NCBI RefSeq assembly: GCF_029537375.1 | Contig: NZ_CP120679.1 | Location: forward strand, 742,001 to 806,000 | DNA: 64,000 nt | Source of the DNA: Bacillus sp. HSf4 | GTDB lineage: Bacteria > Bacillota > Bacilli > Bacillales > Bacillaceae | Reading direction: 5' to 3' | Part shown: piece by piece, positions 1-64,000 of the stretch | Numbering within the stretch: position 1 is the stretch's first letter | How the letters are laid out: every line of letters starts with the position of its first letter | Translations under genes and position numbers: made by a program | Notes under the pieces: model-generated | Told to the model about the DNA's origin: nothing | Seen by the model: only the letters and a program-made list of their open reading frames with translations | Databases searched by the model: none

Positions 1-2
1 TC

Positions 3-779
3 ACAAACGCAAAAGACAGCAATATGCGCCGCTTGATCAGGCTTGACTTGAAATCGGGAAAAAAAACAACACTGCACAGAGGCGATGAGTATGTCGACGG
101 GCTGAGCTTGTCCCCTGATGGCTCAAAGCTGTATATGCGCTACAATCTTCCGTCGGAAAGAAATTTTCATCTCGCCTCATTTGATGTGAAAAAAGGGAAA
201 TTTGCCGTTCTTTATCCGAAGCCGGACAACAAGGATGAAAGCGTCAGCTATTATCAATACAATCAACAAAACGGCCGGTTCGTTCTGCTTCATTATTCTG
301 TCGAAGAGGACTATCAAAAAACCGATGAAGCGAATAGCAAAGGGGTTTCTCCCGAGCCGACGAATATGCGTATTTCTCTTGGGGATGAAAAAGGGAATCA
401 CACCGTCAAAACGGCCGCAAAATTTATCAATGACATCGCGATATCTCCTGAAGGAAAGACGATCATTTTCACGGAATCAGATGCTGACGGCGAAAAGGCG
501 GCGATTGATGCGCTGGATGTGAAAACCGGAAAATATCAAGCCGTCATTTCCGATCAGCAGGCGTTCAAACTGATCGAGTCAGCTCAGCCGCAATTCTCAA
601 AGGACGGGGAAAAAATCTATTTTCTTGCTGAGGCAAAAGATGCGAAGCTGCTGGAAGATGAAACGGGCAGTGAAGCTAAAGTCAGAACGATTTACTCCTA
701 TCATCTCAAAACAAAAGAAGTGAGAAAAGAATGGGAGAAACCAAATGGAATTATCAACGGCTTTACCGTTTTGGATTAA
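3..779 (+). CDS. TolB/WD40-like beta-propeller protein, C-terminal part (5' end outside window)
   Basis: The reading frame is open through the left edge of the window, so the start lies upstream; the first ATG at 24 is probably internal. About 258 residues are visible. They hold repeated blade-like segments with the pattern 'hydrophobic-S-P-D/E-G-x-x-hydrophobic' (LSLSPDGSKLYMRY, IAISPEGKTIIFTE, PQFSKDGEKIYFLA), each followed by an acidic, Lys-rich strand such as 'LDVKTGKY'. This is typical of TolB/WD40-type beta-propellers, which usually act as binding scaffolds in Gram-positive surface or lipoproteins. Any signal peptide or extra domain would be in the missing part. The gene ends just before a hairpin terminator. 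I do not recognise the specific gene; function unknown. Confidence 0.7.
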   Translation, partial: TNAKDSNMRRLIRLDLKSGKKTTLHRGDEYVDGLSLSPDGSKLYMRYNLPSERNFHLASFDVKKGKFAVLYPKPDNKDESVSYYQYNQQNGRFVLLHYSVEEDYQKTDEANSKGVSPEPTNMRISLGDEKGNHTVKTAAKFINDIAISPEGKTIIFTESDADGEKAAIDALDVKTGKYQAVISDQQAFKLIESAQPQFSKDGEKIYFLAEAKDAKLLEDETGSEAKVRTIYSYHLKTKEVRKEWEKPNGIINGFTVLD

Positions 780-810
780 CAGCGGACAACAGCCGGGGAG
801 AACTTTTTAG

Positions 811-835
811 ACAGCCTCTGCCTGGCTGTTTTTTG
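811..835 (+). terminator. Rho-independent terminator after the propeller gene
   Basis: ACAGCC (811-816) pairs with GGCTGT (824-829) and is followed by a T run to 834. It lies about 30 bases after the stop codon at 779. Confidence 0.7.
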
Positions 836-904
836 TCATGGTTACGGCTGCCGTGCTTGTCCCAAAGCAGCCCGCATCCGAAGCCGTTTTTCTGCCGGAG
901 AGCG

Positions 905-1258
905 TCACGGGTGTGAAAAGCTTCCGGCCGCAGCATTCGGATATATTGATATTTCATCATAAGGGAAGGGGTATAATGCCGTCAGCATCACAAACGGAAA
1001 AATCTTTCTGTTAAACCGTCGGAACCGTTTTCGCCGCGGAAACCCCGTGCTGCCATAGACCTGTTTTTCTTCGAGCACGTCTTCAGGCACAAGAACAGAT
1101 GCTGCCTGAGAATTGCTCCCTTCAAGAATGCCGTGGATCAAACGGCCGTCCTTCATTCGCAAAACGACATGATAGTGCATATATTTGCGGCAAAGTTCGT
1201 GCAAAGACCTTTGATGGTGATGGGGCATAGAGGTCACTGCACCTTTTGGAAGATCCAT
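905..1258 (-). CDS. Small protein of unknown function (117 aa)
   Basis: I do not recognise this gene. The start at 1258 is chosen because AAAAGGGGATG lies seven bases upstream; a longer frame from 1324 has no ribosome binding site. The protein opens with a His-rich stretch (MPHHHQRSLHELC), followed by 'HYHVVLRMKDGRLIHGILEG'. That segment reads like a beta-strand, turn, strand of an Sm/LSm-type small barrel, but this is only an impression. A basic patch (RRKRFRRFNRK) and an aromatic, Pro/Tyr-rich tail follow. Together with the next minus-strand gene and cotA it lies in a region where spore-coat genes are common, so a spore-associated role is possible but unproven. Confidence 0.6.
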   Translation of the reverse strand: MDLPKGAVTSMPHHHQRSLHELCRKYMHYHVVLRMKDGRLIHGILEGSNSQAASVLVPEDVLEEKQVYGSTGFPRRKRFRRFNRKIFPFVMLTALYPFPYDEISIYPNAAAGSFSHP

Positions 1259-1384
1259 GTTTTCATCCCCTTTTAGATGTATGATATTCACCTGTTGGAT
1301 GAATGTTCCAAATGAGGACGGCAACTGAACATAAATTTTTCATTCACGATCATCATGTAAAGGATCGGCTTTTACAATCAGCTG

Positions 1385-1597
1385 TCAGCACTTCTTTCTG
1401 CGGCATTTGAAACGGTCGTCATCATCTGAATGACACTTTCTGGGCCTGCATTTAAAGCGAGAATCATCATCACCTGGATCGGGATCGGAATGATGGGTTC
1501 GTTTTGGGGTGCGCCCTTCAGCTAGGGCCTTTCTCTCACTTTGCCGTTCTGGGCTGTATGGATCGTAATTGTCATAGTAATCTTCATAACCGGACAT
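1385..1597 (-). CDS. Small charged Cys/Asp/Arg-rich protein with a C-terminal tandem repeat, possible spore-coat protein
   Basis: 70 residues. The N-terminus is acidic and Tyr-rich (MSGYEDYYDNYDPYSPER). The C-terminus holds two near-identical units, DDDSRFKCRPRKC and DDDDRFKCRRKKC, each with an acidic run followed by a basic CxxxC element. There is no signal peptide or membrane segment. The start at 1597 is supported by AAAGGCGGTGA about ten bases upstream. Tyr-rich and Cys/Lys-rich low-complexity proteins of this size are typical of Bacillus spore coat layers, but I cannot name a family. An alternative is a small metal- or nucleic-acid-binding protein. Confidence 0.65.
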   Translation of the reverse strand: MSGYEDYYDNYDPYSPERQSERKALAEGRTPKRTHHSDPDPGDDDSRFKCRPRKCHSDDDDRFKCRRKKC

Positions 1598-1638
1598 TTT
1601 GCTCAGGTCACCGCCTTTTATTTAGGATATGATAATGT

Positions 1639-1667
1639 ATTATAGGCGGGATGATTTTGCCTGTGCA
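1639..1667 (-). promoter_or_regulatory. Candidate sigma-A-like promoter for the small Cys-rich gene
   Basis: On the minus strand TGCACA (1662-1667) is separated by 17 bases from a perfect TATAAT (1639-1644), about 40 bases before the start codon at 1597. Confidence 0.45.
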
Positions 1668-1860
1668 TTTATAATGGTTTGCTCTTGAAGCTCGTGAAAG
1701 ACATGATTTATCATCCTTGGAATAGAGGATTTTTAGTAAAAATCGCTAATTCATATAAATATAGATTCGTTTTTTCCGAATGTTGTCTTAAATGTTGGGC
1801 GGACGGCTTGATATGATATGAAAGAAGCCGAGATGAATCAGAAACAAAGGAGAAATTTTT

Positions 1861-2409
1861 ATGAAAAACAGCAGAAAAAAAGAGATATTATCTTGGGTGA
1901 AAACCCTTGTCATTGCCGGAATCATCGTTTTCATTTGCCGATATTTTTTGTTCACACCATCCACCGTCCTGGGGGATTCGATGTATCCGACTTTACAGGA
2001 TGGAAACATGGTCATGGTCAGCAAAATCAGCGATATCAAGCGTTTTGACAAAATCATCTTTCATGCCCCTGATGCTGACGAAAACTATGTCAAACGGGTG
2101 ATCGGCCTCCCGGGGGATACGGTCGAAATGAAGGACGATGTTCTTTATGTCAATGGAAAAGCTTATAATGAGCCGTATTTAAAGGAAAATAAGCAAAAGC
2201 TGACGGTTCATGAACATTTAACAAACAACTTCACACTAAAAGAATTAACGGGGAAAGAGAAAGTCCCGAAAGATCACTTTTTTGTGATGGGGGATAATCG
2301 CCAAAACAGCAGGGACAGCCGGTTTTTCGGATTTATCTCACATGACTCCGTTGTCGGCAAGGTTGAATTCCGCTATTTTCCTTTTAATGAAATCGGCGGG
2401 ATAGAATAG
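1861..2409 (+). CDS. lepB: Type I signal peptidase (SipS/SipV-like)
   Basis: 182 residues, the usual size of Bacillus type I signal peptidases, which cleave signal peptides of Sec and Tat substrates at the outer face of the membrane. Residues 1-14 are basic, residues 16-31 form a single membrane anchor, then come the conserved boxes: catalytic Ser40 in GDSMYPTL, catalytic Lys78 in YVKRVIGLPGDTVE, and the C-terminal box GDNRQNSRDSR at about 146-156. The start is preceded by AAAGGAGA. The segment 'FTLKELTGKEKVPK' recalls SipV, but the C-terminus ends like SipS, so the exact paralogue is uncertain. It stands alone between two terminators. Confidence 0.93.
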   Translation: MKNSRKKEILSWVKTLVIAGIIVFICRYFLFTPSTVLGDSMYPTLQDGNMVMVSKISDIKRFDKIIFHAPDADENYVKRVIGLPGDTVEMKDDVLYVNGKAYNEPYLKENKQKLTVHEHLTNNFTLKELTGKEKVPKDHFFVMGDNRQNSRDSRFFGFISHDSVVGKVEFRYFPFNEIGGIE

Positions 2410-2415
2410 GACGGG

Positions 2416-2449
2416 AAAAGACTTCTCATGATAAGCGGGAGGTCTTTTT
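2416..2449 (+). terminator. Terminator after the signal peptidase gene
   Basis: An 11-bp stem (AAAGACTTCTC with GGGAGGTCTTT, two G-T pairs) is closed by ATGATAAGC and followed by a T run ending at 2449. Confidence 0.8.
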
Positions 2450-2545
2450 GATTTGCTTAAAACTTCCATATGAGCAGGCCGTTTGAAGAAGTTGTCCCAC
2501 AATGAAATAATGGAAGGAGAACCGAATGGAAAGGAGCATATTCAG

Positions 2546-3190
2546 ATGAAAGTGTTGATTGTCGGTGCAAATGGACAAATTGGCCGCCTTCTGATCAGTA
2601 TATTGAATGAAGACGGCGTGCATCAAGTCAGAGCGATGGTTAGAAATCAGGAACAGGCTGAAGAGCTGAAACAATCTGGAACAGAAGCCGTTCTTGCCGA
2701 TTTAGAGGGGACAGTGGATCATATTGCACAAGCTGCAAAAGGATGTGACGCGATTGTCTTTACAGCCGGTTCAGGCGGAAAAACCGGCGCTGACAAAACA
2801 CTGCTGATTGACCTTGACGGAGCTGTCAAAACGATTGAAGCCGCTGAAAAAGCGGGAATCAAACGGTTTATCATGGTCAGCACTTTGCAGGCTCACCATC
2901 GGGAAAATTGGAACGAAGCGCTCAAACCGTATTATGTTGCGAAGCATTATGCGGATCGAATTCTTGAAGACAGCGATTTAACGTATACGATCATCCGCCC
3001 GGGAGGCCTCCTAAATGAACCTGGCACAGGCAAGGTGAAAGCCGCTGAAAACCTTGATCGCGTCGCGATTCCTCGTGAAGATGTCGCCAAAACCATTGCA
3101 GCGGCGCTCACTGAAGAGCATACATACCGCCGTTCCTTTGATCTGACTTCAGGAGACACGCCTGTCGCTGAAGCGCTGAAAGCAATATAA
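2546..3190 (+). CDS. yhfK: NAD(P)-binding epimerase/NmrA-type SDR protein
   Basis: 214 residues from the ATG at 2546, preceded by GGAAAGGAG; the longer frame from 2483 has no ribosome binding site. The N-terminus MKVLIVGANGQIGRLL is a Rossmann nucleotide-binding motif (GxxGxxG). The middle carries 'CDAIVFTAGSGGKTGADKT' and the active-site-like YYVAKHYAD (YxxxK), the signature of atypical short-chain dehydrogenases. Length and sequence match B. subtilis YhfK, whose substrate is not known. Its position next to a signal peptidase gene differs from what I recall of the B. subtilis map. It shares a hairpin terminator with the convergent AraC-type gene. Confidence 0.88.
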   Translation: MKVLIVGANGQIGRLLISILNEDGVHQVRAMVRNQEQAEELKQSGTEAVLADLEGTVDHIAQAAKGCDAIVFTAGSGGKTGADKTLLIDLDGAVKTIEAAEKAGIKRFIMVSTLQAHHRENWNEALKPYYVAKHYADRILEDSDLTYTIIRPGGLLNEPGTGKVKAAENLDRVAIPREDVAKTIAAALTEEHTYRRSFDLTSGDTPVAEALKAI

Positions 3191-3223
3191 AAAAACAGAG
3201 CCTGGAACCATTGGTTCCAGGCC
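3189..3223. terminator. Bidirectional terminator between yhfK and the AraC-type gene
   Basis: A perfect stem of about 11 bp (GCCTGGAACCA with TGGTTCCAGGC, 3200-3222). On the minus strand it is followed by a seven-base T run; on the plus strand only by a short T run, so it acts best for the minus-strand gene. Confidence 0.75.
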
Positions 3224-3224
3224 T

Positions 3225-4100
3225 TTAACGAATGGGAATGTAGACTTTCATTCTCATATCATCCGGATAGGAAGATTGGCAAACATCAGTCACTTCAAAA
3301 TCAGGTCCTTCTTTTCTTTCATAATTCGAATTCGGCAGCCATGTCCCATAAATGAATCTGCGTGTGTTTTGAACCGATGCCGACGGCCCCTTCACATCAA
3401 AAATGGCGTATTTACCTTCAGGAATTTTAAAATAAACCAGTGGCTCCGGGACTTCTTCCGCCGGGGCGTGAACGGCTTCTCCAATGATAAAAGAGAATTC
3501 CCCTTCATCTTGAAAGTTGCATGAAATCCCATATGACATACTTGGAGCAGCTTTATTCTGGATCTTTAAATAATATTCATTTTGTCCGAAATCAAAGTAA
3601 AATCCCGGAATCTCTTCGAAATATGTTTCATTGTTTAAGTTTGTCCGATATTCATATCCGATGATATGGATCTCGTCCAGATGCATGATCTTTGGTTTGG
3701 TCATGATCAGCTCTCCATTCATTTTGTTTTTGTAGTCGAGAAAGTTCATTTTCGCTTGATGGTCCAGCTTGACCTTTGCCTTGCGGTATTTGGCTGGAGT
3801 GATCCCGAAATAATGAGAGAACGCCCGGCTGAATGCTTCCTGTGATCCGTATTGGAAATCCATCGCGATGTCGAGGATGGGCCTGTCCGTTTCCAAGAGC
3901 GACACAGCGGCCTCAGACAGCCGCCGGTTGCGGATGTACTCTTTGACAGAGAAGCCGGAAATCGCCTGGAAAAGCCTTTGAAAATGAAATGGGGAAAAAT
4001 ACGATTTTGCCGCAATATCTATGATGTTTAATTCCTCTTGAAGATTTTCTTCGATAAAATAAACCGCTTTTTGAATTCGTTCATAATAGTCCATCGTCAT
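3225..4100 (-). CDS. AraC-family regulator with GyrI-like effector-binding domain
   Basis: 291 residues. Residues about 1-110 form an AraC-type double helix-turn-helix: 'LNIIDIAAKSYFSPFHFQRLF' is the first and 'ILDIAMDFQYGSQEAFSRAF' the second recognition unit, followed by FGITPAKYRK. Residues about 135-291 look like a GyrI/RobA-type small-molecule-binding domain (effector-binding fold ending in VYIPIR). Such two-domain proteins (B. subtilis YdeE type, SoxS/Rob-like) control drug or stress genes. Two in-frame ATGs, at 4100 and 4094, lie close together; AAAGG lies upstream of both. The target cannot be told from the sequence; no obvious efflux gene is divergent from it. Confidence 0.88.
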   Translation of the reverse strand: MTMDYYERIQKAVYFIEENLQEELNIIDIAAKSYFSPFHFQRLFQAISGFSVKEYIRNRRLSEAAVSLLETDRPILDIAMDFQYGSQEAFSRAFSHYFGITPAKYRKAKVKLDHQAKMNFLDYKNKMNGELIMTKPKIMHLDEIHIIGYEYRTNLNNETYFEEIPGFYFDFGQNEYYLKIQNKAAPSMSYGISCNFQDEGEFSFIIGEAVHAPAEEVPEPLVYFKIPEGKYAIFDVKGPSASVQNTRRFIYGTWLPNSNYERKEGPDFEVTDVCQSSYPDDMRMKVYIPIR

Positions 4101-4175
4101 ACACAGCCTTTACCATTTGATTACTTTTATTGTACAAGATTACGTGTGGATTTTTTTGATGATTTGTGCTTTTTT

Positions 4176-4200
4176 AAAAAGCCTCCTGATGGGGAGGCTT
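4176..4200 (-). terminator. Terminator after cotA
   Basis: AAGCCTCC pairs with GGAGGCTT (4179-4200); on the minus strand it is followed by TTTTTAAAAAAG. Confidence 0.7.
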
Positions 4201-5744
4201 TATCGTTGTTGCCGCGGGTCTTGGACTTCAAGCGGCCGCATCATATCGTAATCTTCATGCTCCAATATGTGACAGTGCCATACATATCGGCCGCTGTAGG
4301 GGCTGAAGGTGGCGATGATGCGGGTAACGGTTCCCGGCGGGACCTTTACGGTATCTTTGAGGCCTTTTTCGTTCGGTGCCGGGGCCACGGCGGGGCCTGT
4401 AAAAATGAGCTCTTTGTTTTCCTGATAGCGGGCTGTGTCAAACGGCCGGTGATCAAGGATCAAAAATTGAATGAGATGCAAATGGATCGGGTGTATAGCT
4501 CTTCCTGCATTCACGATCGACCAGATCTCGGTGCTGCCGAGCGCAGGCGTTTCTGTCACTGGCTCATGCCACTTTGTGTTATTTAAAAGAAGAACCGGTC
4601 TTCCGTATTGGTCCAGGGAAGCTCCCAATGACAGTGTCCTGATGGTATCCACTTTATGACTTCTCACATAAGGCCGTTTTCTCAGCATTTTTGGGATTGA
4701 AGACGTATCTTTGTGCTTCAGCGGTTTTGTGACGCGGAATTGCATAATGTCTGCATCGGTTTCCGGATCAGCGTCTTGTCCGCCGCAGCCGATCCGGTTT
4801 TTCAAGGTGATGGTTTTTCCTTCAGCATTCGAAAAGTCGACGATGATGTCAAACCGTTCAGCAGGCGCAACCGTCAAAGACTGAACTTTTACCGGATGCT
4901 GGAGCAGGCCGCCGTCCGTTCCGATTTGATGGAAGACATTGTCGGAGTCGAAATATAGTTCATAGAATCTGGTGTTGGAAGCATTCAGAATGCGGAACCG
5001 GTATTTTCGCGGTTCGACTTCCGCATATGGCCACACTTTTCCGTTGACTAAAATGGTATCTCCGCAAAAAGCGGGAACAATAGACGGATCCGGAAGTTCG
5101 GGAGAAGGGTTGTCTGGCTGGCGCGGATAAAACAATGAGCCATCTTCATGAAACGATTTGTCCTGTATCAACAGGGGGATTTCGTATTCTCCTTTCGGCA
5201 GGTTTAATGACCGTTCTTCCCGGTCGCGAATGAAATAAAGCCCGACCAGACCGGCGTATACATTCAGCCTCGTCAGCGCCATCGCATGGTCGTGATACCA
5301 GAGTGCGGCGGCATCCTGATGATTGGGATATTCATATACCTCCCTTTTGAAAAACGGCCCTGTTTCTTTAAAGCCTCTCGTAAACCAGGCTTCGGGATAG
5401 CCGTCGCTGTCAGCCGGAGTATTCCCTCCGTGCAAGTGAACGACGGTCTTCATCTCAGGTCCGTGGCGGACATCCTCATGAATCGTATGATCGACCGGGA
5501 GAAAATGATGATCTGGAAGGTTGTTCAGCCACTTGACTTCGACCCTTTCATTTTTATTCACTTCAAATGTAGGTCCGGGGTAGCTTGCGTTATATCCGTA
5601 AAGCCGGGTCGGCGGCAGATCGCGGTGAAGCTGCTGGTGAAACTCTTCCATCTTCACTTCATAATACGTTTTGGTCTTGCTTTTTGTATGAGGTTTGATC
5701 ACTTTTGGAATCGGCAGACTGTCAACGAATTTTTCAAGCTTCAT
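4200..5744 (-). CDS. cotA: Outer spore coat laccase CotA (multicopper oxidase)
   Basis: 514 residues, the length of B. subtilis CotA (513), and similar throughout. CotA oxidises phenolic substrates and bilirubin with reduction of O2 to water and makes the brown spore pigment. All four copper-binding elements are visible: HLHGG (about 103-107), WYHDHA (about 150), HPIHLH (about 418) and the C-terminal HCHILEHEDYDMM (about 490), which holds the type 1 copper ligands including the axial Met. There is no signal peptide, as expected for a coat protein made in the mother cell. AGAGGACAGGTGA precedes the ATG. In B. subtilis cotA is transcribed by sigma-K; only a weak TATAATGTA (-10-like) match is visible upstream on the minus strand near 5784-5792. 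Confidence 0.97.
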   Translation of the reverse strand: MKLEKFVDSLPIPKVIKPHTKSKTKTYYEVKMEEFHQQLHRDLPPTRLYGYNASYPGPTFEVNKNERVEVKWLNNLPDHHFLPVDHTIHEDVRHGPEMKTVVHLHGGNTPADSDGYPEAWFTRGFKETGPFFKREVYEYPNHQDAAALWYHDHAMALTRLNVYAGLVGLYFIRDREERSLNLPKGEYEIPLLIQDKSFHEDGSLFYPRQPDNPSPELPDPSIVPAFCGDTILVNGKVWPYAEVEPRKYRFRILNASNTRFYELYFDSDNVFHQIGTDGGLLQHPVKVQSLTVAPAERFDIIVDFSNAEGKTITLKNRIGCGGQDADPETDADIMQFRVTKPLKHKDTSSIPKMLRKRPYVRSHKVDTIRTLSLGASLDQYGRPVLLLNNTKWHEPVTETPALGSTEIWSIVNAGRAIHPIHLHLIQFLILDHRPFDTARYQENKELIFTGPAVAPAPNEKGLKDTVKVPPGTVTRIIATFSPYSGRYVWHCHILEHEDYDMMRPLEVQDPRQQR

Positions 5745-6080
5745 GTTTCACCTGTCCTCTTAAGTTCTGATAAATGCATCAGTACATTATAAGACGGTGT
5801 GTGTGGATAGGTTCCTGCCGAGAGAGGAAAAGGGCGGGCTAAAAGCCGTTTATTTCCCAGCGGCTGCTGCCCCTTCTTTTCACTTTAAGTTCCGGGTCGA
5901 ATATGCTCTAAAAAAGGCGGATGATTACAAAAGTATGAACAGAATATTTCCAAACGATTAAATATTGCCTTGAAATCGGTTTTGCGGGGGATGAGAGTGG
6001 AGCTGACGTATTTCATGATGGTATGTTATGCGTGAACCCTTACTTTTAGGGAGCGAATCGGTCTGAAAGGAGATGTCTTG
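5745..6080. other. Intergenic region between divergent cotA and the acyltransferase gene
   Basis: 336 bases. It must hold both divergent promoters, but I see no convincing sigma-A or sigma-K pair. Short inverted repeats such as GGCTAAAAGCC (about 5838-5848) are present without a T run. Just before 6081 lies a strong ribosome binding site, AAAGGAGATG. Confidence 0.4.
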
Positions 6081-7088
6081 ATGCAGAAAAGAATAGATTG
6101 GATTGACGCGTCGAAAGGTTTGGGAATTATTCTCGTCGTGTTGGGTCATACACCGACGACGGATTGGCTGAAAACGTTCATTTTCGCTTTTCATATGCCG
6201 CTGTTTTTCTTTTTGTCCGGGGTCGTATATCATGATGCGAATCTGACTTTTAAGTCTTTTCTGTATAAGAAAATGAAGACGCTTCTTTTGCCTTACTTCA
6301 TCTTTTCCGTCCTCGCTTATTCATTCTGGTTTTTAATCGAGAGGCATTTCAAGTTCAGCGGAAGTTCTGATGTCGATCCGATCATTCCTTTTAAAGGAAT
6401 CTTTTATTCGATACCCGATCACTACATGCTGACACACAATCCGGCGCTGTGGTTTTTGACATGCCTGTTTGTTGTCGAACTTCTTTTTTTCTGTATGAAA
6501 AAATGGCTGAACGACCGTTTTATCGTCTGTTTCGTCATGTTGTCCGCCGCTTTGGGTTATTATAATTACCAGTATCTCGACATCAAACTGCTGTGGAATA
6601 TCGAGGTGGCCTTGACCGCAATCGTTTTCTACTCGGCCGGTTTTCTTCTGAGGAAACGCTTGAGGGAGCTGAAAATGAGAAATCGAAGAACACTGCTGCT
6701 TTCATTTCTGTTTTTCGCGGTGGTCGCCTATCTGCAAAGCTGGAATGTCAGAGTTGATATGAGAGCTAATGAATACGGTGATATGGCGATCTTTTACATC
6801 ACGGCATTTTCGGGTACTGCCGGTGTCATTTTTACGAGCTTTCACTTGGAAAATGTAAGGCTTCTTCGATTTCTCGGCAAAAACTCGCTGATCATTCTTG
6901 TTCTCCATTATCCGGTGATTCGAATATTGAAAGCCGTCATATACTATTTGCTTGATTTTTCGCTTGATGAGACATACGGCTCGCTTTTATGGAGCGGGAT
7001 TTATTCAATCGCGACGCTGGTCATCATGATTCCATGCATCATCGTGTTGAATCGGTATCCGGTTTTTCTTGGGAGAAGGAGGTGCTGA
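6081..7088 (+). CDS. Membrane acyltransferase of the acyltransferase-3 family
   Basis: 335 residues from the ATG at 6081, eight bases after AAAGGAG; a TTG directly before it (6078) is also in frame but badly spaced. The N-terminus 'RIDWIDASKGLGIILVVLGH' is the hallmark of the acyltransferase-3 / fucose 4-O-acetylase-like family: a short cytoplasmic 'xDxxKG' and a first helix ending in GH. About ten hydrophobic segments follow, with a basic loop near residue 195-205 (RKRLRELKMRNRR). These proteins move acetyl or other acyl groups onto sugars of the cell surface or onto secreted compounds. The acceptor is not evident. The gene is a single transcription unit with its own terminator. Confidence 0.88.
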   Translation: MQKRIDWIDASKGLGIILVVLGHTPTTDWLKTFIFAFHMPLFFFLSGVVYHDANLTFKSFLYKKMKTLLLPYFIFSVLAYSFWFLIERHFKFSGSSDVDPIIPFKGIFYSIPDHYMLTHNPALWFLTCLFVVELLFFCMKKWLNDRFIVCFVMLSAALGYYNYQYLDIKLLWNIEVALTAIVFYSAGFLLRKRLRELKMRNRRTLLLSFLFFAVVAYLQSWNVRVDMRANEYGDMAIFYITAFSGTAGVIFTSFHLENVRLLRFLGKNSLIILVLHYPVIRILKAVIYYLLDFSLDETYGSLLWSGIYSIATLVIMIPCIIVLNRYPVFLGRRRC

Positions 7089-7121
7089 AAAACCTTGCAG
7101 ACTTTGCAAGGTTTTGATTTT
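7089..7121 (+). terminator. Terminator after the acyltransferase gene
   Basis: AAAACCTTGCA (7089-7099) pairs with TGCAAGGTTTT (7105-7115), followed by GATTTTT. Confidence 0.8.
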
Positions 7122-7375
7122 TCAAAGAAAAAATATTCAGAATAAAAGAGCTGCAGCTCGGTTTGGCGGCTGTGGACGGAACAGACGATTTATGGAAAGC
7201 CTTGCCGGGAACGGGTTTATTGGGGGTTTGGCTCCATTGAAATTTGTTTCTCTCATTAAAAAAAGTTCTATGCCGACTATATTTCTGCAAGAAGTGAATC
7301 ATGTTTCTATAGACTCACTCAAGTTTGGCTTTGTATGATTAAAGGCGAAAACACGGATGGGAAAGGAAGCTTTTT

Positions 7376-8248
7376 ATGGAACGGTATGATGAATTGAAAA
7401 AAGGAGAAACCGGGGCATGGGTCAGCATCATCGCTTACCTTTTGCTGTCGGCTGTGAAGCTTTTCATCGGCTACGCCTTTCATTCAGAGGCTTTAAAAGC
7501 TGACGGGCTTAACAATACGACGGATATTATCGCTTCTTTAGCGGTGCTGATCGGCCTCAGGATTTCACAAAAGCCGCCTGATGAGGACCATCCGTACGGA
7601 CATTTTCGCGCTGAAACAATCGCCTCGCTCGTTGCATCTTTTATCATGATGGTTGTCGGTCTTCAAGTGTTGTACAGCTCAGGTGAGACCTTGTTTCATC
7701 CTCGGGAAACAACGCCTGATATGATCGCGGCTTGGACGGCGGCCGGAAGTGCAATCATCATGTTTCTCGTGTTCATTTATAACAAAAGGCTGGCTCAGAA
7801 GGTCAACAGCCAGGCCCTTTATGCGGCGGCAGCTGATAATAAATCAGACGCTTTTGTCAGCATCGGAACATTTGCGGGGATTTTTGCCTCGCAGTTTAAT
7901 CTCGCCTGGGTCGATACCGCGGCGGCCTTTATCATCGGTTTATTGATCTGCAAAACCGCCTGGGACATTTTTAGGGATGCCGCCCATTCCTTGACGGACG
8001 GCTTTGACATCAAAAATATTTCGATGTATAAAGAAACGATTCAACAGGTGCCGGGAGTCGGCCGGATCAAGGATGTAAAAGCGCGGTATTTAGGAAGCGC
8101 CGTCCACGTAGAGATCATTGTCGAGGTCAGGTCGGACCTGAATATTTCCGAAAGTCACGATATCGCTGATGAGATTGAAAGAAGGATGCAGGAAGAACAT
8201 TCGATCGTTCATTCCCATGTTCATATAGAGCCTTTTGAGGAAAAATAG
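7376..8248 (+). CDS. mneS: Cation diffusion facilitator, manganese exporter MneS-like
   Basis: 290 residues, the length of B. subtilis YeaB/MneS. Cation diffusion facilitators exchange divalent metals for protons; MneS exports Mn2+ with its paralogue MneP. Six membrane helices span about residues 15-205. Metal-site residues are in ALKADGLNNTTD (helix 2; D-x3-N-x2-D) and DNKSDAFVSIG (helix 5; D-x3-D). The C-terminal cytoplasmic domain ends in the His-rich 'HSIVHSHVHIEPFEEK', the usual dimerisation/metal-sensing part. AAAGGAAG precedes the start. In B. subtilis this gene is activated by MntR under Mn2+ excess; I could not find a convincing MntR box here. It sits in the conserved cotA-yeaBCD-yebA-guaA order. 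Confidence 0.93.
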   Translation: MERYDELKKGETGAWVSIIAYLLLSAVKLFIGYAFHSEALKADGLNNTTDIIASLAVLIGLRISQKPPDEDHPYGHFRAETIASLVASFIMMVVGLQVLYSSGETLFHPRETTPDMIAAWTAAGSAIIMFLVFIYNKRLAQKVNSQALYAAAADNKSDAFVSIGTFAGIFASQFNLAWVDTAAAFIIGLLICKTAWDIFRDAAHSLTDGFDIKNISMYKETIQQVPGVGRIKDVKARYLGSAVHVEIIVEVRSDLNISESHDIADEIERRMQEEHSIVHSHVHIEPFEEK

Positions 8249-8278
8249 CCTTTTCCAGCAGGGAAAGGCTATTTTTTT
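8246..8278 (+). terminator. Terminator after mneS
   Basis: TAGCCTTTTCC pairs with GGGAAAGGCTA (one G-T pair), loop AGCA, followed by seven T. Confidence 0.85.
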
Positions 8279-8311
8279 CGATTTGCAAAAAAAGACTTTT
8301 TCATCGGTTTG

Positions 8312-8340
8312 TTGTCTTCTGCTGAAACATCGTTTATGGT
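8312..8340 (+). promoter_or_regulatory. Candidate sigma-A promoter of yeaC-yeaD-yebA
   Basis: TTGTCT (8312-8317), 17-base spacer, TATGGT (8335-8340), about 43 bases before the yeaC start. No other promoter is evident in the three overlapping genes downstream. Confidence 0.45.
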
Positions 8341-8382
8341 AAAGTTAAATCAATTCGAATCGTCAGCATGAGGAGGAAGAGG

Positions 8383-9345
8383 ATGGCTTATCAAGAAGCG
8401 CTGCACCCTGTTTTGGGAAAAGTAGCCGATAATATAGATAAAGTAATAGTAGGAAAGAAAGATATAGCCGTTTTGAGCCTGACCGCCATTTTGGCCAACG
8501 GTCATGTCCTTTTGGAAGATGTACCCGGCGTCGGCAAAACCATGATGGTCCGGGCGCTGGCTAAATCAGTCGGTGCGGAATTCAAGAGAATCCAATTTAC
8601 ACCTGATTTATTGCCTTCGGATGTAACAGGTGTTTCCATTTACAATCCGAAAACATTGGAATTTGAGTATCGTTCAGGCCCGATCATGGGGGATATCGTG
8701 CTGGCAGATGAAATCAACCGGACTTCGCCGAAAACCCAATCGGCTCTCCTTGAAGCGATGGAAGAAGGCAGTGTGACGGTTGATGGTGTGACAATGCCGC
8801 TTGCAAAGCCTTTTTTTGTGATGGCGACGCAAAATCCTGTTGAATATGAAGGGACATATCCGCTGCCTGAAGCACAGCTTGACCGCTTTTTATTTAAGCT
8901 GCGCATGGGCTATCCGACCATCCGTGAAGAGCTGCAGGTCCTCGATCTTCAAGAGAACCGCCGTCCGCTTGAAGAGATTGAGCCTGTCATCGAAAAGGAG
9001 GAGCTCGCGGCTTTTCAAAAAGAGGCGGAAATGGTTTATGTGGACGCCTCAATTAAAGAGTACATTGTTGAAATAACGCAAAAAACGAGGAACCACCCTT
9101 CCGTATATTTAGGTGTCAGTCCGCGCGGATCGATTGCACTGATGAAAGCCGGACAGGCGTATGCATTTTTGCACGGTCGCGACTATTGTATTCCTGATGA
9201 TATTCAATTCCTGGCGCCTTTTACCCTCCAGCACAGAATGATTTTGCGGCCGGAGGCTAAGTTCGAAGGGAAGCGCCCTGAAACGGTTCTTCAGGAGATT
9301 ATGTCGAAAACGGAAGTTCCTGTTGGAAGGCCGATGAACAAATAA
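8383..9345 (+). CDS. yeaC: MoxR-family AAA+ ATPase
   Basis: 320 residues from the ATG at 8383, seven bases after AGGAGGAAG; the ATG at 8368 would make the ribosome binding site part of the gene. Walker A is GVGKT (residues 49-53), Walker B is 'VLADEINRT' at about 103-111, followed by 'PKTQSALLEAMEE' and the sensor segment 'MATQNPVEYEGTYPLPEAQLDRF', all typical of MoxR ATPases. These act as chaperone-like partners of a DUF58 protein, and the DUF58 gene yeaD starts within the stop codon of yeaC (TAATG). The third gene is a transglutaminase-like membrane protein. The whole MoxR-DUF58-transglutaminase set is common in bacteria; its substrate in Bacillus is unknown. Confidence 0.93.
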   Translation: MAYQEALHPVLGKVADNIDKVIVGKKDIAVLSLTAILANGHVLLEDVPGVGKTMMVRALAKSVGAEFKRIQFTPDLLPSDVTGVSIYNPKTLEFEYRSGPIMGDIVLADEINRTSPKTQSALLEAMEEGSVTVDGVTMPLAKPFFVMATQNPVEYEGTYPLPEAQLDRFLFKLRMGYPTIREELQVLDLQENRRPLEEIEPVIEKEELAAFQKEAEMVYVDASIKEYIVEITQKTRNHPSVYLGVSPRGSIALMKAGQAYAFLHGRDYCIPDDIQFLAPFTLQHRMILRPEAKFEGKRPETVLQEIMSKTEVPVGRPMNK

Positions 9346-10556
9346 TGAGTGAGCGTATCGGTCTGTTGAAATACGGGTGGAAGCTGTTTGTTTTATTTCT
9401 TCTGTCCCTGGTGGCGTTCAGCTATGCCATGTTTCAAGGGGGATTTGTCAGCTGGTTTTTGTTTTTCGCTTTTCTCCCCTTTATGTTGTATGCTTTCCTG
9501 TTTGCTATTTACCCGCTGTCCAGCATAACGGCGGTGCGAAAGATCAGCGGGGAGCATTTGAGAGCCGGAGAGCGGCTGAATCCCGTCATCACTTTAAAAC
9601 GAAAAGTTCCGTTTCCGCTCATGTTTATGATCGTGGAAGACTGTCTCTCTGATTCGCTTTTGAAAAACGGAAATCCCGCCGGAGCGAAGCAATTTCTTTT
9701 TCCCTGGTTCAAAAAGGAAATCAAAATGGCTTATACAATAGATTCGGTGCCGAGGGGAGATCACCGCTTAAAAGAGATCAGGATCCGCACAGGCGATCCG
9801 CTCGGACTTGTGGAAAAGGAAATTTCCCTACAGGTGGAAACGTCTTTCTTTGTTTTGCCCTCATATCAAGACATTGCATTTCATGCGAGGTCGGGGAAGT
9901 TTGATGATCAATCGGGGTATGCCTCAGACCTGCGGCGGAAGAACAGTACATTGGCGTCAGGCGTCAGGGAATACCAGCCCGGTGATCGTTTTGCCTGGGT
10001 GGACTGGAAAGCGTCGGCTCGGCGAAATCAGCTGATGACAAAGGAGTTTGAACAAACTAAAGGCCATGATCTGCTGATCTTTTTGGATCAGTCTCCGTCT
10101 GACGCGTTTGAGGATATCGTCAGCTTGACCGCATCCATCGTTCGCGCCGCTCTGCGGGACGGGACGAACACCGGGCTTGTTGCCGGCGGAAAGGAAAAAG
10201 CCCGGTTTCCGGCGCGGAACGGAGAAGAGCATTTGCAGCATCTGTTTCATTATTTGGCGGTAGCGGATTGCGATGCTCTTTATCCGTTCCACACGCTCAT
10301 GGACAGCGAGTTAAACTCGCCTGACGTGAGGAATGCGGTGACATATGTGGTGACAAGCCGGATCACGGTGGAATTATCAAATGTTTTGGCTCACACATTG
10401 AAAGACAACCCGCCTGTCGTTTTTCTTGTCAAGGATAAGGGAGGGGACGTCTCACGCGAAGAGAATGCGGCTGTTGAACATTTAAGAGCGCGGGGGACGG
10501 AAGTGAGCGTCATTTATGGCGGGCGCTTTTCCCGTGCTTTTGCGAAAGCGAGGTGA
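9345..10556 (+). CDS. yeaD: DUF58 membrane protein of the MoxR-associated set
   Basis: 403 residues. Two hydrophobic segments occupy about residues 12-55, followed by a mainly soluble part. The conserved DUF58 motif is 'REYQPGDRFAWVDWKASAR' at about 207-225, after which comes a von Willebrand-A-like region (LLIFLDQSP, residues about 241-249, with a DxS metal-site pattern). It overlaps yeaC by one base, showing translational coupling. In such operons the MoxR ATPase is thought to act on or with the DUF58 protein. Function in Bacillus is not established. Confidence 0.9.
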   Translation: MSERIGLLKYGWKLFVLFLLSLVAFSYAMFQGGFVSWFLFFAFLPFMLYAFLFAIYPLSSITAVRKISGEHLRAGERLNPVITLKRKVPFPLMFMIVEDCLSDSLLKNGNPAGAKQFLFPWFKKEIKMAYTIDSVPRGDHRLKEIRIRTGDPLGLVEKEISLQVETSFFVLPSYQDIAFHARSGKFDDQSGYASDLRRKNSTLASGVREYQPGDRFAWVDWKASARRNQLMTKEFEQTKGHDLLIFLDQSPSDAFEDIVSLTASIVRAALRDGTNTGLVAGGKEKARFPARNGEEHLQHLFHYLAVADCDALYPFHTLMDSELNSPDVRNAVTYVVTSRITVELSNVLAHTLKDNPPVVFLVKDKGGDVSREENAAVEHLRARGTEVSVIYGGRFSRAFAKAR

Positions 10557-10561
10557 AAACC

Positions 10562-12787
10562 ATGAGGACCGGTAGACAATACAGCCGGGTCGGTTTGCTG
10601 TTTTTTTATGTATTAACGTTTATGCTGCTTTGGGAATGGCTCCGTCCCTTGCAATACTTTACGGATACGGGGCATACGTACTTTTTCATTTTATTTATCG
10701 CTCTTGTTTTTTCGCTTACATTTTTCAGGGTCTCATGGTTTATCAGATTTCCGGTCAGCCTCGGATTTATTTTGTTTGCCCTTCATTGGATTTTTTACGA
10801 CGGATCTTTATTTTCGCCTTCGTGGATCACGCTGTTTCTGCAAGACATCGGCCGGAATCTTTCCCACATCTTCTCCGGGATGTGGCGGGATATGTCGCCG
10901 TTGTTTCGGACGCTTCTCTTTTACATTTTGCTTTGGCTGCTTGTGTATTTGCTGCATTATTGGGTCATTTATCAGCGCCGAATTCTTTTCTTTTTTATGA
11001 TGACCGTCGTTTATATCGCGGTTATCGACACGTTTACGCCGTTTGACGCCTCAGGGGCGATCGTGCGGATCGTTTTGTTCGGCTTTCTTTTATTGGGACT
11101 CCTTTATTTTGAACGAATGAGGGAAGGTGAAAGGCTGCAAACCTCGAAAACGGTGTTTTTAAAATGGTTTGCCCCGCTGCTGCTTTTGACTGCCGCCTGT
11201 GTGGGCATCGGGACGGTGGCACCCAAGACAGATCCAGTATGGCCTGACCCGGTGCCATTCATCAAAACGGCTGCAAACGGCGGTCTTGATTCGCCGGGAA
11301 AGAGCAGAGTCGGCTATGGCACAAATGATGAAGCATTGGGCGGCCCATTTTCTAAAGATGATTCTTGGGTATTTACATGGCAGGGAACGGAAAGAAGCTA
11401 CTTCAGGGCGGAAACGAAAAGCCATTATACAGGGAAAGGTTGGATTGAAGATGAGAAATCGGGTTCATCCATCCAGCTCGATCTGGACAGGCTTGATTAT
11501 CAATGGTTTGAAAAAAATGTGAAAACAGAGACACACAAAGCGGTTATCGATATGGAGCCTTCTTACCGGTATAACCATGTTCTTTATCCGATCGGGACGA
11601 CGCATATCACCTTAAACAACTTTTTTGTTCCGCTGCATATGAACGAAAACACGGAGAAAATCGTCCCGGCCGGCAAGACGGGGGCTGATGTTCAGAATCT
11701 TGAAAGCTATACATTAACCTATAAAGCACCCATTTTTGATGTGAACAAGCTTAAACAAGTCACGATCGAATCGGAGAAGGAGTGGAGCAGCAGCCATGAA
11801 AAGTACCTTCAGCTTCCCGACACACTTCCTGACCGGGTGAAAGATCTCGCCGGGAAGCTAACAAAGGATCAAGATAATGTCTATGACAAAGCAAAAGCGA
11901 TTGAAGACTATCTCGGTTCTTCCGAATTTAGGTATGATACAAAAGACGTTGCCGTGCCGAACAAGGATCAGGACTATGTCGATCAGTTTTTATTTGAAAC
12001 GAAAATCGGCTATTGCGACAATTTTTCAACGGCCATGGCGGTTCTCCTTCGTTCGGCCGGAATACCCGCGCGCTGGGTGAAAGGCTATACATCCGGACAG
12101 TACGCCGGAGCGACAGCCGACCGGAAACGCAATATGTATGAAGTGACAAACAATAATGCCCACTCCTGGGTCGAAGTATATTTTCAAGGGCAGGGCTGGG
12201 TGACATTTGAACCGACGAAAGGTTTTGTCAACCCTGAGCATTTCATCGAACAGTCGAACGGCCATAGCGGCGCCGCAGCAGAAAAAAAGGAAGAAGAACG
12301 AGAAAATGCCGCAGATGAACAGCAGCAGACCGCCAAAAAACAGGAAAGCCCGCAAAAAAACGACCAGAAGGAAAAACATAAAGAAGCTCAAGCCGATTCA
12401 GGTGCCGCCAACAGCGGCAATAACAGCGTTCTCTTATACAGTGCAGCGGCTCTTTTTCTCCTGTTGGCACTTGCGGCCGGTTTGTACTATACACGTTCCA
12501 AATGGATGCCGGTCATCATCATCGCCAGGCTGAAAAAACGGCGCGATGACGCGGTTTTCTTCAAAGCATATGAGGAGCTTATCCGCCAGCTGCAGCGGAA
12601 AGGCATCATCAAGCAGGAAGGGCAGACCCTCCGCGAGTTCGCGAAAGCGGTGGATGAGCGCTCAGGCAATCATGATATGACGGCTTTAACCCTTCGTTAT
12701 GAACGGGCCCTGTATCGCAAGGAAAATGCAGGAGAACTTTGGAATGAGTCAGCGGAGTTATGGGAAAATTTAATTAAAAGGAGATAG
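10562..12787 (+). CDS. yebA: Transglutaminase-like membrane protein with DUF4129 tail
   Basis: 741 residues from the ATG at 10562, which follows GAGGTGA at proper spacing; a GTG at 10553 is also in frame but has no ribosome binding site. The first about 220 residues hold six membrane helices. An outside domain carries the transglutaminase/protease core: the Cys is in IGYCDNFSTAMAVLLRSAGI, then NNAHSWVEVYF with the His, and FEPTKGF. A very polar Glu/Lys/Gln-rich linker (about residues 558-612) precedes a last membrane helix (LLYSAAALFLLLALAAGLYY), and a cytoplasmic DUF4129 domain ends the protein. Length is like B. subtilis YebA. It is the third gene of the yeaC-yeaD-yebA operon. Confidence 0.9.
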   Translation: MRTGRQYSRVGLLFFYVLTFMLLWEWLRPLQYFTDTGHTYFFILFIALVFSLTFFRVSWFIRFPVSLGFILFALHWIFYDGSLFSPSWITLFLQDIGRNLSHIFSGMWRDMSPLFRTLLFYILLWLLVYLLHYWVIYQRRILFFFMMTVVYIAVIDTFTPFDASGAIVRIVLFGFLLLGLLYFERMREGERLQTSKTVFLKWFAPLLLLTAACVGIGTVAPKTDPVWPDPVPFIKTAANGGLDSPGKSRVGYGTNDEALGGPFSKDDSWVFTWQGTERSYFRAETKSHYTGKGWIEDEKSGSSIQLDLDRLDYQWFEKNVKTETHKAVIDMEPSYRYNHVLYPIGTTHITLNNFFVPLHMNENTEKIVPAGKTGADVQNLESYTLTYKAPIFDVNKLKQVTIESEKEWSSSHEKYLQLPDTLPDRVKDLAGKLTKDQDNVYDKAKAIEDYLGSSEFRYDTKDVAVPNKDQDYVDQFLFETKIGYCDNFSTAMAVLLRSAGIPARWVKGYTSGQYAGATADRKRNMYEVTNNNAHSWVEVYFQGQGWVTFEPTKGFVNPEHFIEQSNGHSGAAAEKKEEERENAADEQQQTAKKQESPQKNDQKEKHKEAQADSGAANSGNNSVLLYSAAALFLLLALAAGLYYTRSKWMPVIIIARLKKRRDDAVFFKAYEELIRQLQRKGIIKQEGQTLREFAKAVDERSGNHDMTALTLRYERALYRKENAGELWNESAELWENLIKRR

Positions 12788-12789
12788 TC

Positions 12790-12818
12790 TTGACCGCTTT
12801 CTGTCCTATTGTTAGAAT
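12790..12818 (+). promoter_or_regulatory. Sigma-A promoter of guaA
   Basis: TTGACC (12790-12795), 17-base spacer, TAGAAT (12813-12818). It lies directly after the yebA stop and gives a 5' leader of about 138 bases. Confidence 0.7.
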
Positions 12819-12824
12819 AAGTGA

Positions 12825-12962
12825 ATATTAAAAACCCTTATATATACTTGCTGGCAGGCTCGGCTGCGCCCCGAGCCTTAGTCCCGCGAATGGGGGCAGG
12901 ACGGCCATATGTCTGCCGCCATTTTTTCTGTGCAAAAAACAATTTGATAAAGAGGTGACACC
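12825..12962 (+). ncRNA. Structured 5' leader of guaA with an intrinsic terminator (candidate riboswitch/attenuator)
   Basis: The leader holds a perfect 8-bp hairpin (AGGCTCGG 12856-12863 with CCGAGCCT 12871-12878). A second hairpin spans 12891-12921: TGG/CCA, a G-G mismatch, GGCAG/CTGCC, a bulged G, and AC/GT, followed by six T (12922-12927). That is an intrinsic terminator in front of a gene. A second GGCAG (12853-12857) could pair with the same CTGCC (12913-12917) and so prevent the terminator. It does not match the purine riboswitch consensus. I recall that candidate structured RNAs upstream of guaA have been reported in comparative surveys; I cannot say whether this is one. Confidence 0.6.
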
Positions 12963-14504
12963 ATGACGAAATTAGTAAATGAAATGATTCTTGTATTGGA
13001 TTTTGGAAGTCAGTATAATCAGCTGATTACCCGCCGCATTCGTGAGTTTGGTGTATACAGTGAGCTTCATCCGCATACGTTGACGGCAGAAGAAATCAAG
13101 GAAATGAATCCGAAAGGAATTATTTTGTCCGGGGGGCCGAACAGCGTTTATGATGAAGGATCATTCCGCTGCGACGAGAAGATTTTTGACCTGGATATCC
13201 CTGTTCTCGGCATCTGCTACGGCATGCAGCTGATGACTCATTACCTCGGCGGAAAAGTTGAGGCGGCAAGTCAGCGTGAATACGGAAAAGCGAACATTCA
13301 CATTGAAGGTGAACCAGACCTGTTCAAAGATCTTCCAAACGAACAAGTCGTCTGGATGAGTCATGGTGATTTAGTTGTCGAAGTTCCAGAAGGCTTTACT
13401 GTTGATGCGACAAGCCATCACTGCCCGAATTCAGCGATGAGCAAGAAGGATAAGAAATGGTACGGTGTTCAGTTCCATCCGGAAGTGCGCCATTCGGAAT
13501 ACGGAAATGATCTGTTGAAAAACTTCGTTTTCGGTGTTTGTGAATGTGCCGGAGAATGGTCAATGGAAAACTTCATTGAAATTGAAATGCAAAAGATCCG
13601 CGAAACAGTCGGCGACAAGCAAGTGCTGTGCGCGCTAAGCGGCGGTGTCGATTCATCCGTTGTTGCGGTGTTGATCCATAAAGCGATCGGCGATCAGCTG
13701 ACTTGTATTTTCGTCGACCACGGACTTCTTCGCAAAGGTGAAGCCGACGGCGTCATGAAAACATTCAGTGAAGGCTTCAACATGAACGTGATTAAAGTTG
13801 ATGCGAAAGACCGCTTCCTGAACAAGCTGAAAGGTGTTTCAGACCCTGAGCAAAAACGCAAAATCATCGGCAATGAATTTATCTATGTGTTTGATGATGA
13901 AGCGGACAAGCTGAAAGGGATCGATTTCCTTGCACAGGGAACGCTTTACACAGACATCATCGAAAGCGGCACCGCGACGGCGCAGACGATCAAGTCGCAC
14001 CACAATGTCGGCGGACTGCCGGAAGACATGCAGTTTCAACTGATCGAACCGCTGAACACCTTGTTTAAAGATGAGGTGCGCGCGCTTGGAACAGAGCTCG
14101 GCATTCCTGATGAGATCGTTTGGCGCCAGCCGTTCCCAGGCCCGGGTCTCGGCATCCGCGTTTTGGGAGAGGTAACGGAAGAAAAACTGGAAATCGTCCG
14201 TGAATCTGATGCGATTCTTCGCGAAGAAATCGCAAAAGCTGATCTTGAAAAAGATATTTGGCAATACTTCACGGTCCTTCCTGACATCCGCAGCGTCGGC
14301 GTCATGGGAGACGCAAGAACTTATGACTATACGATCGGTATTCGCGCCGTGACATCGATTGACGGCATGACATCCGACTGGGCGAGAATTCCTTGGGATG
14401 TCCTTGAGACAATCTCGACACGGATCGTCAATGAAGTGAAGCACATTAACCGCGTTGTCTACGATGTTACGAGCAAGCCGCCTGCGACAATTGAGTGGGA
14501 ATAA
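12963..14504 (+). CDS. guaA: GMP synthase (glutamine-hydrolysing)
   Basis: 513 residues, exactly the family length. It converts XMP, ATP and glutamine to GMP in the cytoplasm, the last step of guanine nucleotide synthesis. The N-terminal class I glutaminase has nucleophile Cys85 in GICYGMQ and the His/Glu pair in 'VQFHPEVRH'. The ATP-pyrophosphatase part has the P-loop LSGGVDSS near residue 225, and the C-terminal dimerisation domain ends 'PPATIEWE'. AAAGAGGTGA precedes the ATG. It has its own promoter, structured leader and terminator. In B. subtilis pbuG follows directly; here a foreign-looking cluster lies in between. Confidence 0.99.
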
Positions 14505-14506
14505 TG

Positions 14507-14549
14507 AAAAAAGCCTCAAATCTTTTTATAAAGATTTGAGGCTTTTTTT
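14507..14549 (+). terminator. Strong terminator after guaA
   Basis: GCCTCAAATCTTT pairs with AAAGATTTGAGGC (14513-14542), with six A before and seven T after. Confidence 0.95.
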
Positions 14550-14861
14550 ATAAAACATATTAAACGAATAAACTGTTACATCCCTAGTTTTCACCAGCCT
14601 GCATCATCTATTCATTTGTCAAATAAAATCGAATTCATAAAATATTCATTTAATTACAAATAATGTATGATAGTATAAATATATACAATTTAAAGTAGAT
14701 AGTGTTTTTAATTTTTCAAGGGGTTCTTTGTTAGATAAGAATGATAAAAAATGATGCCCTCAATAATGTTGAGCGTCATTTTTTACCTTCTGCATTCAGT
14801 GCTTCAGGTTCAGGATAAGGTTTTTGAAATGGAGAAAAAAATACTGAAAGAGGCTCAAAGG
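14550..14861 (+). promoter_or_regulatory. A+T-rich promoter and leader region of the phosphonate cluster
   Basis: About 310 bases, visibly A+T-rich. Around 14651-14690 there are several -35/-10 candidates, for example TTAATT with an 18-base spacer and TATAAA, so the exact promoter is unclear. A terminator-like hairpin (14746-14784, listed separately) lies between this promoter zone and the first gene. The ribosome binding site AAAGAGG is at 14848-14854. Confidence 0.45.
14746..14784 (+). terminator. Terminator-like hairpin in the leader of the cluster (possible attenuator)
   Basis: AAAAAATGA (14746-14754) pairs perfectly with TCATTTTTT (14776-14784), then an asymmetric internal loop, then CTCAA with TTGAG. 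The 3' arm supplies six T. It lies about 80 bases before the first gene and downstream of the probable promoter. Confidence 0.5.
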
Positions 14862-16124
14862 ATGAACAAACATATTTTATTTTTTAATGCTACTTATATT
14901 AAGAAAATTTCTACTCTTGAGACTGCTAAAGACTTAGGCTTAAAGGTTTCTGTTGTTGGGCCAGAACTTCCAGGTTGGTCGCACCCGTTGGTTGATCATT
15001 ACATTTGCGCAAATACTTATCAGATGGATGAGACCATACCTGTTCTGAAGGAAGCGGCCAAAGAAAATCCTTTTGACGGAGTCATTACATTTTGGGATAG
15101 AGATGTGGTGCCTGTGGCGGTGACTGCCGAAGAATTTAACCTGAAGGGCAGTCCGGTGGAAGCGGCGGAACGGGCCCGGAATAAATGGAAGATGCGTCAT
15201 TGTTTAAACCATGCACAAGTTCCGCATCCAAATTATCACAGGTTTACAAATTGGAACGAATTATATCATGCCAGCGTTGAGATGGAATACCCCTTAATCA
15301 TTAAGCCTGTGGGTGCTTCTGCAAGCAAAGGCGTGTTCCGAATAGAAAAGCCGGAAGATTTATATCACGCCTATCAGGACATGTTAAACGCTGCGATTCC
15401 AGAAAATGATAAAATGTTTTCTTTTTATCAAAACGAGTATCTGGTTGAAGAGTTTATGAATGGACAAGAAGTCAGCATTGAGGGAGTAATTTCCGATGGA
15501 GTCATTCACTTTGCAGGTGTTACAGAAAAATGGACGGATCGGTATTTCGAAGAATACCAGCATGCATTTCCCGCCAGGCTGTCGGAAGATGTCGAACGTG
15601 AATTGTTCAATATCACCAGTGATGGGATAAAAGCTTTGGGGCTGGATCATTGTGGTTTTCATGCCGAGATCATGATCACAGAAAAAGGATGTAAGATTAT
15701 AGAGATCAATGGTCGTCTAGGTGGCGACTTTATTACTACACATTTGGTTCCTCTAGCCAAAGGTATAGATATAACACGCGCAAACCTATTGGCGGTATTA
15801 GGAGAAAAAATAAGCTTTGTAGCTTCGAAAAGAAGAGCTGCCTGCGTCCGATTTTTGATTGCAGACCGTGAGGGTGTGATAGAAAAGTGGGAAGGTGTTG
15901 AATCGATCAAAGACATGCCTGGGGTCGTTGAATTTGTTTTAGAAAAACAACAGGGCGATAATGTTGGCCTGCCGCCTGAAAAATTTCATGATTCCCGGAT
16001 TGCTTATGTCATCACAGAAGCCGAGGATACAGAAAAAGCGATCACATATGCTGAAGATGCTTTATCCAAAGTGAGGTGTTTCATCAATGGAACGGAAGAG
16101 ACTGTTCCTGGTCGGGATTCCTGA
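14862..16124 (+). CDS. ATP-grasp ligase A of the phosphonate cluster
   Basis: 420 residues from the ATG at 14862, eight bases after AAAGAGG; an in-frame ATG at 14829 is possible. The order of parts is that of ATP-grasp carboxylate-amine ligases: a Rossmann-like N-terminal part (NKHILFFNATYIKK), the ATP-binding lysine in LIIKPVGASASKG (Lys148), the hinge 'YLVEEFMNGQEVSIEGV' (193-209), and the Mg2+-binding EINGRLGGDF (Glu281, Asn283). Such enzymes activate a carboxylate as acyl phosphate and join it to an amine, often making dipeptides (BacD/L-amino-acid ligase type). The gene overlaps ligase B by 38 bases and lies upstream of a PEP mutase, so I infer that it links phosphonoalanine to an amino acid or extends the peptide. 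Donor and acceptor cannot be read from sequence. Confidence 0.85.
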   Translation: MNKHILFFNATYIKKISTLETAKDLGLKVSVVGPELPGWSHPLVDHYICANTYQMDETIPVLKEAAKENPFDGVITFWDRDVVPVAVTAEEFNLKGSPVEAAERARNKWKMRHCLNHAQVPHPNYHRFTNWNELYHASVEMEYPLIIKPVGASASKGVFRIEKPEDLYHAYQDMLNAAIPENDKMFSFYQNEYLVEEFMNGQEVSIEGVISDGVIHFAGVTEKWTDRYFEEYQHAFPARLSEDVERELFNITSDGIKALGLDHCGFHAEIMITEKGCKIIEINGRLGGDFITTHLVPLAKGIDITRANLLAVLGEKISFVASKRRAACVRFLIADREGVIEKWEGVESIKDMPGVVEFVLEKQQGDNVGLPPEKFHDSRIAYVITEAEDTEKAITYAEDALSKVRCFINGTEETVPGRDS

Positions 16125-17355
16125 AACACATATCGAAAGGGCCATTAAGCGGGCTAAGCAACTTGGTTTTGACGTCATATTGGGAGATACAGAAGCTTCA
16201 TTGAAAAATTATGAGCATTTAATAAAGGAAGCTGATCAAAAAATCGTTTTAGATTATACGAATGATGAGAATCTGTTCTCAGTCGCCAAAGAGATCCATG
16301 ACAAAGAGCCATTAGATGCCATATTTACTTTCAAAGAAGCCGGTTTATTCAATGTATCTAAACTTCAGCAAGCCTTTCATTTGAAAGGAAATCCTCCGTC
16401 TGTGGTACAAGCTTGTCTTGATAAATATAAAACGCGGCAGCTTTTAAAAAAGGCGGGACTATGCTCTCCTGGTTTTAAATTGTGCAGGAATGTGGAAGAA
16501 GTATATGATTTTTGGCACAAATCTGAACATCCTATCATTTTAAAGCCGAGATCTCGGCAAGGTAGTGTGGGTGTTATTAAAGTTGAGAAACAAGAAGACA
16601 TAGAGGCGTGTTTTAAAGAATGTTCAAAGCATGACGATGAGGAATCAATATTAGCTGAAGAGTTTATAGAAGGACAGGAAATTTCTATAGAAGCCGTTGT
16701 CTGCCAAGGCAAGGTCGGAATATTTGGTGTAACCGAAAAGCAGCTTTATCCTGGAACGTTCGTGGAATTGGGGCACATATCGCCTTATCAAGGTCAAAAA
16801 AAATATCAGGACTTTTATAAGGATCTGGTCATGGAAGTCGTTCATGCTGTTGGGATCGTATTTGGCCCCTTGCATATTGAGGGATATCACACAAATAAAG
16901 GATTTGTGGTAGGTGAGGTGCACACCCGCTATGGCGGAGACAACATAGTGACCATAACCGAAATCGCCATGAAATGTGATATGCACACACCTATTTTTGC
17001 TGAACTGGCGGGCGTCCCATATCAACCGGAAAGTAAGCTTGCCCAAAATGAAGTGTGCGCCGTTCGCTTTTTAGAAACGAATCAAGGGGTTGTAAGCGCG
17101 ATCGAAGGACTAGGTGAGCTGAAAAGGATGGGGAATTTAGTCGATTTTCATATAAATTGCAATGTTGGTGATACGATCGGGCCGATCAAAAACAGCTACG
17201 ATAGAGCAGGATGGGTGATTGTAAAGGGGAAAAATGAGCGAGAAGTCAATGACGCATTACATAATGCGGTTGACAAGATAAAAATAATCATAGGTGAAGG
17301 GGAGAATGATGATGAGAAACAGAAAATCAGCTATTTTGAGGAACGCTTTAAATAG
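16087..17355 (+). CDS. ATP-grasp ligase B of the phosphonate cluster
   Basis: 422 residues. It begins inside the end of ligase A, after GAGGTG, so the two are translationally coupled. The two proteins share the same plan but are clearly different. The ATP-binding lysine is in IILKPRSRQGSVGV (Lys153), the hinge is 'ILAEEFIEGQEISIEAVV' (188-205), and the metal-binding segment is 'VVGEVHTRYGGDNIV'. In the last, the usual E-x-N triad residue is His (E277-V-H279), as in a subset of carboxylate-amine ligases. I infer a second peptide-bond-forming step. Two ligases suggest a tripeptide, or one ligase for each side of the phosphono amino acid. Function is inferred from the cluster. Confidence 0.83.
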   Translation: MERKRLFLVGIPETHIERAIKRAKQLGFDVILGDTEASLKNYEHLIKEADQKIVLDYTNDENLFSVAKEIHDKEPLDAIFTFKEAGLFNVSKLQQAFHLKGNPPSVVQACLDKYKTRQLLKKAGLCSPGFKLCRNVEEVYDFWHKSEHPIILKPRSRQGSVGVIKVEKQEDIEACFKECSKHDDEESILAEEFIEGQEISIEAVVCQGKVGIFGVTEKQLYPGTFVELGHISPYQGQKKYQDFYKDLVMEVVHAVGIVFGPLHIEGYHTNKGFVVGEVHTRYGGDNIVTITEIAMKCDMHTPIFAELAGVPYQPESKLAQNEVCAVRFLETNQGVVSAIEGLGELKRMGNLVDFHINCNVGDTIGPIKNSYDRAGWVIVKGKNEREVNDALHNAVDKIKIIIGEGENDDEKQKISYFEERFK

Positions 17356-18196
17356 TCAAGGATTGGTGAAAGTAGCGGGAGCTCATGACGGCTTAAGCGC
17401 TAAATTAGCAGAGAAAAACGGATTTAATGCCATATGGGCAAGCGGTTTGGGAATCTCTGCTGTGCAAACTGTACCTGATGCCAGTATATTAACGATGACT
17501 GAATTTCTTGAAGCTGCCGTTATTATGAATGAATCATGCAATTTGCCGGTCATAGCAGACTGTGATTCTGGATACGGGAATATTCATAATGTCACCCGCA
17601 TGATCAAAAAATATGAAGCTGCCGGTATTGCCGGGGTTTGTATTGAAGATAAAGTATATCCGAAATTAAATTCATTTGACGATAGACAACAGCTTCTTGT
17701 CAGTACTGAAGAATTTTGCGAAAAAATTAGAGCCGCAAAGATGGCTCAGCAAAATGACGATTTTGTATTGATTGCGCGTGTCGAAGCTTTAATTGCTAAA
17801 TTGGGTCAAGAAGAAGCTTATACAAGAGCAAAAGCATATGTTCAAGCGGGAGCAGATGCGATTTTAATTCATTCAAAAGAACAATCGCCTGATGAGATTA
17901 TTGAATTTGTTAACAATTGGGATGTTGATGCACCGTTGGTTGTGGTTCCGACTAAATATCCGACGCTCTCAATGGAACAGTTGGAGGAATTGGGAGTGAA
18001 GGTTTCCATCTATGCCAATCAGGCTTTGCGTGCTTCTGTTAAGGCTATAAATGATACATTCGAAAGCATTATTAACAATAAATCTTCTTTGCAGGTTGAA
18101 GAAGACATAGTGAGTGTCAAGGAAATATTTGATATTCAAGACGTACCGGGGATGAAGCAGCTCGAGCGTTTGATCCATAAACAGCCGGCTACTTAA
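17312..18196 (+). CDS. pepM: Phosphoenolpyruvate mutase (PEP phosphomutase)
   Basis: 294 residues from the third of three consecutive ATGs (17312), seven bases after GGGGAG; the earlier ATGs are too close to it. It belongs to the isocitrate lyase/PEP mutase superfamily. The residues that mark true PEP mutases are present: 'GAHDGLSAKLAEKNGFNAIW' (23-42), ASGLGISA, the metal-binding DCDSGYGN (83-90) and, decisively, EDK-x5-NS (Glu112-Asp113-Lys114, Asn120-Ser121). PEP mutase converts phosphoenolpyruvate to phosphonopyruvate, forming the C-P bond that starts nearly all phosphonate biosynthesis. The reaction strongly favours PEP, so a pulling step is needed; the next gene is an aminotransferase and no decarboxylase is present. 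It overlaps ligase B by 44 bases. Confidence 0.93.
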   Translation: MRNRKSAILRNALNSQGLVKVAGAHDGLSAKLAEKNGFNAIWASGLGISAVQTVPDASILTMTEFLEAAVIMNESCNLPVIADCDSGYGNIHNVTRMIKKYEAAGIAGVCIEDKVYPKLNSFDDRQQLLVSTEEFCEKIRAAKMAQQNDDFVLIARVEALIAKLGQEEAYTRAKAYVQAGADAILIHSKEQSPDEIIEFVNNWDVDAPLVVVPTKYPTLSMEQLEELGVKVSIYANQALRASVKAINDTFESIINNKSSLQVEEDIVSVKEIFDIQDVPGMKQLERLIHKQPAT

Positions 18197-18252
18197 GGTT
18201 TTCTATTCTGACTTTTTAGCATGTCCATATATAAGAACTGGAGGTGTTCCGA

Positions 18253-19452
18253 TTGAATAAAAGATTATCTGACAGAGTCATGAATATCAAACCTTCGGCT
18301 ACAATGTCATTAAATGCCAAAACGAAAATGATGATAAAAGAAGGTAAAGATATGATTAATATGAGTGTAGGTGAACCGGATCTTCAGCCGCCATTAAAAG
18401 CTTCACATGCAGGAATCCAAGCGATAGTGAATGGCCAAACCGGATATACACCGGCAACAGGACTGATTGAATTAAGAGCATCCATTGCACAATACTTGTT
18501 GCATGAACGTGGAATTAAGTACAGTCCGAATCAAATTATTGCATCAGCCGGGGGAAAACAGCCGTTATATAATGTTTTTCAAGCAATTTGTGATCAAGGT
18601 GATGAAGTGGTTCTCCCATCCCCTTACTGGGTGTCTTATCCAGAGCAAATCAAACTGTCGGGAGCAGTGACTGTAATTGTAAGATGTGATGAAACGACTG
18701 ATTTTAAAATGACGCCGGAGAAGCTTGCAGCAGCGATTTCCCCTAAAACAAAAGCTGTCGTTATTACATCTCCTAATAATCCGACAGGGTCCGTTTATTC
18801 TGAAGACGAATTGAAAGAGATCGGAAATGTGTTAAAGGATTATAAGAACATTTTTATTATTTCTGATGAGATCTACGATCAGTTTGTGTACGAGGGCAAG
18901 CATGTCAGCTTGCCGTTCCTTTTTCCCGAATTACAAGACCGGACTATCTTAACGAATGGTTTTTCTAAAGTGTTTGCAATGACTGGATGGCGGCTTGGAT
19001 ATATCGCTGCCCCGGCGGATATAGCAGAAGCAATTGCCAGCTTTCAAAGCCATGCTACAGGTAGCCCGTCAACGATTTCTCAATATGCGGGCATAGCGGC
19101 TTTAAACGGTTTTGATCAGTCTCTGGTCGAAGAATACAAAAAGAGACGTGATCTGTTGGTCGAGGGTTTAAATCATATTCAGGGTATCCGCTGTGCCAAA
19201 CCAAATGGGGCCTTTTATGCATTTCCGAATGTTTCGCGATTTATCGGAACAACATATGAAGATCAAACAATCGTTGATGCGGAGACATTTTGCCATCTGC
19301 TGCTGGAAAAACAGCATGTTTCAGCTGTTCCCGGTACAGCATTTGGAGAGCGTAATAACATCCGCTTGAATTTTGCAATTCCAAAGGATCTTATTACAGA
19401 AGCGTTGAAAAGAATAAAGAACTTTACAACTCAGCTGGCCATTAAGGTATAA
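18253..19452 (+). CDS. Class I PLP aminotransferase, proposed phosphonopyruvate transaminase
   Basis: 399 residues from a TTG at 18253, six bases after TGGAGGTG; a GTG at 18244 lies within that site. It is an aspartate-aminotransferase-like fold type I enzyme: 'SVGEPDLQPP' (38-47), GYTPATG (64-70), SPNNPTG (173-179), SDEIYDQ (204-210), and Lys239 for PLP in GFSKVFAMTGWRLGY. The C-terminal 'NNIRLNFAI' holds the Arg that binds the alpha-carboxylate. By family it transfers an amino group to a 2-oxo acid. Directly after PEP mutase, the likely substrate is phosphonopyruvate, giving phosphonoalanine (3-phosphonoalanine, an aspartate analogue). A decarboxylase as in 2-aminoethylphosphonate routes is absent. 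A general aspartate or aromatic aminotransferase role cannot be excluded. Confidence 0.85.
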   Translation: MNKRLSDRVMNIKPSATMSLNAKTKMMIKEGKDMINMSVGEPDLQPPLKASHAGIQAIVNGQTGYTPATGLIELRASIAQYLLHERGIKYSPNQIIASAGGKQPLYNVFQAICDQGDEVVLPSPYWVSYPEQIKLSGAVTVIVRCDETTDFKMTPEKLAAAISPKTKAVVITSPNNPTGSVYSEDELKEIGNVLKDYKNIFIISDEIYDQFVYEGKHVSLPFLFPELQDRTILTNGFSKVFAMTGWRLGYIAAPADIAEAIASFQSHATGSPSTISQYAGIAALNGFDQSLVEEYKKRRDLLVEGLNHIQGIRCAKPNGAFYAFPNVSRFIGTTYEDQTIVDAETFCHLLLEKQHVSAVPGTAFGERNNIRLNFAIPKDLITEALKRIKNFTTQLAIKV

Positions 19453-19517
19453 CAGGCCGGCATCCAAAACACTCCTTCTAATCAGCACCTAATGTTCAGG
19501 CAGGTGGTTTTTTTAAA

Positions 19518-20745
19518 ATGAAACAATTCAGGATTCATTCGGTGGGCTGGAATATCATTTTGGGAACATTGTTTAGCAGAATGTCAGTTTCAATGAGCAT
19601 TCCTTTCCTTTCTATATTACCTTACACAAGTCAAAGGTGTATCTCCAGCTTTGACCGGCATCATTGTATCGGTAAGTTCTCTGGCTGGGATTGTAATGAG
19701 CTTTTACGGAGGCTATTTATCGGATCTTTTTGGCAGAAAAATTGTGATGATAACATCTGTATTTTGTTGGGCATTTGTTTTTGTGAGCTTTGTTTTTGCG
19801 GATAGTGTACTTGCATTTTTTGTCATCAATGTGCTTAACGGGCTGTGCCAATCAATCTTTGAACCGGCATCTAGAGCCTTGTTATCAGATATAAGCAAAG
19901 AAGAAAACCGTTTGAAGATGTTTAATTTGCGATATACTGCGATCAATATAGGCGTGGTTTTTGGACCGCTTATAGGCCTTCGTCTGGGAGCCGCCAAAAC
20001 GGCTCTCCCTTTTCTGATCGCAGGTCTTACATATTTTCTTTACGGTCTGTCCCTCATATTTTCATTTCGGAAATTTAACATAGGTGAGAATAACCGAAAA
20101 GAAGATAAAACGACGATTGCTACGGCTTTTCATGTGATAAGAAAAGACAAAGTGTTTCTTATCACATTATTTGGAGTGATTTTATCAATATCCGGATACG
20201 CACATTTTTCCACAACATTGCCCCAATATTTTGCCGCAAAAATGGAGGATGGGGTGACCGTATTTTCATGGCTTTTGGTTCTGAATGCAATTGTTGTTTT
20301 GCTCGTTCAATATCCGATTGTGAATACCATGAAAAAGTTTCCGCCGATTCATTCAATTATTCTGGGGAATATATTGATTAGTTTCAGTTTATTATTCTTT
20401 TCATTTTCAGTTAATCCAGTCATATGGGGTATTATCGTTATATTTTTCACAATAGGGGAAGTTTTGATTTTTTCAATGGTTGATATGTTGGTGGATGAAA
20501 TTGCAAAACCAGGTTTAAAAGGAACATATTTTGGGGCAACAGGCTTTAACCGTTTAGGAAATGTGATTGGCCCATGGCTGGGCGGTTTTCTTCTTTCCTA
20601 TTTTGGGGTGAACGGGTCTATTTATATATTCTTCATCTTGTTTGTAACGACAGCCTCGGGAATTCCAGCTTTATTTTTGGCCAAAAAGCATCTTGATCAG
20701 AGCAGACGTTCAAATGCCGATGTTACAGAATCACATAGAATGTAA
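19518..20745 (+). pseudogene. MFS exporter of the cluster, frameshifted near residue 33
   Basis: A major facilitator protein split over two frames. The first frame starts at the ATG 19518 after AGGCAGGTGG and encodes the first helix up to 'SIPFLSI'. The second frame continues the family sequence with 'YLTQVKGVSPALTGIIVS' from 19615-19668 and runs to 20745. The shift lies at TATATTACC (about 19612-19621): removing one T gives a continuous frame of 408 residues, and the total length (1228 bases) is exactly one base more than a multiple of three. The second part has the MFS loop motif GYLSDLFGRK and about eleven further helices. A TTG at 19651 could start a product lacking helix 1. It would export the phosphonate product. 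Either a real inactivating insertion or a sequence error. Confidence 0.85.
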
Positions 20746-20750
20746 AATGA

Positions 20751-20782
20751 AGTCTTTAAACATTGGTTTAAAGGCTTTTTTT
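20751..20782 (+). terminator. Terminator after the phosphonate cluster
   Basis: AGTCTTTAAAC (20751-20761) pairs with GTTTAAAGGCT (20766-20776, with a G-T type mismatch), followed by seven T. Confidence 0.8.
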
Positions 20783-20998
20783 CTTGGAACACCAAGAAAG
20801 TGGAAAATGAAATTGATTCTTCGTGAGACAGGAAGGATATTTTCACTGACGGCAAAGAGGTTACCATTTATCTTATTCGGATAAGACTCTGTTAATTTTA
20901 AAAGAATAGCTTTAAACCGTTTGGTAAACAGTCTAAAGCGCTTTTGGTCTGTTCTGGCTTTTTTTATGATAACAAGTACATCGGTAAGAATATGGAAA
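20783..20998. other. Non-coding stretch between the cluster terminator and the pbuG control region
   Basis: No convincing gene. A second, weaker hairpin with GCTTTA (about 20909) and TAAAGC (about 20933), a nested GTTT/AAAC stem and a TTTT run follows. It may be an older terminator left over from the junction. Confidence 0.35.
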
Positions 20999-21042
20999 AA
21001 TAGCGAACGAAGAGAATATTATTTGTATTAATGTTCGTTTTT
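20999..21042 (+). promoter_or_regulatory. PurBox pair (PurR operator) of pbuG
   Basis: AATAGCGAACGAA (20999-21011) and inverted AATGTTCGTTTTT (21030-21042) fit the PurBox consensus around the CGAAC/GTTCG core, with an 18-base gap. The same gap, and nearly the same distance to the -35 element, is seen upstream of purE. In B. subtilis pbuG belongs to the PurR regulon. Confidence 0.65.
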
Positions 21043-21046
21043 TGTA

Positions 21047-21075
21047 TTGTGTTCCGCGTTAGGTATTGTTACAAT
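21047..21075 (+). promoter_or_regulatory. Promoter of pbuG
   Basis: TTGTGT (21047-21052), 17-base spacer, TACAAT (21070-21075), five bases downstream of the second PurBox. Confidence 0.55.
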
Positions 21076-21097
21076 AGTATAGTAATTCAAAAAAGAC

Positions 21098-21253
21098 TTG
21101 TCGTATAATCATGGGGATATGGCCCATAAGTTTCTACCAAGCTACCGTAAATAGCTTGACTACGCTTGTATACACTATTTTGTTCGTGAAAAATACATTT
21201 TTTCAGTATGAAATATGCCGTAGTCAAGCGTCCCGCCAATTGGGGCGTTTTTT
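21098..21253 (+). ncRNA. Guanine riboswitch upstream of pbuG (aptamer 21098-21168 plus terminator)
   Basis: The aptamer has the conserved purine-riboswitch core: TATAATC, GGATATGGCCCATAAGTTTC, ACCGTAAAT and GACTACG. The C in 'GACTA' (position 74 of the xpt aptamer) marks guanine/hypoxanthine specificity. Downstream, CGTCCC (21229-21234) pairs with GGGGCG (21242-21247) before a T run: the terminator. CGTAGTCAAGC (21220-21230) is the exact complement of the aptamer 3' side GCTTGACTACG (about 21153-21163), giving the antiterminator. Guanine binding should therefore stop transcription into pbuG. Confidence 0.96.
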
Positions 21254-21315
21254 GTTTAAATACAAAGCTTTATGAAACAATAAAAACGACAGAAAATCGA
21301 GAGGAGTATACCATT

Positions 21316-22638
21316 TTGAAGCGTTACTTTCAGTTTGAAGAATTGGGTACGAACTATCGGAGAGAAATGATTGGCGGACTCACCACATTTTTGTCCATGG
21401 CATATATTTTGATCGTCAATCCGCTCACACTTTCGCTGGCATCTGTGCAAGACTTTCCCGATGCTTTGCGAATGGATCAAAGCGCCGTTTTCACGGCTAC
21501 GGCTGTTGCGGCGGCCATCGGCTGTTTTGTGATGGGGATATTAGCCAAATATCCGATTGCGCTTGCGCCGGGAATGGGGCTTAACGCGTTCTTTGCTTTT
21601 TCTGTTATTTTAACGATGCAGATTCCATGGCAGACGGCGCTGGCCGGTGTTATGGTTTCCGGTCTTATTTTCATCGTTCTTTCCCTGTCAGGGCTGAGGG
21701 AAAAAATCATCAACTCGATTCCGTATGAGCTGAAAATGGCCGTCGGGGCGGGAATCGGGCTGTTTATCGCTTTCGTTGGTCTGCAAGGTTCAAAAATTAT
21801 CGTTGCCAATCCCGATACAGTGGTAGCTCTTGGAAATATTCATTCAGGCCCTGTTCTGCTGACTGTATTTGGCTTGGTCATTACCGTCATTTTAATGGTC
21901 CTCCGCGTCAATGGCGGGATTTTCTTCGGAATGCTGATCACAGCCGTTGTCGGCATGATGTTTGGCCTGATTGACGTGCCTGAGAAAATCGTTGGCGCTG
22001 TTCCGAGTCTTGCGCCGACATTTGGACAGGCTTTTATGCATCTTCCTGACGTTTTTTCGATCCAGATGCTCGTTGTTATTTTAACGTTTTTATTCGTCGA
22101 CTTTTTTGATACTGCCGGTACATTGGTTGGTGTTGCCTCACAGGCCGGTTTGATGAAAGACAACAAGCTGCCGCGTGCAGGCCGGGCATTGCTTGCCGAT
22201 TCGACTGCGACCGTTGCCGGAGCAATCCTCGGAACGTCGACAACGACGTCATATATCGAATCTAGCGCCGGGGTTGCTGCCGGGGCAAGATCCGGTTTCG
22301 CAGCGGTTGTCACGGGTGTGCTGTTTTTATTGTCGCTGTTCTTTTCACCGGTTCTCAGCGTCATCACTTCGAATGTGACAGCGCCCGCTTTAATCATCGT
22401 CGGTGTGCTGATGGTGGCGAATCTCAATAAAATTGAATGGAGCAGATTTGAAATTGCTGTTCCCGCCTTTTTAACGATGATCGCGATGCCGCTGACTTAC
22501 AGCATCGCCACAGGGATCGCCATCGGATTTATTTTCTATCCGATCACGATGATCATGAAAGGCAAAGCGAAAGACATCCATCCGATTATGTACGGACTGT
22601 TTGTCGTGTTCATCTGTTACTTTATTTTCCTGAAATAA
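21316..22638 (+). CDS. pbuG: Guanine/hypoxanthine permease
   Basis: 440 residues from a TTG at 21316, nine bases after GAGGAG; this gives the length of B. subtilis PbuG. The longer frame from 21208 would run through the riboswitch terminator. It is a nucleobase-cation symporter of the AzgA/NCS2-like family with about 12-14 membrane segments; 'APGMGLNAFFAFSV' and 'FLFVDFFDTAGTLVGVA' are the substrate-site helices of this family. It imports guanine and hypoxanthine for salvage. It is controlled by PurR and by a guanine riboswitch, as seen directly upstream, so it shares its signals with the purine operon 3 kb downstream. Confidence 0.97.
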   Translation: MKRYFQFEELGTNYRREMIGGLTTFLSMAYILIVNPLTLSLASVQDFPDALRMDQSAVFTATAVAAAIGCFVMGILAKYPIALAPGMGLNAFFAFSVILTMQIPWQTALAGVMVSGLIFIVLSLSGLREKIINSIPYELKMAVGAGIGLFIAFVGLQGSKIIVANPDTVVALGNIHSGPVLLTVFGLVITVILMVLRVNGGIFFGMLITAVVGMMFGLIDVPEKIVGAVPSLAPTFGQAFMHLPDVFSIQMLVVILTFLFVDFFDTAGTLVGVASQAGLMKDNKLPRAGRALLADSTATVAGAILGTSTTTSYIESSAGVAAGARSGFAAVVTGVLFLLSLFFSPVLSVITSNVTAPALIIVGVLMVANLNKIEWSRFEIAVPAFLTMIAMPLTYSIATGIAIGFIFYPITMIMKGKAKDIHPIMYGLFVVFICYFIFLK

Positions 22639-22652
22639 AAAGGAAGCGGAAT

Positions 22653-22680
22653 AGCCCTCGTTTACACGGGGGCTTTTTTT
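22653..22680 (+). terminator. Terminator after pbuG
   Basis: AGCCCTCGT pairs with ACGGGGGCT (one G-T pair), loop TTAC, then seven T. Confidence 0.9.
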
Positions 22681-22769
22681 ATGTGGAAAAAAATGAAAAG
22701 TGGAACCTTTGATTCTTGTTTTTCGTCATATATAAAGGCGGCAGCACTTATGATAAGAATGGGTTTGGC

Positions 22770-22798
22770 TTGACTGTTTTAAACAGCTTATGTAATTT
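22770..22798 (+). promoter_or_regulatory. Possible promoter of yebC
   Basis: TTGACT (22770-22775), 17-base spacer, TAATTT (22793-22798). The -35 is good, the -10 weak. Confidence 0.35.
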
Positions 22799-22851
22799 AT
22801 ATAAGTGCTTTTCATTGATGTAAAGCTTTTGAATAGATAGGAGTTGCTTAT

Positions 22852-23607
22852 ATGATTGAAGAACAGCATAAAAGAAATGAAGAAGATATAGAACAAGAAC
22901 CCGCATCACGGATGTCGAGAAATGCGCGGAAGACGAGGAAAAGCAAGGAGCCAAATCCATCGGCGTCAAAAGCCAAAAGGATTCTCCAAAGCGTCATTGC
23001 TGCTTTGTTCCGCTATTTCAGCTTTGTGCTTGATGTCTTGAAATCTCCTGTACGTGCAGCAGATGAGCATGACCGGACTTATTTTAAATATTCCGTTATT
23101 TCGATGATGCTTTTGGCTGTCTTCTTTTCCCTCGGAAACTTTTATCAGCTTCTGGCGGGCAGGGGCAGGGTTCTCGGCTTCGGTGTGAATGTGCCGTTTT
23201 TTGAAGTGTTTTTTGTTGTTTTCCTATACTGCATGATCTTCATGTTCTGGGTGGTCGCGGCCATCTGGGCTGCAGCAAGGTTTATGATGAGGGTTAACAT
23301 CTCTTTTTATGAAACGGCGGCGAAATTCGGTTCTCTTTTAGTACCGTTTATCATACCCGCGGCTTTCTGGATGATTTTTGCGATCATCAATTTTACAACG
23401 ATGACGGTGATTTTGTCGATTTTGATGTTTTTGGGGCTGACATTCGGCGCATTTGTGCTGATTCAATCGGTTTATGAAAAAAGCGATAAAAAGCGGGCGG
23501 ATTTGATGTACTGCGTCTTCGCGGTTTTGCTGATTGAATTGGTATTTGTCGGCGCAACATGGAAATTCATGGCCGGCTATTTGCTGTCATCGCTTATTCC
23601 GGTTTAA
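22852..23607 (+). CDS. yebC: YebC-like integral membrane protein of unknown function
   Basis: 251 residues; start after TAGGAG. The first about 45 residues are very polar (Glu/Arg/Lys-rich, 'RMSRNARKTRKSKEP'), followed by five to six membrane helices between about residues 45 and 250. This matches the position and plan of B. subtilis YebC, an inner-membrane protein without known function. It is not the E. coli YebC transcription factor of the same name. It stands alone between terminators. Confidence 0.8.
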   Translation: MIEEQHKRNEEDIEQEPASRMSRNARKTRKSKEPNPSASKAKRILQSVIAALFRYFSFVLDVLKSPVRAADEHDRTYFKYSVISMMLLAVFFSLGNFYQLLAGRGRVLGFGVNVPFFEVFFVVFLYCMIFMFWVVAAIWAAARFMMRVNISFYETAAKFGSLLVPFIIPAAFWMIFAIINFTTMTVILSILMFLGLTFGAFVLIQSVYEKSDKKRADLMYCVFAVLLIELVFVGATWKFMAGYLLSSLIPV

Positions 23608-23614
23608 TCGACTA

Positions 23615-23646
23615 AAGCTGGTTCCTATGGAACCGGCTTTTTTTTA
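23615..23646 (+). terminator. Terminator after yebC
   Basis: AAGCTGGTTCC pairs with GGAACCGGCTT (one G-T pair), loop TAT, followed by eight T. Confidence 0.9.
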
Positions 23647-23809
23647 TGGTGATCACAGTTCACTGAACCCATATGACCGGGCGATTGCGTGCGCCTTTTT
23701 ATCGGCGGAAAAGATTTGAATCGGCTTGATTAAGGGTAAACTGAATCGTATGCGGGCCGGCTTTTGCGATTGTCGAAAAATTTTGTGGTGAAGCAGGGCC
23801 ATTACAGGA

Positions 23810-23838
23810 TTGTATACGCTGAATTTCTCTAGTAGAAT
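23810..23838 (+). promoter_or_regulatory. Sigma-A promoter of yebE-yebG
   Basis: TTGTAT (23810-23815), 17-base spacer, TAGAAT (23833-23838), about 34 bases before the yebE start. Confidence 0.6.
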
Positions 23839-23871
23839 ATGATTGCTTTCGATCTAAAGGAGGGATTGCAA

Positions 23872-24426
23872 ATGCTTCACACGGCATTTATACACGCTGT
23901 GAGTATGGTTGGCATTATTCTGGTTATCAATATTATATATGTAACATTTTTAACCCTTCGAATGATACTGACACTAAAAGGTCAGCGGTATCTGGCCGCT
24001 TTTATCGGGACAATTGAAATGCTGGTTTATGTCGTCGGGCTTGGACTGGTTTTAGATAATCTAAATCAAATCCAAAACGTGATCGCTTATGCAGTCGGAT
24101 TCGGGATAGGCATCATCGTCGGCACAAAAATTGAAGAAAAGCTCGCATTGGGCTATATTACAGTCAATGCGATTACGAAAGAGCTCGATCTTGATCTTCC
24201 GAAACAGCTTCGGGAAAAAGGCTACGGCGTCACCCACTGGGTCGTCGGCGGACTTGAAGGAGACAGAACGGCGATGCAAATTTTGACGCCGAGAAAGTAT
24301 GAGCTGCAATTGTACGAAACCATCAAATCAATCGACTCGAAGGCGTTTATCATTTCCTATGAACCGAAAACGATACACGGCGGCTTCTGGGTCAAAGCCG
24401 TAAAGAAAAGGAGAATTAAAGAGTGA
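23872..24426 (+). CDS. yebE: UPF0316/DUF2179-type membrane protein
   Basis: 184 residues from the ATG at 23872 after AAAGGAGGG, the same length as B. subtilis YebE. Three membrane helices fill about the first 85 residues. The C-terminal soluble part has the DUF2179 motif '[20 protein letters not shown]' and ends '[17 protein letters not shown]'. The DUF2179 fold is a PII/ACT-like ligand domain and may bind a nucleotide such as c-di-AMP; this is family-level inference. It overlaps the next small gene (TGATG). Confidence 0.9.
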
Positions 24427-24623
24427 TGACAAAGCCGAAGAAAAAACGCTTTGAAGTGGCGGAAGGGGAAACGATCGACACCGTGTTGAACCGGATGCAG
24501 CAAGAAGGCTACACACCGGTTCGCCGGATGGAGGAACCGGTATTCAAAGAAAAGAAAGAAAATGGAACGATTCAGGCCGTTCCGTGCGGAAGAAAAATTA
24601 TATTTGAAGGGAAATTACTCTAA
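24426..24623 (+). CDS. yebG: NETI-motif small protein
   Basis: 65 residues, very basic and acidic in alternation, starting [18 protein letters not shown]. The 'ExETI' element corresponds to the NETI motif for which this family is named. It follows yebE with a one-to-three-base overlap. The start is either the ATG at 24426 or the GTG at 24423, which is better spaced from AAAGGAG. Function unknown; its constant pairing with yebE suggests a shared role. Its stop codon lies within the PurBox region of the purine operon. Confidence 0.85.
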
Positions 24624-24665
24624 ACCCGAACATTAAAACAACAAAATATACTATCGTTCGATAAT
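24622..24665 (+). promoter_or_regulatory. PurBox pair (PurR operator) of the purine operon
   Basis: AAACCCGAACATT (24622-24634) and inverted ATCGTTCGATAAT (24653-24665) match the PurBox consensus, with an 18-base gap. PurR binds these to repress when PRPP is low. Confidence 0.88.
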
Positions 24666-24669
24666 GTCG

Positions 24670-24698
24670 TTGACATTATAACAGTCCGTTGTTAAGAT
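24670..24698 (+). promoter_or_regulatory. Promoter of the purine operon
   Basis: A perfect TTGACA (24670-24675), 17-base spacer, TAAGAT (24693-24698), four bases after the second PurBox. The leader is about 235 bases. Confidence 0.85.
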
Positions 24699-24714
24699 AA
24701 ACATGACATGAAAA

Positions 24715-24903
24715 CACGAACCTCATATAATCTTGGGAATATGGCCCATAAGTCTCTACCCGATGACCGTAAATCATCGGACTATGCAGGAAAGTGGACA
24801 ATAAACTGACATGGAAAACGCGGAGAAGCGGACTAACTGACGATACACGCGCCATGCCCGGTTTGTGTTGCTTCCTACAAATGCAATACATGCCGGGCTT
24901 TTT
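24715..24903 (+). ncRNA. Guanine riboswitch upstream of purE (aptamer about 24719-24792 plus terminator)
   Basis: The aptamer core reads CTCATATAATC, GGAATATGGCCCATAAG, TCTACC, ACCGTAAAT and GGACTATGCAGG. The C in 'GACTA' indicates guanine rather than adenine. The terminator is GCCCGG (24856-24861) with CCGGGC (24893-24898), an inner GTGTTGC/GCAATAC stem (24865-24871 with 24883-24889), and TTTTTG after it. The 189-base element precedes purE by about 36 bases. Confidence 0.96.
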
Positions 24904-24939
24904 GTTTGCAAAAAAGACAGCTAAAGGTGGGACAATAAT

Positions 24940-25428
24940 ATGGAGCCTCTTGTTGGCGTTATTATGGGAAGCACATCCGACTGGGAAACGATGAAGCATG
25001 CTTGCGGCATACTCGAGGAACTTGGGATTCCGTTTGAAAAAAAGGTCGTGTCCGCGCACCGGACGCCTGATTTAATGTTTGAATATGCCGAACGAGCGCG
25101 GGAGAGAGGCTTGAAAGTGATCATCGCCGGAGCGGGGGGCGCCGCTCACCTCCCGGGAATGGTCGCAGCCAAAACGACGCTGCCTGTTATCGGCGTCCCT
25201 GTCCAGTCAAAGGCCCTGAACGGCATGGATTCGCTTTTATCGATTGTGCAAATGCCCGGAGGCGTTCCGGTGGCAACCGTTGCGATCGGAAAAGCCGGAT
25301 CGGTCAACGCCGGTCTGCTTGCGGCACAGATGATCTCCGCTTTTGATGAGAAAATAGCTCGCGTTTTGGATGAGCGAAGAGAACACACTCGACAAACCGT
25401 TTTGGAAAGCAGTGATCAGCTTGTATAA
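24940..25428 (+). CDS. purE: N5-carboxyaminoimidazole ribonucleotide mutase
   Basis: 162 residues, full family length. It converts N5-CAIR, made by PurK, to CAIR in purine synthesis. '[17 protein letters not shown]' (about 4-20) and '[12 protein letters not shown]' hold the substrate-binding residues of class I PurE, with the catalytic His in GGAAH. AAAGGTGG precedes the ATG. First gene of the twelve-gene purine operon; its end overlaps the start of purK by eight bases. Confidence 0.98.
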
Positions 25429-26563
25429 ACAGACGATTTTCCCTGGTGCAACAATCGGTATTATCGGCGGCGGACAGCTTGGAAAAATGATGGCGGTCGC
25501 CGCAAAACAGATGGGATATAAGATCGCGGTGGTTGACCCGGTACCTTCTTCGCCTTGCGGACAGATCGCCGATATTGAAATCACCGCGGCTTACAATGAT
25601 AAAGAAGCGATAAAGAAGCTGGCCGAAGTGAGCGATGTCATTACCTATGAATTTGAGAACATCGACTATGACGCCTTGAACTGGCTAAAGGAAAATGCTT
25701 ATCTTCCTCAGGGAAGCGAGCTTTTGCTCCTTACGCAAAACAGGGAGACGGAGAAAAAAGCGATTGAATCAGCAGGCTGCAAAGTGGCGCCGTACAGGAT
25801 CATTCGCGATGATGCTGAGCTTGAAGCAGCCGTGGCAGAGCTCGAGCTTCCCGCAGTGTTGAAAACATGCCGCGGCGGATATGACGGAAAAGGCCAGCAT
25901 GTGATCAAGAGTGAGGCGCAAATCAAAGAGGCTGCCGCTCTCTTGCAGCATGGTACATGCATTTTGGAAAGCTGGGTTCCTTTCAAAATGGAATTGTCCG
26001 TCATCGTGACGAGATCTGTAAATGGAGAAACAGCCGTATTTCCCGCAGCCGAAAATATCCATAAGCACAACATTTTGTTCCAAAGCATCGTCCCGGCAAG
26101 AATCGATGATGCAATTCAGGAAAAAGCCGCATCACTCGCACTTAAGCTTGCGGAGAAGCTTCAGCTCGTCGGAACGCTTGCTGTCGAGCTTTTCCTAAAG
26201 GAAGACGGCGGGCTGCTCGTCAACGAGCTTGCGCCGCGTCCGCACAATTCGGGCCATTATACACTCGATCTGTGCGAAACAAGCCAGTTTGAACAGCATA
26301 TCCGGGCTGTTTGCGGACTGCCGCTCGGGAAAACAGACCTTCTCAAAGAAGGGATGATGGTCAACCTGCTTGGTGATGAAGTGTACATGGCAGAAGAAGA
26401 CCCGGAGCTTTTAAAAGAAGCAAAGCTTTATATATACGGAAAACATGAAGTGAAACAAGGCCGCAAGATGGGGCATATCACATTTTTAAGAAAACCCGAT
26501 CAGGAATGGATCGAGAGCATCACCGAAAAGTGGATCGAAAGAGATGGAGGACGAAAACAATGA
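25421..26563 (+). CDS. purK: N5-carboxyaminoimidazole ribonucleotide synthase
   Basis: 380 residues if it starts at the TTG 25421, which matches the B. subtilis protein and lets the Rossmann segment '[18 protein letters not shown]' lie at the N-terminus. The ATG at 25370 and a GTG at 25412 are in frame but give non-family N-termini; the ribosome binding site (GGAAAG) is weak for all, as expected for coupling to purE. It is an ATP-grasp enzyme ([25 protein letters not shown]) that carboxylates AIR with bicarbonate and ATP to N5-CAIR. Its last four bases overlap purB. Confidence 0.95.
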
Positions 26564-27855
26564 TCGAACGTTATTCAAGACCGGAAATGGCCGCGATTTG
26601 GACGGATGAAAACAGATTCAAAGCATGGCTTGAAGTTGAAATTTTGGCATGTGAAGCATGGGCGGAGCTTGGCGTGATTCCGAAAGAAGATGTGAAGGTT
26701 CTGCGGGAAAACGCGTCATTTGACATCAACCGCATTTTCGAAATCGAGCAGGACACACGCCATGATGTCGTCGCCTTTACCCGCGCCGTGTCCGAAACGC
26801 TTGGCGAAGAGAAAAAATGGGTTCACTACGGACTCACTTCAACAGATGTTGTCGATACCGCTCTTTCCTACCTATTAAAACAGGCGAACGACATTTTGCT
26901 CAAGGATCTTGAGAGATTTATTGACATCTTAAAAGAAAAAGCGACAGAACATAAATATACGGTGATGATGGGGCGAACACACGGCGTGCACGCAGAACCG
27001 ACGACATTCGGTTTGAAGCTTGCTCTCTGGTATGAAGAAATGAAACGCAACCTCGAACGCTTCAAGCAAGCGAAAGAAGGCATCGAAGTCGGCAAAATCT
27101 CAGGTGCCGTCGGAACGTACGCGAACATCGACCCATTCGTTGAACAATACGTATGTGAGAAGCTCGGCCTAAAAGCTGCGCCGATATCCACACAGACACT
27201 GCAGCGTGACCGCCACGCCGACTACATGGCCGCCCTTGCGCTGGTGGCGACAAGCATCGAGAAATTCGCCGTTGAGATCCGCGGCCTGCAAAAAAGCGAA
27301 ACGCGCGAGGTAGAGGAATTTTTCGCAAAAGGCCAAAAAGGTTCATCCGCGATGCCGCATAAGCGCAATCCGATCGGCTCGGAAAACATGACGGGAATGG
27401 CCCGCGTCATCCGCGGCTACATGCTGACGGCTTACGAAAATGTACCGCTTTGGCATGAGCGCGATATTTCCCATTCATCAGCGGAGCGCATCATTTTGCC
27501 TGATGCAACGATCGCGCTGAACTATATGCTGAACCGCTTCGGCAACATCGTCAAAAACTTGACCGTGTTCCCTGAAAACATGAAGCGCAACATGGATCGT
27601 ACACTCGGCTTGATCTACTCTCAGCGCGTCCTTCTCGCTCTCATTGACACCGGCATGGCGCGTGAGGAAGCGTATGACACCGTGCAGCCGAAAGCGATGG
27701 AAGCATGGGAGAAACAAGTGCCGTTCCGCCAGCTTGTCGAAGCTGAGGAAAAAATTACGTCCCGACTGTCTCCGGAACAAATTAACGACTGCTTTGATTA
27801 CAATTACCACTTAAAAAATGTCGACTACATTTTTGAACGTTTAGGCTTGGCATAG
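26560..27855 (+). CDS. purB: Adenylosuccinate lyase
   Basis: 431 residues from the ATG at 26560 after GGAGG, overlapping purK by four bases; the extended frame from 26506 is not used. It belongs to the fumarase/aspartase superfamily, with the signature [11 protein letters not shown] and the catalytic-region motifs 'TSTDVVDTA' and '[13 protein letters not shown]'. It cleaves SAICAR to AICAR and adenylosuccinate to AMP, each with release of fumarate. A strong hairpin without a T run follows, before purC. Confidence 0.98.
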
Positions 27856-27858
27856 AAT

Positions 27859-27887
27859 AGACCGCCCGCTTTTACAGGCGGGGGTCT
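27859..27887 (+). other. Stable hairpin in the purB-purC gap
   Basis: AGACC-G-CCCGC (27859-27869) pairs with GCGGGGGTCT (27878-27887) with one bulged G. It is followed by AACTGC and not by T, so it is not a terminator; it may protect or process the operon mRNA. Confidence 0.5.
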
Positions 27888-27929
27888 AACTGCTTAAATA
27901 TTTCCAACATTCGGGTTAGGAGGCCTTCT

Positions 27930-28646
27930 GTGAATATTGCGAAAAATGAACTTTTATACGAAGGAAAAGCGAAAAAGATTTACCGGACGGATGATGACAA
28001 CACTTTGTTTGTCGAATACAAAAACTCAGCGACGGCTTTTAACGGAGAAAAAAAAGCCGAGATTGACGGAAAAGGCCGTTTAAATAACGAAATTTCCAGC
28101 CTGATTTTCACAAGGCTTCACGAGAAGGGAATCAACAACCACTTCGTTGAACGAATTTCTGAAACGGAGCAGCTCATTAAAAAAGTGACGATCATCCCGC
28201 TTGAAGTCGTTGTCCGCAATGTCGTTGCCGGAAGCATGTCCAAAAGGCTCGGCATTCCGGAAGGCACGGAGCTGGGGCAGCCGATTATCGAGTTTTACTA
28301 CAAGGATGACGCGCTCGGCGATCCGCTGATCACAGAAGACCATATCCGGATTTTAAAAGCGGCTGAGCCTGAACAGGTGGAGAAAATCAAATCGATTACG
28401 AGACAGGTAAACGAAGAGCTGCAGACGATTTTCGCGGCTTGTGATGTCAGATTGATAGATTTCAAGCTTGAGTTCGGACTCGATGCTATGGGTGAGGTTC
28501 TGCTGGCCGACGAGATTTCCCCGGATACGTGCCGGCTTTGGGATAAAGAAACGAATGAAAAGCTTGATAAAGACGTGTTCAGAAGAAATTTAGGCGGATT
28601 GACTGATGCATACGAAGAAATTTTCAAAAGACTTGGAGGCATGTAA
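27930..28646 (+). CDS. purC: SAICAR synthase
   Basis: 238 residues, starting at a GTG seven bases after TAGGAGG. It joins CAIR and aspartate with ATP to give SAICAR. The family motifs are visible: LLYEGKAKKIY at the N-terminus, 'VPLEVVVRN'-type IPLEVVVRNVVAGS, and DEISPDTCRLWD near the C-terminus. It ends two bases before purS. Confidence 0.98.
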   Translation: MNIAKNELLYEGKAKKIYRTDDDNTLFVEYKNSATAFNGEKKAEIDGKGRLNNEISSLIFTRLHEKGINNHFVERISETEQLIKKVTIIPLEVVVRNVVAGSMSKRLGIPEGTELGQPIIEFYYKDDALGDPLITEDHIRILKAAEPEQVEKIKSITRQVNEELQTIFAACDVRLIDFKLEFGLDAMGEVLLADEISPDTCRLWDKETNEKLDKDVFRRNLGGLTDAYEEIFKRLGGM

Positions 28647-28647
28647 T

Positions 28648-28902
28648 ATGTACAAAGTGAAAGTGTATGTCAGCTTAAAAGAAAGTGTCCTAGATCCTCA
28701 AGGGAGTGCCGTCCAGCATGCTTTGCACAGCATGTCCTACAAAGAAGTTCAGGAAGTCCGCATCGGAAAATACATGGAGCTTTCCATCGAAAAATCAGAC
28801 CGCGACCTTGACGTTCTCGTCAAAGAAATGTGCGAAAAGCTTTTGGCAAACACGGTGATCGAAGACTACAGATATGAAGTTGAGGAGGTTGTCGCACAGT
28901 GA
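28648..28902 (+). CDS. purS: FGAM synthase subunit PurS
   Basis: 84 residues from the ATG at 28648 after TTGGAGG. It is the small dimeric subunit that holds PurL and PurQ together in Gram-positive FGAM synthase and helps pass ammonia between them. '[20 protein letters not shown]' is the family N-terminus. Its stop codon overlaps the purQ start (GTGA). Confidence 0.98.
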
Positions 28903-29582
28903 AATTTGCGGTGATTGTATTGCCGGGCTCAAACTGCGATATCGATATGTACCACGCCATTCAAGATGAGCTCGGTGAAGAAGCTGAATACGTCTGGCAC
29001 ACGGAAACAAGTCTTGACGAATACGACGGCGTTCTGATTCCCGGAGGCTTTTCATACGGCGATTATTTAAGATGCGGCGCGATCGCCCGCTTCGCAAACA
29101 TTATGCCTGCCGTCAAAAAAGCGGCTGAAGAAGGAAAGCCGGTGCTCGGGGTCTGCAACGGATTTCAAATTTTGCAGGAGCTCGGACTTCTGCCGGGTGC
29201 GATGAGACGCAATAAAGATTTGAAATTTATTTGCCGCCCGGTTGAACTGATCGTGCAAAACGATGAAACGCTGTTTACATCTTCTTATGGAAAAGGGGAA
29301 TCGATTACGATCCCTGTCGCACACGGCGAAGGAAACTTCTATTGTGATGAAGAAACGCTTGCAAGATTAAAAGAAAACAACCAGATTGCTTTCACGTACG
29401 GAACGAATATCAATGGAAGCGTCGACGATATTGCCGGCGTCGTCAATGAAAAAGGCAATGTATTAGGCATGATGCCTCACCCTGAGCGCGCTGTCGACTC
29501 TCTGCTCGGAAGCGCCGACGGTCTTAAGCTGTTTCAGTCTATCGTGAAAAATTGGAGGGAAACTCATGTCGCTACTGCTTGA
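28899..29582 (+). CDS. purQ: FGAM synthase glutaminase subunit
   Basis: 227 residues; GTG start overlapping purS by four bases, after GAGGAGG. It is a class I glutamine amidotransferase: nucleophile Cys in GVCNGFQIL (about residue 86), and '[10 protein letters not shown]' with the His/Glu of the triad. It supplies ammonia to PurL. Its end overlaps purL by 17 bases. Confidence 0.98.
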
Positions 29583-31794
29583 ACCAAGTAAAGAACAAAT
29601 TAAGGAAGAGAAACTCTATCAGCAAATGGGTGTCAGCGATGACGAGTTTGCCATGATTGAATCAATCCTTGGAAGGCTTCCAAACTATACGGAAATCGGG
29701 GTTTTTTCGGTCATGTGGTCAGAGCATTGCAGCTACAAAAATTCAAAGCCGATCCTGAAAAAGTTCCCGACTAAAGGCGAGCGTGTTCTGCAAGGTCCGG
29801 GAGAAGGCGCTGGGATCGTCGATATCGGCGACAACCAGGCGGTCGTCTTCAAAATCGAATCGCACAACCACCCGTCAGCGATCGAACCTTATCAGGGAGC
29901 GGCTACAGGCGTAGGCGGCATCATCCGCGACGTCTTCTCAATGGGCGCTCGTCCCATCGCTGTTTTGAACTCTCTTCGGTTTGGTGAACTCACTTCACCG
30001 CGTGTGAAGTACTTGTTTGAAGAAGTAGTCGCAGGCATCGCCGGCTACGGCAACTGCATCGGCATCCCGACCGTCGGCGGGGAAGTCCAGTTTGACAGCT
30101 GCTATGAAGGCAATCCGCTTGTCAATGCGATGTGTGTCGGCTTGATCAACCATGAAGACATTAAAAAAGGGCAGGCGAAAGGCGTCGGCAACACCGTCAT
30201 GTACGTCGGTGCCAAAACGGGACGCGACGGCATCCATGGCGCAACCTTCGCCTCAGAGGAAATGTCTGATACTTCAGAAGAAAAGCGCTCAGCGGTTCAA
30301 GTCGGCGATCCGTTTATGGAAAAGCTGCTTCTTGAAGCGTGCCTTGAAGTCATCAAATCCGACGCTCTAGTCGGTATTCAGGACATGGGTGCGGCCGGAC
30401 TGACAAGCTCCAGCGCGGAAATGGCGTCCAAAGCCGGTTCCGGCATCGAAATGAACCTTGACTTGATCCCGCAGCGGGAAACAGGAATGACACCTTACGA
30501 AATGATGCTTTCCGAGTCCCAGGAGCGCATGCTGCTCGTCATTGAGCGCGGCCGTGAACAGGAAATCATCGATATCTTCGACAAATATGACCTTGAAGCG
30601 GTAGCCGTGGGCCGGGTGACAGACGATAAAATGCTCCGTCTTTTCCATAATGGCGAAAAGGTCGCCGAGCTTCCGGTCGATGCGCTGGCAGAAGAGGCAC
30701 CTGTCTACCACAAGCCTTCAACGGTTCCGGCATACTACAAAGAGTTCCTTGAAACAGACGTCCCTGCTCCACAAGTGGATGATGCGAAAGAAACGCTTCT
30801 CGCACTTTTACAGCAGCCGACGATTGCGAGCAAGGAATGGGTTTATGACCAATACGACTATATGGTGCGCACAAATACGGTCGTCGCTCCTGGCTCTGAT
30901 GCGGCGGTTCTCAGAATCCGCGGCACGAAAAAAGCGCTCGCGATGACGACGGACTGCAATGCCCGCTATTTGTACCTCGATCCGGAAATCGGCGGGAAAA
31001 TCGCTGTCGCTGAAGCCGCGCGCAATATCGTCTGCTCGGGAGCCGAGCCGCTCGCGGTCACAGACAACCTCAATTTCGGAAACCCGGAAAAGCCGGAAAT
31101 CTTCTGGCAAATTGAAAAAGCGGCTGACGGCATCAGCGAGGCGTGCAATGTCTTAAGCACACCAGTCATCGGCGGAAACGTCTCCCTTTACAATGAATCG
31201 AACGGAAGTGCGATCTATCCGACGCCTGTCATCGGTATGGTCGGACTGATCGAAGATACGGCACACATCACGACACAGCAGTTCAAAGCAGCCGGCGATT
31301 TGATTTATGTCATCGGAGAAACGCTTCCTGAGTTTGCCGGAAGTGAGCTGCAAAAGCTGACGGAAGGAAAGATCTATGGAAAAGCCCCTGCGCTTGATCT
31401 CGAGGTTGAAGAGGCGCGGCAAAAAGCGCTCCTCAAAGCGATCCGTTCAGGGCTTGTCCAATCAGCGCACGACGTCTCAGAAGGCGGACTCGGTGTAGCG
31501 CTTGCCGAAAGCGTCATGTCTGCTGACGGCCTTGGCGCCGAAGTCGCACTTGCAGGCGAGCCGGCTTTATTATTCAGCGAATCACAATCACGATTCATCG
31601 TATCAGTGAAAAAAGAAGACCGTGAATCTTTCGAAAAGCTCGTGAAAGACGCCGTCCCTATCGGTGAAGTAACATCAGACGAAACGCTTGTCATCCAAGG
31701 TCAGGAAGGAAAACAATGGATTCATGCGCAGACGGAAGAGCTGAAAAGCGCGTGGAAAGGAGCTATCCCATGCTTGCTGAAATCAAAGGCTTAA
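29566..31794 (+). CDS. purL: FGAM synthase large subunit
   Basis: 742 residues, identical in length to B. subtilis PurL. It converts FGAR to FGAM with ATP and ammonia. Motifs of the small-type PurL are present: '[14 protein letters not shown]', '[21 protein letters not shown]', '[12 protein letters not shown]' and '[17 protein letters not shown]'. GGAGGG precedes the ATG inside purQ. The last 25 bases overlap purF, again giving coupled translation. Confidence 0.99.
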
Positions 31795-33200
31795 ATGAAG
31801 AATGCGGCGTATTTGGGATTTGGGGGCATGATGAAGCACCGCAGATTACGTACTACGGACTCCACAGCCTTCAGCACAGAGGTCAGGAAGGCGCCGGGAT
31901 TGTGGCGACGGACGGGCAACAGCTGTCCGCCCACAAAGGGCTGGGGCTGATCACAGAAGTTTTCCAAAACGGCGAGCTTGAAAAAGTGAAGGGAAGAGGG
32001 GCGATCGGCCATGTCCGCTATGCAACGGCGGGCGGTGGCGGCTTTGAAAATGTGCAGCCGCTCCTGTTCCATTCGCAAAATAACGGCAGCCTGGCGCTGG
32101 CGCACAACGGCAACTTAGTGAACGCCAGCCAACTCAAGCAGCAGCTTGAAAATCAGGGAAGCATTTTTCAAACGTCTTCTGATACGGAAGTGCTCGCCCA
32201 CTTAATTAAAAGAAGCGGGCACTTCGAGCTGAAAGATCAGATCAAAAACGCTCTTTCCATGCTGAAAGGCGCTTACGCTTTCTTGATCATGACGGAATCG
32301 GAAATGATCGTCGCCCTTGATCCGAACGGCCTCAGACCGTTATCAATCGCCATGCTCGGCGACGCGTATGTCGTCGCCTCGGAAACGTGCGCCTTTGATG
32401 TGGTCGGCGCGACCTATTTGCGCGATGTTGAACCTGGGGAAATGCTGATCATCAATGATGAAGGCATGAAATCTGAACGGTTCTCCATCAACATCAACCG
32501 CTCGATCTGCAGCATGGAGTACATTTATTTCTCAAGACCGGACAGCAATATTAACGGAATCAATGTCCACAGCGCCAGAAAGAACCTGGGCAAAAAGCTG
32601 GCCGAAGAATCCGGCGTTGAAGCGGATGTTGTCACAGGTGTCCCGGATTCCAGCATTTCGGCGGCAATCGGCTATGCCGAAGCGACAGGCATTCCTTACG
32701 AACTCGGACTGATCAAAAATCGCTATGTCGGCAGAACGTTTATTCAGCCGTCACAGTCGCTCAGAGAACAAGGCGTCAGAATGAAGCTTTCCGCGGTGCG
32801 CGGTGTCGTTGAAGGCAAGCGCGTCGTCATGGTAGATGATTCCATCGTGAGAGGGACGACGAGCCGCAGGATTGTGACGATGCTGCGCGAAGCCGGAGCG
32901 ACGGAAGTGCACGTCAGAATCAGCTCTCCGCCGATCGCCCATCCGTGCTTTTACGGAATCGATACATCGACGCACGAAGAACTGATCGCTTCTTCGCATT
33001 CAGTGGAAGAAATCCGTCAGGAAATTGGCGCCGATACGCTGTCCTTCTTAAGCATTGAAGGGCTCCTTTCCGGAATCGGCAGAAAGTATGAAGACGAAAA
33101 CTGCGGCCAGTGCATGGCCTGCTTTACGGGAAAATACCCGACGGAAATTTATCAGGATACTGAACTTCCGCACGTGAAAGAAGCCGTGTTGACAAAATAA
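31770..33200 (+). CDS. purF: Glutamine PRPP amidotransferase
   Basis: 476 residues from the ATG at 31770 after GGAAAGGAG; the longer frame from 31716 is a run-in within purL. The N-terminus [16 protein letters not shown] holds the 11-residue propeptide, whose removal exposes the catalytic Cys12. It makes phosphoribosylamine, the first committed step of purine synthesis. The PRPP loop '[15 protein letters not shown]' and the Cys residues of the 4Fe-4S cluster (near '[10 protein letters not shown]') are visible. About 97 bases separate it from purM. Confidence 0.99.
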
Positions 33201-33297
33201 AGTGCCTGGTGAAATGAATAAAGGGCAGCTCTTTGATTGCTGCTCTTTTGAAATTGGAAAGTATAAATCGACAAGTGCGGAATAAGGAGTGATTGTG

Positions 33298-34338
33298 ATG
33301 TCTGAAAGCTATAAAAACGCCGGGGTTGATATTGAGGCGGGCTATGAAGCCGTAAAACGGATGAAAAAACACGTCGAACGGACAAAGCGCATCGGTGTGA
33401 TGGGTTCTCTCGGCGGATTTGGCGGGATGTTCGACCTGTCGGAGCTTCCTTACAAAAAACCGGTGCTCATTTCCGGAACGGACGGCGTCGGGACGAAGCT
33501 GAAGCTGGCTTTTGCAATGGATAAACACGATACGATCGGCATCGACGCCGTGGCCATGTGTGTCAACGATGTACTGGCTCAAGGCGCTGAGCCGCTCTTC
33601 TTTCTCGACTATCTTGCACTCGGAAAAGCAGATCCGGCCAAAATCGAAGAGATCGTAGGAGGCGTTGCCGAAGGCTGTGTGCAGTCCGGATCGGCGCTAG
33701 TCGGCGGGGAAACGGCGGAAATGCCGGGGCTTTATACCGAAGATGAATATGATATCGCCGGTTTTGCAGTTGGCGCCGCGGAAAAGGACGGGATCGTAAC
33801 AGGCGAAAAGATTCAGGAAGGGCATCTTTTAATCGGGCTCTCTTCAAGCGGTCTTCACAGCAACGGCTTTTCACTCGTGCGGAAAGTTCTTCTTGAGGAT
33901 GCCGGCTTGAGCCTCTCTGAAACATATCCACCTTTTGAACGGCCTCTTGGCGAAGAGCTTTTAGAGCCGACAAAAATTTATGTCAAACCTGTGCTTGAAG
34001 CGGTCAAAACAGGGAAAGTCGACGGCATGGCCCATATCACGGGCGGCGGTTTTTATGAAAATCTGCCGAGGATGATGCCCGACGGCCTTGGCGTTGAAAT
34101 CGACAACGGCTCATGGCCCGTTCCTCCCGTCTTCCCGTTTATTCAGGAAAAGGGCGGTTTGAAATCAGAAGAAATGTTCAATGTCTTCAACATGGGAATC
34201 GGCTTTGTGCTGGCGGTCAAAGAAGAGCATATGACAGACATCATTCAAACGCTCGAAAACAATGGAGAAAAAGCATACTTGATCGGCCGGGTGAAAAGCG
34301 GAAGCGGCGTGACGTTTGGCGGTGCCGGACTTTCATGA
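33298..34338 (+). CDS. purM: AIR synthase
   Basis: 346 residues from the ATG at 33298 after AAGGAGTGA; two residues more upstream would lack spacing. It closes the imidazole ring of FGAM to AIR with ATP. Family motifs: '[14 protein letters not shown]', 'GGETAEMPG' and '[14 protein letters not shown]'. Overlaps purN by four bases (ATGA). Confidence 0.98.
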
Positions 34339-34918
34339 AAAAATTTGCGGTTTTTGCATCAGGAAGCGGAACGAATTTTGCAGCGATCTTAAAGAAGATG
34401 AAAGAAGAAAACTGGGATGCCGAAATCGTGCTTGTCGTCTGTGACAAGCCGCAGGCGAAAGTGCTTGAAAGAGCGGAAGAAGCCGGAATCCCGTCATTTG
34501 CCTTCCAGCCGAAATCGTTCGAAAACAAAGCGGCTTTTGAACAGATCATCGTCGAACAGCTGCGTCTCCACGGGGCGGAGTGGATCGTACTGGCGGGTTA
34601 CATGAGGCTGATCGGTGACACGCTTCTTTCGGCATACCGGAACAAAATCGTCAACATCCATCCGTCGCTCCTCCCGGCTTTTCCGGGAATTGACGCGATC
34701 GGACAAGCGTACAGAGCCGGTGTGAAAGTAGCCGGAATCACAGTTCATTATGTTGATGCAGGCATGGATACAGGACCGATCATCGCTCAGCGGGCCCTTG
34801 AGCTTGAAAAAGACGAAACATTGGAATCCCTGGAAGAAAAGATTCACAATTTGGAACACGAACTTTATCCGGAAGTCATCAAAGAGCTTCTTGAACTAAA
34901 TGGCAGAGGTGAGAAGGA

Positions 34919-34922
<4 letters not shown>
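34335..34922 (+). CDS. purN: GAR transformylase (10-formyl-THF dependent)
   Basis: 195 residues from the ATG at 34335; a long upstream extension in the same frame is an accident within purM. It formylates GAR to FGAR. '[16 protein letters not shown]' is the phosphate-binding N-terminus, '[19 protein letters not shown]' holds the catalytic Asn-His, and [13 protein letters not shown] follows. There is no strong ribosome binding site, so translation is probably coupled to purM. Confidence 0.98.
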
Positions 34923-37740
<2,818 letters not shown>

Positions 37741-37746
37741 ACATGA

Positions 37747-37787
37747 AGAGAGACAAAATGGGAAGCGCATTTTGTCTCTTTTTTTAT
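37747..37787 (+). terminator. Terminator of the purine operon
   Basis: AGAGACAAAATG (37749-37760) pairs with CATTTTGTCTCT (37768-37779), followed by seven T. The convergent TetR gene ends inside it at 37784. Confidence 0.93.
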
Positions 37788-38365
37788 ATCGGCTTTTTTT
37801 GGATCAGGCTGATCATGGATTCCGCCATAAATTCCGGTGTATAAGGCATTCCGTTTTCAAGCCACCATGCCGCCGTACCCGCATAAGCGGAAATCACGAA
37901 CTGCCGCTGAATGTCCAAGGGCACTGTATGTTCAACTTCACCGGCTGCAGCTTTTTTAATGCCCGTCAAAAAGCTGTCATTCCAAAAATCCTGAAGCAAT
38001 TCCTTAATATTCAGTTCATACCGTCTGTTCATGATGATCGTAAAATCAGGGCTGTTCTTTTTTAAATGCTGATAGAAACGCAGCACATACCAGTACGCTT
38101 CGGGCTTGTCCCCGGAGAGCTCAGCATCAAGGGGCGAGAAAATCTCTTTTTGCATGGCTGCAAACATCTCGCTCACATTTTGGAGCAGCAAATCATATTT
38201 GTCTTGGTAATGCTGATAAAATGTCGTTCGATTCAAGTTTGCCTGTTTTGTAATGTCCTGTACGGATATCTTTTCCCATTCTTTTTCAGCAAGCAGGTGA
38301 AAAAGGGCCATTTTTAAACGGTTTTTCGATTGCGTCACCCGCTTGTCCCCGCGGTAGCTGTCCAT
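37784..38365 (-). CDS. TetR-family regulator divergent from a P450 gene
   Basis: 193 residues from the ATG at 38365, just after GGAGGAGG; the longer frame from 38422 is not supported. Residues about 10-60 form the TetR helix-turn-helix: 'KNRLKMALFHLLAEKEWEKI' and SVQDITKQANLNRTTFYQHY. The rest resembles the C-terminal part of AcrR/YfiR-type proteins ('FAMSAYAGTAAWWLENGMPY'-like FVISAYAGTAAWWLENGMPY). It faces the P450 gene across 132 bases that contain an inverted repeat suited to TetR binding, so it probably controls itself and the P450. Confidence 0.88.
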   Translation of the reverse strand: MDSYRGDKRVTQSKNRLKMALFHLLAEKEWEKISVQDITKQANLNRTTFYQHYQDKYDLLLQNVSEMFAAMQKEIFSPLDAELSGDKPEAYWYVLRFYQHLKKNSPDFTIIMNRRYELNIKELLQDFWNDSFLTGIKKAAAGEVEHTVPLDIQRQFVISAYAGTAAWWLENGMPYTPEFMAESMISLIQKKPI

Positions 38366-38415
38366 CAAGCCTCCTCCTCCGAACTTTTTCGACACTTCTT
38401 TCTCATCTGTTGGTT

Positions 38416-38433
38416 GAATCATCCAGCTGATTC
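38416..38433. promoter_or_regulatory. Candidate TetR operator between the regulator and the P450 gene
   Basis: GAATCA (38416-38421) and TGATTC (38428-38433) form a perfect inverted repeat over 18 bases. A further GAATCAGCT (38466-38474) is the inverse of AGCTGATTC (38425-38433). The repeat lies in the spacer of a possible P450 promoter (TTGAAT 38414, TAATTT 38437). Confidence 0.5.
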
Positions 38434-38497
38434 TTTTAATTTTAAACTAACATATTTGTAAAAATGAATCAGCTAAACAAAAGAAGGAGTGAAGCGA

Positions 38498-39727
38498 GTG
38501 AAACAAGCAAAACAGCAGAACCCCATTCAAAAAGCGCTGCTTAACGGAAAGAACAGCCAGGACCCGTATGATCCGTTTCCATGGTATGAAAGCATTCGCA
38601 AGGAATCGCCTGTACACTATGATGAAGACAGCGAAGTGTGGAGCGTGTTTTTGTATGAGGATGTCAAAAAGGTGATCAGTGACAAAGACTTCTTTTCCAA
38701 TCAATTTCCCCACACTGAAGGTACCAATACATTTGCCAAAACAATGGTCAGCATGGACCCGCCAAAACATACCCGGATCAGGTCGATCGTCAACAAGGCT
38801 TTTACCCCGCGCGTCATGAAAGCTTGGGAGCCGCGGATTCAGGAGCTGACGGATGAACTGCTGAAAGAGACTCGCGGACGGGAAGAAATCGATCTTGTGC
38901 AGGATTTTTCTTACCCCTTGCCCGTCATCGTCATTTCTGAAATGCTGGGCGTTCCTGCTCAGTATAAGGAGAAATTCAAGGAATGGTCCGATTTGTTGGT
39001 CAGTTTGCCAAAGAGTGATCATCAGGAAGACGTGCTGGCGTGGATAAATGCGAGAGATCAAGGAGAAAAAGAGCTGAGTGCGTTTTTTGAAGACATCATT
39101 CAAGAGAAAAGACAGAATCTAGGAGACGATATCATTTCGCTCTTAATTCAAGCTGAACAAGAAGGGGAAAAGCTTTCGCCAGATGAACTTGTGCCGTTTT
39201 GCAATCTGCTTTTGCTGGCCGGCAATGAGACGACGACGAATTTGATTTCAAATGCGGTATACAGCATTCTTGAAAAGCCGGGTACATACGATGCGCTGGG
39301 CAATGAACCCGATCTGATTCCGCAGGCTGTCGAGGAAGCTGTCCGCTTTCGCGCTCCCGCCCCGATGATCGTCCGCTATGTCAAGCAGGATATTGAGATC
39401 AGGGGGACACGGTTGAAAAAGGGAGAAGGTGTCATCGCTTTTCTTGCTTCAGCCAACCGGGATGAATCCAAATTTGCAAGGGCGCACGAATTTGATATTC
39501 ACCGCCATCCGAACCCGCACATCGGATTTGGCCACGGGATTCACTTCTGCCTCGGCGCCCCGCTGGCACGGCTGGAAGCCAAAATCGCGCTGACGGCGCT
39601 TTTGAAACAATATGCTTCAATGGAAAAGCTCTCGATTACACCGATGGCAAACACCAGCATGTACGGTCTGAAACATTTCCGCCTCCGCGTGAAGCCCGCC
39701 GGAGAATCGGCGCCTTTTCAATCATGA
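38498..39727 (+). CDS. Cytochrome P450, CYP109 family-like
   Basis: 409 residues from the GTG at 38498, eight bases after AAGGAG; a GTG at 38489 overlaps that site. The I-helix motif LLLAGNETTTNLI (oxygen activation), the ExxR of the K-helix in 'AVEEAVRF', and the heme-binding loop FGHGIHFCLGAPLARLE with the proximal Cys are all intact. There is no membrane anchor, so this is a soluble bacterial P450 needing a separate ferredoxin system, none of which is nearby. The sequence resembles B. subtilis CYP109B1 (YjiB), which hydroxylates fatty acids and terpenoids; the natural substrate is unknown. Confidence 0.92.
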   Translation: MKQAKQQNPIQKALLNGKNSQDPYDPFPWYESIRKESPVHYDEDSEVWSVFLYEDVKKVISDKDFFSNQFPHTEGTNTFAKTMVSMDPPKHTRIRSIVNKAFTPRVMKAWEPRIQELTDELLKETRGREEIDLVQDFSYPLPVIVISEMLGVPAQYKEKFKEWSDLLVSLPKSDHQEDVLAWINARDQGEKELSAFFEDIIQEKRQNLGDDIISLLIQAEQEGEKLSPDELVPFCNLLLLAGNETTTNLISNAVYSILEKPGTYDALGNEPDLIPQAVEEAVRFRAPAPMIVRYVKQDIEIRGTRLKKGEGVIAFLASANRDESKFARAHEFDIHRHPNPHIGFGHGIHFCLGAPLARLEAKIALTALLKQYASMEKLSITPMANTSMYGLKHFRLRVKPAGESAPFQS

Positions 39728-39755
39728 AAAAAGCACCCTAACCGGGTGCTTTTTT
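39727..39755. terminator. Terminator shared by the P450 gene and the DUF2892 gene
   Basis: AGCACCC pairs with GGGTGCT (39732-39750), with A6 before and T6 after, so it works in both directions. Confidence 0.88.
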
Positions 39756-39984
39756 ACGGCTGTTCGCCAGTCTGTCCCTGTTGCTTCATATAAGTTTGGC
39801 AAACATATGTCATGGGACAAAATCGTAAAATGCCGGAAGCGGCTTTCAGCGCGCCCATAAACATGCAGAAAAGCGTCATTCTGCACCACGGTTTTCTCGT
39901 AAACTTTGCCGCTGCCGCCGACAGGATCGTCAGTCCGCAGGCGATGCGAAATACGGCGTCAAACAGTCCGATGTTTTGCTTCAT
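39754..39984 (-). CDS. DUF2892 small membrane protein
   Basis: 76 residues from the ATG at 39984, eight bases after CGGAGG. 'NIGLFDAVFRIACGLTILSA' starts the first helix and a second helix follows a basic loop. The Cys residues ('CRMTLFC', 'CPMTYVC') are typical of this YgaP-like family, which often accompanies rhodanese or thiosulfate genes. None is present here. Function unknown. Confidence 0.85.
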   Translation of the reverse strand: MKQNIGLFDAVFRIACGLTILSAAAAKFTRKPWCRMTLFCMFMGALKAASGILRFCPMTYVCQTYMKQQGQTGEQP

Positions 39985-40109
39985 GATCAATTCCTCCGAT
40001 TAAAATAATTAAATAAAGTGTTTATTCGAAAAATTGTAACGTGTTGGTAATGCGTGACTATAGTAAATGTGTTAACATAGGATCATTACATGTAAAGGAG
40101 AGTATGTGA

Positions 40110-41849
40110 ATGTTCGAACGCACCTTAATTTGGAAAAACAAGCACATCAGATCGCAAGTTGATGTTGTAAGTTCAAGGCTGCTCCCAACGCTCCTTTTAC
40201 GAAATGCATCCGTACTGAACCCGTTTTTAAAGCAATGGATCAAAGCAAACGTATGGATTCATCATGACAGAATCGTCTATGTCGGCCGAGATTTGCCTAA
40301 ATCGGCTGTTAAAACTACAATAGATTGTGAAGGAAAATACATTGTACCCGGGTATATTGAGCCTCATGTGCATCCTTTTCAAATTTATAATCCCCAAACA
40401 TTGGCTGAATATGTGTCACAGTTTGGCACGACGACATTCGTGAATGACAACTTATTTCTGCTTTTGCATTGCGGAAAAAAGAAAGCGTTTTCTATATTGG
40501 AGGAACTGAAAAAACAGCCTGTCCACTACTACTGGTGGTCAAGGTATGACCTGCAGACCGAAGTCTTGAATGAAGATCAAATCTTATCGATCGATTACCG
40601 AAAACATTGGGGAGAACATCCGGATGTGATACAGGGAGGAGAAATGACAAGCTGGCCGCGCCTTTTGGACGGCGATGATCTGATCCTGCATTGCATGCAG
40701 TGCACGAAAAGAAGGCGGAAGCGAATTGAAGGCCATTTTCCGGGCGCATCGGAAAAAACATTAACAAAAATGAAGCTTTTCGGCGCTGACGCCGATCATG
40801 AAGCCATGACGGGAAAGGAAGTGCTCAAGCGGCTTGAGCTTGGGTATCATGTGGGGCTGAGGAATTCTTCCATCAGGCCTGACCTGCGAAAGATTTTGCG
40901 CGAGCTTCATGAAGAAGGCTTTCGCCATTATGACCATTTGTTTTATACGACGGACGGCGCCACACCGAACTTTTATAAGGAAGGCATGACGAACAAGCTG
41001 ATCGAAATTGCCATTGATGAAGGAGTGCCGTTGATTGACGCTTATAATATGGCCTCATTTAACATCGCCAAATATTATCATATGGAAGACATTCTCGGCG
41101 TTGTCGCACCGGGAAGATACGCGACACTCAACATTTTGGAGAGTCCTGAAAAACCCGATCCCGTGACGGTTCTTGCGAAGGGGCGAATCTTGAAGGCGGA
41201 CGGCATTGATATGAAGGCGTTTACAGAGCCGGATTGGCAAAAAGGGGGTCTTGTCCCTCTCAACCTTTCATATGATCTAACGATGGATGATTTGCAGTTT
41301 TCGATGCCGCTCGGCTTGAAAATGAGGAATTCGGTCATTATGGAACCTTATACAATTGAGATTGACAATTCCGTCAATCAGCTCTCTTTTGACCATGATG
41401 AAAGCTATCTTTCCATGTTTGACAAAAACGGAAAATGGCGGGTCAATACGATGCTGAAAGGATTCGCGACCCGGGTTCAAGGGTTTGTCAGCTCATACTC
41501 AACAACGGGGGACATTGTGGCAATCGGCAAAAACAAGGAAGACATGCTGCTTGCCTTTAAACGGATGAAAGAAATCGGAGGGGGAATCGTCTTAGCCGAA
41601 AACGGAAAAATACTGCACGAGATTCCTCTGCATTTAAGCGGCGGCGCATCAAATGAGACGTATGAGAAGGTGCTTGAAAGGGAAGAAACATTAAAAGAAC
41701 TTCTTTTCGAAAGAGGCTATACATTCAGCGATCCTGTCTACACGCTTCTTTTTCTGCAAAGCACGCATCTCCCTTACATCAGAGTGACGCCGAAAGGGAT
41801 CTTTGATGTCATGAAAAAAACTGTACTCTTTCCATCGATAATGCGTTAA
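40110..41849 (+). CDS. yerA: Adenine-deaminase-like amidohydrolase
   Basis: 579 residues, as in B. subtilis YerA; start after AAAGGAGAG. It belongs to the metal-dependent amidohydrolase superfamily and resembles adenine deaminase: a first strand region, then 'YIVPGYIEPHVHPFQIYNP', where the usual 'HxH' metal site reads HVH. Later come 'GADADHEAMTGKEVLKRLELG' and 'YTTDGATPNFYKEG' with the metal-site Asp. The C-terminal domain contains 'GGGIVLAENGKI'. Adenine deaminase activity would fit the purine neighbourhood, but YerA activity is not established to my knowledge. Confidence 0.92.
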   Translation: MFERTLIWKNKHIRSQVDVVSSRLLPTLLLRNASVLNPFLKQWIKANVWIHHDRIVYVGRDLPKSAVKTTIDCEGKYIVPGYIEPHVHPFQIYNPQTLAEYVSQFGTTTFVNDNLFLLLHCGKKKAFSILEELKKQPVHYYWWSRYDLQTEVLNEDQILSIDYRKHWGEHPDVIQGGEMTSWPRLLDGDDLILHCMQCTKRRRKRIEGHFPGASEKTLTKMKLFGADADHEAMTGKEVLKRLELGYHVGLRNSSIRPDLRKILRELHEEGFRHYDHLFYTTDGATPNFYKEGMTNKLIEIAIDEGVPLIDAYNMASFNIAKYYHMEDILGVVAPGRYATLNILESPEKPDPVTVLAKGRILKADGIDMKAFTEPDWQKGGLVPLNLSYDLTMDDLQFSMPLGLKMRNSVIMEPYTIEIDNSVNQLSFDHDESYLSMFDKNGKWRVNTMLKGFATRVQGFVSSYSTTGDIVAIGKNKEDMLLAFKRMKEIGGGIVLAENGKILHEIPLHLSGGASNETYEKVLEREETLKELLFERGYTFSDPVYTLLFLQSTHLPYIRVTPKGIFDVMKKTVLFPSIMR

Positions 41850-41874
41850 AATATAAAAGAGCGGGAGCTATTTG

Positions 41875-42879
41875 ATGATCAATCGATATGTAAGAGTGCT
41901 GCTGTGTTTTGCCTGTGTATGTTTGCTTGCATCATGCCAGCAGCAGAATAAGCAGGAGTCTGGAGAGAAACGATATCCGCTTTCGGGAATGAAAACGGAC
42001 GGGGACATCCAAAAGCGGCCGATTGCTGTCGTGGTCAATAATCATTCGAAAGCAAGGCCGCAGTCCGGTTTAAGCAAAGCCGACATTGTGATTGAGGCGC
42101 TCGCTGAAGGACGGATTACCAGGTTTCTGGCGATTTTCCAGAGTGAAATGCCTGAAGCGGTCGGTCCTGTCAGAAGCGCGCGGGAGTATTTCATTGATTT
42201 GGCTCTCGGCTTTGACGCCGTATTTGTGCACCACGGCTGGAGTCCTGGTGCGAAAAGCCGGCTTGAAAGCGGTGAAGCCGATTATGTCAATGGAATGGAT
42301 TATGACGGCAGTCTGTTTTGGAGAGCGGATTTTCGACAAGCGCCGCATAATTCGTACACGTCATTCGAAAACATCAAACAAGCAGCTGAAGAAAAAGGAT
42401 ATGCCCTAAAAGCCCGCACAGATTCGCTTCCTTTTACAGAAAGCCGCAAAAAGCCTTCAAAGCCGCTTTATTCCATCCGGTTGGATTATGGAACAACATC
42501 TGTTGCAAACCGTGTGGAATACGGTTATGATCAGAAGGCTGACGGCTATGTGAGAACGTCAAACGGCGCTGTCACAACAGATCTTGAAACAGACAAACCG
42601 GTTATTCTTCAAAACATTCTAATAGCGGAAGCCGAACATCATCAAAAGGATGCGTACGGGAGAAGGGAAATCGACCTCATGTCCGGCGGAAAAGGGCTGC
42701 TTTTGCAAAACGGGGAAGTCCGTCAGATCAACTGGAAAAACGAAAACGGCCGAATCATCCCTGTTGATGACGGAAAAACCGTTCCATTCGTGCCGGGTAA
42801 AACATGGATCAATATCATTCCCGATCTCAGCAAGGTTTCTATTAGTAAAGGAGAAGGTGTTAACGATGCAGATCGATAA
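41875..42879 (+). CDS. yerB: YerB-type lipoprotein (DUF3048)
   Basis: 334 residues from the ATG at 41875, eight bases after GGGAG; a TTG directly before is less likely. The signal peptide ends in a lipobox LLASC with Cys21 as lipidation site, so the protein is anchored on the outer face of the membrane. The DUF3048 core shows 'PIAVVVNNHSKARPQSGLSK', ALAEGRITRFLAIF and 'VGPVRSAREYFIDLA', and resembles an L,D-transpeptidase-like or cell-wall-binding fold; its role is unknown. The last 14 bases overlap yerC, so both are co-translated. Confidence 0.92.
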   Translation: MINRYVRVLLCFACVCLLASCQQQNKQESGEKRYPLSGMKTDGDIQKRPIAVVVNNHSKARPQSGLSKADIVIEALAEGRITRFLAIFQSEMPEAVGPVRSAREYFIDLALGFDAVFVHHGWSPGAKSRLESGEADYVNGMDYDGSLFWRADFRQAPHNSYTSFENIKQAAEEKGYALKARTDSLPFTESRKKPSKPLYSIRLDYGTTSVANRVEYGYDQKADGYVRTSNGAVTTDLETDKPVILQNILIAEAEHHQKDAYGRREIDLMSGGKGLLLQNGEVRQINWKNENGRIIPVDDGKTVPFVPGKTWINIIPDLSKVSISKGEGVNDADR

Positions 42880-43177
42880 ATTGCGCGGGAGAGAGCTGGA
42901 CCAGCTTTTTCAATCCATTCTGTCATTAAAAGATCTCGAAGAATGCTATCGCTTTTTCGATGATTTGTGCACGATAAATGAAATTCAGTCACTGGCTCAG
43001 CGGCTCGAAGTGGCCAGGATGCTTCGCGACGGCAACACGTATCACAAAATTGAGACGGAAACCGGAGCGAGCACGGCGACCATTTCCCGGGTGAAGCGCT
43101 GCCTGAACTACGGAAACGACGCTTATATCATGGCCCTGGACCGTGTAAAAGAAAAAGAATCTGAATCATCTTCGTGA
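42866..43177 (+). CDS. yerC: TrpR-like YerC/YecD family DNA-binding protein
   Basis: 103 residues from the ATG at 42866 after GAAGGTG; the frame upstream of it is an accident within yerB. All-helical with a TrpR-type helix-turn-helix: 'EIQSLAQRLEVARMLRDGNT' and YHKIETETGASTATISRVKR. Members of this family bind DNA; the ligand and target are unknown. In B. subtilis yerD follows; here the terminator and pcrB follow directly. Confidence 0.93.
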   Translation: MQIDKLRGRELDQLFQSILSLKDLEECYRFFDDLCTINEIQSLAQRLEVARMLRDGNTYHKIETETGASTATISRVKRCLNYGNDAYIMALDRVKEKESESSS

Positions 43178-43187
43178 TGTACACTTG

Positions 43188-43212
43188 GACCGCCTGGCTT
43201 GGCGGTCTTTTC
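43188..43212 (+). terminator. Terminator after yerC
   Basis: GACCGCC (43188-43194) pairs with GGCGGTC (43201-43207), followed by TTTTC. Confidence 0.65.
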
Positions 43213-43273
43213 ATGTCCGTCAACTTTTGCCTCCGTTGTATGATTCCTCCTTCATCTTTCTGCACGATCCGTT

Positions 43274-43301
43274 TTTCCAAAGAGAATGAATTTGTTATAA
43301 T
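43274..43301 (+). promoter_or_regulatory. Extended -10 promoter of pcrB
   Basis: TTTCCA (43274-43279), 16-base spacer, and TGTTATAAT, an extended -10 with a perfect TATAAT (43296-43301), 36 bases before the pcrB start. Confidence 0.65.
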
Positions 43302-43337
43302 ATTTAAATGGTAAGAACGATTGGAGGAGCTTTTTTC

Positions 43338-44024
43338 ATGTACGATATTACCGAGTGGAAGCACGTCTTTAAACTCGATCCCGATAAAGAGATAACGGAT
43401 GATCAGCTTGAACAGCTGTGTGAATCCGGCACAGATGCGATTTTGATCGGCGGAAGCGACAATGTCACAGAGGACAATGTCCTGCGGCTGATGTCAAAGG
43501 TTCGCCGTTTTTTAGTCCCATGCATCCTTGAGGTGTCAACGATTGGCGCGATCGTTCCGGGATTTGACCTGTATTTTATCCCGACGGTGCTGAACAGCAG
43601 GGACCGCGACTGGATTGTCGGTTTACATAAAGAGGCGATGAAAGAGTACGGCGAACTGATGTCGCCTGAAGAAATCGTTGTTGAAGGTTACTGTATTTTG
43701 AATCAAGACTGCAAGGCGGCCGCTTTGACAAATGCTGATGCTTCGCTTGATCTTGAAGACATTAAAGCATACGCGCGAATGGCTGAGCATCTTTTCCGGC
43801 TGCCCGTCTTTTACATGGAATACAGCGGCATGCTTGGAGACGCCGAGGCGGTTAAAGAAGCAAAGTCTGTGCTGCAACGTACGACATTGTTTTACGGCGG
43901 CGGGATTAAAGATCCGGAAACAGCGGCGAAAATGGCTGAGCATGCCGATGTGATCGTCGTCGGAAACGCGGTTTATGAAAATTTCGGACAAGCGCTGAAA
44001 ACGGTAAAAGCCGTAAAAGAGTAA
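43338..44024 (+). CDS. pcrB: Heptaprenylglyceryl phosphate synthase
   Basis: 228 residues from the ATG at 43338 after GGAGGAG; the extension to 43308 is not needed. PcrB is a TIM-barrel prenyltransferase that joins glycerol-1-phosphate to heptaprenyl diphosphate, making an archaeal-type ether lipid. Family segments: 'HVFKLDPDKEITDDQ', 'TDAILIGGSDNVTEDNV', 'PVFYMEYSGMLGD' and the phosphate-binding FYGGGIKDPE. It is followed by pcrA as in B. subtilis. Confidence 0.96.
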   Translation: MYDITEWKHVFKLDPDKEITDDQLEQLCESGTDAILIGGSDNVTEDNVLRLMSKVRRFLVPCILEVSTIGAIVPGFDLYFIPTVLNSRDRDWIVGLHKEAMKEYGELMSPEEIVVEGYCILNQDCKAAALTNADASLDLEDIKAYARMAEHLFRLPVFYMEYSGMLGDAEAVKEAKSVLQRTTLFYGGGIKDPETAAKMAEHADVIVVGNAVYENFGQALKTVKAVKE

Positions 44025-44086
44025 GGCGAAACGAATCGGATTGGTTTATAATAGAACATATGTTTTGAATAGGCGGTGAACGGATT

Positions 44087-46309
44087 TTGAATTATATTAG
44101 CGACCAATTATTAAATGGGTTGAATAAAGTGCAGCAGGAAGCGGTCAGGACAACGGATGGGCCGCTTTTGATCATGGCCGGCGCGGGAAGCGGCAAGACG
44201 AGGGTGCTGACACATCGGATCGCCTACCTGATGGCGGAAAAGCGTGTCGCACCTTGGAATATTTTGGCGATTACCTTTACGAACAAAGCGGCCAGAGAAA
44301 TGAAAGAACGTGTGGAAAGCATTCTTGGGCCGGGAGCCGATGACATTTGGATTTCGACATTCCACAGCATGTGCGTCAGAATTTTGCGGAGAGATATCGA
44401 CCGGATCGGGATCAACCGAAATTTCTCAATTTTGGACACCTCAGATCAGCTTTCCGTGATTAAAGGTATTTTAAAAGAGAGAAACATCGATCCGAAAAAA
44501 TTCGACCCGCGGAGCATTCTCGGTTCGATCAGCGGCGCGAAAAACGAATTGATCGAACCGGAGGAATACGAGAAAACGGCGGGCGGCTTCTTTGATCAGG
44601 TCGTCAGCGACGTGTATACGGATTATCAGAAAAAGCTGCGGAAAAATCAGTCGCTCGATTTTGACGACTTGATCATGACGACGATCCGTCTGTTCGACCG
44701 GGTTCCCGAAGTGCTCGAATACTATCAGCGCAAATTTCAATACATTCATGTCGATGAGTATCAGGATACAAACAGAGCGCAGTACCTGCTCGTCAAAAAG
44801 CTGGCGCAGCGCTTCCAAAACATCTGCGTCGTCGGGGATTCGGACCAGTCGATTTACAGATGGCGCGGGGCGGACATCGCCAACATTCTTTCATTTGAAA
44901 AAGACTATCCGAACGCAAGCGTCATTCTGCTTGAACAAAACTACAGATCGACGAAGCGGATTTTGCATGCGGCGAATGAAGTGATCCAACACAATTCAAA
45001 CAGAAAGCCGAAAAACCTTTGGACGGAAAATGATGAAGGTGCGAAAATCTCTTACTTCAGAGGCGACAATGAATTTGGCGAAGGCCAATTTGTCGCGGGC
45101 AAAATCAGGGAGCTTGCCGGCTCCGGAAAACGATCCCTTTCAGACATCGCGATTTTGTACCGGACGAACGCCCAGTCCCGTGTGATCGAGGAAACGTTGA
45201 TGAAAGCGAACATCAACTATAATATTGTCGGCGGCACGAAATTCTACGACAGAAAAGAAATCAAAGACATTCTCGCGTATTTGCGCCTTGTGGCAAATCC
45301 TGATGATGATATCAGCTTCGCAAGGATCGTCAATGTGCCGAAGCGCGGCGTCGGTGCGACGTCCGTCGATAAAATCGCGGCGTATGCCGATATGAACGGG
45401 ATGTCTTTATTTGAAGCGCTCGGCCAGGTTGATTTTATCGGCCTCAGTGCCAGAGCGGCCAACGCGCTTGACGAGTTCAGACAGATGATCGAAAACTTGA
45501 CGAATATGCAGGAATACTTATCCGTCACAGAGCTGACGGAAGAAATTCTTGAAAAAACCGAATACCGCGAGATGCTGAAAGCGGAAAAATCTCTGGAAGC
45601 CCAGAGCCGTCTCGAAAATATCGACGAGTTTTTATCCGTGACGAAAAACTTTGAGCAGCAAAGCGAAGACAAATCGCTCGTCGCCTTTTTGACGGATTTG
45701 GCGCTCATCGCCGATATCGACCAGCTTGATCAAAAAGAAGAAGAGTCCGGAAATAAAGACGCCGTCATTTTAATGACGCTCCATGCCGCAAAAGGGCTTG
45801 AATTTCCGGTTGTTTTCCTGATGGGTCTTGAAGAAGGGGTCTTCCCGCACAGCCGCTCCCTGATGGAGGAAGCGGAAATGGAAGAGGAGCGCAGGCTCGC
45901 CTATGTCGGCATTACGAGGGCTGAGGAAGAGCTCTATTTGACAAACGCGAAAATGCGGACGTTATTCGGCAGAACGAATATGAATCCGGAATCGAGGTTC
46001 ATCGCGGAAATACCGGAAGAATTATTGGACAATCTAAATGAGAAGAAGAAAGATCTGAAAAGTCCGTTCGCAAGAAGACCTGAGCGGAGGGGACCGGTGA
46101 AGAGACCAGCCGCCGCATCCTACAGCAAAACGGGCGGAGACGGCGTCAATTGGGCCGTCGGCGACAAAGCTTCCCATAAAAAGTGGGGTGTCGGAACGGT
46201 CGTCAGCGTCAAAGGATCCGGCGAATCGACAGAGCTTGACATTGCCTTTCCGAGCCCGATCGGAGTGAAGCGTCTTCTCGCGGCCTTTGCGCCAATTGAA
46301 AAGCAATAA
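44087..46309 (+). CDS. pcrA: ATP-dependent DNA helicase PcrA
   Basis: 740 residues, starting at a TTG after AGGCGGTGA. It is a superfamily 1A helicase: Q-motif LNKVQQEAV, Walker A AGAGSGKT with Lys37, motif Ia '[12 protein letters not shown]', Walker B DEYQDTN, motif III '[16 protein letters not shown]', motif V '[17 protein letters not shown]' and [10 protein letters not shown]. It unwinds 3'-5', removes RecA filaments and helps rolling-circle replication and repair. The C-terminal Tudor-like tail ('[19 protein letters not shown]') binds RNA polymerase. A TATAAT at 44047-44052 may be its own -10 without a clear -35; otherwise it depends on pcrB transcription. Confidence 0.99.
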
Positions 46310-46324
46310 TGGCAAAAGACCTGA

Positions 46325-48346
<2,022 letters not shown>

Positions 48347-48361
48347 GAGGAGTGTGTTCTA

Positions 48362-49552
48362 TTGAAAAAGATATTATGTTTGGCGGCTGCTGCGGGTATG
48401 CTGATGCTCTCAGCCTGTGCGCCGAATTTTGGGGGAGAAGAAGAACAGGAGATGGTCCAAAAGACGGAAAAGTCAAAAGAAAAAGCGATCATTCCGAAAT
48501 ACAACATCTCTGATTCTTATTATAAAATGGTTCTTCCTTTTAAAGCCGGAAAAGCCCGGGGATTGACGACAGAGCGGCTGAATACGAGGCTTGACATCGA
48601 TGAATTTGAAACAGGCATGATGCGCCTCGCACAGAATTCTTTCCCTACGGACGATTACCTTTTTCAGGAAGGTCAATATTTGGATGAAGATACTGTGACA
48701 AGCTGGCTGGCACGGAAAAAAACGGGCGATGACCTGAAGAAGGCGCAGAAAGAAGATAAGAATTTTGAAAATCTCGGGCTGAATCCGCCTCTTTCCGGAA
48801 GCGGGTCAAAGGAAGAGCAAAACGAGAAAAGCCCGATCTATCTCGCTCATATGCTTGAGCACGATTACCTTGTCCGCAAAGACAAAGACACGATCGAGCT
48901 GGGCGGTGTTGTCATCGGTCTGGCGCTCAATTCTGTTTACTATTACCGCGAAAATGTCGGCGATCCGCAAAAAGAAGTGACAATCAGCGATAAAAAATTG
49001 AAAACAGAAGGCGAAAAGATCGCGCAGGAAGTCGCAAAACGAATCCGCAACATGGATGATCTGAAGAATATTCCGATGACGATCGTCCTATACAAACAGG
49101 CGCCGAAATCATCGATCGTGCCTGGAAACTTTATCGCAAAAACCGAAGTGAAAGCAGGTTCAAGCGAAATCAGCGGCTGGGACAATATCAATGAAGAATA
49201 CACCTTCTTCCCATCAGATGAAGGGAAGGAAAAGCACCCGGATGACTCAGAGCTTTTTAAACGGTTTAAAAATAAAGTCGATACGTATTTCCCGAACTAC
49301 ACAGGTGTTGTCGGCACAGCCTTGTATAAAGACGGCGAAATGCAGGAGATGAAAATCAATATCCCGATGCAGTTTTACGGGAAAAGCGAAGTCATTGCCT
49401 TTACGCAATTTCTGACCGGTGAAGTGATGGATTACTACGGTAAGAGCGGACTGAATGTGGAAATCAACATTACGTCATCTGACGGACAGGAAGCCCTCAT
49501 CCTCAAAAAGCCGGGAGACAAAGAACCGACCGTTCATATTTATGATTCATAA
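48362..49552 (+). CDS. camS: CamS-family lipoprotein
   Basis: 396 residues; TTG start after AGAGGAG. The signal peptide [19 protein letters not shown] ends in a lipobox with Cys19. It belongs to the CamS/sex-pheromone-precursor lipoprotein family (B. subtilis YerH). In enterococci the signal peptide of CamS-like lipoproteins is the source of a mating pheromone; here it is a conserved lipoprotein of unknown function located after ligA. Segments '[20 protein letters not shown]' and '[10 protein letters not shown]' are typical of the family. Confidence 0.94.
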
Positions 49553-49586
49553 AAGAAGAAGCAGCTGGATAAGGCTGCTTCTTTTC
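49553..49586. terminator. Bidirectional terminator between camS and sapB
   Basis: GAAGCAGC (49558-49565) pairs with GCTGCTTC (49574-49581), extended by A-T pairs; T-rich on both strands. Confidence 0.8.
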
Positions 49587-49590
49587 GCAT

Positions 49591-50283
49591 TTAAAGCGTA
49601 TCGCATTTAACGCCGACGACACCGTCGATCGCTTTGATGTCGTAATAAACATCAGTGACATACCTCTTCTTATGGACCATGATTTTCGTTTCCATAATCG
49701 GGAAGTCTTTTTCCCGCATATCATCGATCCGGACGGAGTGAATCCGGATGTCTTTCGCTTTCATTTCCTTGAGGATATCGGTCATTTTATCCTTATCAGA
49801 CAGCGACATGCGAATGCGGATTTCTTTTTCCTGGAGACGGTCCGGACCGATTTTCCCGATCAGCCATGGCAAAAACTCGACGCTCACTAATATAAAGATC
49901 AGACTGATAAATGCTTCTTTGTAAAAACCGGCGCCAATCGCAACGCCGAGACCTGCCGCACCCCAGATCATCGCAGAGGTGGTCAGGCCGGATATGACAT
50001 CATTGCTTTTTCTTAAGATGACGCCGGCCCCGATAAAGCCGATGCCGGAAATAATTTGCGCCGGCAGCCGCAACGGGTCCATCATAATCCTGTTTGATTT
50101 CGGAAAATGATAGGCTGCATCAATGCTCACCAATGTCAGGACGCATGAGCTGATCGCAATGACAATACAGGTTTTCAAGCCGAGCGGCTTGTTTTTCAAT
50201 TCCCTTTCAAGACCGATGACCATGCCGATCAATGTCGCTGTTCCCAGCTTCAGGACCGTATCAAGGTCGATATGCCAATCCAT
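49591..50283 (-). CDS. sapB: MgtC/SapB family membrane protein
   Basis: 230 residues; AAAGGAGGTCC precedes the ATG on the minus strand. The first about 145 residues hold four to five helices with the MgtC core: 'GTATLIGMVIGLERELKNKP', 'ISGIGFIGAGVILR' and 'TTSAMIWGAAGLGVAIG'. A soluble ACT-like C-terminal domain follows. B. subtilis SapB is known from mutants affecting an alkaline phosphatase regulated by sporulation. MgtC relatives influence Mg2+ homeostasis and ATP synthase. Confidence 0.95.
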   Translation of the reverse strand: MDWHIDLDTVLKLGTATLIGMVIGLERELKNKPLGLKTCIVIAISSCVLTLVSIDAAYHFPKSNRIMMDPLRLPAQIISGIGFIGAGVILRKSNDVISGLTTSAMIWGAAGLGVAIGAGFYKEAFISLIFILVSVEFLPWLIGKIGPDRLQEKEIRIRMSLSDKDKMTDILKEMKAKDIRIHSVRIDDMREKDFPIMETKIMVHKKRYVTDVYYDIKAIDGVVGVKCDTL

Positions 50284-50375
50284 GCCTTCGGACCTCCTTT
50301 CTCACTGAGCTGATTGATATGATTTTCTCACAGACATGACCGACAGACAACCATTTTTGAAAGGCGGGACTTTGC

Positions 50376-50615
50376 ATGCTGATGTTTTTATCACTCATGT
50401 TTCCACTGGCGGTTTCCGTCATCATCTTGGCTGCTGCCTGCAATATGTTGATCCGCAAAAAAACCATTCAAAACCACTATACCCCTTTTGATTATATTGC
50501 CGGACAAACCGCAAAAGAATTCCATGAAGAAAAAAAGAGAAGCAAAGCCGGGACGATGATGAAAATAAAAAAGCTGCCAGGACATATATCTGGCAGCTTT
50601 TTTGTTGATGATTAA
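50376..50615 (+). CDS. Small DUF3951-like membrane protein
   Basis: 79 residues; AAAGGCGGG precedes the ATG. An N-terminal membrane helix (about residues 3-24) is followed by '[20 protein letters not shown]', the conserved part of the small DUF3951 family. The last about 15 residues ([14 protein letters not shown]) are encoded by a terminator hairpin, which is unusual and suggests that the original stop codon was lost or that the family tail is not conserved. It is convergent with opuE and overlaps its end by four bases. Function unknown. Confidence 0.65.
50571..50603. terminator. Bidirectional terminator for opuE and the small DUF3951-like gene
   Basis: AAGCTGCCAG (50571-50580) pairs perfectly with CTGGCAGCTT (50590-50599); A run before and T run after. 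It overlaps the end of the small plus-strand gene. Confidence 0.88.
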
Positions 50616-52093
50616 GAATGATTATCCTCGTGCGTCTGTTCCATTTCCTCAAACATGTCAGAAGCGACTTTAGCCGGCTTATTCGTCGTCAGACTGACAA
50701 CGATAACGGCAAGCAGACTCAGGAAGAATCCAGGGATCATTTCATATACGCCGGTTGCCTCTTGAAGTCCGAAAATAATACAAATCAACACGGTGACAGC
50801 CCCTGTAATCATACCCGCTAATGCGCCCCACTGGTTCATTCGTTTCCAGTACAGGCTGAGAAGAATGGCGGGTCCAAAGGCGGATCCAAACCCTGCCCAA
50901 GCATAGCCGACGAGATCCAAGATCGTGTCATTTGGGCTTATGGACAGAAGAATGGCGATGACAGCGACCAGGAGAACGCTCAGACGGCCGACAAAGACAA
51001 GCTCTTTATCGGTAGCTTTGCGGCGGAAGAACGTTCTGTAAAAGTCTTCCGTCATGGCGCTAGACGTCACCAACAGCTGGGACGATACCGTACTCATGAT
51101 AGCCGCAAGCAATGCGGAAAGCAGGAATCCTGTAATCAACGGATGGAACAATACCTTTGAAAAGACGATGAAGATCGTTTCAGGATCTTTCAGACTTGCA
51201 CCCGTCTCATGGATATACGCCACTCCGATCAGTCCGACAAGCAATGCGCCGATGACAGAGATAATCATCCACCCCATCGCAATGCGTCGGGCAGGCTTCA
51301 GCTCTTTTACGGATGAAATCGCCATAAAGCGGACGATGATATGCGGTTGCCCGAAGTAGCCGAGTCCCCAGGCAAGGAAGGAAATAATGCTAATGACGGT
51401 CGTTCCTTTGAAGAAATCAAGCAAGCTCGGATCGATTTCTTCTATCACATTTAAAGTCGGCGTAACTCCGCCTAATTGAGTAAAGGCAACGATCGGCACG
51501 AGCACTAAAGCGATAAACATAATCAAACCTTGCAGAAAGTCCGTCAGACTGACAGCCAAAAATCCTCCAAATAGCGTATAAGCGATCACGACTGCGGCCG
51601 TTACAAATAAACCGACTTTGTAATCAAGGCCAAACGCCGTTTCAAACAGCCGTCCTCCAGATACCATACCGGCTGACGTGTACAGTGTGAAAAACACGAT
51701 GATGACAATGGCCGATGCCAGGCGCAAGATTCTTGTTGTATCATTGAACCGGTTTTCAAAAAAGTCCGGAATTGTTATCGCGTCGTTCGCTACTTCCGTA
51801 TATGTGCGCAGACGGGGAGCAACGACTAAATAGTTCACATAAGCTCCTATCGTTAAACCAACTGCAAGCCAGGCGCTTGATAGTCCTGATACATACATGG
51901 CCCCTGGGAGTCCCATCAGCATCCATCCGCTCATGTCAGAAGCGCCGGCCGATAAAGCCGTAACAGCGGGCCCGAGACCTCTGCCGCCAAGCATATAGTC
52001 GTTCAGATTGGATGTTTTTCTGTAGGAATACCAACCGATTAAAAGCATAGTGGCAAAATAAATCCCCAACGAAATAAATATTTCAACACTCAC
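50612..52093 (-). CDS. opuE: Sodium/proline symporter
   Basis: 493 residues with about 13 membrane segments; sodium:solute symporter family. '[20 protein letters not shown]' and '[20 protein letters not shown]' are the Na+/proline-site segments, and '[20 protein letters not shown]' the C-terminal signature. In position and sequence it is OpuE of B. subtilis, which takes up proline as an osmoprotectant and is controlled by sigma-A and sigma-B promoters; PutP for catabolism is the alternative. A sigma-B promoter could not be found by eye. Confidence 0.92.
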
Positions 52094-52342
52094 GTTTCAT
52101 ATCTCTCCTCTTTAAAAATAATGTGGCATCACCTCTTTAGAATTTTCGACAATACTGATTTTATGCGTACGAAGAATGATTGCAGAGCCTTCTTTTTAAG
52201 GATCAAGTATTGGAATAATTAAGGCGCTGCCAATATGATCGTACTTAGTTAACTAACCTATCAAACTATTGGAAATCAATCAACCGTTATAAGCCCATTA
52301 TTTTTTGACAAAAGGAAGCAAAGGGCCTGATAAGCACCCTAA

Positions 52343-52356
52343 TGAAAGCGCTTACA
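52343..52356. promoter_or_regulatory. Candidate cre (CcpA) site
   Basis: TGAAAGCGCTTACA fits the cre consensus TGNAANCGNWNNCA. It lies about 250 bases before opuE and 170 bases before gatC, so the target is more likely opuE or an unseen promoter. Confidence 0.55.
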
Positions 52357-52390
52357 ATTATTATTAAAAGTAAAAATATTCTGAATATTA

Positions 52391-52408
52391 GGACAAGATG
52401 TCTTGTCC
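52391..52408. promoter_or_regulatory. Inverted repeat GGACAAGA-TG-TCTTGTCC
   Basis: Perfect eight-base arms around a TG centre, without a T run, so it looks like a protein-binding site. The binding protein is unknown. Confidence 0.5.
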
Positions 52409-52452
52409 GGGATTTTCGTATACAATGAAAAAGGGCTGAAATCGCGGTTTTG

Positions 52453-52482
52453 TTGATTTAGCAGGCTGGTATTTGATATGAT
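52453..52482 (+). promoter_or_regulatory. Sigma-A promoter of gatCAB
   Basis: TTGATT (52453-52458), 18-base spacer, TATGAT (52477-52482), 44 bases before gatC. Confidence 0.6.
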
Positions 52483-52526
52483 CAGTATTATATGACTAAA
52501 CGAGAATCATCATGGAGGTGTTTTTT

Positions 52527-52817
52527 ATGTCACGTATTTCTATAGAAGAAGTAAAACATGTCGCCCATCTTGCCAGACTGGCGATTACGGACGAGGAAGC
52601 GGCGATGTTTACTGAACAGCTGGACAGCATTATTTCATTTGCAGAAGAGCTGAATGAAGTCGATACAGAGAATGTTAAACCAACAACGCATGTATTGCAA
52701 ATGAAGAATATCATGAGGGAAGACGTTCCTGATAAAGGCCTTCCGGTTGAAGATGTCGTCAAAAACGCGCCTGATCATAAAGACGGCTATATCCGCGTGC
52801 CGTCAATCTTGGACTAA
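52527..52817 (+). CDS. gatC: Asp/Glu-tRNA(Asn/Gln) amidotransferase subunit C
   Basis: 96 residues from the ATG at 52527 after GGAGGTG. The small subunit wraps around GatA and GatB and stabilises the complex. '[16 protein letters not shown]' and '[16 protein letters not shown]' are the family elements. First gene of gatCAB. Confidence 0.98.
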
Positions 52818-52839
52818 ATAAAGGAGGGAGCGAGAGAAC

Positions 52840-54297
52840 ATGTCATTGTTTGACCATAAAATATCTGAATTAAAACGTCTCATACATAATAAAGAGATCA
52901 GCATATCAGATTTAGTCGATGAATCTTACAAACGGATTCAGGAAGTTGACGGAAAGGTACAGGCCTTTTTGCAGCTTGATGAAGAAAAAGCCCGCGCCTA
53001 CGCCAAAGAATTGGACGAAGCGCTTGAGACACGGGGCGAGCACGGCCTTCTTTTCGGGATGCCGATCGGAATCAAGGATAATATCGTCACAAAGGATCTG
53101 CGCACTACCTGTGCCAGCAAAATCCTCGACAATTTCGACCCGATCTATGATGCAACGGTTGTCGAGCGGCTTCATGAAGCTGAAGCGGTTACCATCGGAA
53201 AGCTGAACATGGACGAGTTTGCCATGGGATCTTCCACAGAGAATTCAGGCTTCCAAAAAACGAAAAACCCGTGGAATCTTGAAACCGTTCCAGGCGGATC
53301 AAGCGGGGGCTCCGCAGCTGCGGTGGCGGCGGGAGAAGTCCCGTTTTCACTCGGATCTGACACGGGCGGATCGATCCGGCAGCCGGCTTCTTTCTGCGGC
53401 GTCGTCGGCTTAAAGCCAACATACGGCCGCGTGTCCAGATATGGTCTTGTCGCATTTGCGTCTTCATTGGATCAAATCGGTCCGATCACAAGAAATGTCG
53501 AGGACAACGCTTACTTGCTCCAAGCGATTTCCGGCGTCGACAAAATGGATTCGACAAGCGCGAATGTCGACGTGCCTGACTATTTGTCAGCATTAACGGG
53601 CGATATTAAAGGACTGAAAATCGCGGTACCGAAAGAATACCTCGGCGAAGGCGTCGGTGAAGAAGCGAGAAATTCCGTGCTTGAAGCGCTGAAAGTGCTC
53701 GAAGGCCTTGGCGCGACATGGGAAGAGGTGTCGTTGCCGCACAGCAAATACGCGCTGGCGACCTATTACCTGCTTTCTTCATCTGAAGCTTCGGCAAACC
53801 TGGCGCGCTTCGACGGCATCCGCTACGGCTACCGCACGGACAATGCCGACAACCTGATCGACCTATACAAACAGACGCGTTCCGAAGGCTTTGGAAACGA
53901 AGTCAAACGCCGCATCATGCTCGGTACATTCGCGCTGAGCTCCGGCTATTACGACGCGTACTATAAAAAAGCGCAGAAAGTCAGAACACTGATCAAAAAG
54001 GACTTTGAAGACGTATTTGCGAACTATGACGTCATCATCGGACCGACAACGCCGACACCGGCATTTAAAATCGGCGAAAAAACGAGCGATCCGCTGACCA
54101 TGTACGCCAACGACATCCTGACGATCCCAGTCAACCTTGCGGGCGTTCCGGGAATCAGCGTACCGTGCGGATTTGCGAACGGCTTGCCGCTCGGCCTGCA
54201 AATCATCGGCAAACACTTTGATGAAAGCACAGTATACCGCGTCGCCCACGCATTCGAACAGGCGACAGACCATCATAAAGCAAAACCTGAACTGTAA
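52840..54297 (+). CDS. gatA: Asp/Glu-tRNA(Asn/Gln) amidotransferase subunit A
   Basis: 485 residues; AAAGGAGGGAG precedes the ATG. Amidase-signature enzyme that frees ammonia from glutamine: catalytic Lys79 (GIKDN), and the serines in GGSSGGSAA and [11 protein letters not shown]. With GatB it corrects Glu-tRNA(Gln) to Gln-tRNA(Gln), needed because Bacillus lacks glutaminyl-tRNA synthetase. Confidence 0.99.
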
Positions 54298-54310
54298 GGG
54301 GTGAAAAAAC

Positions 54311-55741
54311 ATGAACTTTGAAACGGTAATCGGACTTGAAGTCCACGTGGAGCTCAAAACAAAATCGAAAATTTTCTCCAGTTCTCCAACGCCATTCGGC
54401 GCAGCGGCCAACACGCAGACAAGCGTCATTGATCTGGGCTATCCGGGCGTGCTGCCTGTGTTGAACAAAGAAGCCGTCAATTTCGCGATGAAAGCGGCGA
54501 TGGCGCTCAACTGCGAAATTGCGACAGAAACGAAATTCGACCGGAAAAACTATTTCTACCCCGACAACCCGAAAGCTTATCAAATTTCACAATTTGATAA
54601 ACCGATCGGCGAAAACGGCTGGATCGAAATCGAAGTCGGCGGAAAAACGAAGCGCATCGGCATCACCCGCCTTCATTTGGAAGAGGATGCGGGAAAACTG
54701 ACACATACAGGTGACGGCTACTCCCTTGTCGACTATAACCGCCAGGGAACACCGCTCGTTGAAATCGTCTCCGAGCCCGATATCAGAACGCCTGAAGAAG
54801 CTTACGCCTATCTTGAAAAGCTGAAATCGATCATTCAGTATACAGGTGTTTCCGACTGTAAGATGGAGGAAGGATCGCTCCGCTGCGACGCCAACATCTC
54901 GCTCCGTCCGATCGGCCAAGAGGAGTTCGGGACAAAGACAGAGCTGAAAAACCTGAACTCATTCGCCTTTGTTCAAAAAGGACTTGAGCACGAAGAGAAA
55001 CGCCAGGCGCAGGTTCTGTTGTCAGGCGGTGTCATCCAGCAGGAGACGCGCCGCTATGATGAAGCGTCCAAAACGACGATTTTGATGAGGGTCAAAGAGG
55101 GATCTGACGACTACCGCTACTTCCCTGAGCCTGATCTTGTCGAGCTTTACATTGACGACGAGTGGAAGCAGCGCGTGAAAGACAGCATTCCTGAGCTTCC
55201 GGACGAGCGCCGCAAGCGCTACATCGAAGCGCTTGGCCTGCCTGCCTATGACGCGAAAGTGCTGACTTTGACAAAGGAAATGTCCGACTTCTTCGAAGCG
55301 GCCGTCGAAAAAGGAGCAGACGCGAAGCTGGCGTCGAACTGGCTGATGGGTGAAGTATCGGCTTACTTAAACGCCCAGCAAAAAGAGCTTGCCGATGTCG
55401 CGCTCACACCTGAAGGTCTTGCCGGATTGATCAAGCTGATCGAAAAAGGAACGATTTCATCGAAAATCGCGAAAAAGGTCTTCAAAGAATTGATCGAAAA
55501 AGGCGGAGACGCAGAAAAAATCGTCAAAGAAAAAGGCCTTGTGCAAATCTCTGACGAAGCGACACTTCGGAAACTCGTCACTGAAGCGCTCGACAACAAT
55601 CCGCAGTCGATCGAAGACTTTAAAAACGGTAAAGACCGCGCGATCGGCTTCCTAGTCGGCCAAATCATGAAAGCCTCAAAAGGCCAGGCGAACCCGCCGA
55701 TGGTCAACAAGCTGCTTCTTGAAGAAATCAACAAACGATAA
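54311..55741 (+). CDS. gatB: Asp/Glu-tRNA(Asn/Gln) amidotransferase subunit B
   Basis: 476 residues; AAGGGGTGA precedes the ATG. It binds the misacylated tRNA, phosphorylates the side-chain carboxylate and uses ammonia from GatA. '[20 protein letters not shown]' is the N-terminus, '[17 protein letters not shown]' the kinase signature, and the C-terminal YqeY-like tail domain starts near residue 330. It ends at a strong terminator. Confidence 0.99.
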
Positions 55742-55781
55742 AAAAAAACCGCATGGAGAGACGCCTCCATGCGGTTTTTTT
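55742..55781. terminator. Bidirectional terminator between gatB and gmuG
   Basis: ACCGCATGGAG (55748-55758) pairs with CTCCATGCGGT (55765-55775), with an A run before and T7 after. Confidence 0.93.
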
Positions 55782-56862
55782 ATTCAACGACAGGCGTTAA
55801 TGAATCGCCGTCCCATACTTCTCCTTTATTCAGCGTCCAGCTGTTGTTGTAAAGGCTTGATGCGCCCTTGTTTGCGGCAGGGCTCCAGCCGTCATTCCAG
55901 GCCAAAAAGTAAACGGTTTTCGGATACTTTTGTCTGATTGCATTAATAAATGAAGCGTAATCAAAGCTGCCGTTCGTTTCCTGCGGTCCGACTTCTGTGA
56001 AGGCAAACGGCTTATCAAGCGATGTCAGCTCTTCATATCCCTGAATAGAATCGGCGTCGGCAAAGTAAGCATCCAATCCAACAATATCAACATAGGAAGA
56101 TCCCGGATAAAAATCAGCTTTAAAATCTCTGTTGGCATCAGGCGCATACACCCATATAAGGTTGTCCAATCCTCTTTCATTTGTCATATAGTGATAGATT
56201 TTTTGATAAAGCTGTTTGTATAAAGCGATCCTCTCACTGTCTTTTTGATTATATTCTGTCAGCCCCCACCAGAACCACTCGCCGTTCATTTCGTGAAGAG
56301 GTCTGAAAAGGACGGGCACACCTTCATTTTTCAGTTCTTCAAGACCATCTGCGATCTTCTCCAACATGGCATCAAGACGCTTTCCTTCGGCCGTTGATGA
56401 ATCTAATATGTGTTGATACTGGCTGTTGGAAATCTGTGTTTTGTAGTGGCCTGAAGTAAACGCCGGGTTTGCCAGATGCATGCTGATTTGAGGGATGCCG
56501 CCGCTTTTCCAGTATGAAATCAAATCGCTGTTGCAGCTGTGGTCAACGGTATCGGTGATATCTGCCGGCTCAAGCCACCCTCTTGCATAATCACATCCGT
56601 AAATCGCAGGCAGCTGCCCCGTTGTATTTTTTAATTGATTGGCTTCAGCCATAGAAAACGTATCAAGACTGTAACCGCCGAATGCACCCGACATCACCCG
56701 GTTTTCCGATCTGTTCGGCAGATGTGCGAGCCAGTTCATAGTTGCTTTCGTTGTTGGCTGGGCATTCGGATTCACCGGTGAAACCGTATGAGCGGATGCG
56801 GCCGGTGATGCAGCCAATATGAATAATGAAGCGATAACAAAACTGATGATATGTCTTTTCAT
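55780..56862 (-). CDS. gmuG: Secreted beta-1,4-mannanase (GH26)
   Basis: 360 residues from the ATG at 56862, after ACAGGAGG; the very long frame upstream of it is not coding. A Sec signal peptide with a cut after ASA (Ala24) precedes the mature protein, so it is exported. The GH26 catalytic acid/base is the Glu in FRPLHEMNGEWFWWG and the nucleophile the Glu in FAFTEVG. It hydrolyses mannan and glucomannan. The protein closely follows B. subtilis GmuG/ManB. In B. subtilis gmuG is the last gene of the gmuBACDREFG glucomannan operon; here it stands alone, without transporter or regulator, between gatB and bdhA. Confidence 0.95.
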   Translation of the reverse strand: MKRHIISFVIASLFILAASPAASAHTVSPVNPNAQPTTKATMNWLAHLPNRSENRVMSGAFGGYSLDTFSMAEANQLKNTTGQLPAIYGCDYARGWLEPADITDTVDHSCNSDLISYWKSGGIPQISMHLANPAFTSGHYKTQISNSQYQHILDSSTAEGKRLDAMLEKIADGLEELKNEGVPVLFRPLHEMNGEWFWWGLTEYNQKDSERIALYKQLYQKIYHYMTNERGLDNLIWVYAPDANRDFKADFYPGSSYVDIVGLDAYFADADSIQGYEELTSLDKPFAFTEVGPQETNGSFDYASFINAIRQKYPKTVYFLAWNDGWSPAANKGASSLYNNSWTLNKGEVWDGDSLTPVVE

Positions 56863-57099
56863 GATCGTAAACCTCCTGTTTTTTATGAAATTTAACAAAA
56901 TACACCTTATTTTACTAGAATAAAAATAGATAAACATGAGCCATCGGGATCTGTTTGTTTCTGAAATATGTAAATCACTGTCCTTATATGAGAAAAGACC
57001 TGCTGTAGACGAAAGCGTGGTTTTTAGATATATTTGTTGGAATATTAAGAATAGAAGCACAATAAAATGAATCAAAATATTGTATTCAGGAGGCGAAAA

Positions 57100-58146
57100 A
57101 TGAAAGCGCTTAGATGGCACAGCGCCGGGGATTTGCGATTGGAACAGATTGAAGAGCCTAAGGCGACGAAAGGGAAGGTGAAAGTGAAAATCAAATGGTG
57201 CGGAATTTGCGGGAGCGATCTGCACGAGTATACGGCAGGCCCGATTTTTATTCCGACAGAAACACATCCGCTAAGCGGTGATAAAGCCCCGATTGTGCTG
57301 GGGCATGAATTTTCCGGGGAGGTCGTCGAGGTCGGGGAAGGAGTGACAACTGTTCAAGCCGGAGACCGTGTAACGGTCGAACCGATCTACGCCTGCGGCG
57401 AATGTGAGGCTTGTCTCAAAGGAAAGTATAACCTTTGCGAACAATTAGGGTTCTTCGGCCTCGCCGGGGGAGGCGGCGGTTTTTCCGAGTATGCAGCCGT
57501 ACCTGCGGACATGATTCACCAATTGCCGGAAACGGTGTCATTTGAACAAGGCGCTCTTGTTGAGCCGGCAGCTGTTGCCCTTCACGCCGCCCGCCAAAGC
57601 AAACTGAAAGTCGGTGACAAAGCGGCCGTTTTTGGGACGGGCCCGATCGGTTTGCTTGTGATTGAAGCATTAAAAGCATCCGGAGCAGCAGACATCTACG
57701 CTGTCGAAATTTCAGACATCCGCCGCCAAAAAGCAGCTGAGCTTGGTGCGATCACCATTGATCCAAAACAATGCGATCCGGTTAGTGAAATTCAAAAACG
57801 GACAAACGGCGGTGTGGATGTTGCCTTTGAAGTGACAGGCGTGCCGTCGGTTTTAAAACAGGCGATTCATGCGACGAAAATGGAAGGAGAAACAATGGTC
57901 GTCAGCATTTTTGAAAAAGAAGCGCCAATTCACCCTCATGACATCGTCATGAAAGAACGGACATTAACCGGAATCATCGGCTACCGCGATGTTTTTCCAG
58001 CGGTCATCAGCTTAATGGCTCAAGGGTATTTCCCGGCTGACAAATTGGTAACGAAGCGAATTACGCTTGATAGGGTGATAGAAGAGGGCTTTGAAGGATT
58101 ATTGAAAGAAAGAGACCAGGTGAAGATCCTAGTTCAAGCTGAATAA
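57100..58146 (+). CDS. bdhA: (R,R)-butanediol dehydrogenase / acetoin reductase
   Basis: 348 residues from the ATG at 57100 after AGGAGGCG; the frame from 57067 adds nothing of the family. It is a zinc alcohol dehydrogenase: catalytic-zinc residues in CGICGSDLHEY and GHEFSGEVVEVG, the structural zinc Cys4 in 'CGECEACLKGKYNLC', and the NAD-binding 'VFGTGPIGLLV' at about residue 178. It interconverts acetoin and 2,3-butanediol, allowing NADH reoxidation in stationary or oxygen-limited growth. In B. subtilis bdhA (ydjL) lies elsewhere, so its place here differs. Confidence 0.95.
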   Translation: MKALRWHSAGDLRLEQIEEPKATKGKVKVKIKWCGICGSDLHEYTAGPIFIPTETHPLSGDKAPIVLGHEFSGEVVEVGEGVTTVQAGDRVTVEPIYACGECEACLKGKYNLCEQLGFFGLAGGGGGFSEYAAVPADMIHQLPETVSFEQGALVEPAAVALHAARQSKLKVGDKAAVFGTGPIGLLVIEALKASGAADIYAVEISDIRRQKAAELGAITIDPKQCDPVSEIQKRTNGGVDVAFEVTGVPSVLKQAIHATKMEGETMVVSIFEKEAPIHPHDIVMKERTLTGIIGYRDVFPAVISLMAQGYFPADKLVTKRITLDRVIEEGFEGLLKERDQVKILVQAE

Positions 58147-58151
58147 ATAAG

Positions 58152-58191
58152 AAAACCAGATTTCATGTTTTTAGAAATCTGGTTTTTATTC
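58152..58191 (+). terminator. Terminator after bdhA
   Basis: AAAACCAGATTTC (58152-58164) pairs perfectly with GAAATCTGGTTTT (58174-58186). Confidence 0.93.
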
Positions 58192-58197
58192 GCAGTG

Positions 58198-59046
58198 TCA
58201 ACGATCGAAAAAACGGGAGATCATCTGAAATAGATGACCGACGTTTTCCTCTTCCGCCAAGTTTGAAAGCATACCTTGTATCACCGGCTTTCGCGGAGCC
58301 TCTCTCTTCAGCTCTTCTTCGATTACATCGAGCGTGATCAAGATATCCTCAGGCAGCTCCGTTTTGCTTTTGATCCTCTCTATTTCCTGCAAAATGGCGT
58401 TTTCGTCGAGCGGATTATCGGCGTTTCTGCAAAAACTGTAGGTCTGATCAGCAAGAACCGGCTGCTCTCCGCTTTGAATCATGCCATTGATCATATCGTC
58501 AATTCTTCTAATAATAAAGTCTGCAAGATTGTAAAAATCAATATCGACTTCATTGAAGATAAATAAGTTTTGATAGGATTGCACAATTCCTTGAACGATG
58601 ACCGACAAGTCAGGCAGAAAAGGCTTCACAATATCGCCGTAGGCTGCCAAAAGCGCCTCCTGATACATTTCGTGAAATTTCCTGCCGACCTTTGTGAAAT
58701 ACTCCTCGATTTTGCTGTTTTCGGGTATGCTGTGTTCGCTGATCATCACGAGAATAAAATCCCTGTGCTCCTTGCTCTCCTTGAATTGATAGGCGATCTG
58801 CTCTTTGAACGTCTCTCTCGGAGGGAAGTTTTTCTGCTGAATCTTCTTCATATTTTCCATCGTGCGATCGATATAATACTTAATGATTGCAAGCAACAGC
58901 GCTTCTTTCGATTTAAAATGCAGATAGAAAGCCCCTTTAGAGATTTCGCATTCATTGGCGATTTCCTGAATCGTCGTGGAAGCAAACCCGTTTTTTGCAA
59001 AAAGGTGGAGGCCGGCTTTTATGATTTTTTCTTCTTTTTCTGTCAT
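58198..59046 (-). CDS. yerO: TetR-family repressor YerO
   Basis: 282 residues, close to B. subtilis YerO (289). The N-terminal helix-turn-helix reads 'TTIQEIANECEISKGAFYLH' (about 24-43). The long C-terminal ligand part is unusual in size for TetR proteins. AAAGGGG precedes the ATG. It is divergent from swrC, and YerO represses swrC in B. subtilis. Confidence 0.93.
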   Translation of the reverse strand: MTEKEEKIIKAGLHLFAKNGFASTTIQEIANECEISKGAFYLHFKSKEALLLAIIKYYIDRTMENMKKIQQKNFPPRETFKEQIAYQFKESKEHRDFILVMISEHSIPENSKIEEYFTKVGRKFHEMYQEALLAAYGDIVKPFLPDLSVIVQGIVQSYQNLFIFNEVDIDFYNLADFIIRRIDDMINGMIQSGEQPVLADQTYSFCRNADNPLDENAILQEIERIKSKTELPEDILITLDVIEEELKREAPRKPVIQGMLSNLAEEENVGHLFQMISRFFDR

Positions 59047-59099
59047 GAAAGTACCCCTTTAATTAAACATTAAAATTAAATAAACTTTACATGTATAAG

Positions 59100-59129
59100 T
59101 TGACGCTGTTTACTTTTCATGTTTATTAT
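59100..59129 (+). promoter_or_regulatory. Promoter of swrC
   Basis: TTGACG (59100-59105), 18-base spacer, TATTAT (59124-59129). Confidence 0.5.
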
Positions 59130-59138
59130 TATATAGAA

Positions 59139-59152
59139 TGACCAGTCAGTCA
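59139..59152. promoter_or_regulatory. Candidate YerO operator
   Basis: TGACCAGTCAGTCA: TGAC/GTCA arms and a repeated AGTCA, as in many TetR operators. It lies just downstream of the probable swrC transcription start, where a bound repressor would block it. Confidence 0.5.
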
Positions 59153-59193
59153 ATGTGTGATAAAGAGAAAGATATATATAAATGGAGGTCGCA

Positions 59194-62100
59194 ATGAATT
59201 CTATCATTAATTTTGTGCTAAAGAACAAGTTCGCTGTGTGGCTGATGACGATTATTGTTACGGTTGCCGGCCTTTACGCGGGTTTGAATATGAAGCAAGA
59301 ATCCATTCCTGATGTAAACATGCCTTACCTGACAATTAGCACGACCTATCCGGGAGCTACCCCAAGCCAAGTGGCTGATGAGGTGACGAAACCGGTTGAA
59401 CAAGCGGTGCAGAATCTGGACGGTGTCAATGTTGTCACCTCCACCTCTTATGAAAATGCATCATCGGTTATGATCGAGTATGACTATGAGAAGGATATGG
59501 ACAAAGCGAAAACAGAAGCGGCTGAAGCGCTGGAAAACGCCAAGCTGCCTGATGACGCACAAGATCCGGAAATTTCACGCTACAGCATGAATTCCTTCCC
59601 GATTTTGACGCTCAGCGTCTCCAGTGATCAAGACAATCTGCAGGAGCTGACGAAACAAGTGGAAGACAGCCTTGTTCCGAAGCTTGAAGGCGTCGAAGGC
59701 GTAGCGTCCGTCCAAGTTTCCGGCCAGCAGGTTGAAGAGGTTGAATTCTCTTTTAAAGAAGACAAAATGAAAGAATACGGCCTTGACGAAGACACGGTCA
59801 AGCAGGTGATTCAAGGTTCTGATGTGACAACTCCGCTCGGATTGTACACATTCGGCAATAAGGAAAAATCAGTCGTCGTCAGCGGCGATATTGAAACAAT
59901 CAAAGATTTGAAAAATATGAGAATCCCGACCGCGTCTGCTTCAGGCGCAAGCGGTGCACAAGCCGCACAAAGCGCGCAGGCGGCCGCACAGGCGCAGCAA
60001 AACGCCGCCTCAGGTATACCGACGGTCAAGCTTTCCGAGATTGCCAATATTAAAGATGTCAAAAAAGCGGAGTCGATTTCACGCACAAATGGAAAAGACA
60101 GCATCGGCATCAACATCATCAAAGCAAACGACGCCAACACGGTCGAAGTGGCCGACAGTGTAAAAGGTGTAATGAAACAATACAAGGAAGACCATAAAGG
60201 CTTTGAATACAGCGCAACATTGGATATGGCCGAACCGATCACAGAGTCGGTCGAAACGATGCTGAGCAAAGCCATTTTCGGAGCGATCTTTGCGGTTGTG
60301 ATCATACTCTTATTCTTAAGAGATATTAAATCAACAATGATCTCGATCATTTCGATTCCGCTATCATTGCTGATCGGATTGCTTGTGCTGAGCCAGCTTG
60401 ATATCACGTTGAATATCATGACGCTCGGCGCCATGACAGTCGCGATCGGCCGGGTTGTCGACGACTCCATCGTTGTCATCGAGAACATCTACCGCCGCAT
60501 GAGGCTCAAAGATGAACCGCTCCGCGGAAAAGCCCTTGTTCGCGAAGCGACGAAAGAAATGTTTTTGCCGATCATGTCATCAACGATCGTAACGATTGCG
60601 GTATTCCTGCCGCTCGCACTTGTCGGCGGCCAAATCGGTGAATTGTTTATCCCGTTTGCTTTAACGATCGTATTTGCGCTTGCCGCATCCCTTCTGATTG
60701 CGATCACGCTCGTGCCGATGCTTGCGCACAGCCTGTTCAAAAAATCGTTGACGGGTGCACCGGTGAAAGGGAAAGAGCATAAGCCGGGAAGGCTTGCGAA
60801 TTTCTACAAAAAAGTATTGAATTGGTCCCTAAGCCATAAATGGATAACATCGCTCATCGCGATTCTGATGCTTGTCGGAAGCTTGTTCCTTGTACCGCTG
60901 ATCGGTGCGAGCTACCTGCCTTCCGAACAGGAAAAAACGGTGCAGATCACTTATACGCCTGAACCGGGGGAAACGAAAAAAGAAGCGGAAGATGAAGCCG
61001 CAAAAGCTGAAAAGCTGTTATTGGACCGCAAGCACGTCGATACGGTTCAGTATTCATTAGGTTCAGGAAATCCGCTCATGGGAATGGGAGGAAGTTCAAA
61101 CAGCGCGCTGTTCTACATCAAATATGAAGAAGATACGCCTGATTTTGATAAAGAAAAGGACAATGTGCTAAACGCGATCAAGAAGAAATCCGACCGCGGC
61201 GAATGGAAAGTTCAGGACTTCAGCTCTTCGGGCAGCAACAATGAATTAGCGTATTATGTGTACGGTGATTCAGAAAAAGACATTAAAGGCACTGTCAAAG
61301 ACATTGAAAAGATCATGAAGGATCAAAAAGATCTGAAAGACGTCGACACAGGCCTTTCCAGCACATATGATGAGTACACATTTGTGGCTGACCAAGAAAA
61401 GCTCAGCAAGCTTGGACTGACGGCGTCGCAAATTTCCCAGGCGCTCATGACGCAAACATCACAGTCTCCTTTGACAACCGTGAAAAAGGACGGAAAAGAG
61501 CTTGACGTCAACATTAAAACAGAAAAAGACGAGTATAAGAGCGTCAAAGATTTAGAAAACAAAAAGATCACCACAGCGACAGGCCAGGAAGTAAAAATCG
61601 GCGATGTTGCCGAGGTGAAAAAAGGTTCGACTTCTGACACCGTTTCAAAACGCGACGGAAAAGTATATGCCGACGTGACGGCGAAAGTTAAGTCAGACAA
61701 TGTCACAGCGGTATCACAGGCTGTCCAGAAGAAAATCGACAAGCTTGACCTTCCTGACAATGTCACGATCGATACCGGCGGTGTCTCCGCAGATATCGCG
61801 GAATCATTTACACAGCTCGGTTTGGCGATGCTGGCCGCGATTGCGATCGTCTACCTCGTGCTCGTGATTACATTCGGCGGTGCGCTCGCGCCATTTGCGA
61901 TTCTGTTCTCGCTACCGTTTACCGTCATCGGCGCTTTGGTCGGACTTTATGTATCAGGAGAAACGATCAGTCTCAACGCGATGATCGGAATGCTGATGCT
62001 GATCGGAATCGTCGTCACAAACGCGATTGTCTTAATCGACCGCGTCATCCATAAGGAAGCGGAAGGACTGTCTACAAGAGAAGCGCTTCTTGAAGCCGGC

Positions 62101-62328
62101 TCTACAAGACTCCGCCCGATCCTGATGACAGCCATCGCAACCATCGGCGCCTTGCTTCCATTGGCGTTCGGATTCGAAGGCGGCAGCCAGATCATCTCAA
62201 AAGGACTCGGCGTTACCGTCATCGGCGGTTTAATCAGCTCCACGCTCCTCACACTTCTGATTGTGCCGATCGTCTATGAAGTATTGGCCAAATTCCGCCG
62301 GAAAAAGCCGGGAGTGGAAGAAGAGTAG
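59194..62328 (+). CDS. swrC: RND-family efflux pump SwrC
   Basis: 1044 residues from the ATG at 59194, six bases after GGAGG; the four-residue extension is not needed. Twelve membrane helices and two large outer loops of the AcrB/HAE1 type. The proton-relay Asp pair lies in 'AIGRVVDDSIVVIENIYRR' (helix 4). B. subtilis SwrC exports surfactin and is needed for self-resistance and swarming. Odd: an Ala/Gln/Ser-rich low-complexity stretch encoded at about 59935-60010 sits in the first outer loop. Its terminator follows. Confidence 0.96.
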   Translation: MNSIINFVLKNKFAVWLMTIIVTVAGLYAGLNMKQESIPDVNMPYLTISTTYPGATPSQVADEVTKPVEQAVQNLDGVNVVTSTSYENASSVMIEYDYEKDMDKAKTEAAEALENAKLPDDAQDPEISRYSMNSFPILTLSVSSDQDNLQELTKQVEDSLVPKLEGVEGVASVQVSGQQVEEVEFSFKEDKMKEYGLDEDTVKQVIQGSDVTTPLGLYTFGNKEKSVVVSGDIETIKDLKNMRIPTASASGASGAQAAQSAQAAAQAQQNAASGIPTVKLSEIANIKDVKKAESISRTNGKDSIGINIIKANDANTVEVADSVKGVMKQYKEDHKGFEYSATLDMAEPITESVETMLSKAIFGAIFAVVIILLFLRDIKSTMISIISIPLSLLIGLLVLSQLDITLNIMTLGAMTVAIGRVVDDSIVVIENIYRRMRLKDEPLRGKALVREATKEMFLPIMSSTIVTIAVFLPLALVGGQIGELFIPFALTIVFALAASLLIAITLVPMLAHSLFKKSLTGAPVKGKEHKPGRLANFYKKVLNWSLSHKWITSLIAILMLVGSLFLVPLIGASYLPSEQEKTVQITYTPEPGETKKEAEDEAAKAEKLLLDRKHVDTVQYSLGSGNPLMGMGGSSNSALFYIKYEEDTPDFDKEKDNVLNAIKKKSDRGEWKVQDFSSSGSNNELAYYVYGDSEKDIKGTVKDIEKIMKDQKDLKDVDTGLSSTYDEYTFVADQEKLSKLGLTASQISQALMTQTSQSPLTTVKKDGKELDVNIKTEKDEYKSVKDLENKKITTATGQEVKIGDVAEVKKGSTSDTVSKRDGKVYADVTAKVKSDNVTAVSQAVQKKIDKLDLPDNVTIDTGGVSADIAESFTQLGLAMLAAIAIVYLVLVITFGGALAPFAILFSLPFTVIGALVGLYVSGETISLNAMIGMLMLIGIVVTNAIVLIDRVIHKEAEGLSTREALLEAGSTRLRPILMTAIATIGALLPLAFGFEGGSQIISKGLGVTVIGGLISSTLLTLLIVPIVYEVLAKFRRKKPGVEEE

Positions 62329-62337
62329 GATAAAGAT

Positions 62338-62370
62338 GAAAGCCTCAGCGGCAAGCTGAGGCTTTTTTCG
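62338..62370 (+). terminator. Terminator after swrC
   Basis: AAAGCCTCAGC pairs with GCTGAGGCTTT (loop GGCAA), then T6. Confidence 0.92.
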
Positions 62371-62402
62371 TTTAGTTCCGTTGGAGAGAACCGCGGGGCA
62401 TT

Positions 62403-62942
62403 TCAATCATTCGGATTGATGACAGCGAGCATTTGATGATCTTCCCATTTGCCGTTGATCTTAACGTTTTTCCGAGCGATGCCTTCTTTATGAAAACCCG
62501 CTTTCTCCAGCACCCGAATGGATGCGAGATTATGAGGCATGACACCGGCTTCGATGCGGTGCAGCTTCAGTTCTTCAAAGGCGAATTCGACCATCAGCCT
62601 GCACGCTTCAGTTGTATAGCCTTTGCCATTATGTTTCTCATCTAAAAAATAGCCGATAAAAGCGCATTGCAGAGCGCCGCGCAGCACTTGAAAAAGATTG
62701 ATCGTCCCGATCAGCGCGTCACTTGCCTGATGAAAGATGCCGAAGTAATAGTCTTCATCTTTTTGCATGTTGTCATAGAAGGTTGTCAGCCTTTGTTTCT
62801 GTCCTTCAAATGTATAAAAATCATCGCTCCGCTCCATGGAAAACCTTTCGAAAAACGCGCGGTTGTCGATCTGCAATTTGAGGCATGCCTCAGCGTCGCG
62901 TACTGTCAGCGGCCTGACATAAACGTGTTCCCCTTTTTTCAT
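62403..62942 (-). CDS. GNAT acetyltransferase, RimJ/RimL type
   Basis: 179 residues; AAAAGGAGACG precedes the ATG. N-terminal 'VYVRPLTVRDAEACLKLQ' is the RimJ/RimL beginning; the acetyl-CoA loop reads 'DEKHNGKGYTTEACRLMV', and the C-terminus shows 'ASIRVLEKAGFHKEGIARKN', which closes the family fold. It resembles B. subtilis YjcK. It transfers acetyl from acetyl-CoA to an amine, perhaps a protein N-terminus. It is 16 bases downstream of the nucleoside hydrolase gene and likely co-transcribed with it. Confidence 0.92.
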   Translation of the reverse strand: MKKGEHVYVRPLTVRDAEACLKLQIDNRAFFERFSMERSDDFYTFEGQKQRLTTFYDNMQKDEDYYFGIFHQASDALIGTINLFQVLRGALQCAFIGYFLDEKHNGKGYTTEACRLMVEFAFEELKLHRIEAGVMPHNLASIRVLEKAGFHKEGIARKNVKINGKWEDHQMLAVINPND

Positions 62943-62958
62943 CTGCTTCGTCTCCTTT

Positions 62959-63909
62959 TCAAGTTGGAATGCGGTCTGCTTTTTTCATCAACTCTTCAAA
63001 GTAAAGAAAAAATGCGTCCCTGTCGACTTGCTCGACGACTTCGACCCGTCTTCCGTCCGGGTGCTCTTCTGTTCTCCCTTGGCGCGGGCTTTCCGTGTGC
63101 ACAATCGCATGGGCGGTCCGCGAACGGGTGAAATCTTTGGCGCCGAGCGTGAGCGTTGTCAGCACATCCCAAAGGTAATAGGTGGAATTCGTCTCCGTAT
63201 GGACTAGTGGCGGGCACATCGCATAACACTGGCCGATAAAGTCGATCCCGACATGCTTCCTGAGGCTCGCCCAATGGGAGCGGATCTCATTTGTCAAAGG
63301 CACCTGGTTCGTGCTTTCAAGGGCAACCATTTCGATCTGAATGTCAGCTTGAAATACCGTCTTCACACTGTACGGGTCCCAAAACGCGTTCCATTCCGCC
63401 GTCCCGTCGTGCTCAGGCTCTTCCACATTCCCTTTCTCAAGGAAGGTGCCGCCCATCCAGACAAGCTTTGCAATCTGTTCGGCGATGGACGGGTCTTTTT
63501 CCAAGGCCCGGGCCAAATCTGTCAGCGGTCCTGTGAAAAGCAGTGTCACAGGCTCTTTACTGTTTTTGAGCTTCTCAAGCAAATGAAGATGGGCGGGAAG
63601 GTCGGATATCGGCGTTTTGGCAGGGCCATTTTCATTTAAAATCGGCAGAGCGTCGACATAAAAGGCATGCATGCGCCACTCCTTTGGAAACGGATGAACA
63701 CCTCTGGAGTCGGAAGCGGCCGTTTCGACCGGATAGGACCCGAAGCGGTCGATGATCTTCCGGCTTGCGCTTAGCGCGGGCTCCAGGTAGCAATCCGCGG
63801 GAATGACCGATGCGCCGACCAATTTGACATCCTCCATCTGCAAAAGCAGAAACAAGGAGACGAGATCATCCACGCCTCCGTCGTGATTAAAATAAACAAG
63901 TTTCTTCAC
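62959..63909 (-). CDS. Inosine-uridine-preferring nucleoside hydrolase
   Basis: 316 residues from the GTG at 63909, nine bases after AAAGGGG on the minus strand; ATGs at 63915 and 63918 lie too close to that site, and 63936 lies upstream of it. The calcium-binding N-terminal motif reads KKLVYFNHDGGVDD (the usual DTDPGxDD is changed to NHDGGVDD, as in a subfamily). 'FTGPLTDLARAL' and WMGGTF are family segments, and 'WNAFWDPYSVKTV' the conserved NxxxDP-like motif. It cleaves ribonucleosides to base and ribose; substrate unknown. Nucleobase release would fit salvage. Confidence 0.88.
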   Translation of the reverse strand: MKKLVYFNHDGGVDDLVSLFLLLQMEDVKLVGASVIPADCYLEPALSASRKIIDRFGSYPVETAASDSRGVHPFPKEWRMHAFYVDALPILNENGPAKTPISDLPAHLHLLEKLKNSKEPVTLLFTGPLTDLARALEKDPSIAEQIAKLVWMGGTFLEKGNVEEPEHDGTAEWNAFWDPYSVKTVFQADIQIEMVALESTNQVPLTNEIRSHWASLRKHVGIDFIGQCYAMCPPLVHTETNSTYYLWDVLTTLTLGAKDFTRSRTAHAIVHTESPRQGRTEEHPDGRRVEVVEQVDRDAFFLYFEELMKKADRIPT

Positions 63910-64000
63910 AAGCATCATCCCCTTTGCTGTCGTCATGTTTCCTATTCTACATCAATCCATCTCCTGGTTAGGAAAATTTATCTAAAGTTAAACAAAAAGC
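63910..64000 (-). promoter_or_regulatory. Upstream region of the nucleoside hydrolase gene
   Basis: A TAGAAT on the minus strand (63944-63949) is a possible -10; no clear -35. The region is cut by the window edge. Confidence 0.3.

What the first reader, a model, noticed from the sequence alone, without database searches (positions are those of the whole stretch)
14862..20745. Compact phosphonate biosynthetic cluster (two ATP-grasp ligases, PEP mutase, aminotransferase, MFS) between guaA and pbuG
The sequence shows five co-directional genes with overlaps or short gaps: ligase A (14862-16124), ligase B (16087-17355), PEP mutase (17312-18196), class I aminotransferase (18253-19452) and an MFS exporter (19518-20745). 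PEP mutase makes the C-P bond. Adjacent ATP-grasp ligases and an exporter are the hallmark of small peptide antibiotics. I infer a phosphonopeptide, most simply one containing phosphonoalanine. As far as I recall, phosphonoalanine peptides have been described from Streptomyces and Bacillus, but this exact gene set and order are not known to me.
Basis: partly seen in the sequence, partly recalled or inferred. Interest (0 to 1): 0.93.

Follow-up and report, generated by a model that had tools for sequence, protein, structure and literature searches.

The report
Known Bacillus phosphonopeptide antibiotic gene cluster
These five genes are a close copy of a cluster carried by Bacillus velezensis, a species known to make small phosphorus-carbon peptide antibiotics (phosphonoalamides); here the copy sits in another Bacillus and its exporter gene is broken by a reading-frame shift.

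Summary
The five co-directional genes are real and lie between guaA and pbuG, with one correction: the exporter is not open from 19518 to 20745. It is split between two frames, while its counterpart in B. velezensis is whole. Ligase B runs 19 residues past the B. velezensis one.

The phosphonopeptide reading is well supported but not new. The same five genes, in the same order and at the same guaA-pbuG site, lie in Bacillus velezensis NRRL B-41580 (86-94% protein identity), and in B. swezeyi as far as its contig reaches. B. velezensis is a published source of phosphonoalamides E (Ala-PnAla) and F (Ala-Ala-PnAla) (review passages). PepM identity of 94% exceeds the 80% said to predict similar products. 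No dedicated phosphonopyruvate decarboxylase was found in the genome, so transamination to phosphonoalanine is the expected step.

Additional observations: the cluster is A+T-rich and differs less from B. velezensis at fourfold sites than guaA or pbuG do, so horizontal exchange is likely. The guaA-pbuG gap is variable: 131 to 18,569 bp in 42 of 44 genomes, with restriction genes in some. Production by this strain is untested.

The parts
14862..16124 (+). ATP-grasp L-amino acid ligase A, 420 aa; nearest solved relatives by sequence are the L-amino acid ligase BL00235 and the alanine-anticapsin ligase BacD
   Evidence: Pfam ATP-grasp_4 and LAL_C2; PDB sequence search; 87.9% identical to B. velezensis NRRL B-41580
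16087..17355 (+). ATP-grasp L-amino acid ligase B, 422 aa; ends 19 residues later than the 403-aa B. velezensis and B. swezeyi copies (401 aa in Paenibacillus)
   Evidence: Pfam; alignment; 28% identical to ligase A; 85.6% to B. velezensis
17294..18196 (+). phosphoenolpyruvate mutase (PepM); 294 aa from ATG 17312, 300 aa from GTG 17294, which gives the 300-aa ORF length seen in B. velezensis and B. swezeyi
   Evidence: PF13714 205.9 bits; TIGR02320 318.9 bits; EDKVYPKLNS stretch; 93.9% to B. velezensis
18253..19452 (+). class I PLP aminotransferase, proposed phosphonopyruvate transaminase
   Evidence: PF00155 250.8 bits; the best-scoring solved chains are mostly aspartate aminotransferases; 86.2% to B. 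velezensis
19518..19649 (+). 5' part of the MFS exporter gene, in the frame of 19518
   Evidence: translation; 84.6% to B. swezeyi over 39 residues
19651..20745 (+). 3' part of the MFS exporter gene, 364 aa, in another frame
   Evidence: PF07690 156.2 bits; 88.7% to B. velezensis, where the gene is one frame
14745..14785 (+). leader hairpin followed by a T run, between guaA and ligase A; absent from the B. velezensis leader
   Evidence: fold (whole 211-nt leader z -1.63, 10 of 200 shuffles fold as well, so not significant by itself); alignment
20749..20778 (+). terminator-like hairpin closing the cluster
   Evidence: consensus scan (10 terminator-like sites against 5.1 expected in the region), not evidence of function by itself
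12963..14504 (+). guaA, left border
   Evidence: NF000848
21081..21182 (+). purine riboswitch in front of pbuG, right border
   Evidence: Rfam RF00167, 85.2 bits
   Evidence: 75.9% identical gene in the B. velezensis locus and 92.9% in the B. swezeyi locus, downstream of the same cluster

Best explanation
This is a phosphonoalamide E/F-type cluster, orthologous to the one in B. velezensis. PepM turns phosphoenolpyruvate into phosphonopyruvate; the aminotransferase draws it off as L-phosphonoalanine; the two ATP-grasp ligases add alanine residues so that phosphonoalanine ends up C-terminal (Ala-PnAla, then Ala-Ala-PnAla); the MFS protein would export the peptide, which target bacteria take up through peptide permeases and cut to release phosphonoalanine. 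Shown here by sequence: gene identity, order, site and orthology. Inferred: all enzyme activities, the product, and which ligase acts first (I suggest that ligase A, which matches BacD among solved structures while ligase B does not, selects alanine). In this strain the exporter gene is frame-shifted, so export would need another transporter, or the locus may be in early decay.
For: Same five genes, order and guaA-pbuG site in B. velezensis NRRL B-41580; same five genes with pbuG downstream in B. swezeyi, whose contig starts after guaA. Protein identities to B. velezensis 87.9, 85.6, 93.9, 86.2 and 88.7%. B. velezensis makes Ala-PnAla and Ala-Ala-PnAla, and Wilson 2023 counted 95 clusters likely to make phosphonoalamides, 95% in Bacillus, as retold in review passages. 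PepMs of 80% identity or more give similar products, and pepM, transaminase and two ATP-grasp ligases suffice for the Streptomyces pathway in a heterologous host, the transporter gene pnaT being dispensable there (PMC11867202, section 6). PepM family evidence. No dedicated phosphonopyruvate decarboxylase in the own genome: best TIGR03297 match 44.7 bits, inside a 645-aa open frame, at the level of B. velezensis and B. swezeyi, against 165 and 107 bits for the two subunit-like ORFs of the rhizocticin-type cluster in G005.
Against: No chemistry exists here for this strain. PepM misses NCBIfam's cut-off by 0.65 bits. The exporter is frame-shifted and ligase B is extended by 19 residues. That NRRL B-41580 is the very strain from which E and F were isolated is recalled; the discovery paper was not held. 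No Streptomyces Pna sequences were compared directly.
Confidence: 0.87

Rival explanations
1. The cluster is decaying and makes no exported product in this strain: frame changes in the exporter and at the end of ligase B mark relaxed selection.
For: Exporter split into two frames although whole in B. velezensis and Paenibacillus; ligase B tail altered. guaA and the eight purine-operon proteins scanned match their models over nearly full length, so frame errors are not general in the neighbourhood.
Against: The four biosynthetic genes are open and conserved; a transporter gene is not needed for biosynthesis of the Streptomyces compounds in a heterologous host. A sequencing error cannot be excluded: the database cluster led by the 422-aa ligase B stands for 2 member sequences on 4 contigs, but I did not see whether these share its end, and the exporter could not be checked in other strains.
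Confidence: 0.2
2. The product is another phosphonopeptide: same logic, different amino acids, number of residues or position of PnAla.
For: Ligases differ by 12-14% from the B. velezensis ones, and in Streptomyces such ligases are broad (PMC11867202 passages).
Against: PepM is 94% identical and the gene set is the same; the title of the Bacillus biosynthesis paper, seen only in a reference list, speaks of highly specific amino acid ligation.
Confidence: 0.1
3. [quoted passage not shown]
For: PepM, ATP-grasp ligases and MFS are shared with the L014 cluster of another Bacillus genome (55% PepM identity).
Against: L014 has two ORFs matching halves of the phosphonopyruvate decarboxylase model (105 and 166 bits, both below its cut-off of 312.5, which is for the whole protein) and an aldolase-like ORF; no such ORF is among those listed in the window cluster, the own genome has only weak matches to the decarboxylase model (44.7 bits at best), and the window's aminotransferase found no match at E 1e-8 in L014-L016.
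Confidence: 0.02
4. The PepM homologue acts on methylisocitrate, oxaloacetate or a similar substrate and no phosphonate is made.
For: Same superfamily; the score is 0.65 bits under the PEP mutase cut-off.
Against: Best family is PEP mutase by 51 bits over phosphonopyruvate hydrolase and 130 over PrpB; best solved relatives are PEP mutases with the EDKxxxxxNS stretch; context of ligases and transaminase.
Confidence: 0.02

Closest known systems
Phosphonoalamide E/F cluster of Bacillus velezensis (Wilson et al. 2023, not held; L010 here is strain NRRL B-41580)
   Same: Five genes, order, overlaps and chromosomal site (guaA before, pbuG after); 86-94% protein identity
   Different: In L010 the MFS gene is one frame, ligase B ends at 403 aa, the leader hairpin is missing, and an ECF sigma factor gene with a following 480-aa ORF lies between cluster and pbuG
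Orthologous cluster in Bacillus swezeyi NRRL B-41294 (L009)
   Same: Five genes and order, pbuG downstream; 86-95% protein identity
   Different: 5' and middle parts of the MFS gene in one frame; its end runs into an ambiguous stretch
Paenibacillus forsythiae cluster (L011)
   Same: Same five genes (59-78% identity)
   Different: MFS gene first; no match to guaA or pbuG in the 16.9 kb held
Streptomyces phosphonoalamide cluster pnaABCD
   Same: PepM, transaminase, two ATP-grasp ligases (PMC11867202)
   Different: Products carry N-terminal PnAla, with a broad-range dipeptide ligase; sequences not compared here
Rhizocticin-type cluster (L014; name recalled)
   Same: PepM (55%), ATP-grasp ligases, MFS
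   Different: Decarboxylase-like and aldolase-like ORFs present, no match to the window's aminotransferase

Membership tests
Bacillus phosphonoalamide (E/F) cluster | pepM at least 80% identical to that of a producer (rule quoted in PMC11867202) | tested here: met
   93.9% to B. velezensis NRRL B-41580; that this strain is the producer is recalled
Bacillus phosphonoalamide (E/F) cluster | aminotransferase beside pepM in place of a phosphonopyruvate decarboxylase | tested here: met
   PF00155 at 18253-19452, aspartate-aminotransferase-like; no decarboxylase ORF in the cluster and only weak matches in the genome
Bacillus phosphonoalamide (E/F) cluster | two ATP-grasp ligases beside pepM, co-directional | tested here: met
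   Both with ATP-grasp_4 and LAL_C2 domains, overlapping frames; co-transcription itself not tested
Bacillus phosphonoalamide (E/F) cluster | intact MFS exporter gene | tested here: not met
   Two frames; I do not count it as defining for the product, since pnaT was dispensable in a heterologous host for the Streptomyces pathway
Bacillus phosphonoalamide (E/F) cluster | product is Ala-PnAla and Ala-Ala-PnAla | not testable with these tools
   Needs 31P NMR and LC-MS
PEP mutase (TIGR02320) | score at or above the curated cut-off | tested here: inconclusive
   318.9 against 319.55 bits, just missed, still the best family
PEP mutase (TIGR02320) | EDKxxxxxNS stretch shared by solved PEP mutases (motif recalled) | tested here: met
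   EDKVYPKLNS in the window; EDKRFPKVNS in 5unc and EDKLFPKTNS in 1m1b
Rhizocticin-type cluster | phosphonopyruvate decarboxylase and aldolase genes in the cluster | tested here: not met
   None among the ORFs of 100 aa or more between guaA and pbuG; comparison with L014 and genome search

The most novel reading that the evidence does not exclude
The guaA-pbuG junction is a cargo-exchange site of Bacillus chromosomes where a phosphonopeptide antibiotic cluster and restriction-modification systems are alternative cargoes, moved between species by recombination in the conserved flanks; in this lineage the antibiotic cargo has begun to decay, exporter first, leaving a strain that may make the peptide without its own exporter.
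Probability: 0.35. Interest if true: 0.42.

Novelty: new member of a known kind. Interest (0 to 1): 0.27.

Why it matters
It places a known antibiotic pathway in a further Bacillus genome and suggests how it spreads: the same cluster at the same site in species with quite different flanks. The frame-shifted exporter gives a natural test of whether the MFS protein is needed for export or self-protection in phosphonoalamide producers.

Tried and rejected
Rejected: a rhizocticin-type pathway (no decarboxylase or aldolase ORF in the cluster; only weak decarboxylase-model matches in the genome, where 13 of 14 control genomes also give matches below the cut-off and none of the four genomes searched passes it, not even the one with the rhizocticin-type cluster); PrpB or phosphonopyruvate hydrolase activity (family scores); plasmid carriage (no near match of 14862-20745 in 72,556 plasmid records). 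A regulatory RNA in the leader: Rfam gave only the purine riboswitch at 21081-21182 (12500-23000 searched), and the leader fold is not significant (z -1.63). The promoter scan found 14 sites against 19.7 expected, so it says nothing. Literature: searches of the open library. The two Bacillus phosphonoalamide papers (Wilson 2023; Cui and Ju 2024, ACS Chem Biol) were not held, so I saw them only as citations or as retold in reviews; since the window's species was not determined, I cannot say whether this genome is among the 95 clusters already counted. The strain-name search gave a listing only. Genome searches with ligase B found 3 of 80 genomes in the family and 1 of 397 sampled across the order, the window's own (only 4 candidates per genome were scored in the rows shown, and the B. 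velezensis and B. swezeyi genomes are not among those rows). The organism: a Bacillus of the licheniformis group is my guess from recall of genome sizes and G+C, with B. swezeyi the nearest named relative here; not tested.
Full report
OBSERVATION. Pfam finds ATP-grasp and L-amino acid ligase C-terminal domains in both ligases, PEP_mutase in the third gene, and aminotransferase class I/II in the fourth. The fifth is an MFS gene, but not an intact one: the stated stretch 19518-20745 is out of frame with itself and holds 16 stops. Translation shows the first part in the frame of 19518 and the remaining 364 residues in another frame. Counterparts in B. velezensis (L010, 410 codons) and Paenibacillus forsythiae (L011, 425 codons) are single frames; in B. 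swezeyi (L009) the 5' and middle parts are in one frame, that copy running into an ambiguous stretch near its end. Ligase B also has a changed end: 422 aa against 403, 403 and 401 in the three relatives, with an extra tail in the alignment. The database cluster led by the 422-aa form stands for 2 member sequences on 4 contigs, but whether these share that end was not seen; a sequencing error is therefore not excluded for either change.

IDENTITY OF THE ENZYMES. The PepM scores 318.9 bits with TIGR02320, 0.65 bits below the curated cut-off, against 267.8 for phosphonopyruvate hydrolase and 188.6 for PrpB, both far below their cut-offs. The closest solved chains are PEP mutases (5unc, 1m1b), and the stretch EDKVYPKLNS resembles theirs. 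The aminotransferase is nearest to aspartate aminotransferases, as expected for an enzyme acting on phosphonopyruvate, an analogue of oxaloacetate; PnaA of Streptomyces is described in those terms (PMC11867202, passages). Ligase A matches L-amino acid ligase BL00235 (114.5 bits) and BacD (73.4) best, ligase B the same BL00235 more weakly (74.4 bits); the two ligases are 28% identical. A search of the own genome with the phosphonopyruvate decarboxylase model gave at best 44.7 bits, inside a 645-aa open frame, as in B. velezensis (46.6) and B. swezeyi (44.8); the rhizocticin-type genome G005 gave 165 and 107 bits at two neighbouring places. None of the four passes the cut-off of 312.5.

THE SAME CLUSTER ELSEWHERE. 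A scan of one genome per species with PepM gave 5 loci out of 30 pattern matches (near kin of the window may be left out there): B. swezeyi NRRL B-41294 (95%), B. velezensis NRRL B-41580 (94%), Paenibacillus forsythiae (79%), and two distant MAGs (36-37%). In B. velezensis all five genes lie in the same order with guaA before and pbuG after them; in B. swezeyi all five lie in the same order with pbuG after, and the contig begins after guaA. In Paenibacillus the MFS gene comes first and the neighbours differ. Among 44 genomes of the genus, 6 have a PepM at E 1e-40 or better, three close (95% or more, the window's own included) and three at 55-57%. One of the latter, L014, was looked at: it has the ORFs of a rhizocticin-type cluster (name recalled; decarboxylase-like and aldolase-like matches, ORFs). 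Ligase B at E 1e-60 is in 3 of 80 genomes of the family and in 1 of 397 sampled from the order, the window's own.

WHAT IS ALREADY KNOWN. From passages of open papers: B. velezensis yields phosphonoalamides E and F, a di- and tripeptide of L-alanine with C-terminal L-phosphonoalanine (PMC13306798; PMC13302981); Wilson et al. 2023 counted 95 clusters likely to make phosphonoalamides, 95% in Bacillus (as retold in PMC13302981). For the Streptomyces compounds pepM, transaminase and two ATP-grasp ligases were the only genes needed in a heterologous host, and PepMs of 80% identity or more are said to mean similar products (PMC11867202, sections 4 and 6 read). The original Bacillus papers were not held, so the producing strain is from recall and the ligase order is inference.

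HOW IT WORKS, most likely. PEP to phosphonopyruvate (PepM), to phosphonoalanine (aminotransferase), to Ala-PnAla and Ala-Ala-PnAla (ligases), then export (MFS). The review passage describes uptake by peptide permeases and release of PnAla in the target cell. All steps in this strain are inferred.

MOVEMENT. The cluster has 40.5% G+C against 48.3% and 46.5% in the flanks. At fourfold sites the five cluster genes differ from B. velezensis by 0.22-0.39, but guaA by 0.49, pbuG by 0.58, and the two genes before guaA by 0.65 and 0.58; against B. swezeyi the cluster differs by 0.19-0.28 and four flanking genes by 0.32-0.43. For ligase A, ligase B and PepM the cluster is about as close to the distant host as to the near one (0.22, 0.32, 0.24 against 0.19, 0.28, 0.27); for the aminotransferase (0.39 against 0.20) and MFS (0.35 against 0.26) less so. 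Against this reading, the whole-codon identity of the aminotransferase to B. velezensis (84.5%) is no higher than that of the strongly conserved guaA (85.1%), and base composition may contribute. I think horizontal exchange likely, not proven. The guaA-pbuG gap was measurable in 42 of 44 genomes (in one guaA was not found, in another the genes lie on different contigs): 12 under 1 kb, 7 of 1-3 kb, 23 of 3 kb or more, from 131 to 18,569 bp. Of ten intervals that I chose and fetched, nine were listed for ORFs and nine chosen proteins from five of them were scanned: a type I restriction system in L025, a methylase with a ResIII-type protein in L026, a C5 methylase and a GmrSD-like protein in L028, an integrase core in L024, a phage integrase in L023. 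So the junction is a variable cargo site; what the other long gaps hold was not looked at.

VERDICT. Real, correctly read in essence, and a further member of a published kind. The additions are the broken exporter, the altered ligase B end, and the shared variable site.

Noticed in passing
12963-22638 and L020-L029: The guaA-pbuG junction is a variable cargo site in Bacillus (131 to 18,569 bp in 42 of 44 genomes); of the nine intervals listed for ORFs some hold restriction-modification or integrase genes and some are nearly empty.
   Followed up: partly
14745-14785: A hairpin with a T run lies in the leader between guaA and ligase A; it is missing from the B. velezensis leader. It could be an attenuator or a small insertion.
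   Followed up: partly
16087-17355: Ligase B is 19 residues longer than its 403-aa relatives, with an unrelated tail after the shared end, which lengthens the overlap with pepM.
   Followed up: partly
L010:11748-13714: In B. velezensis an ECF sigma factor gene and a following 480-aa ORF lie between the cluster and pbuG; similar ORF pairs are at the site in L023, L026 and L029, and no ORF of 100 aa or more lies between the cluster and pbuG in the window.
   Followed up: no
L014 (G005), also L015, L016: Three other genomes of the genus carry a 55-57% PepM; L014 has a rhizocticin-type set of ORFs, far from guaA in that genome.
   Followed up: partly
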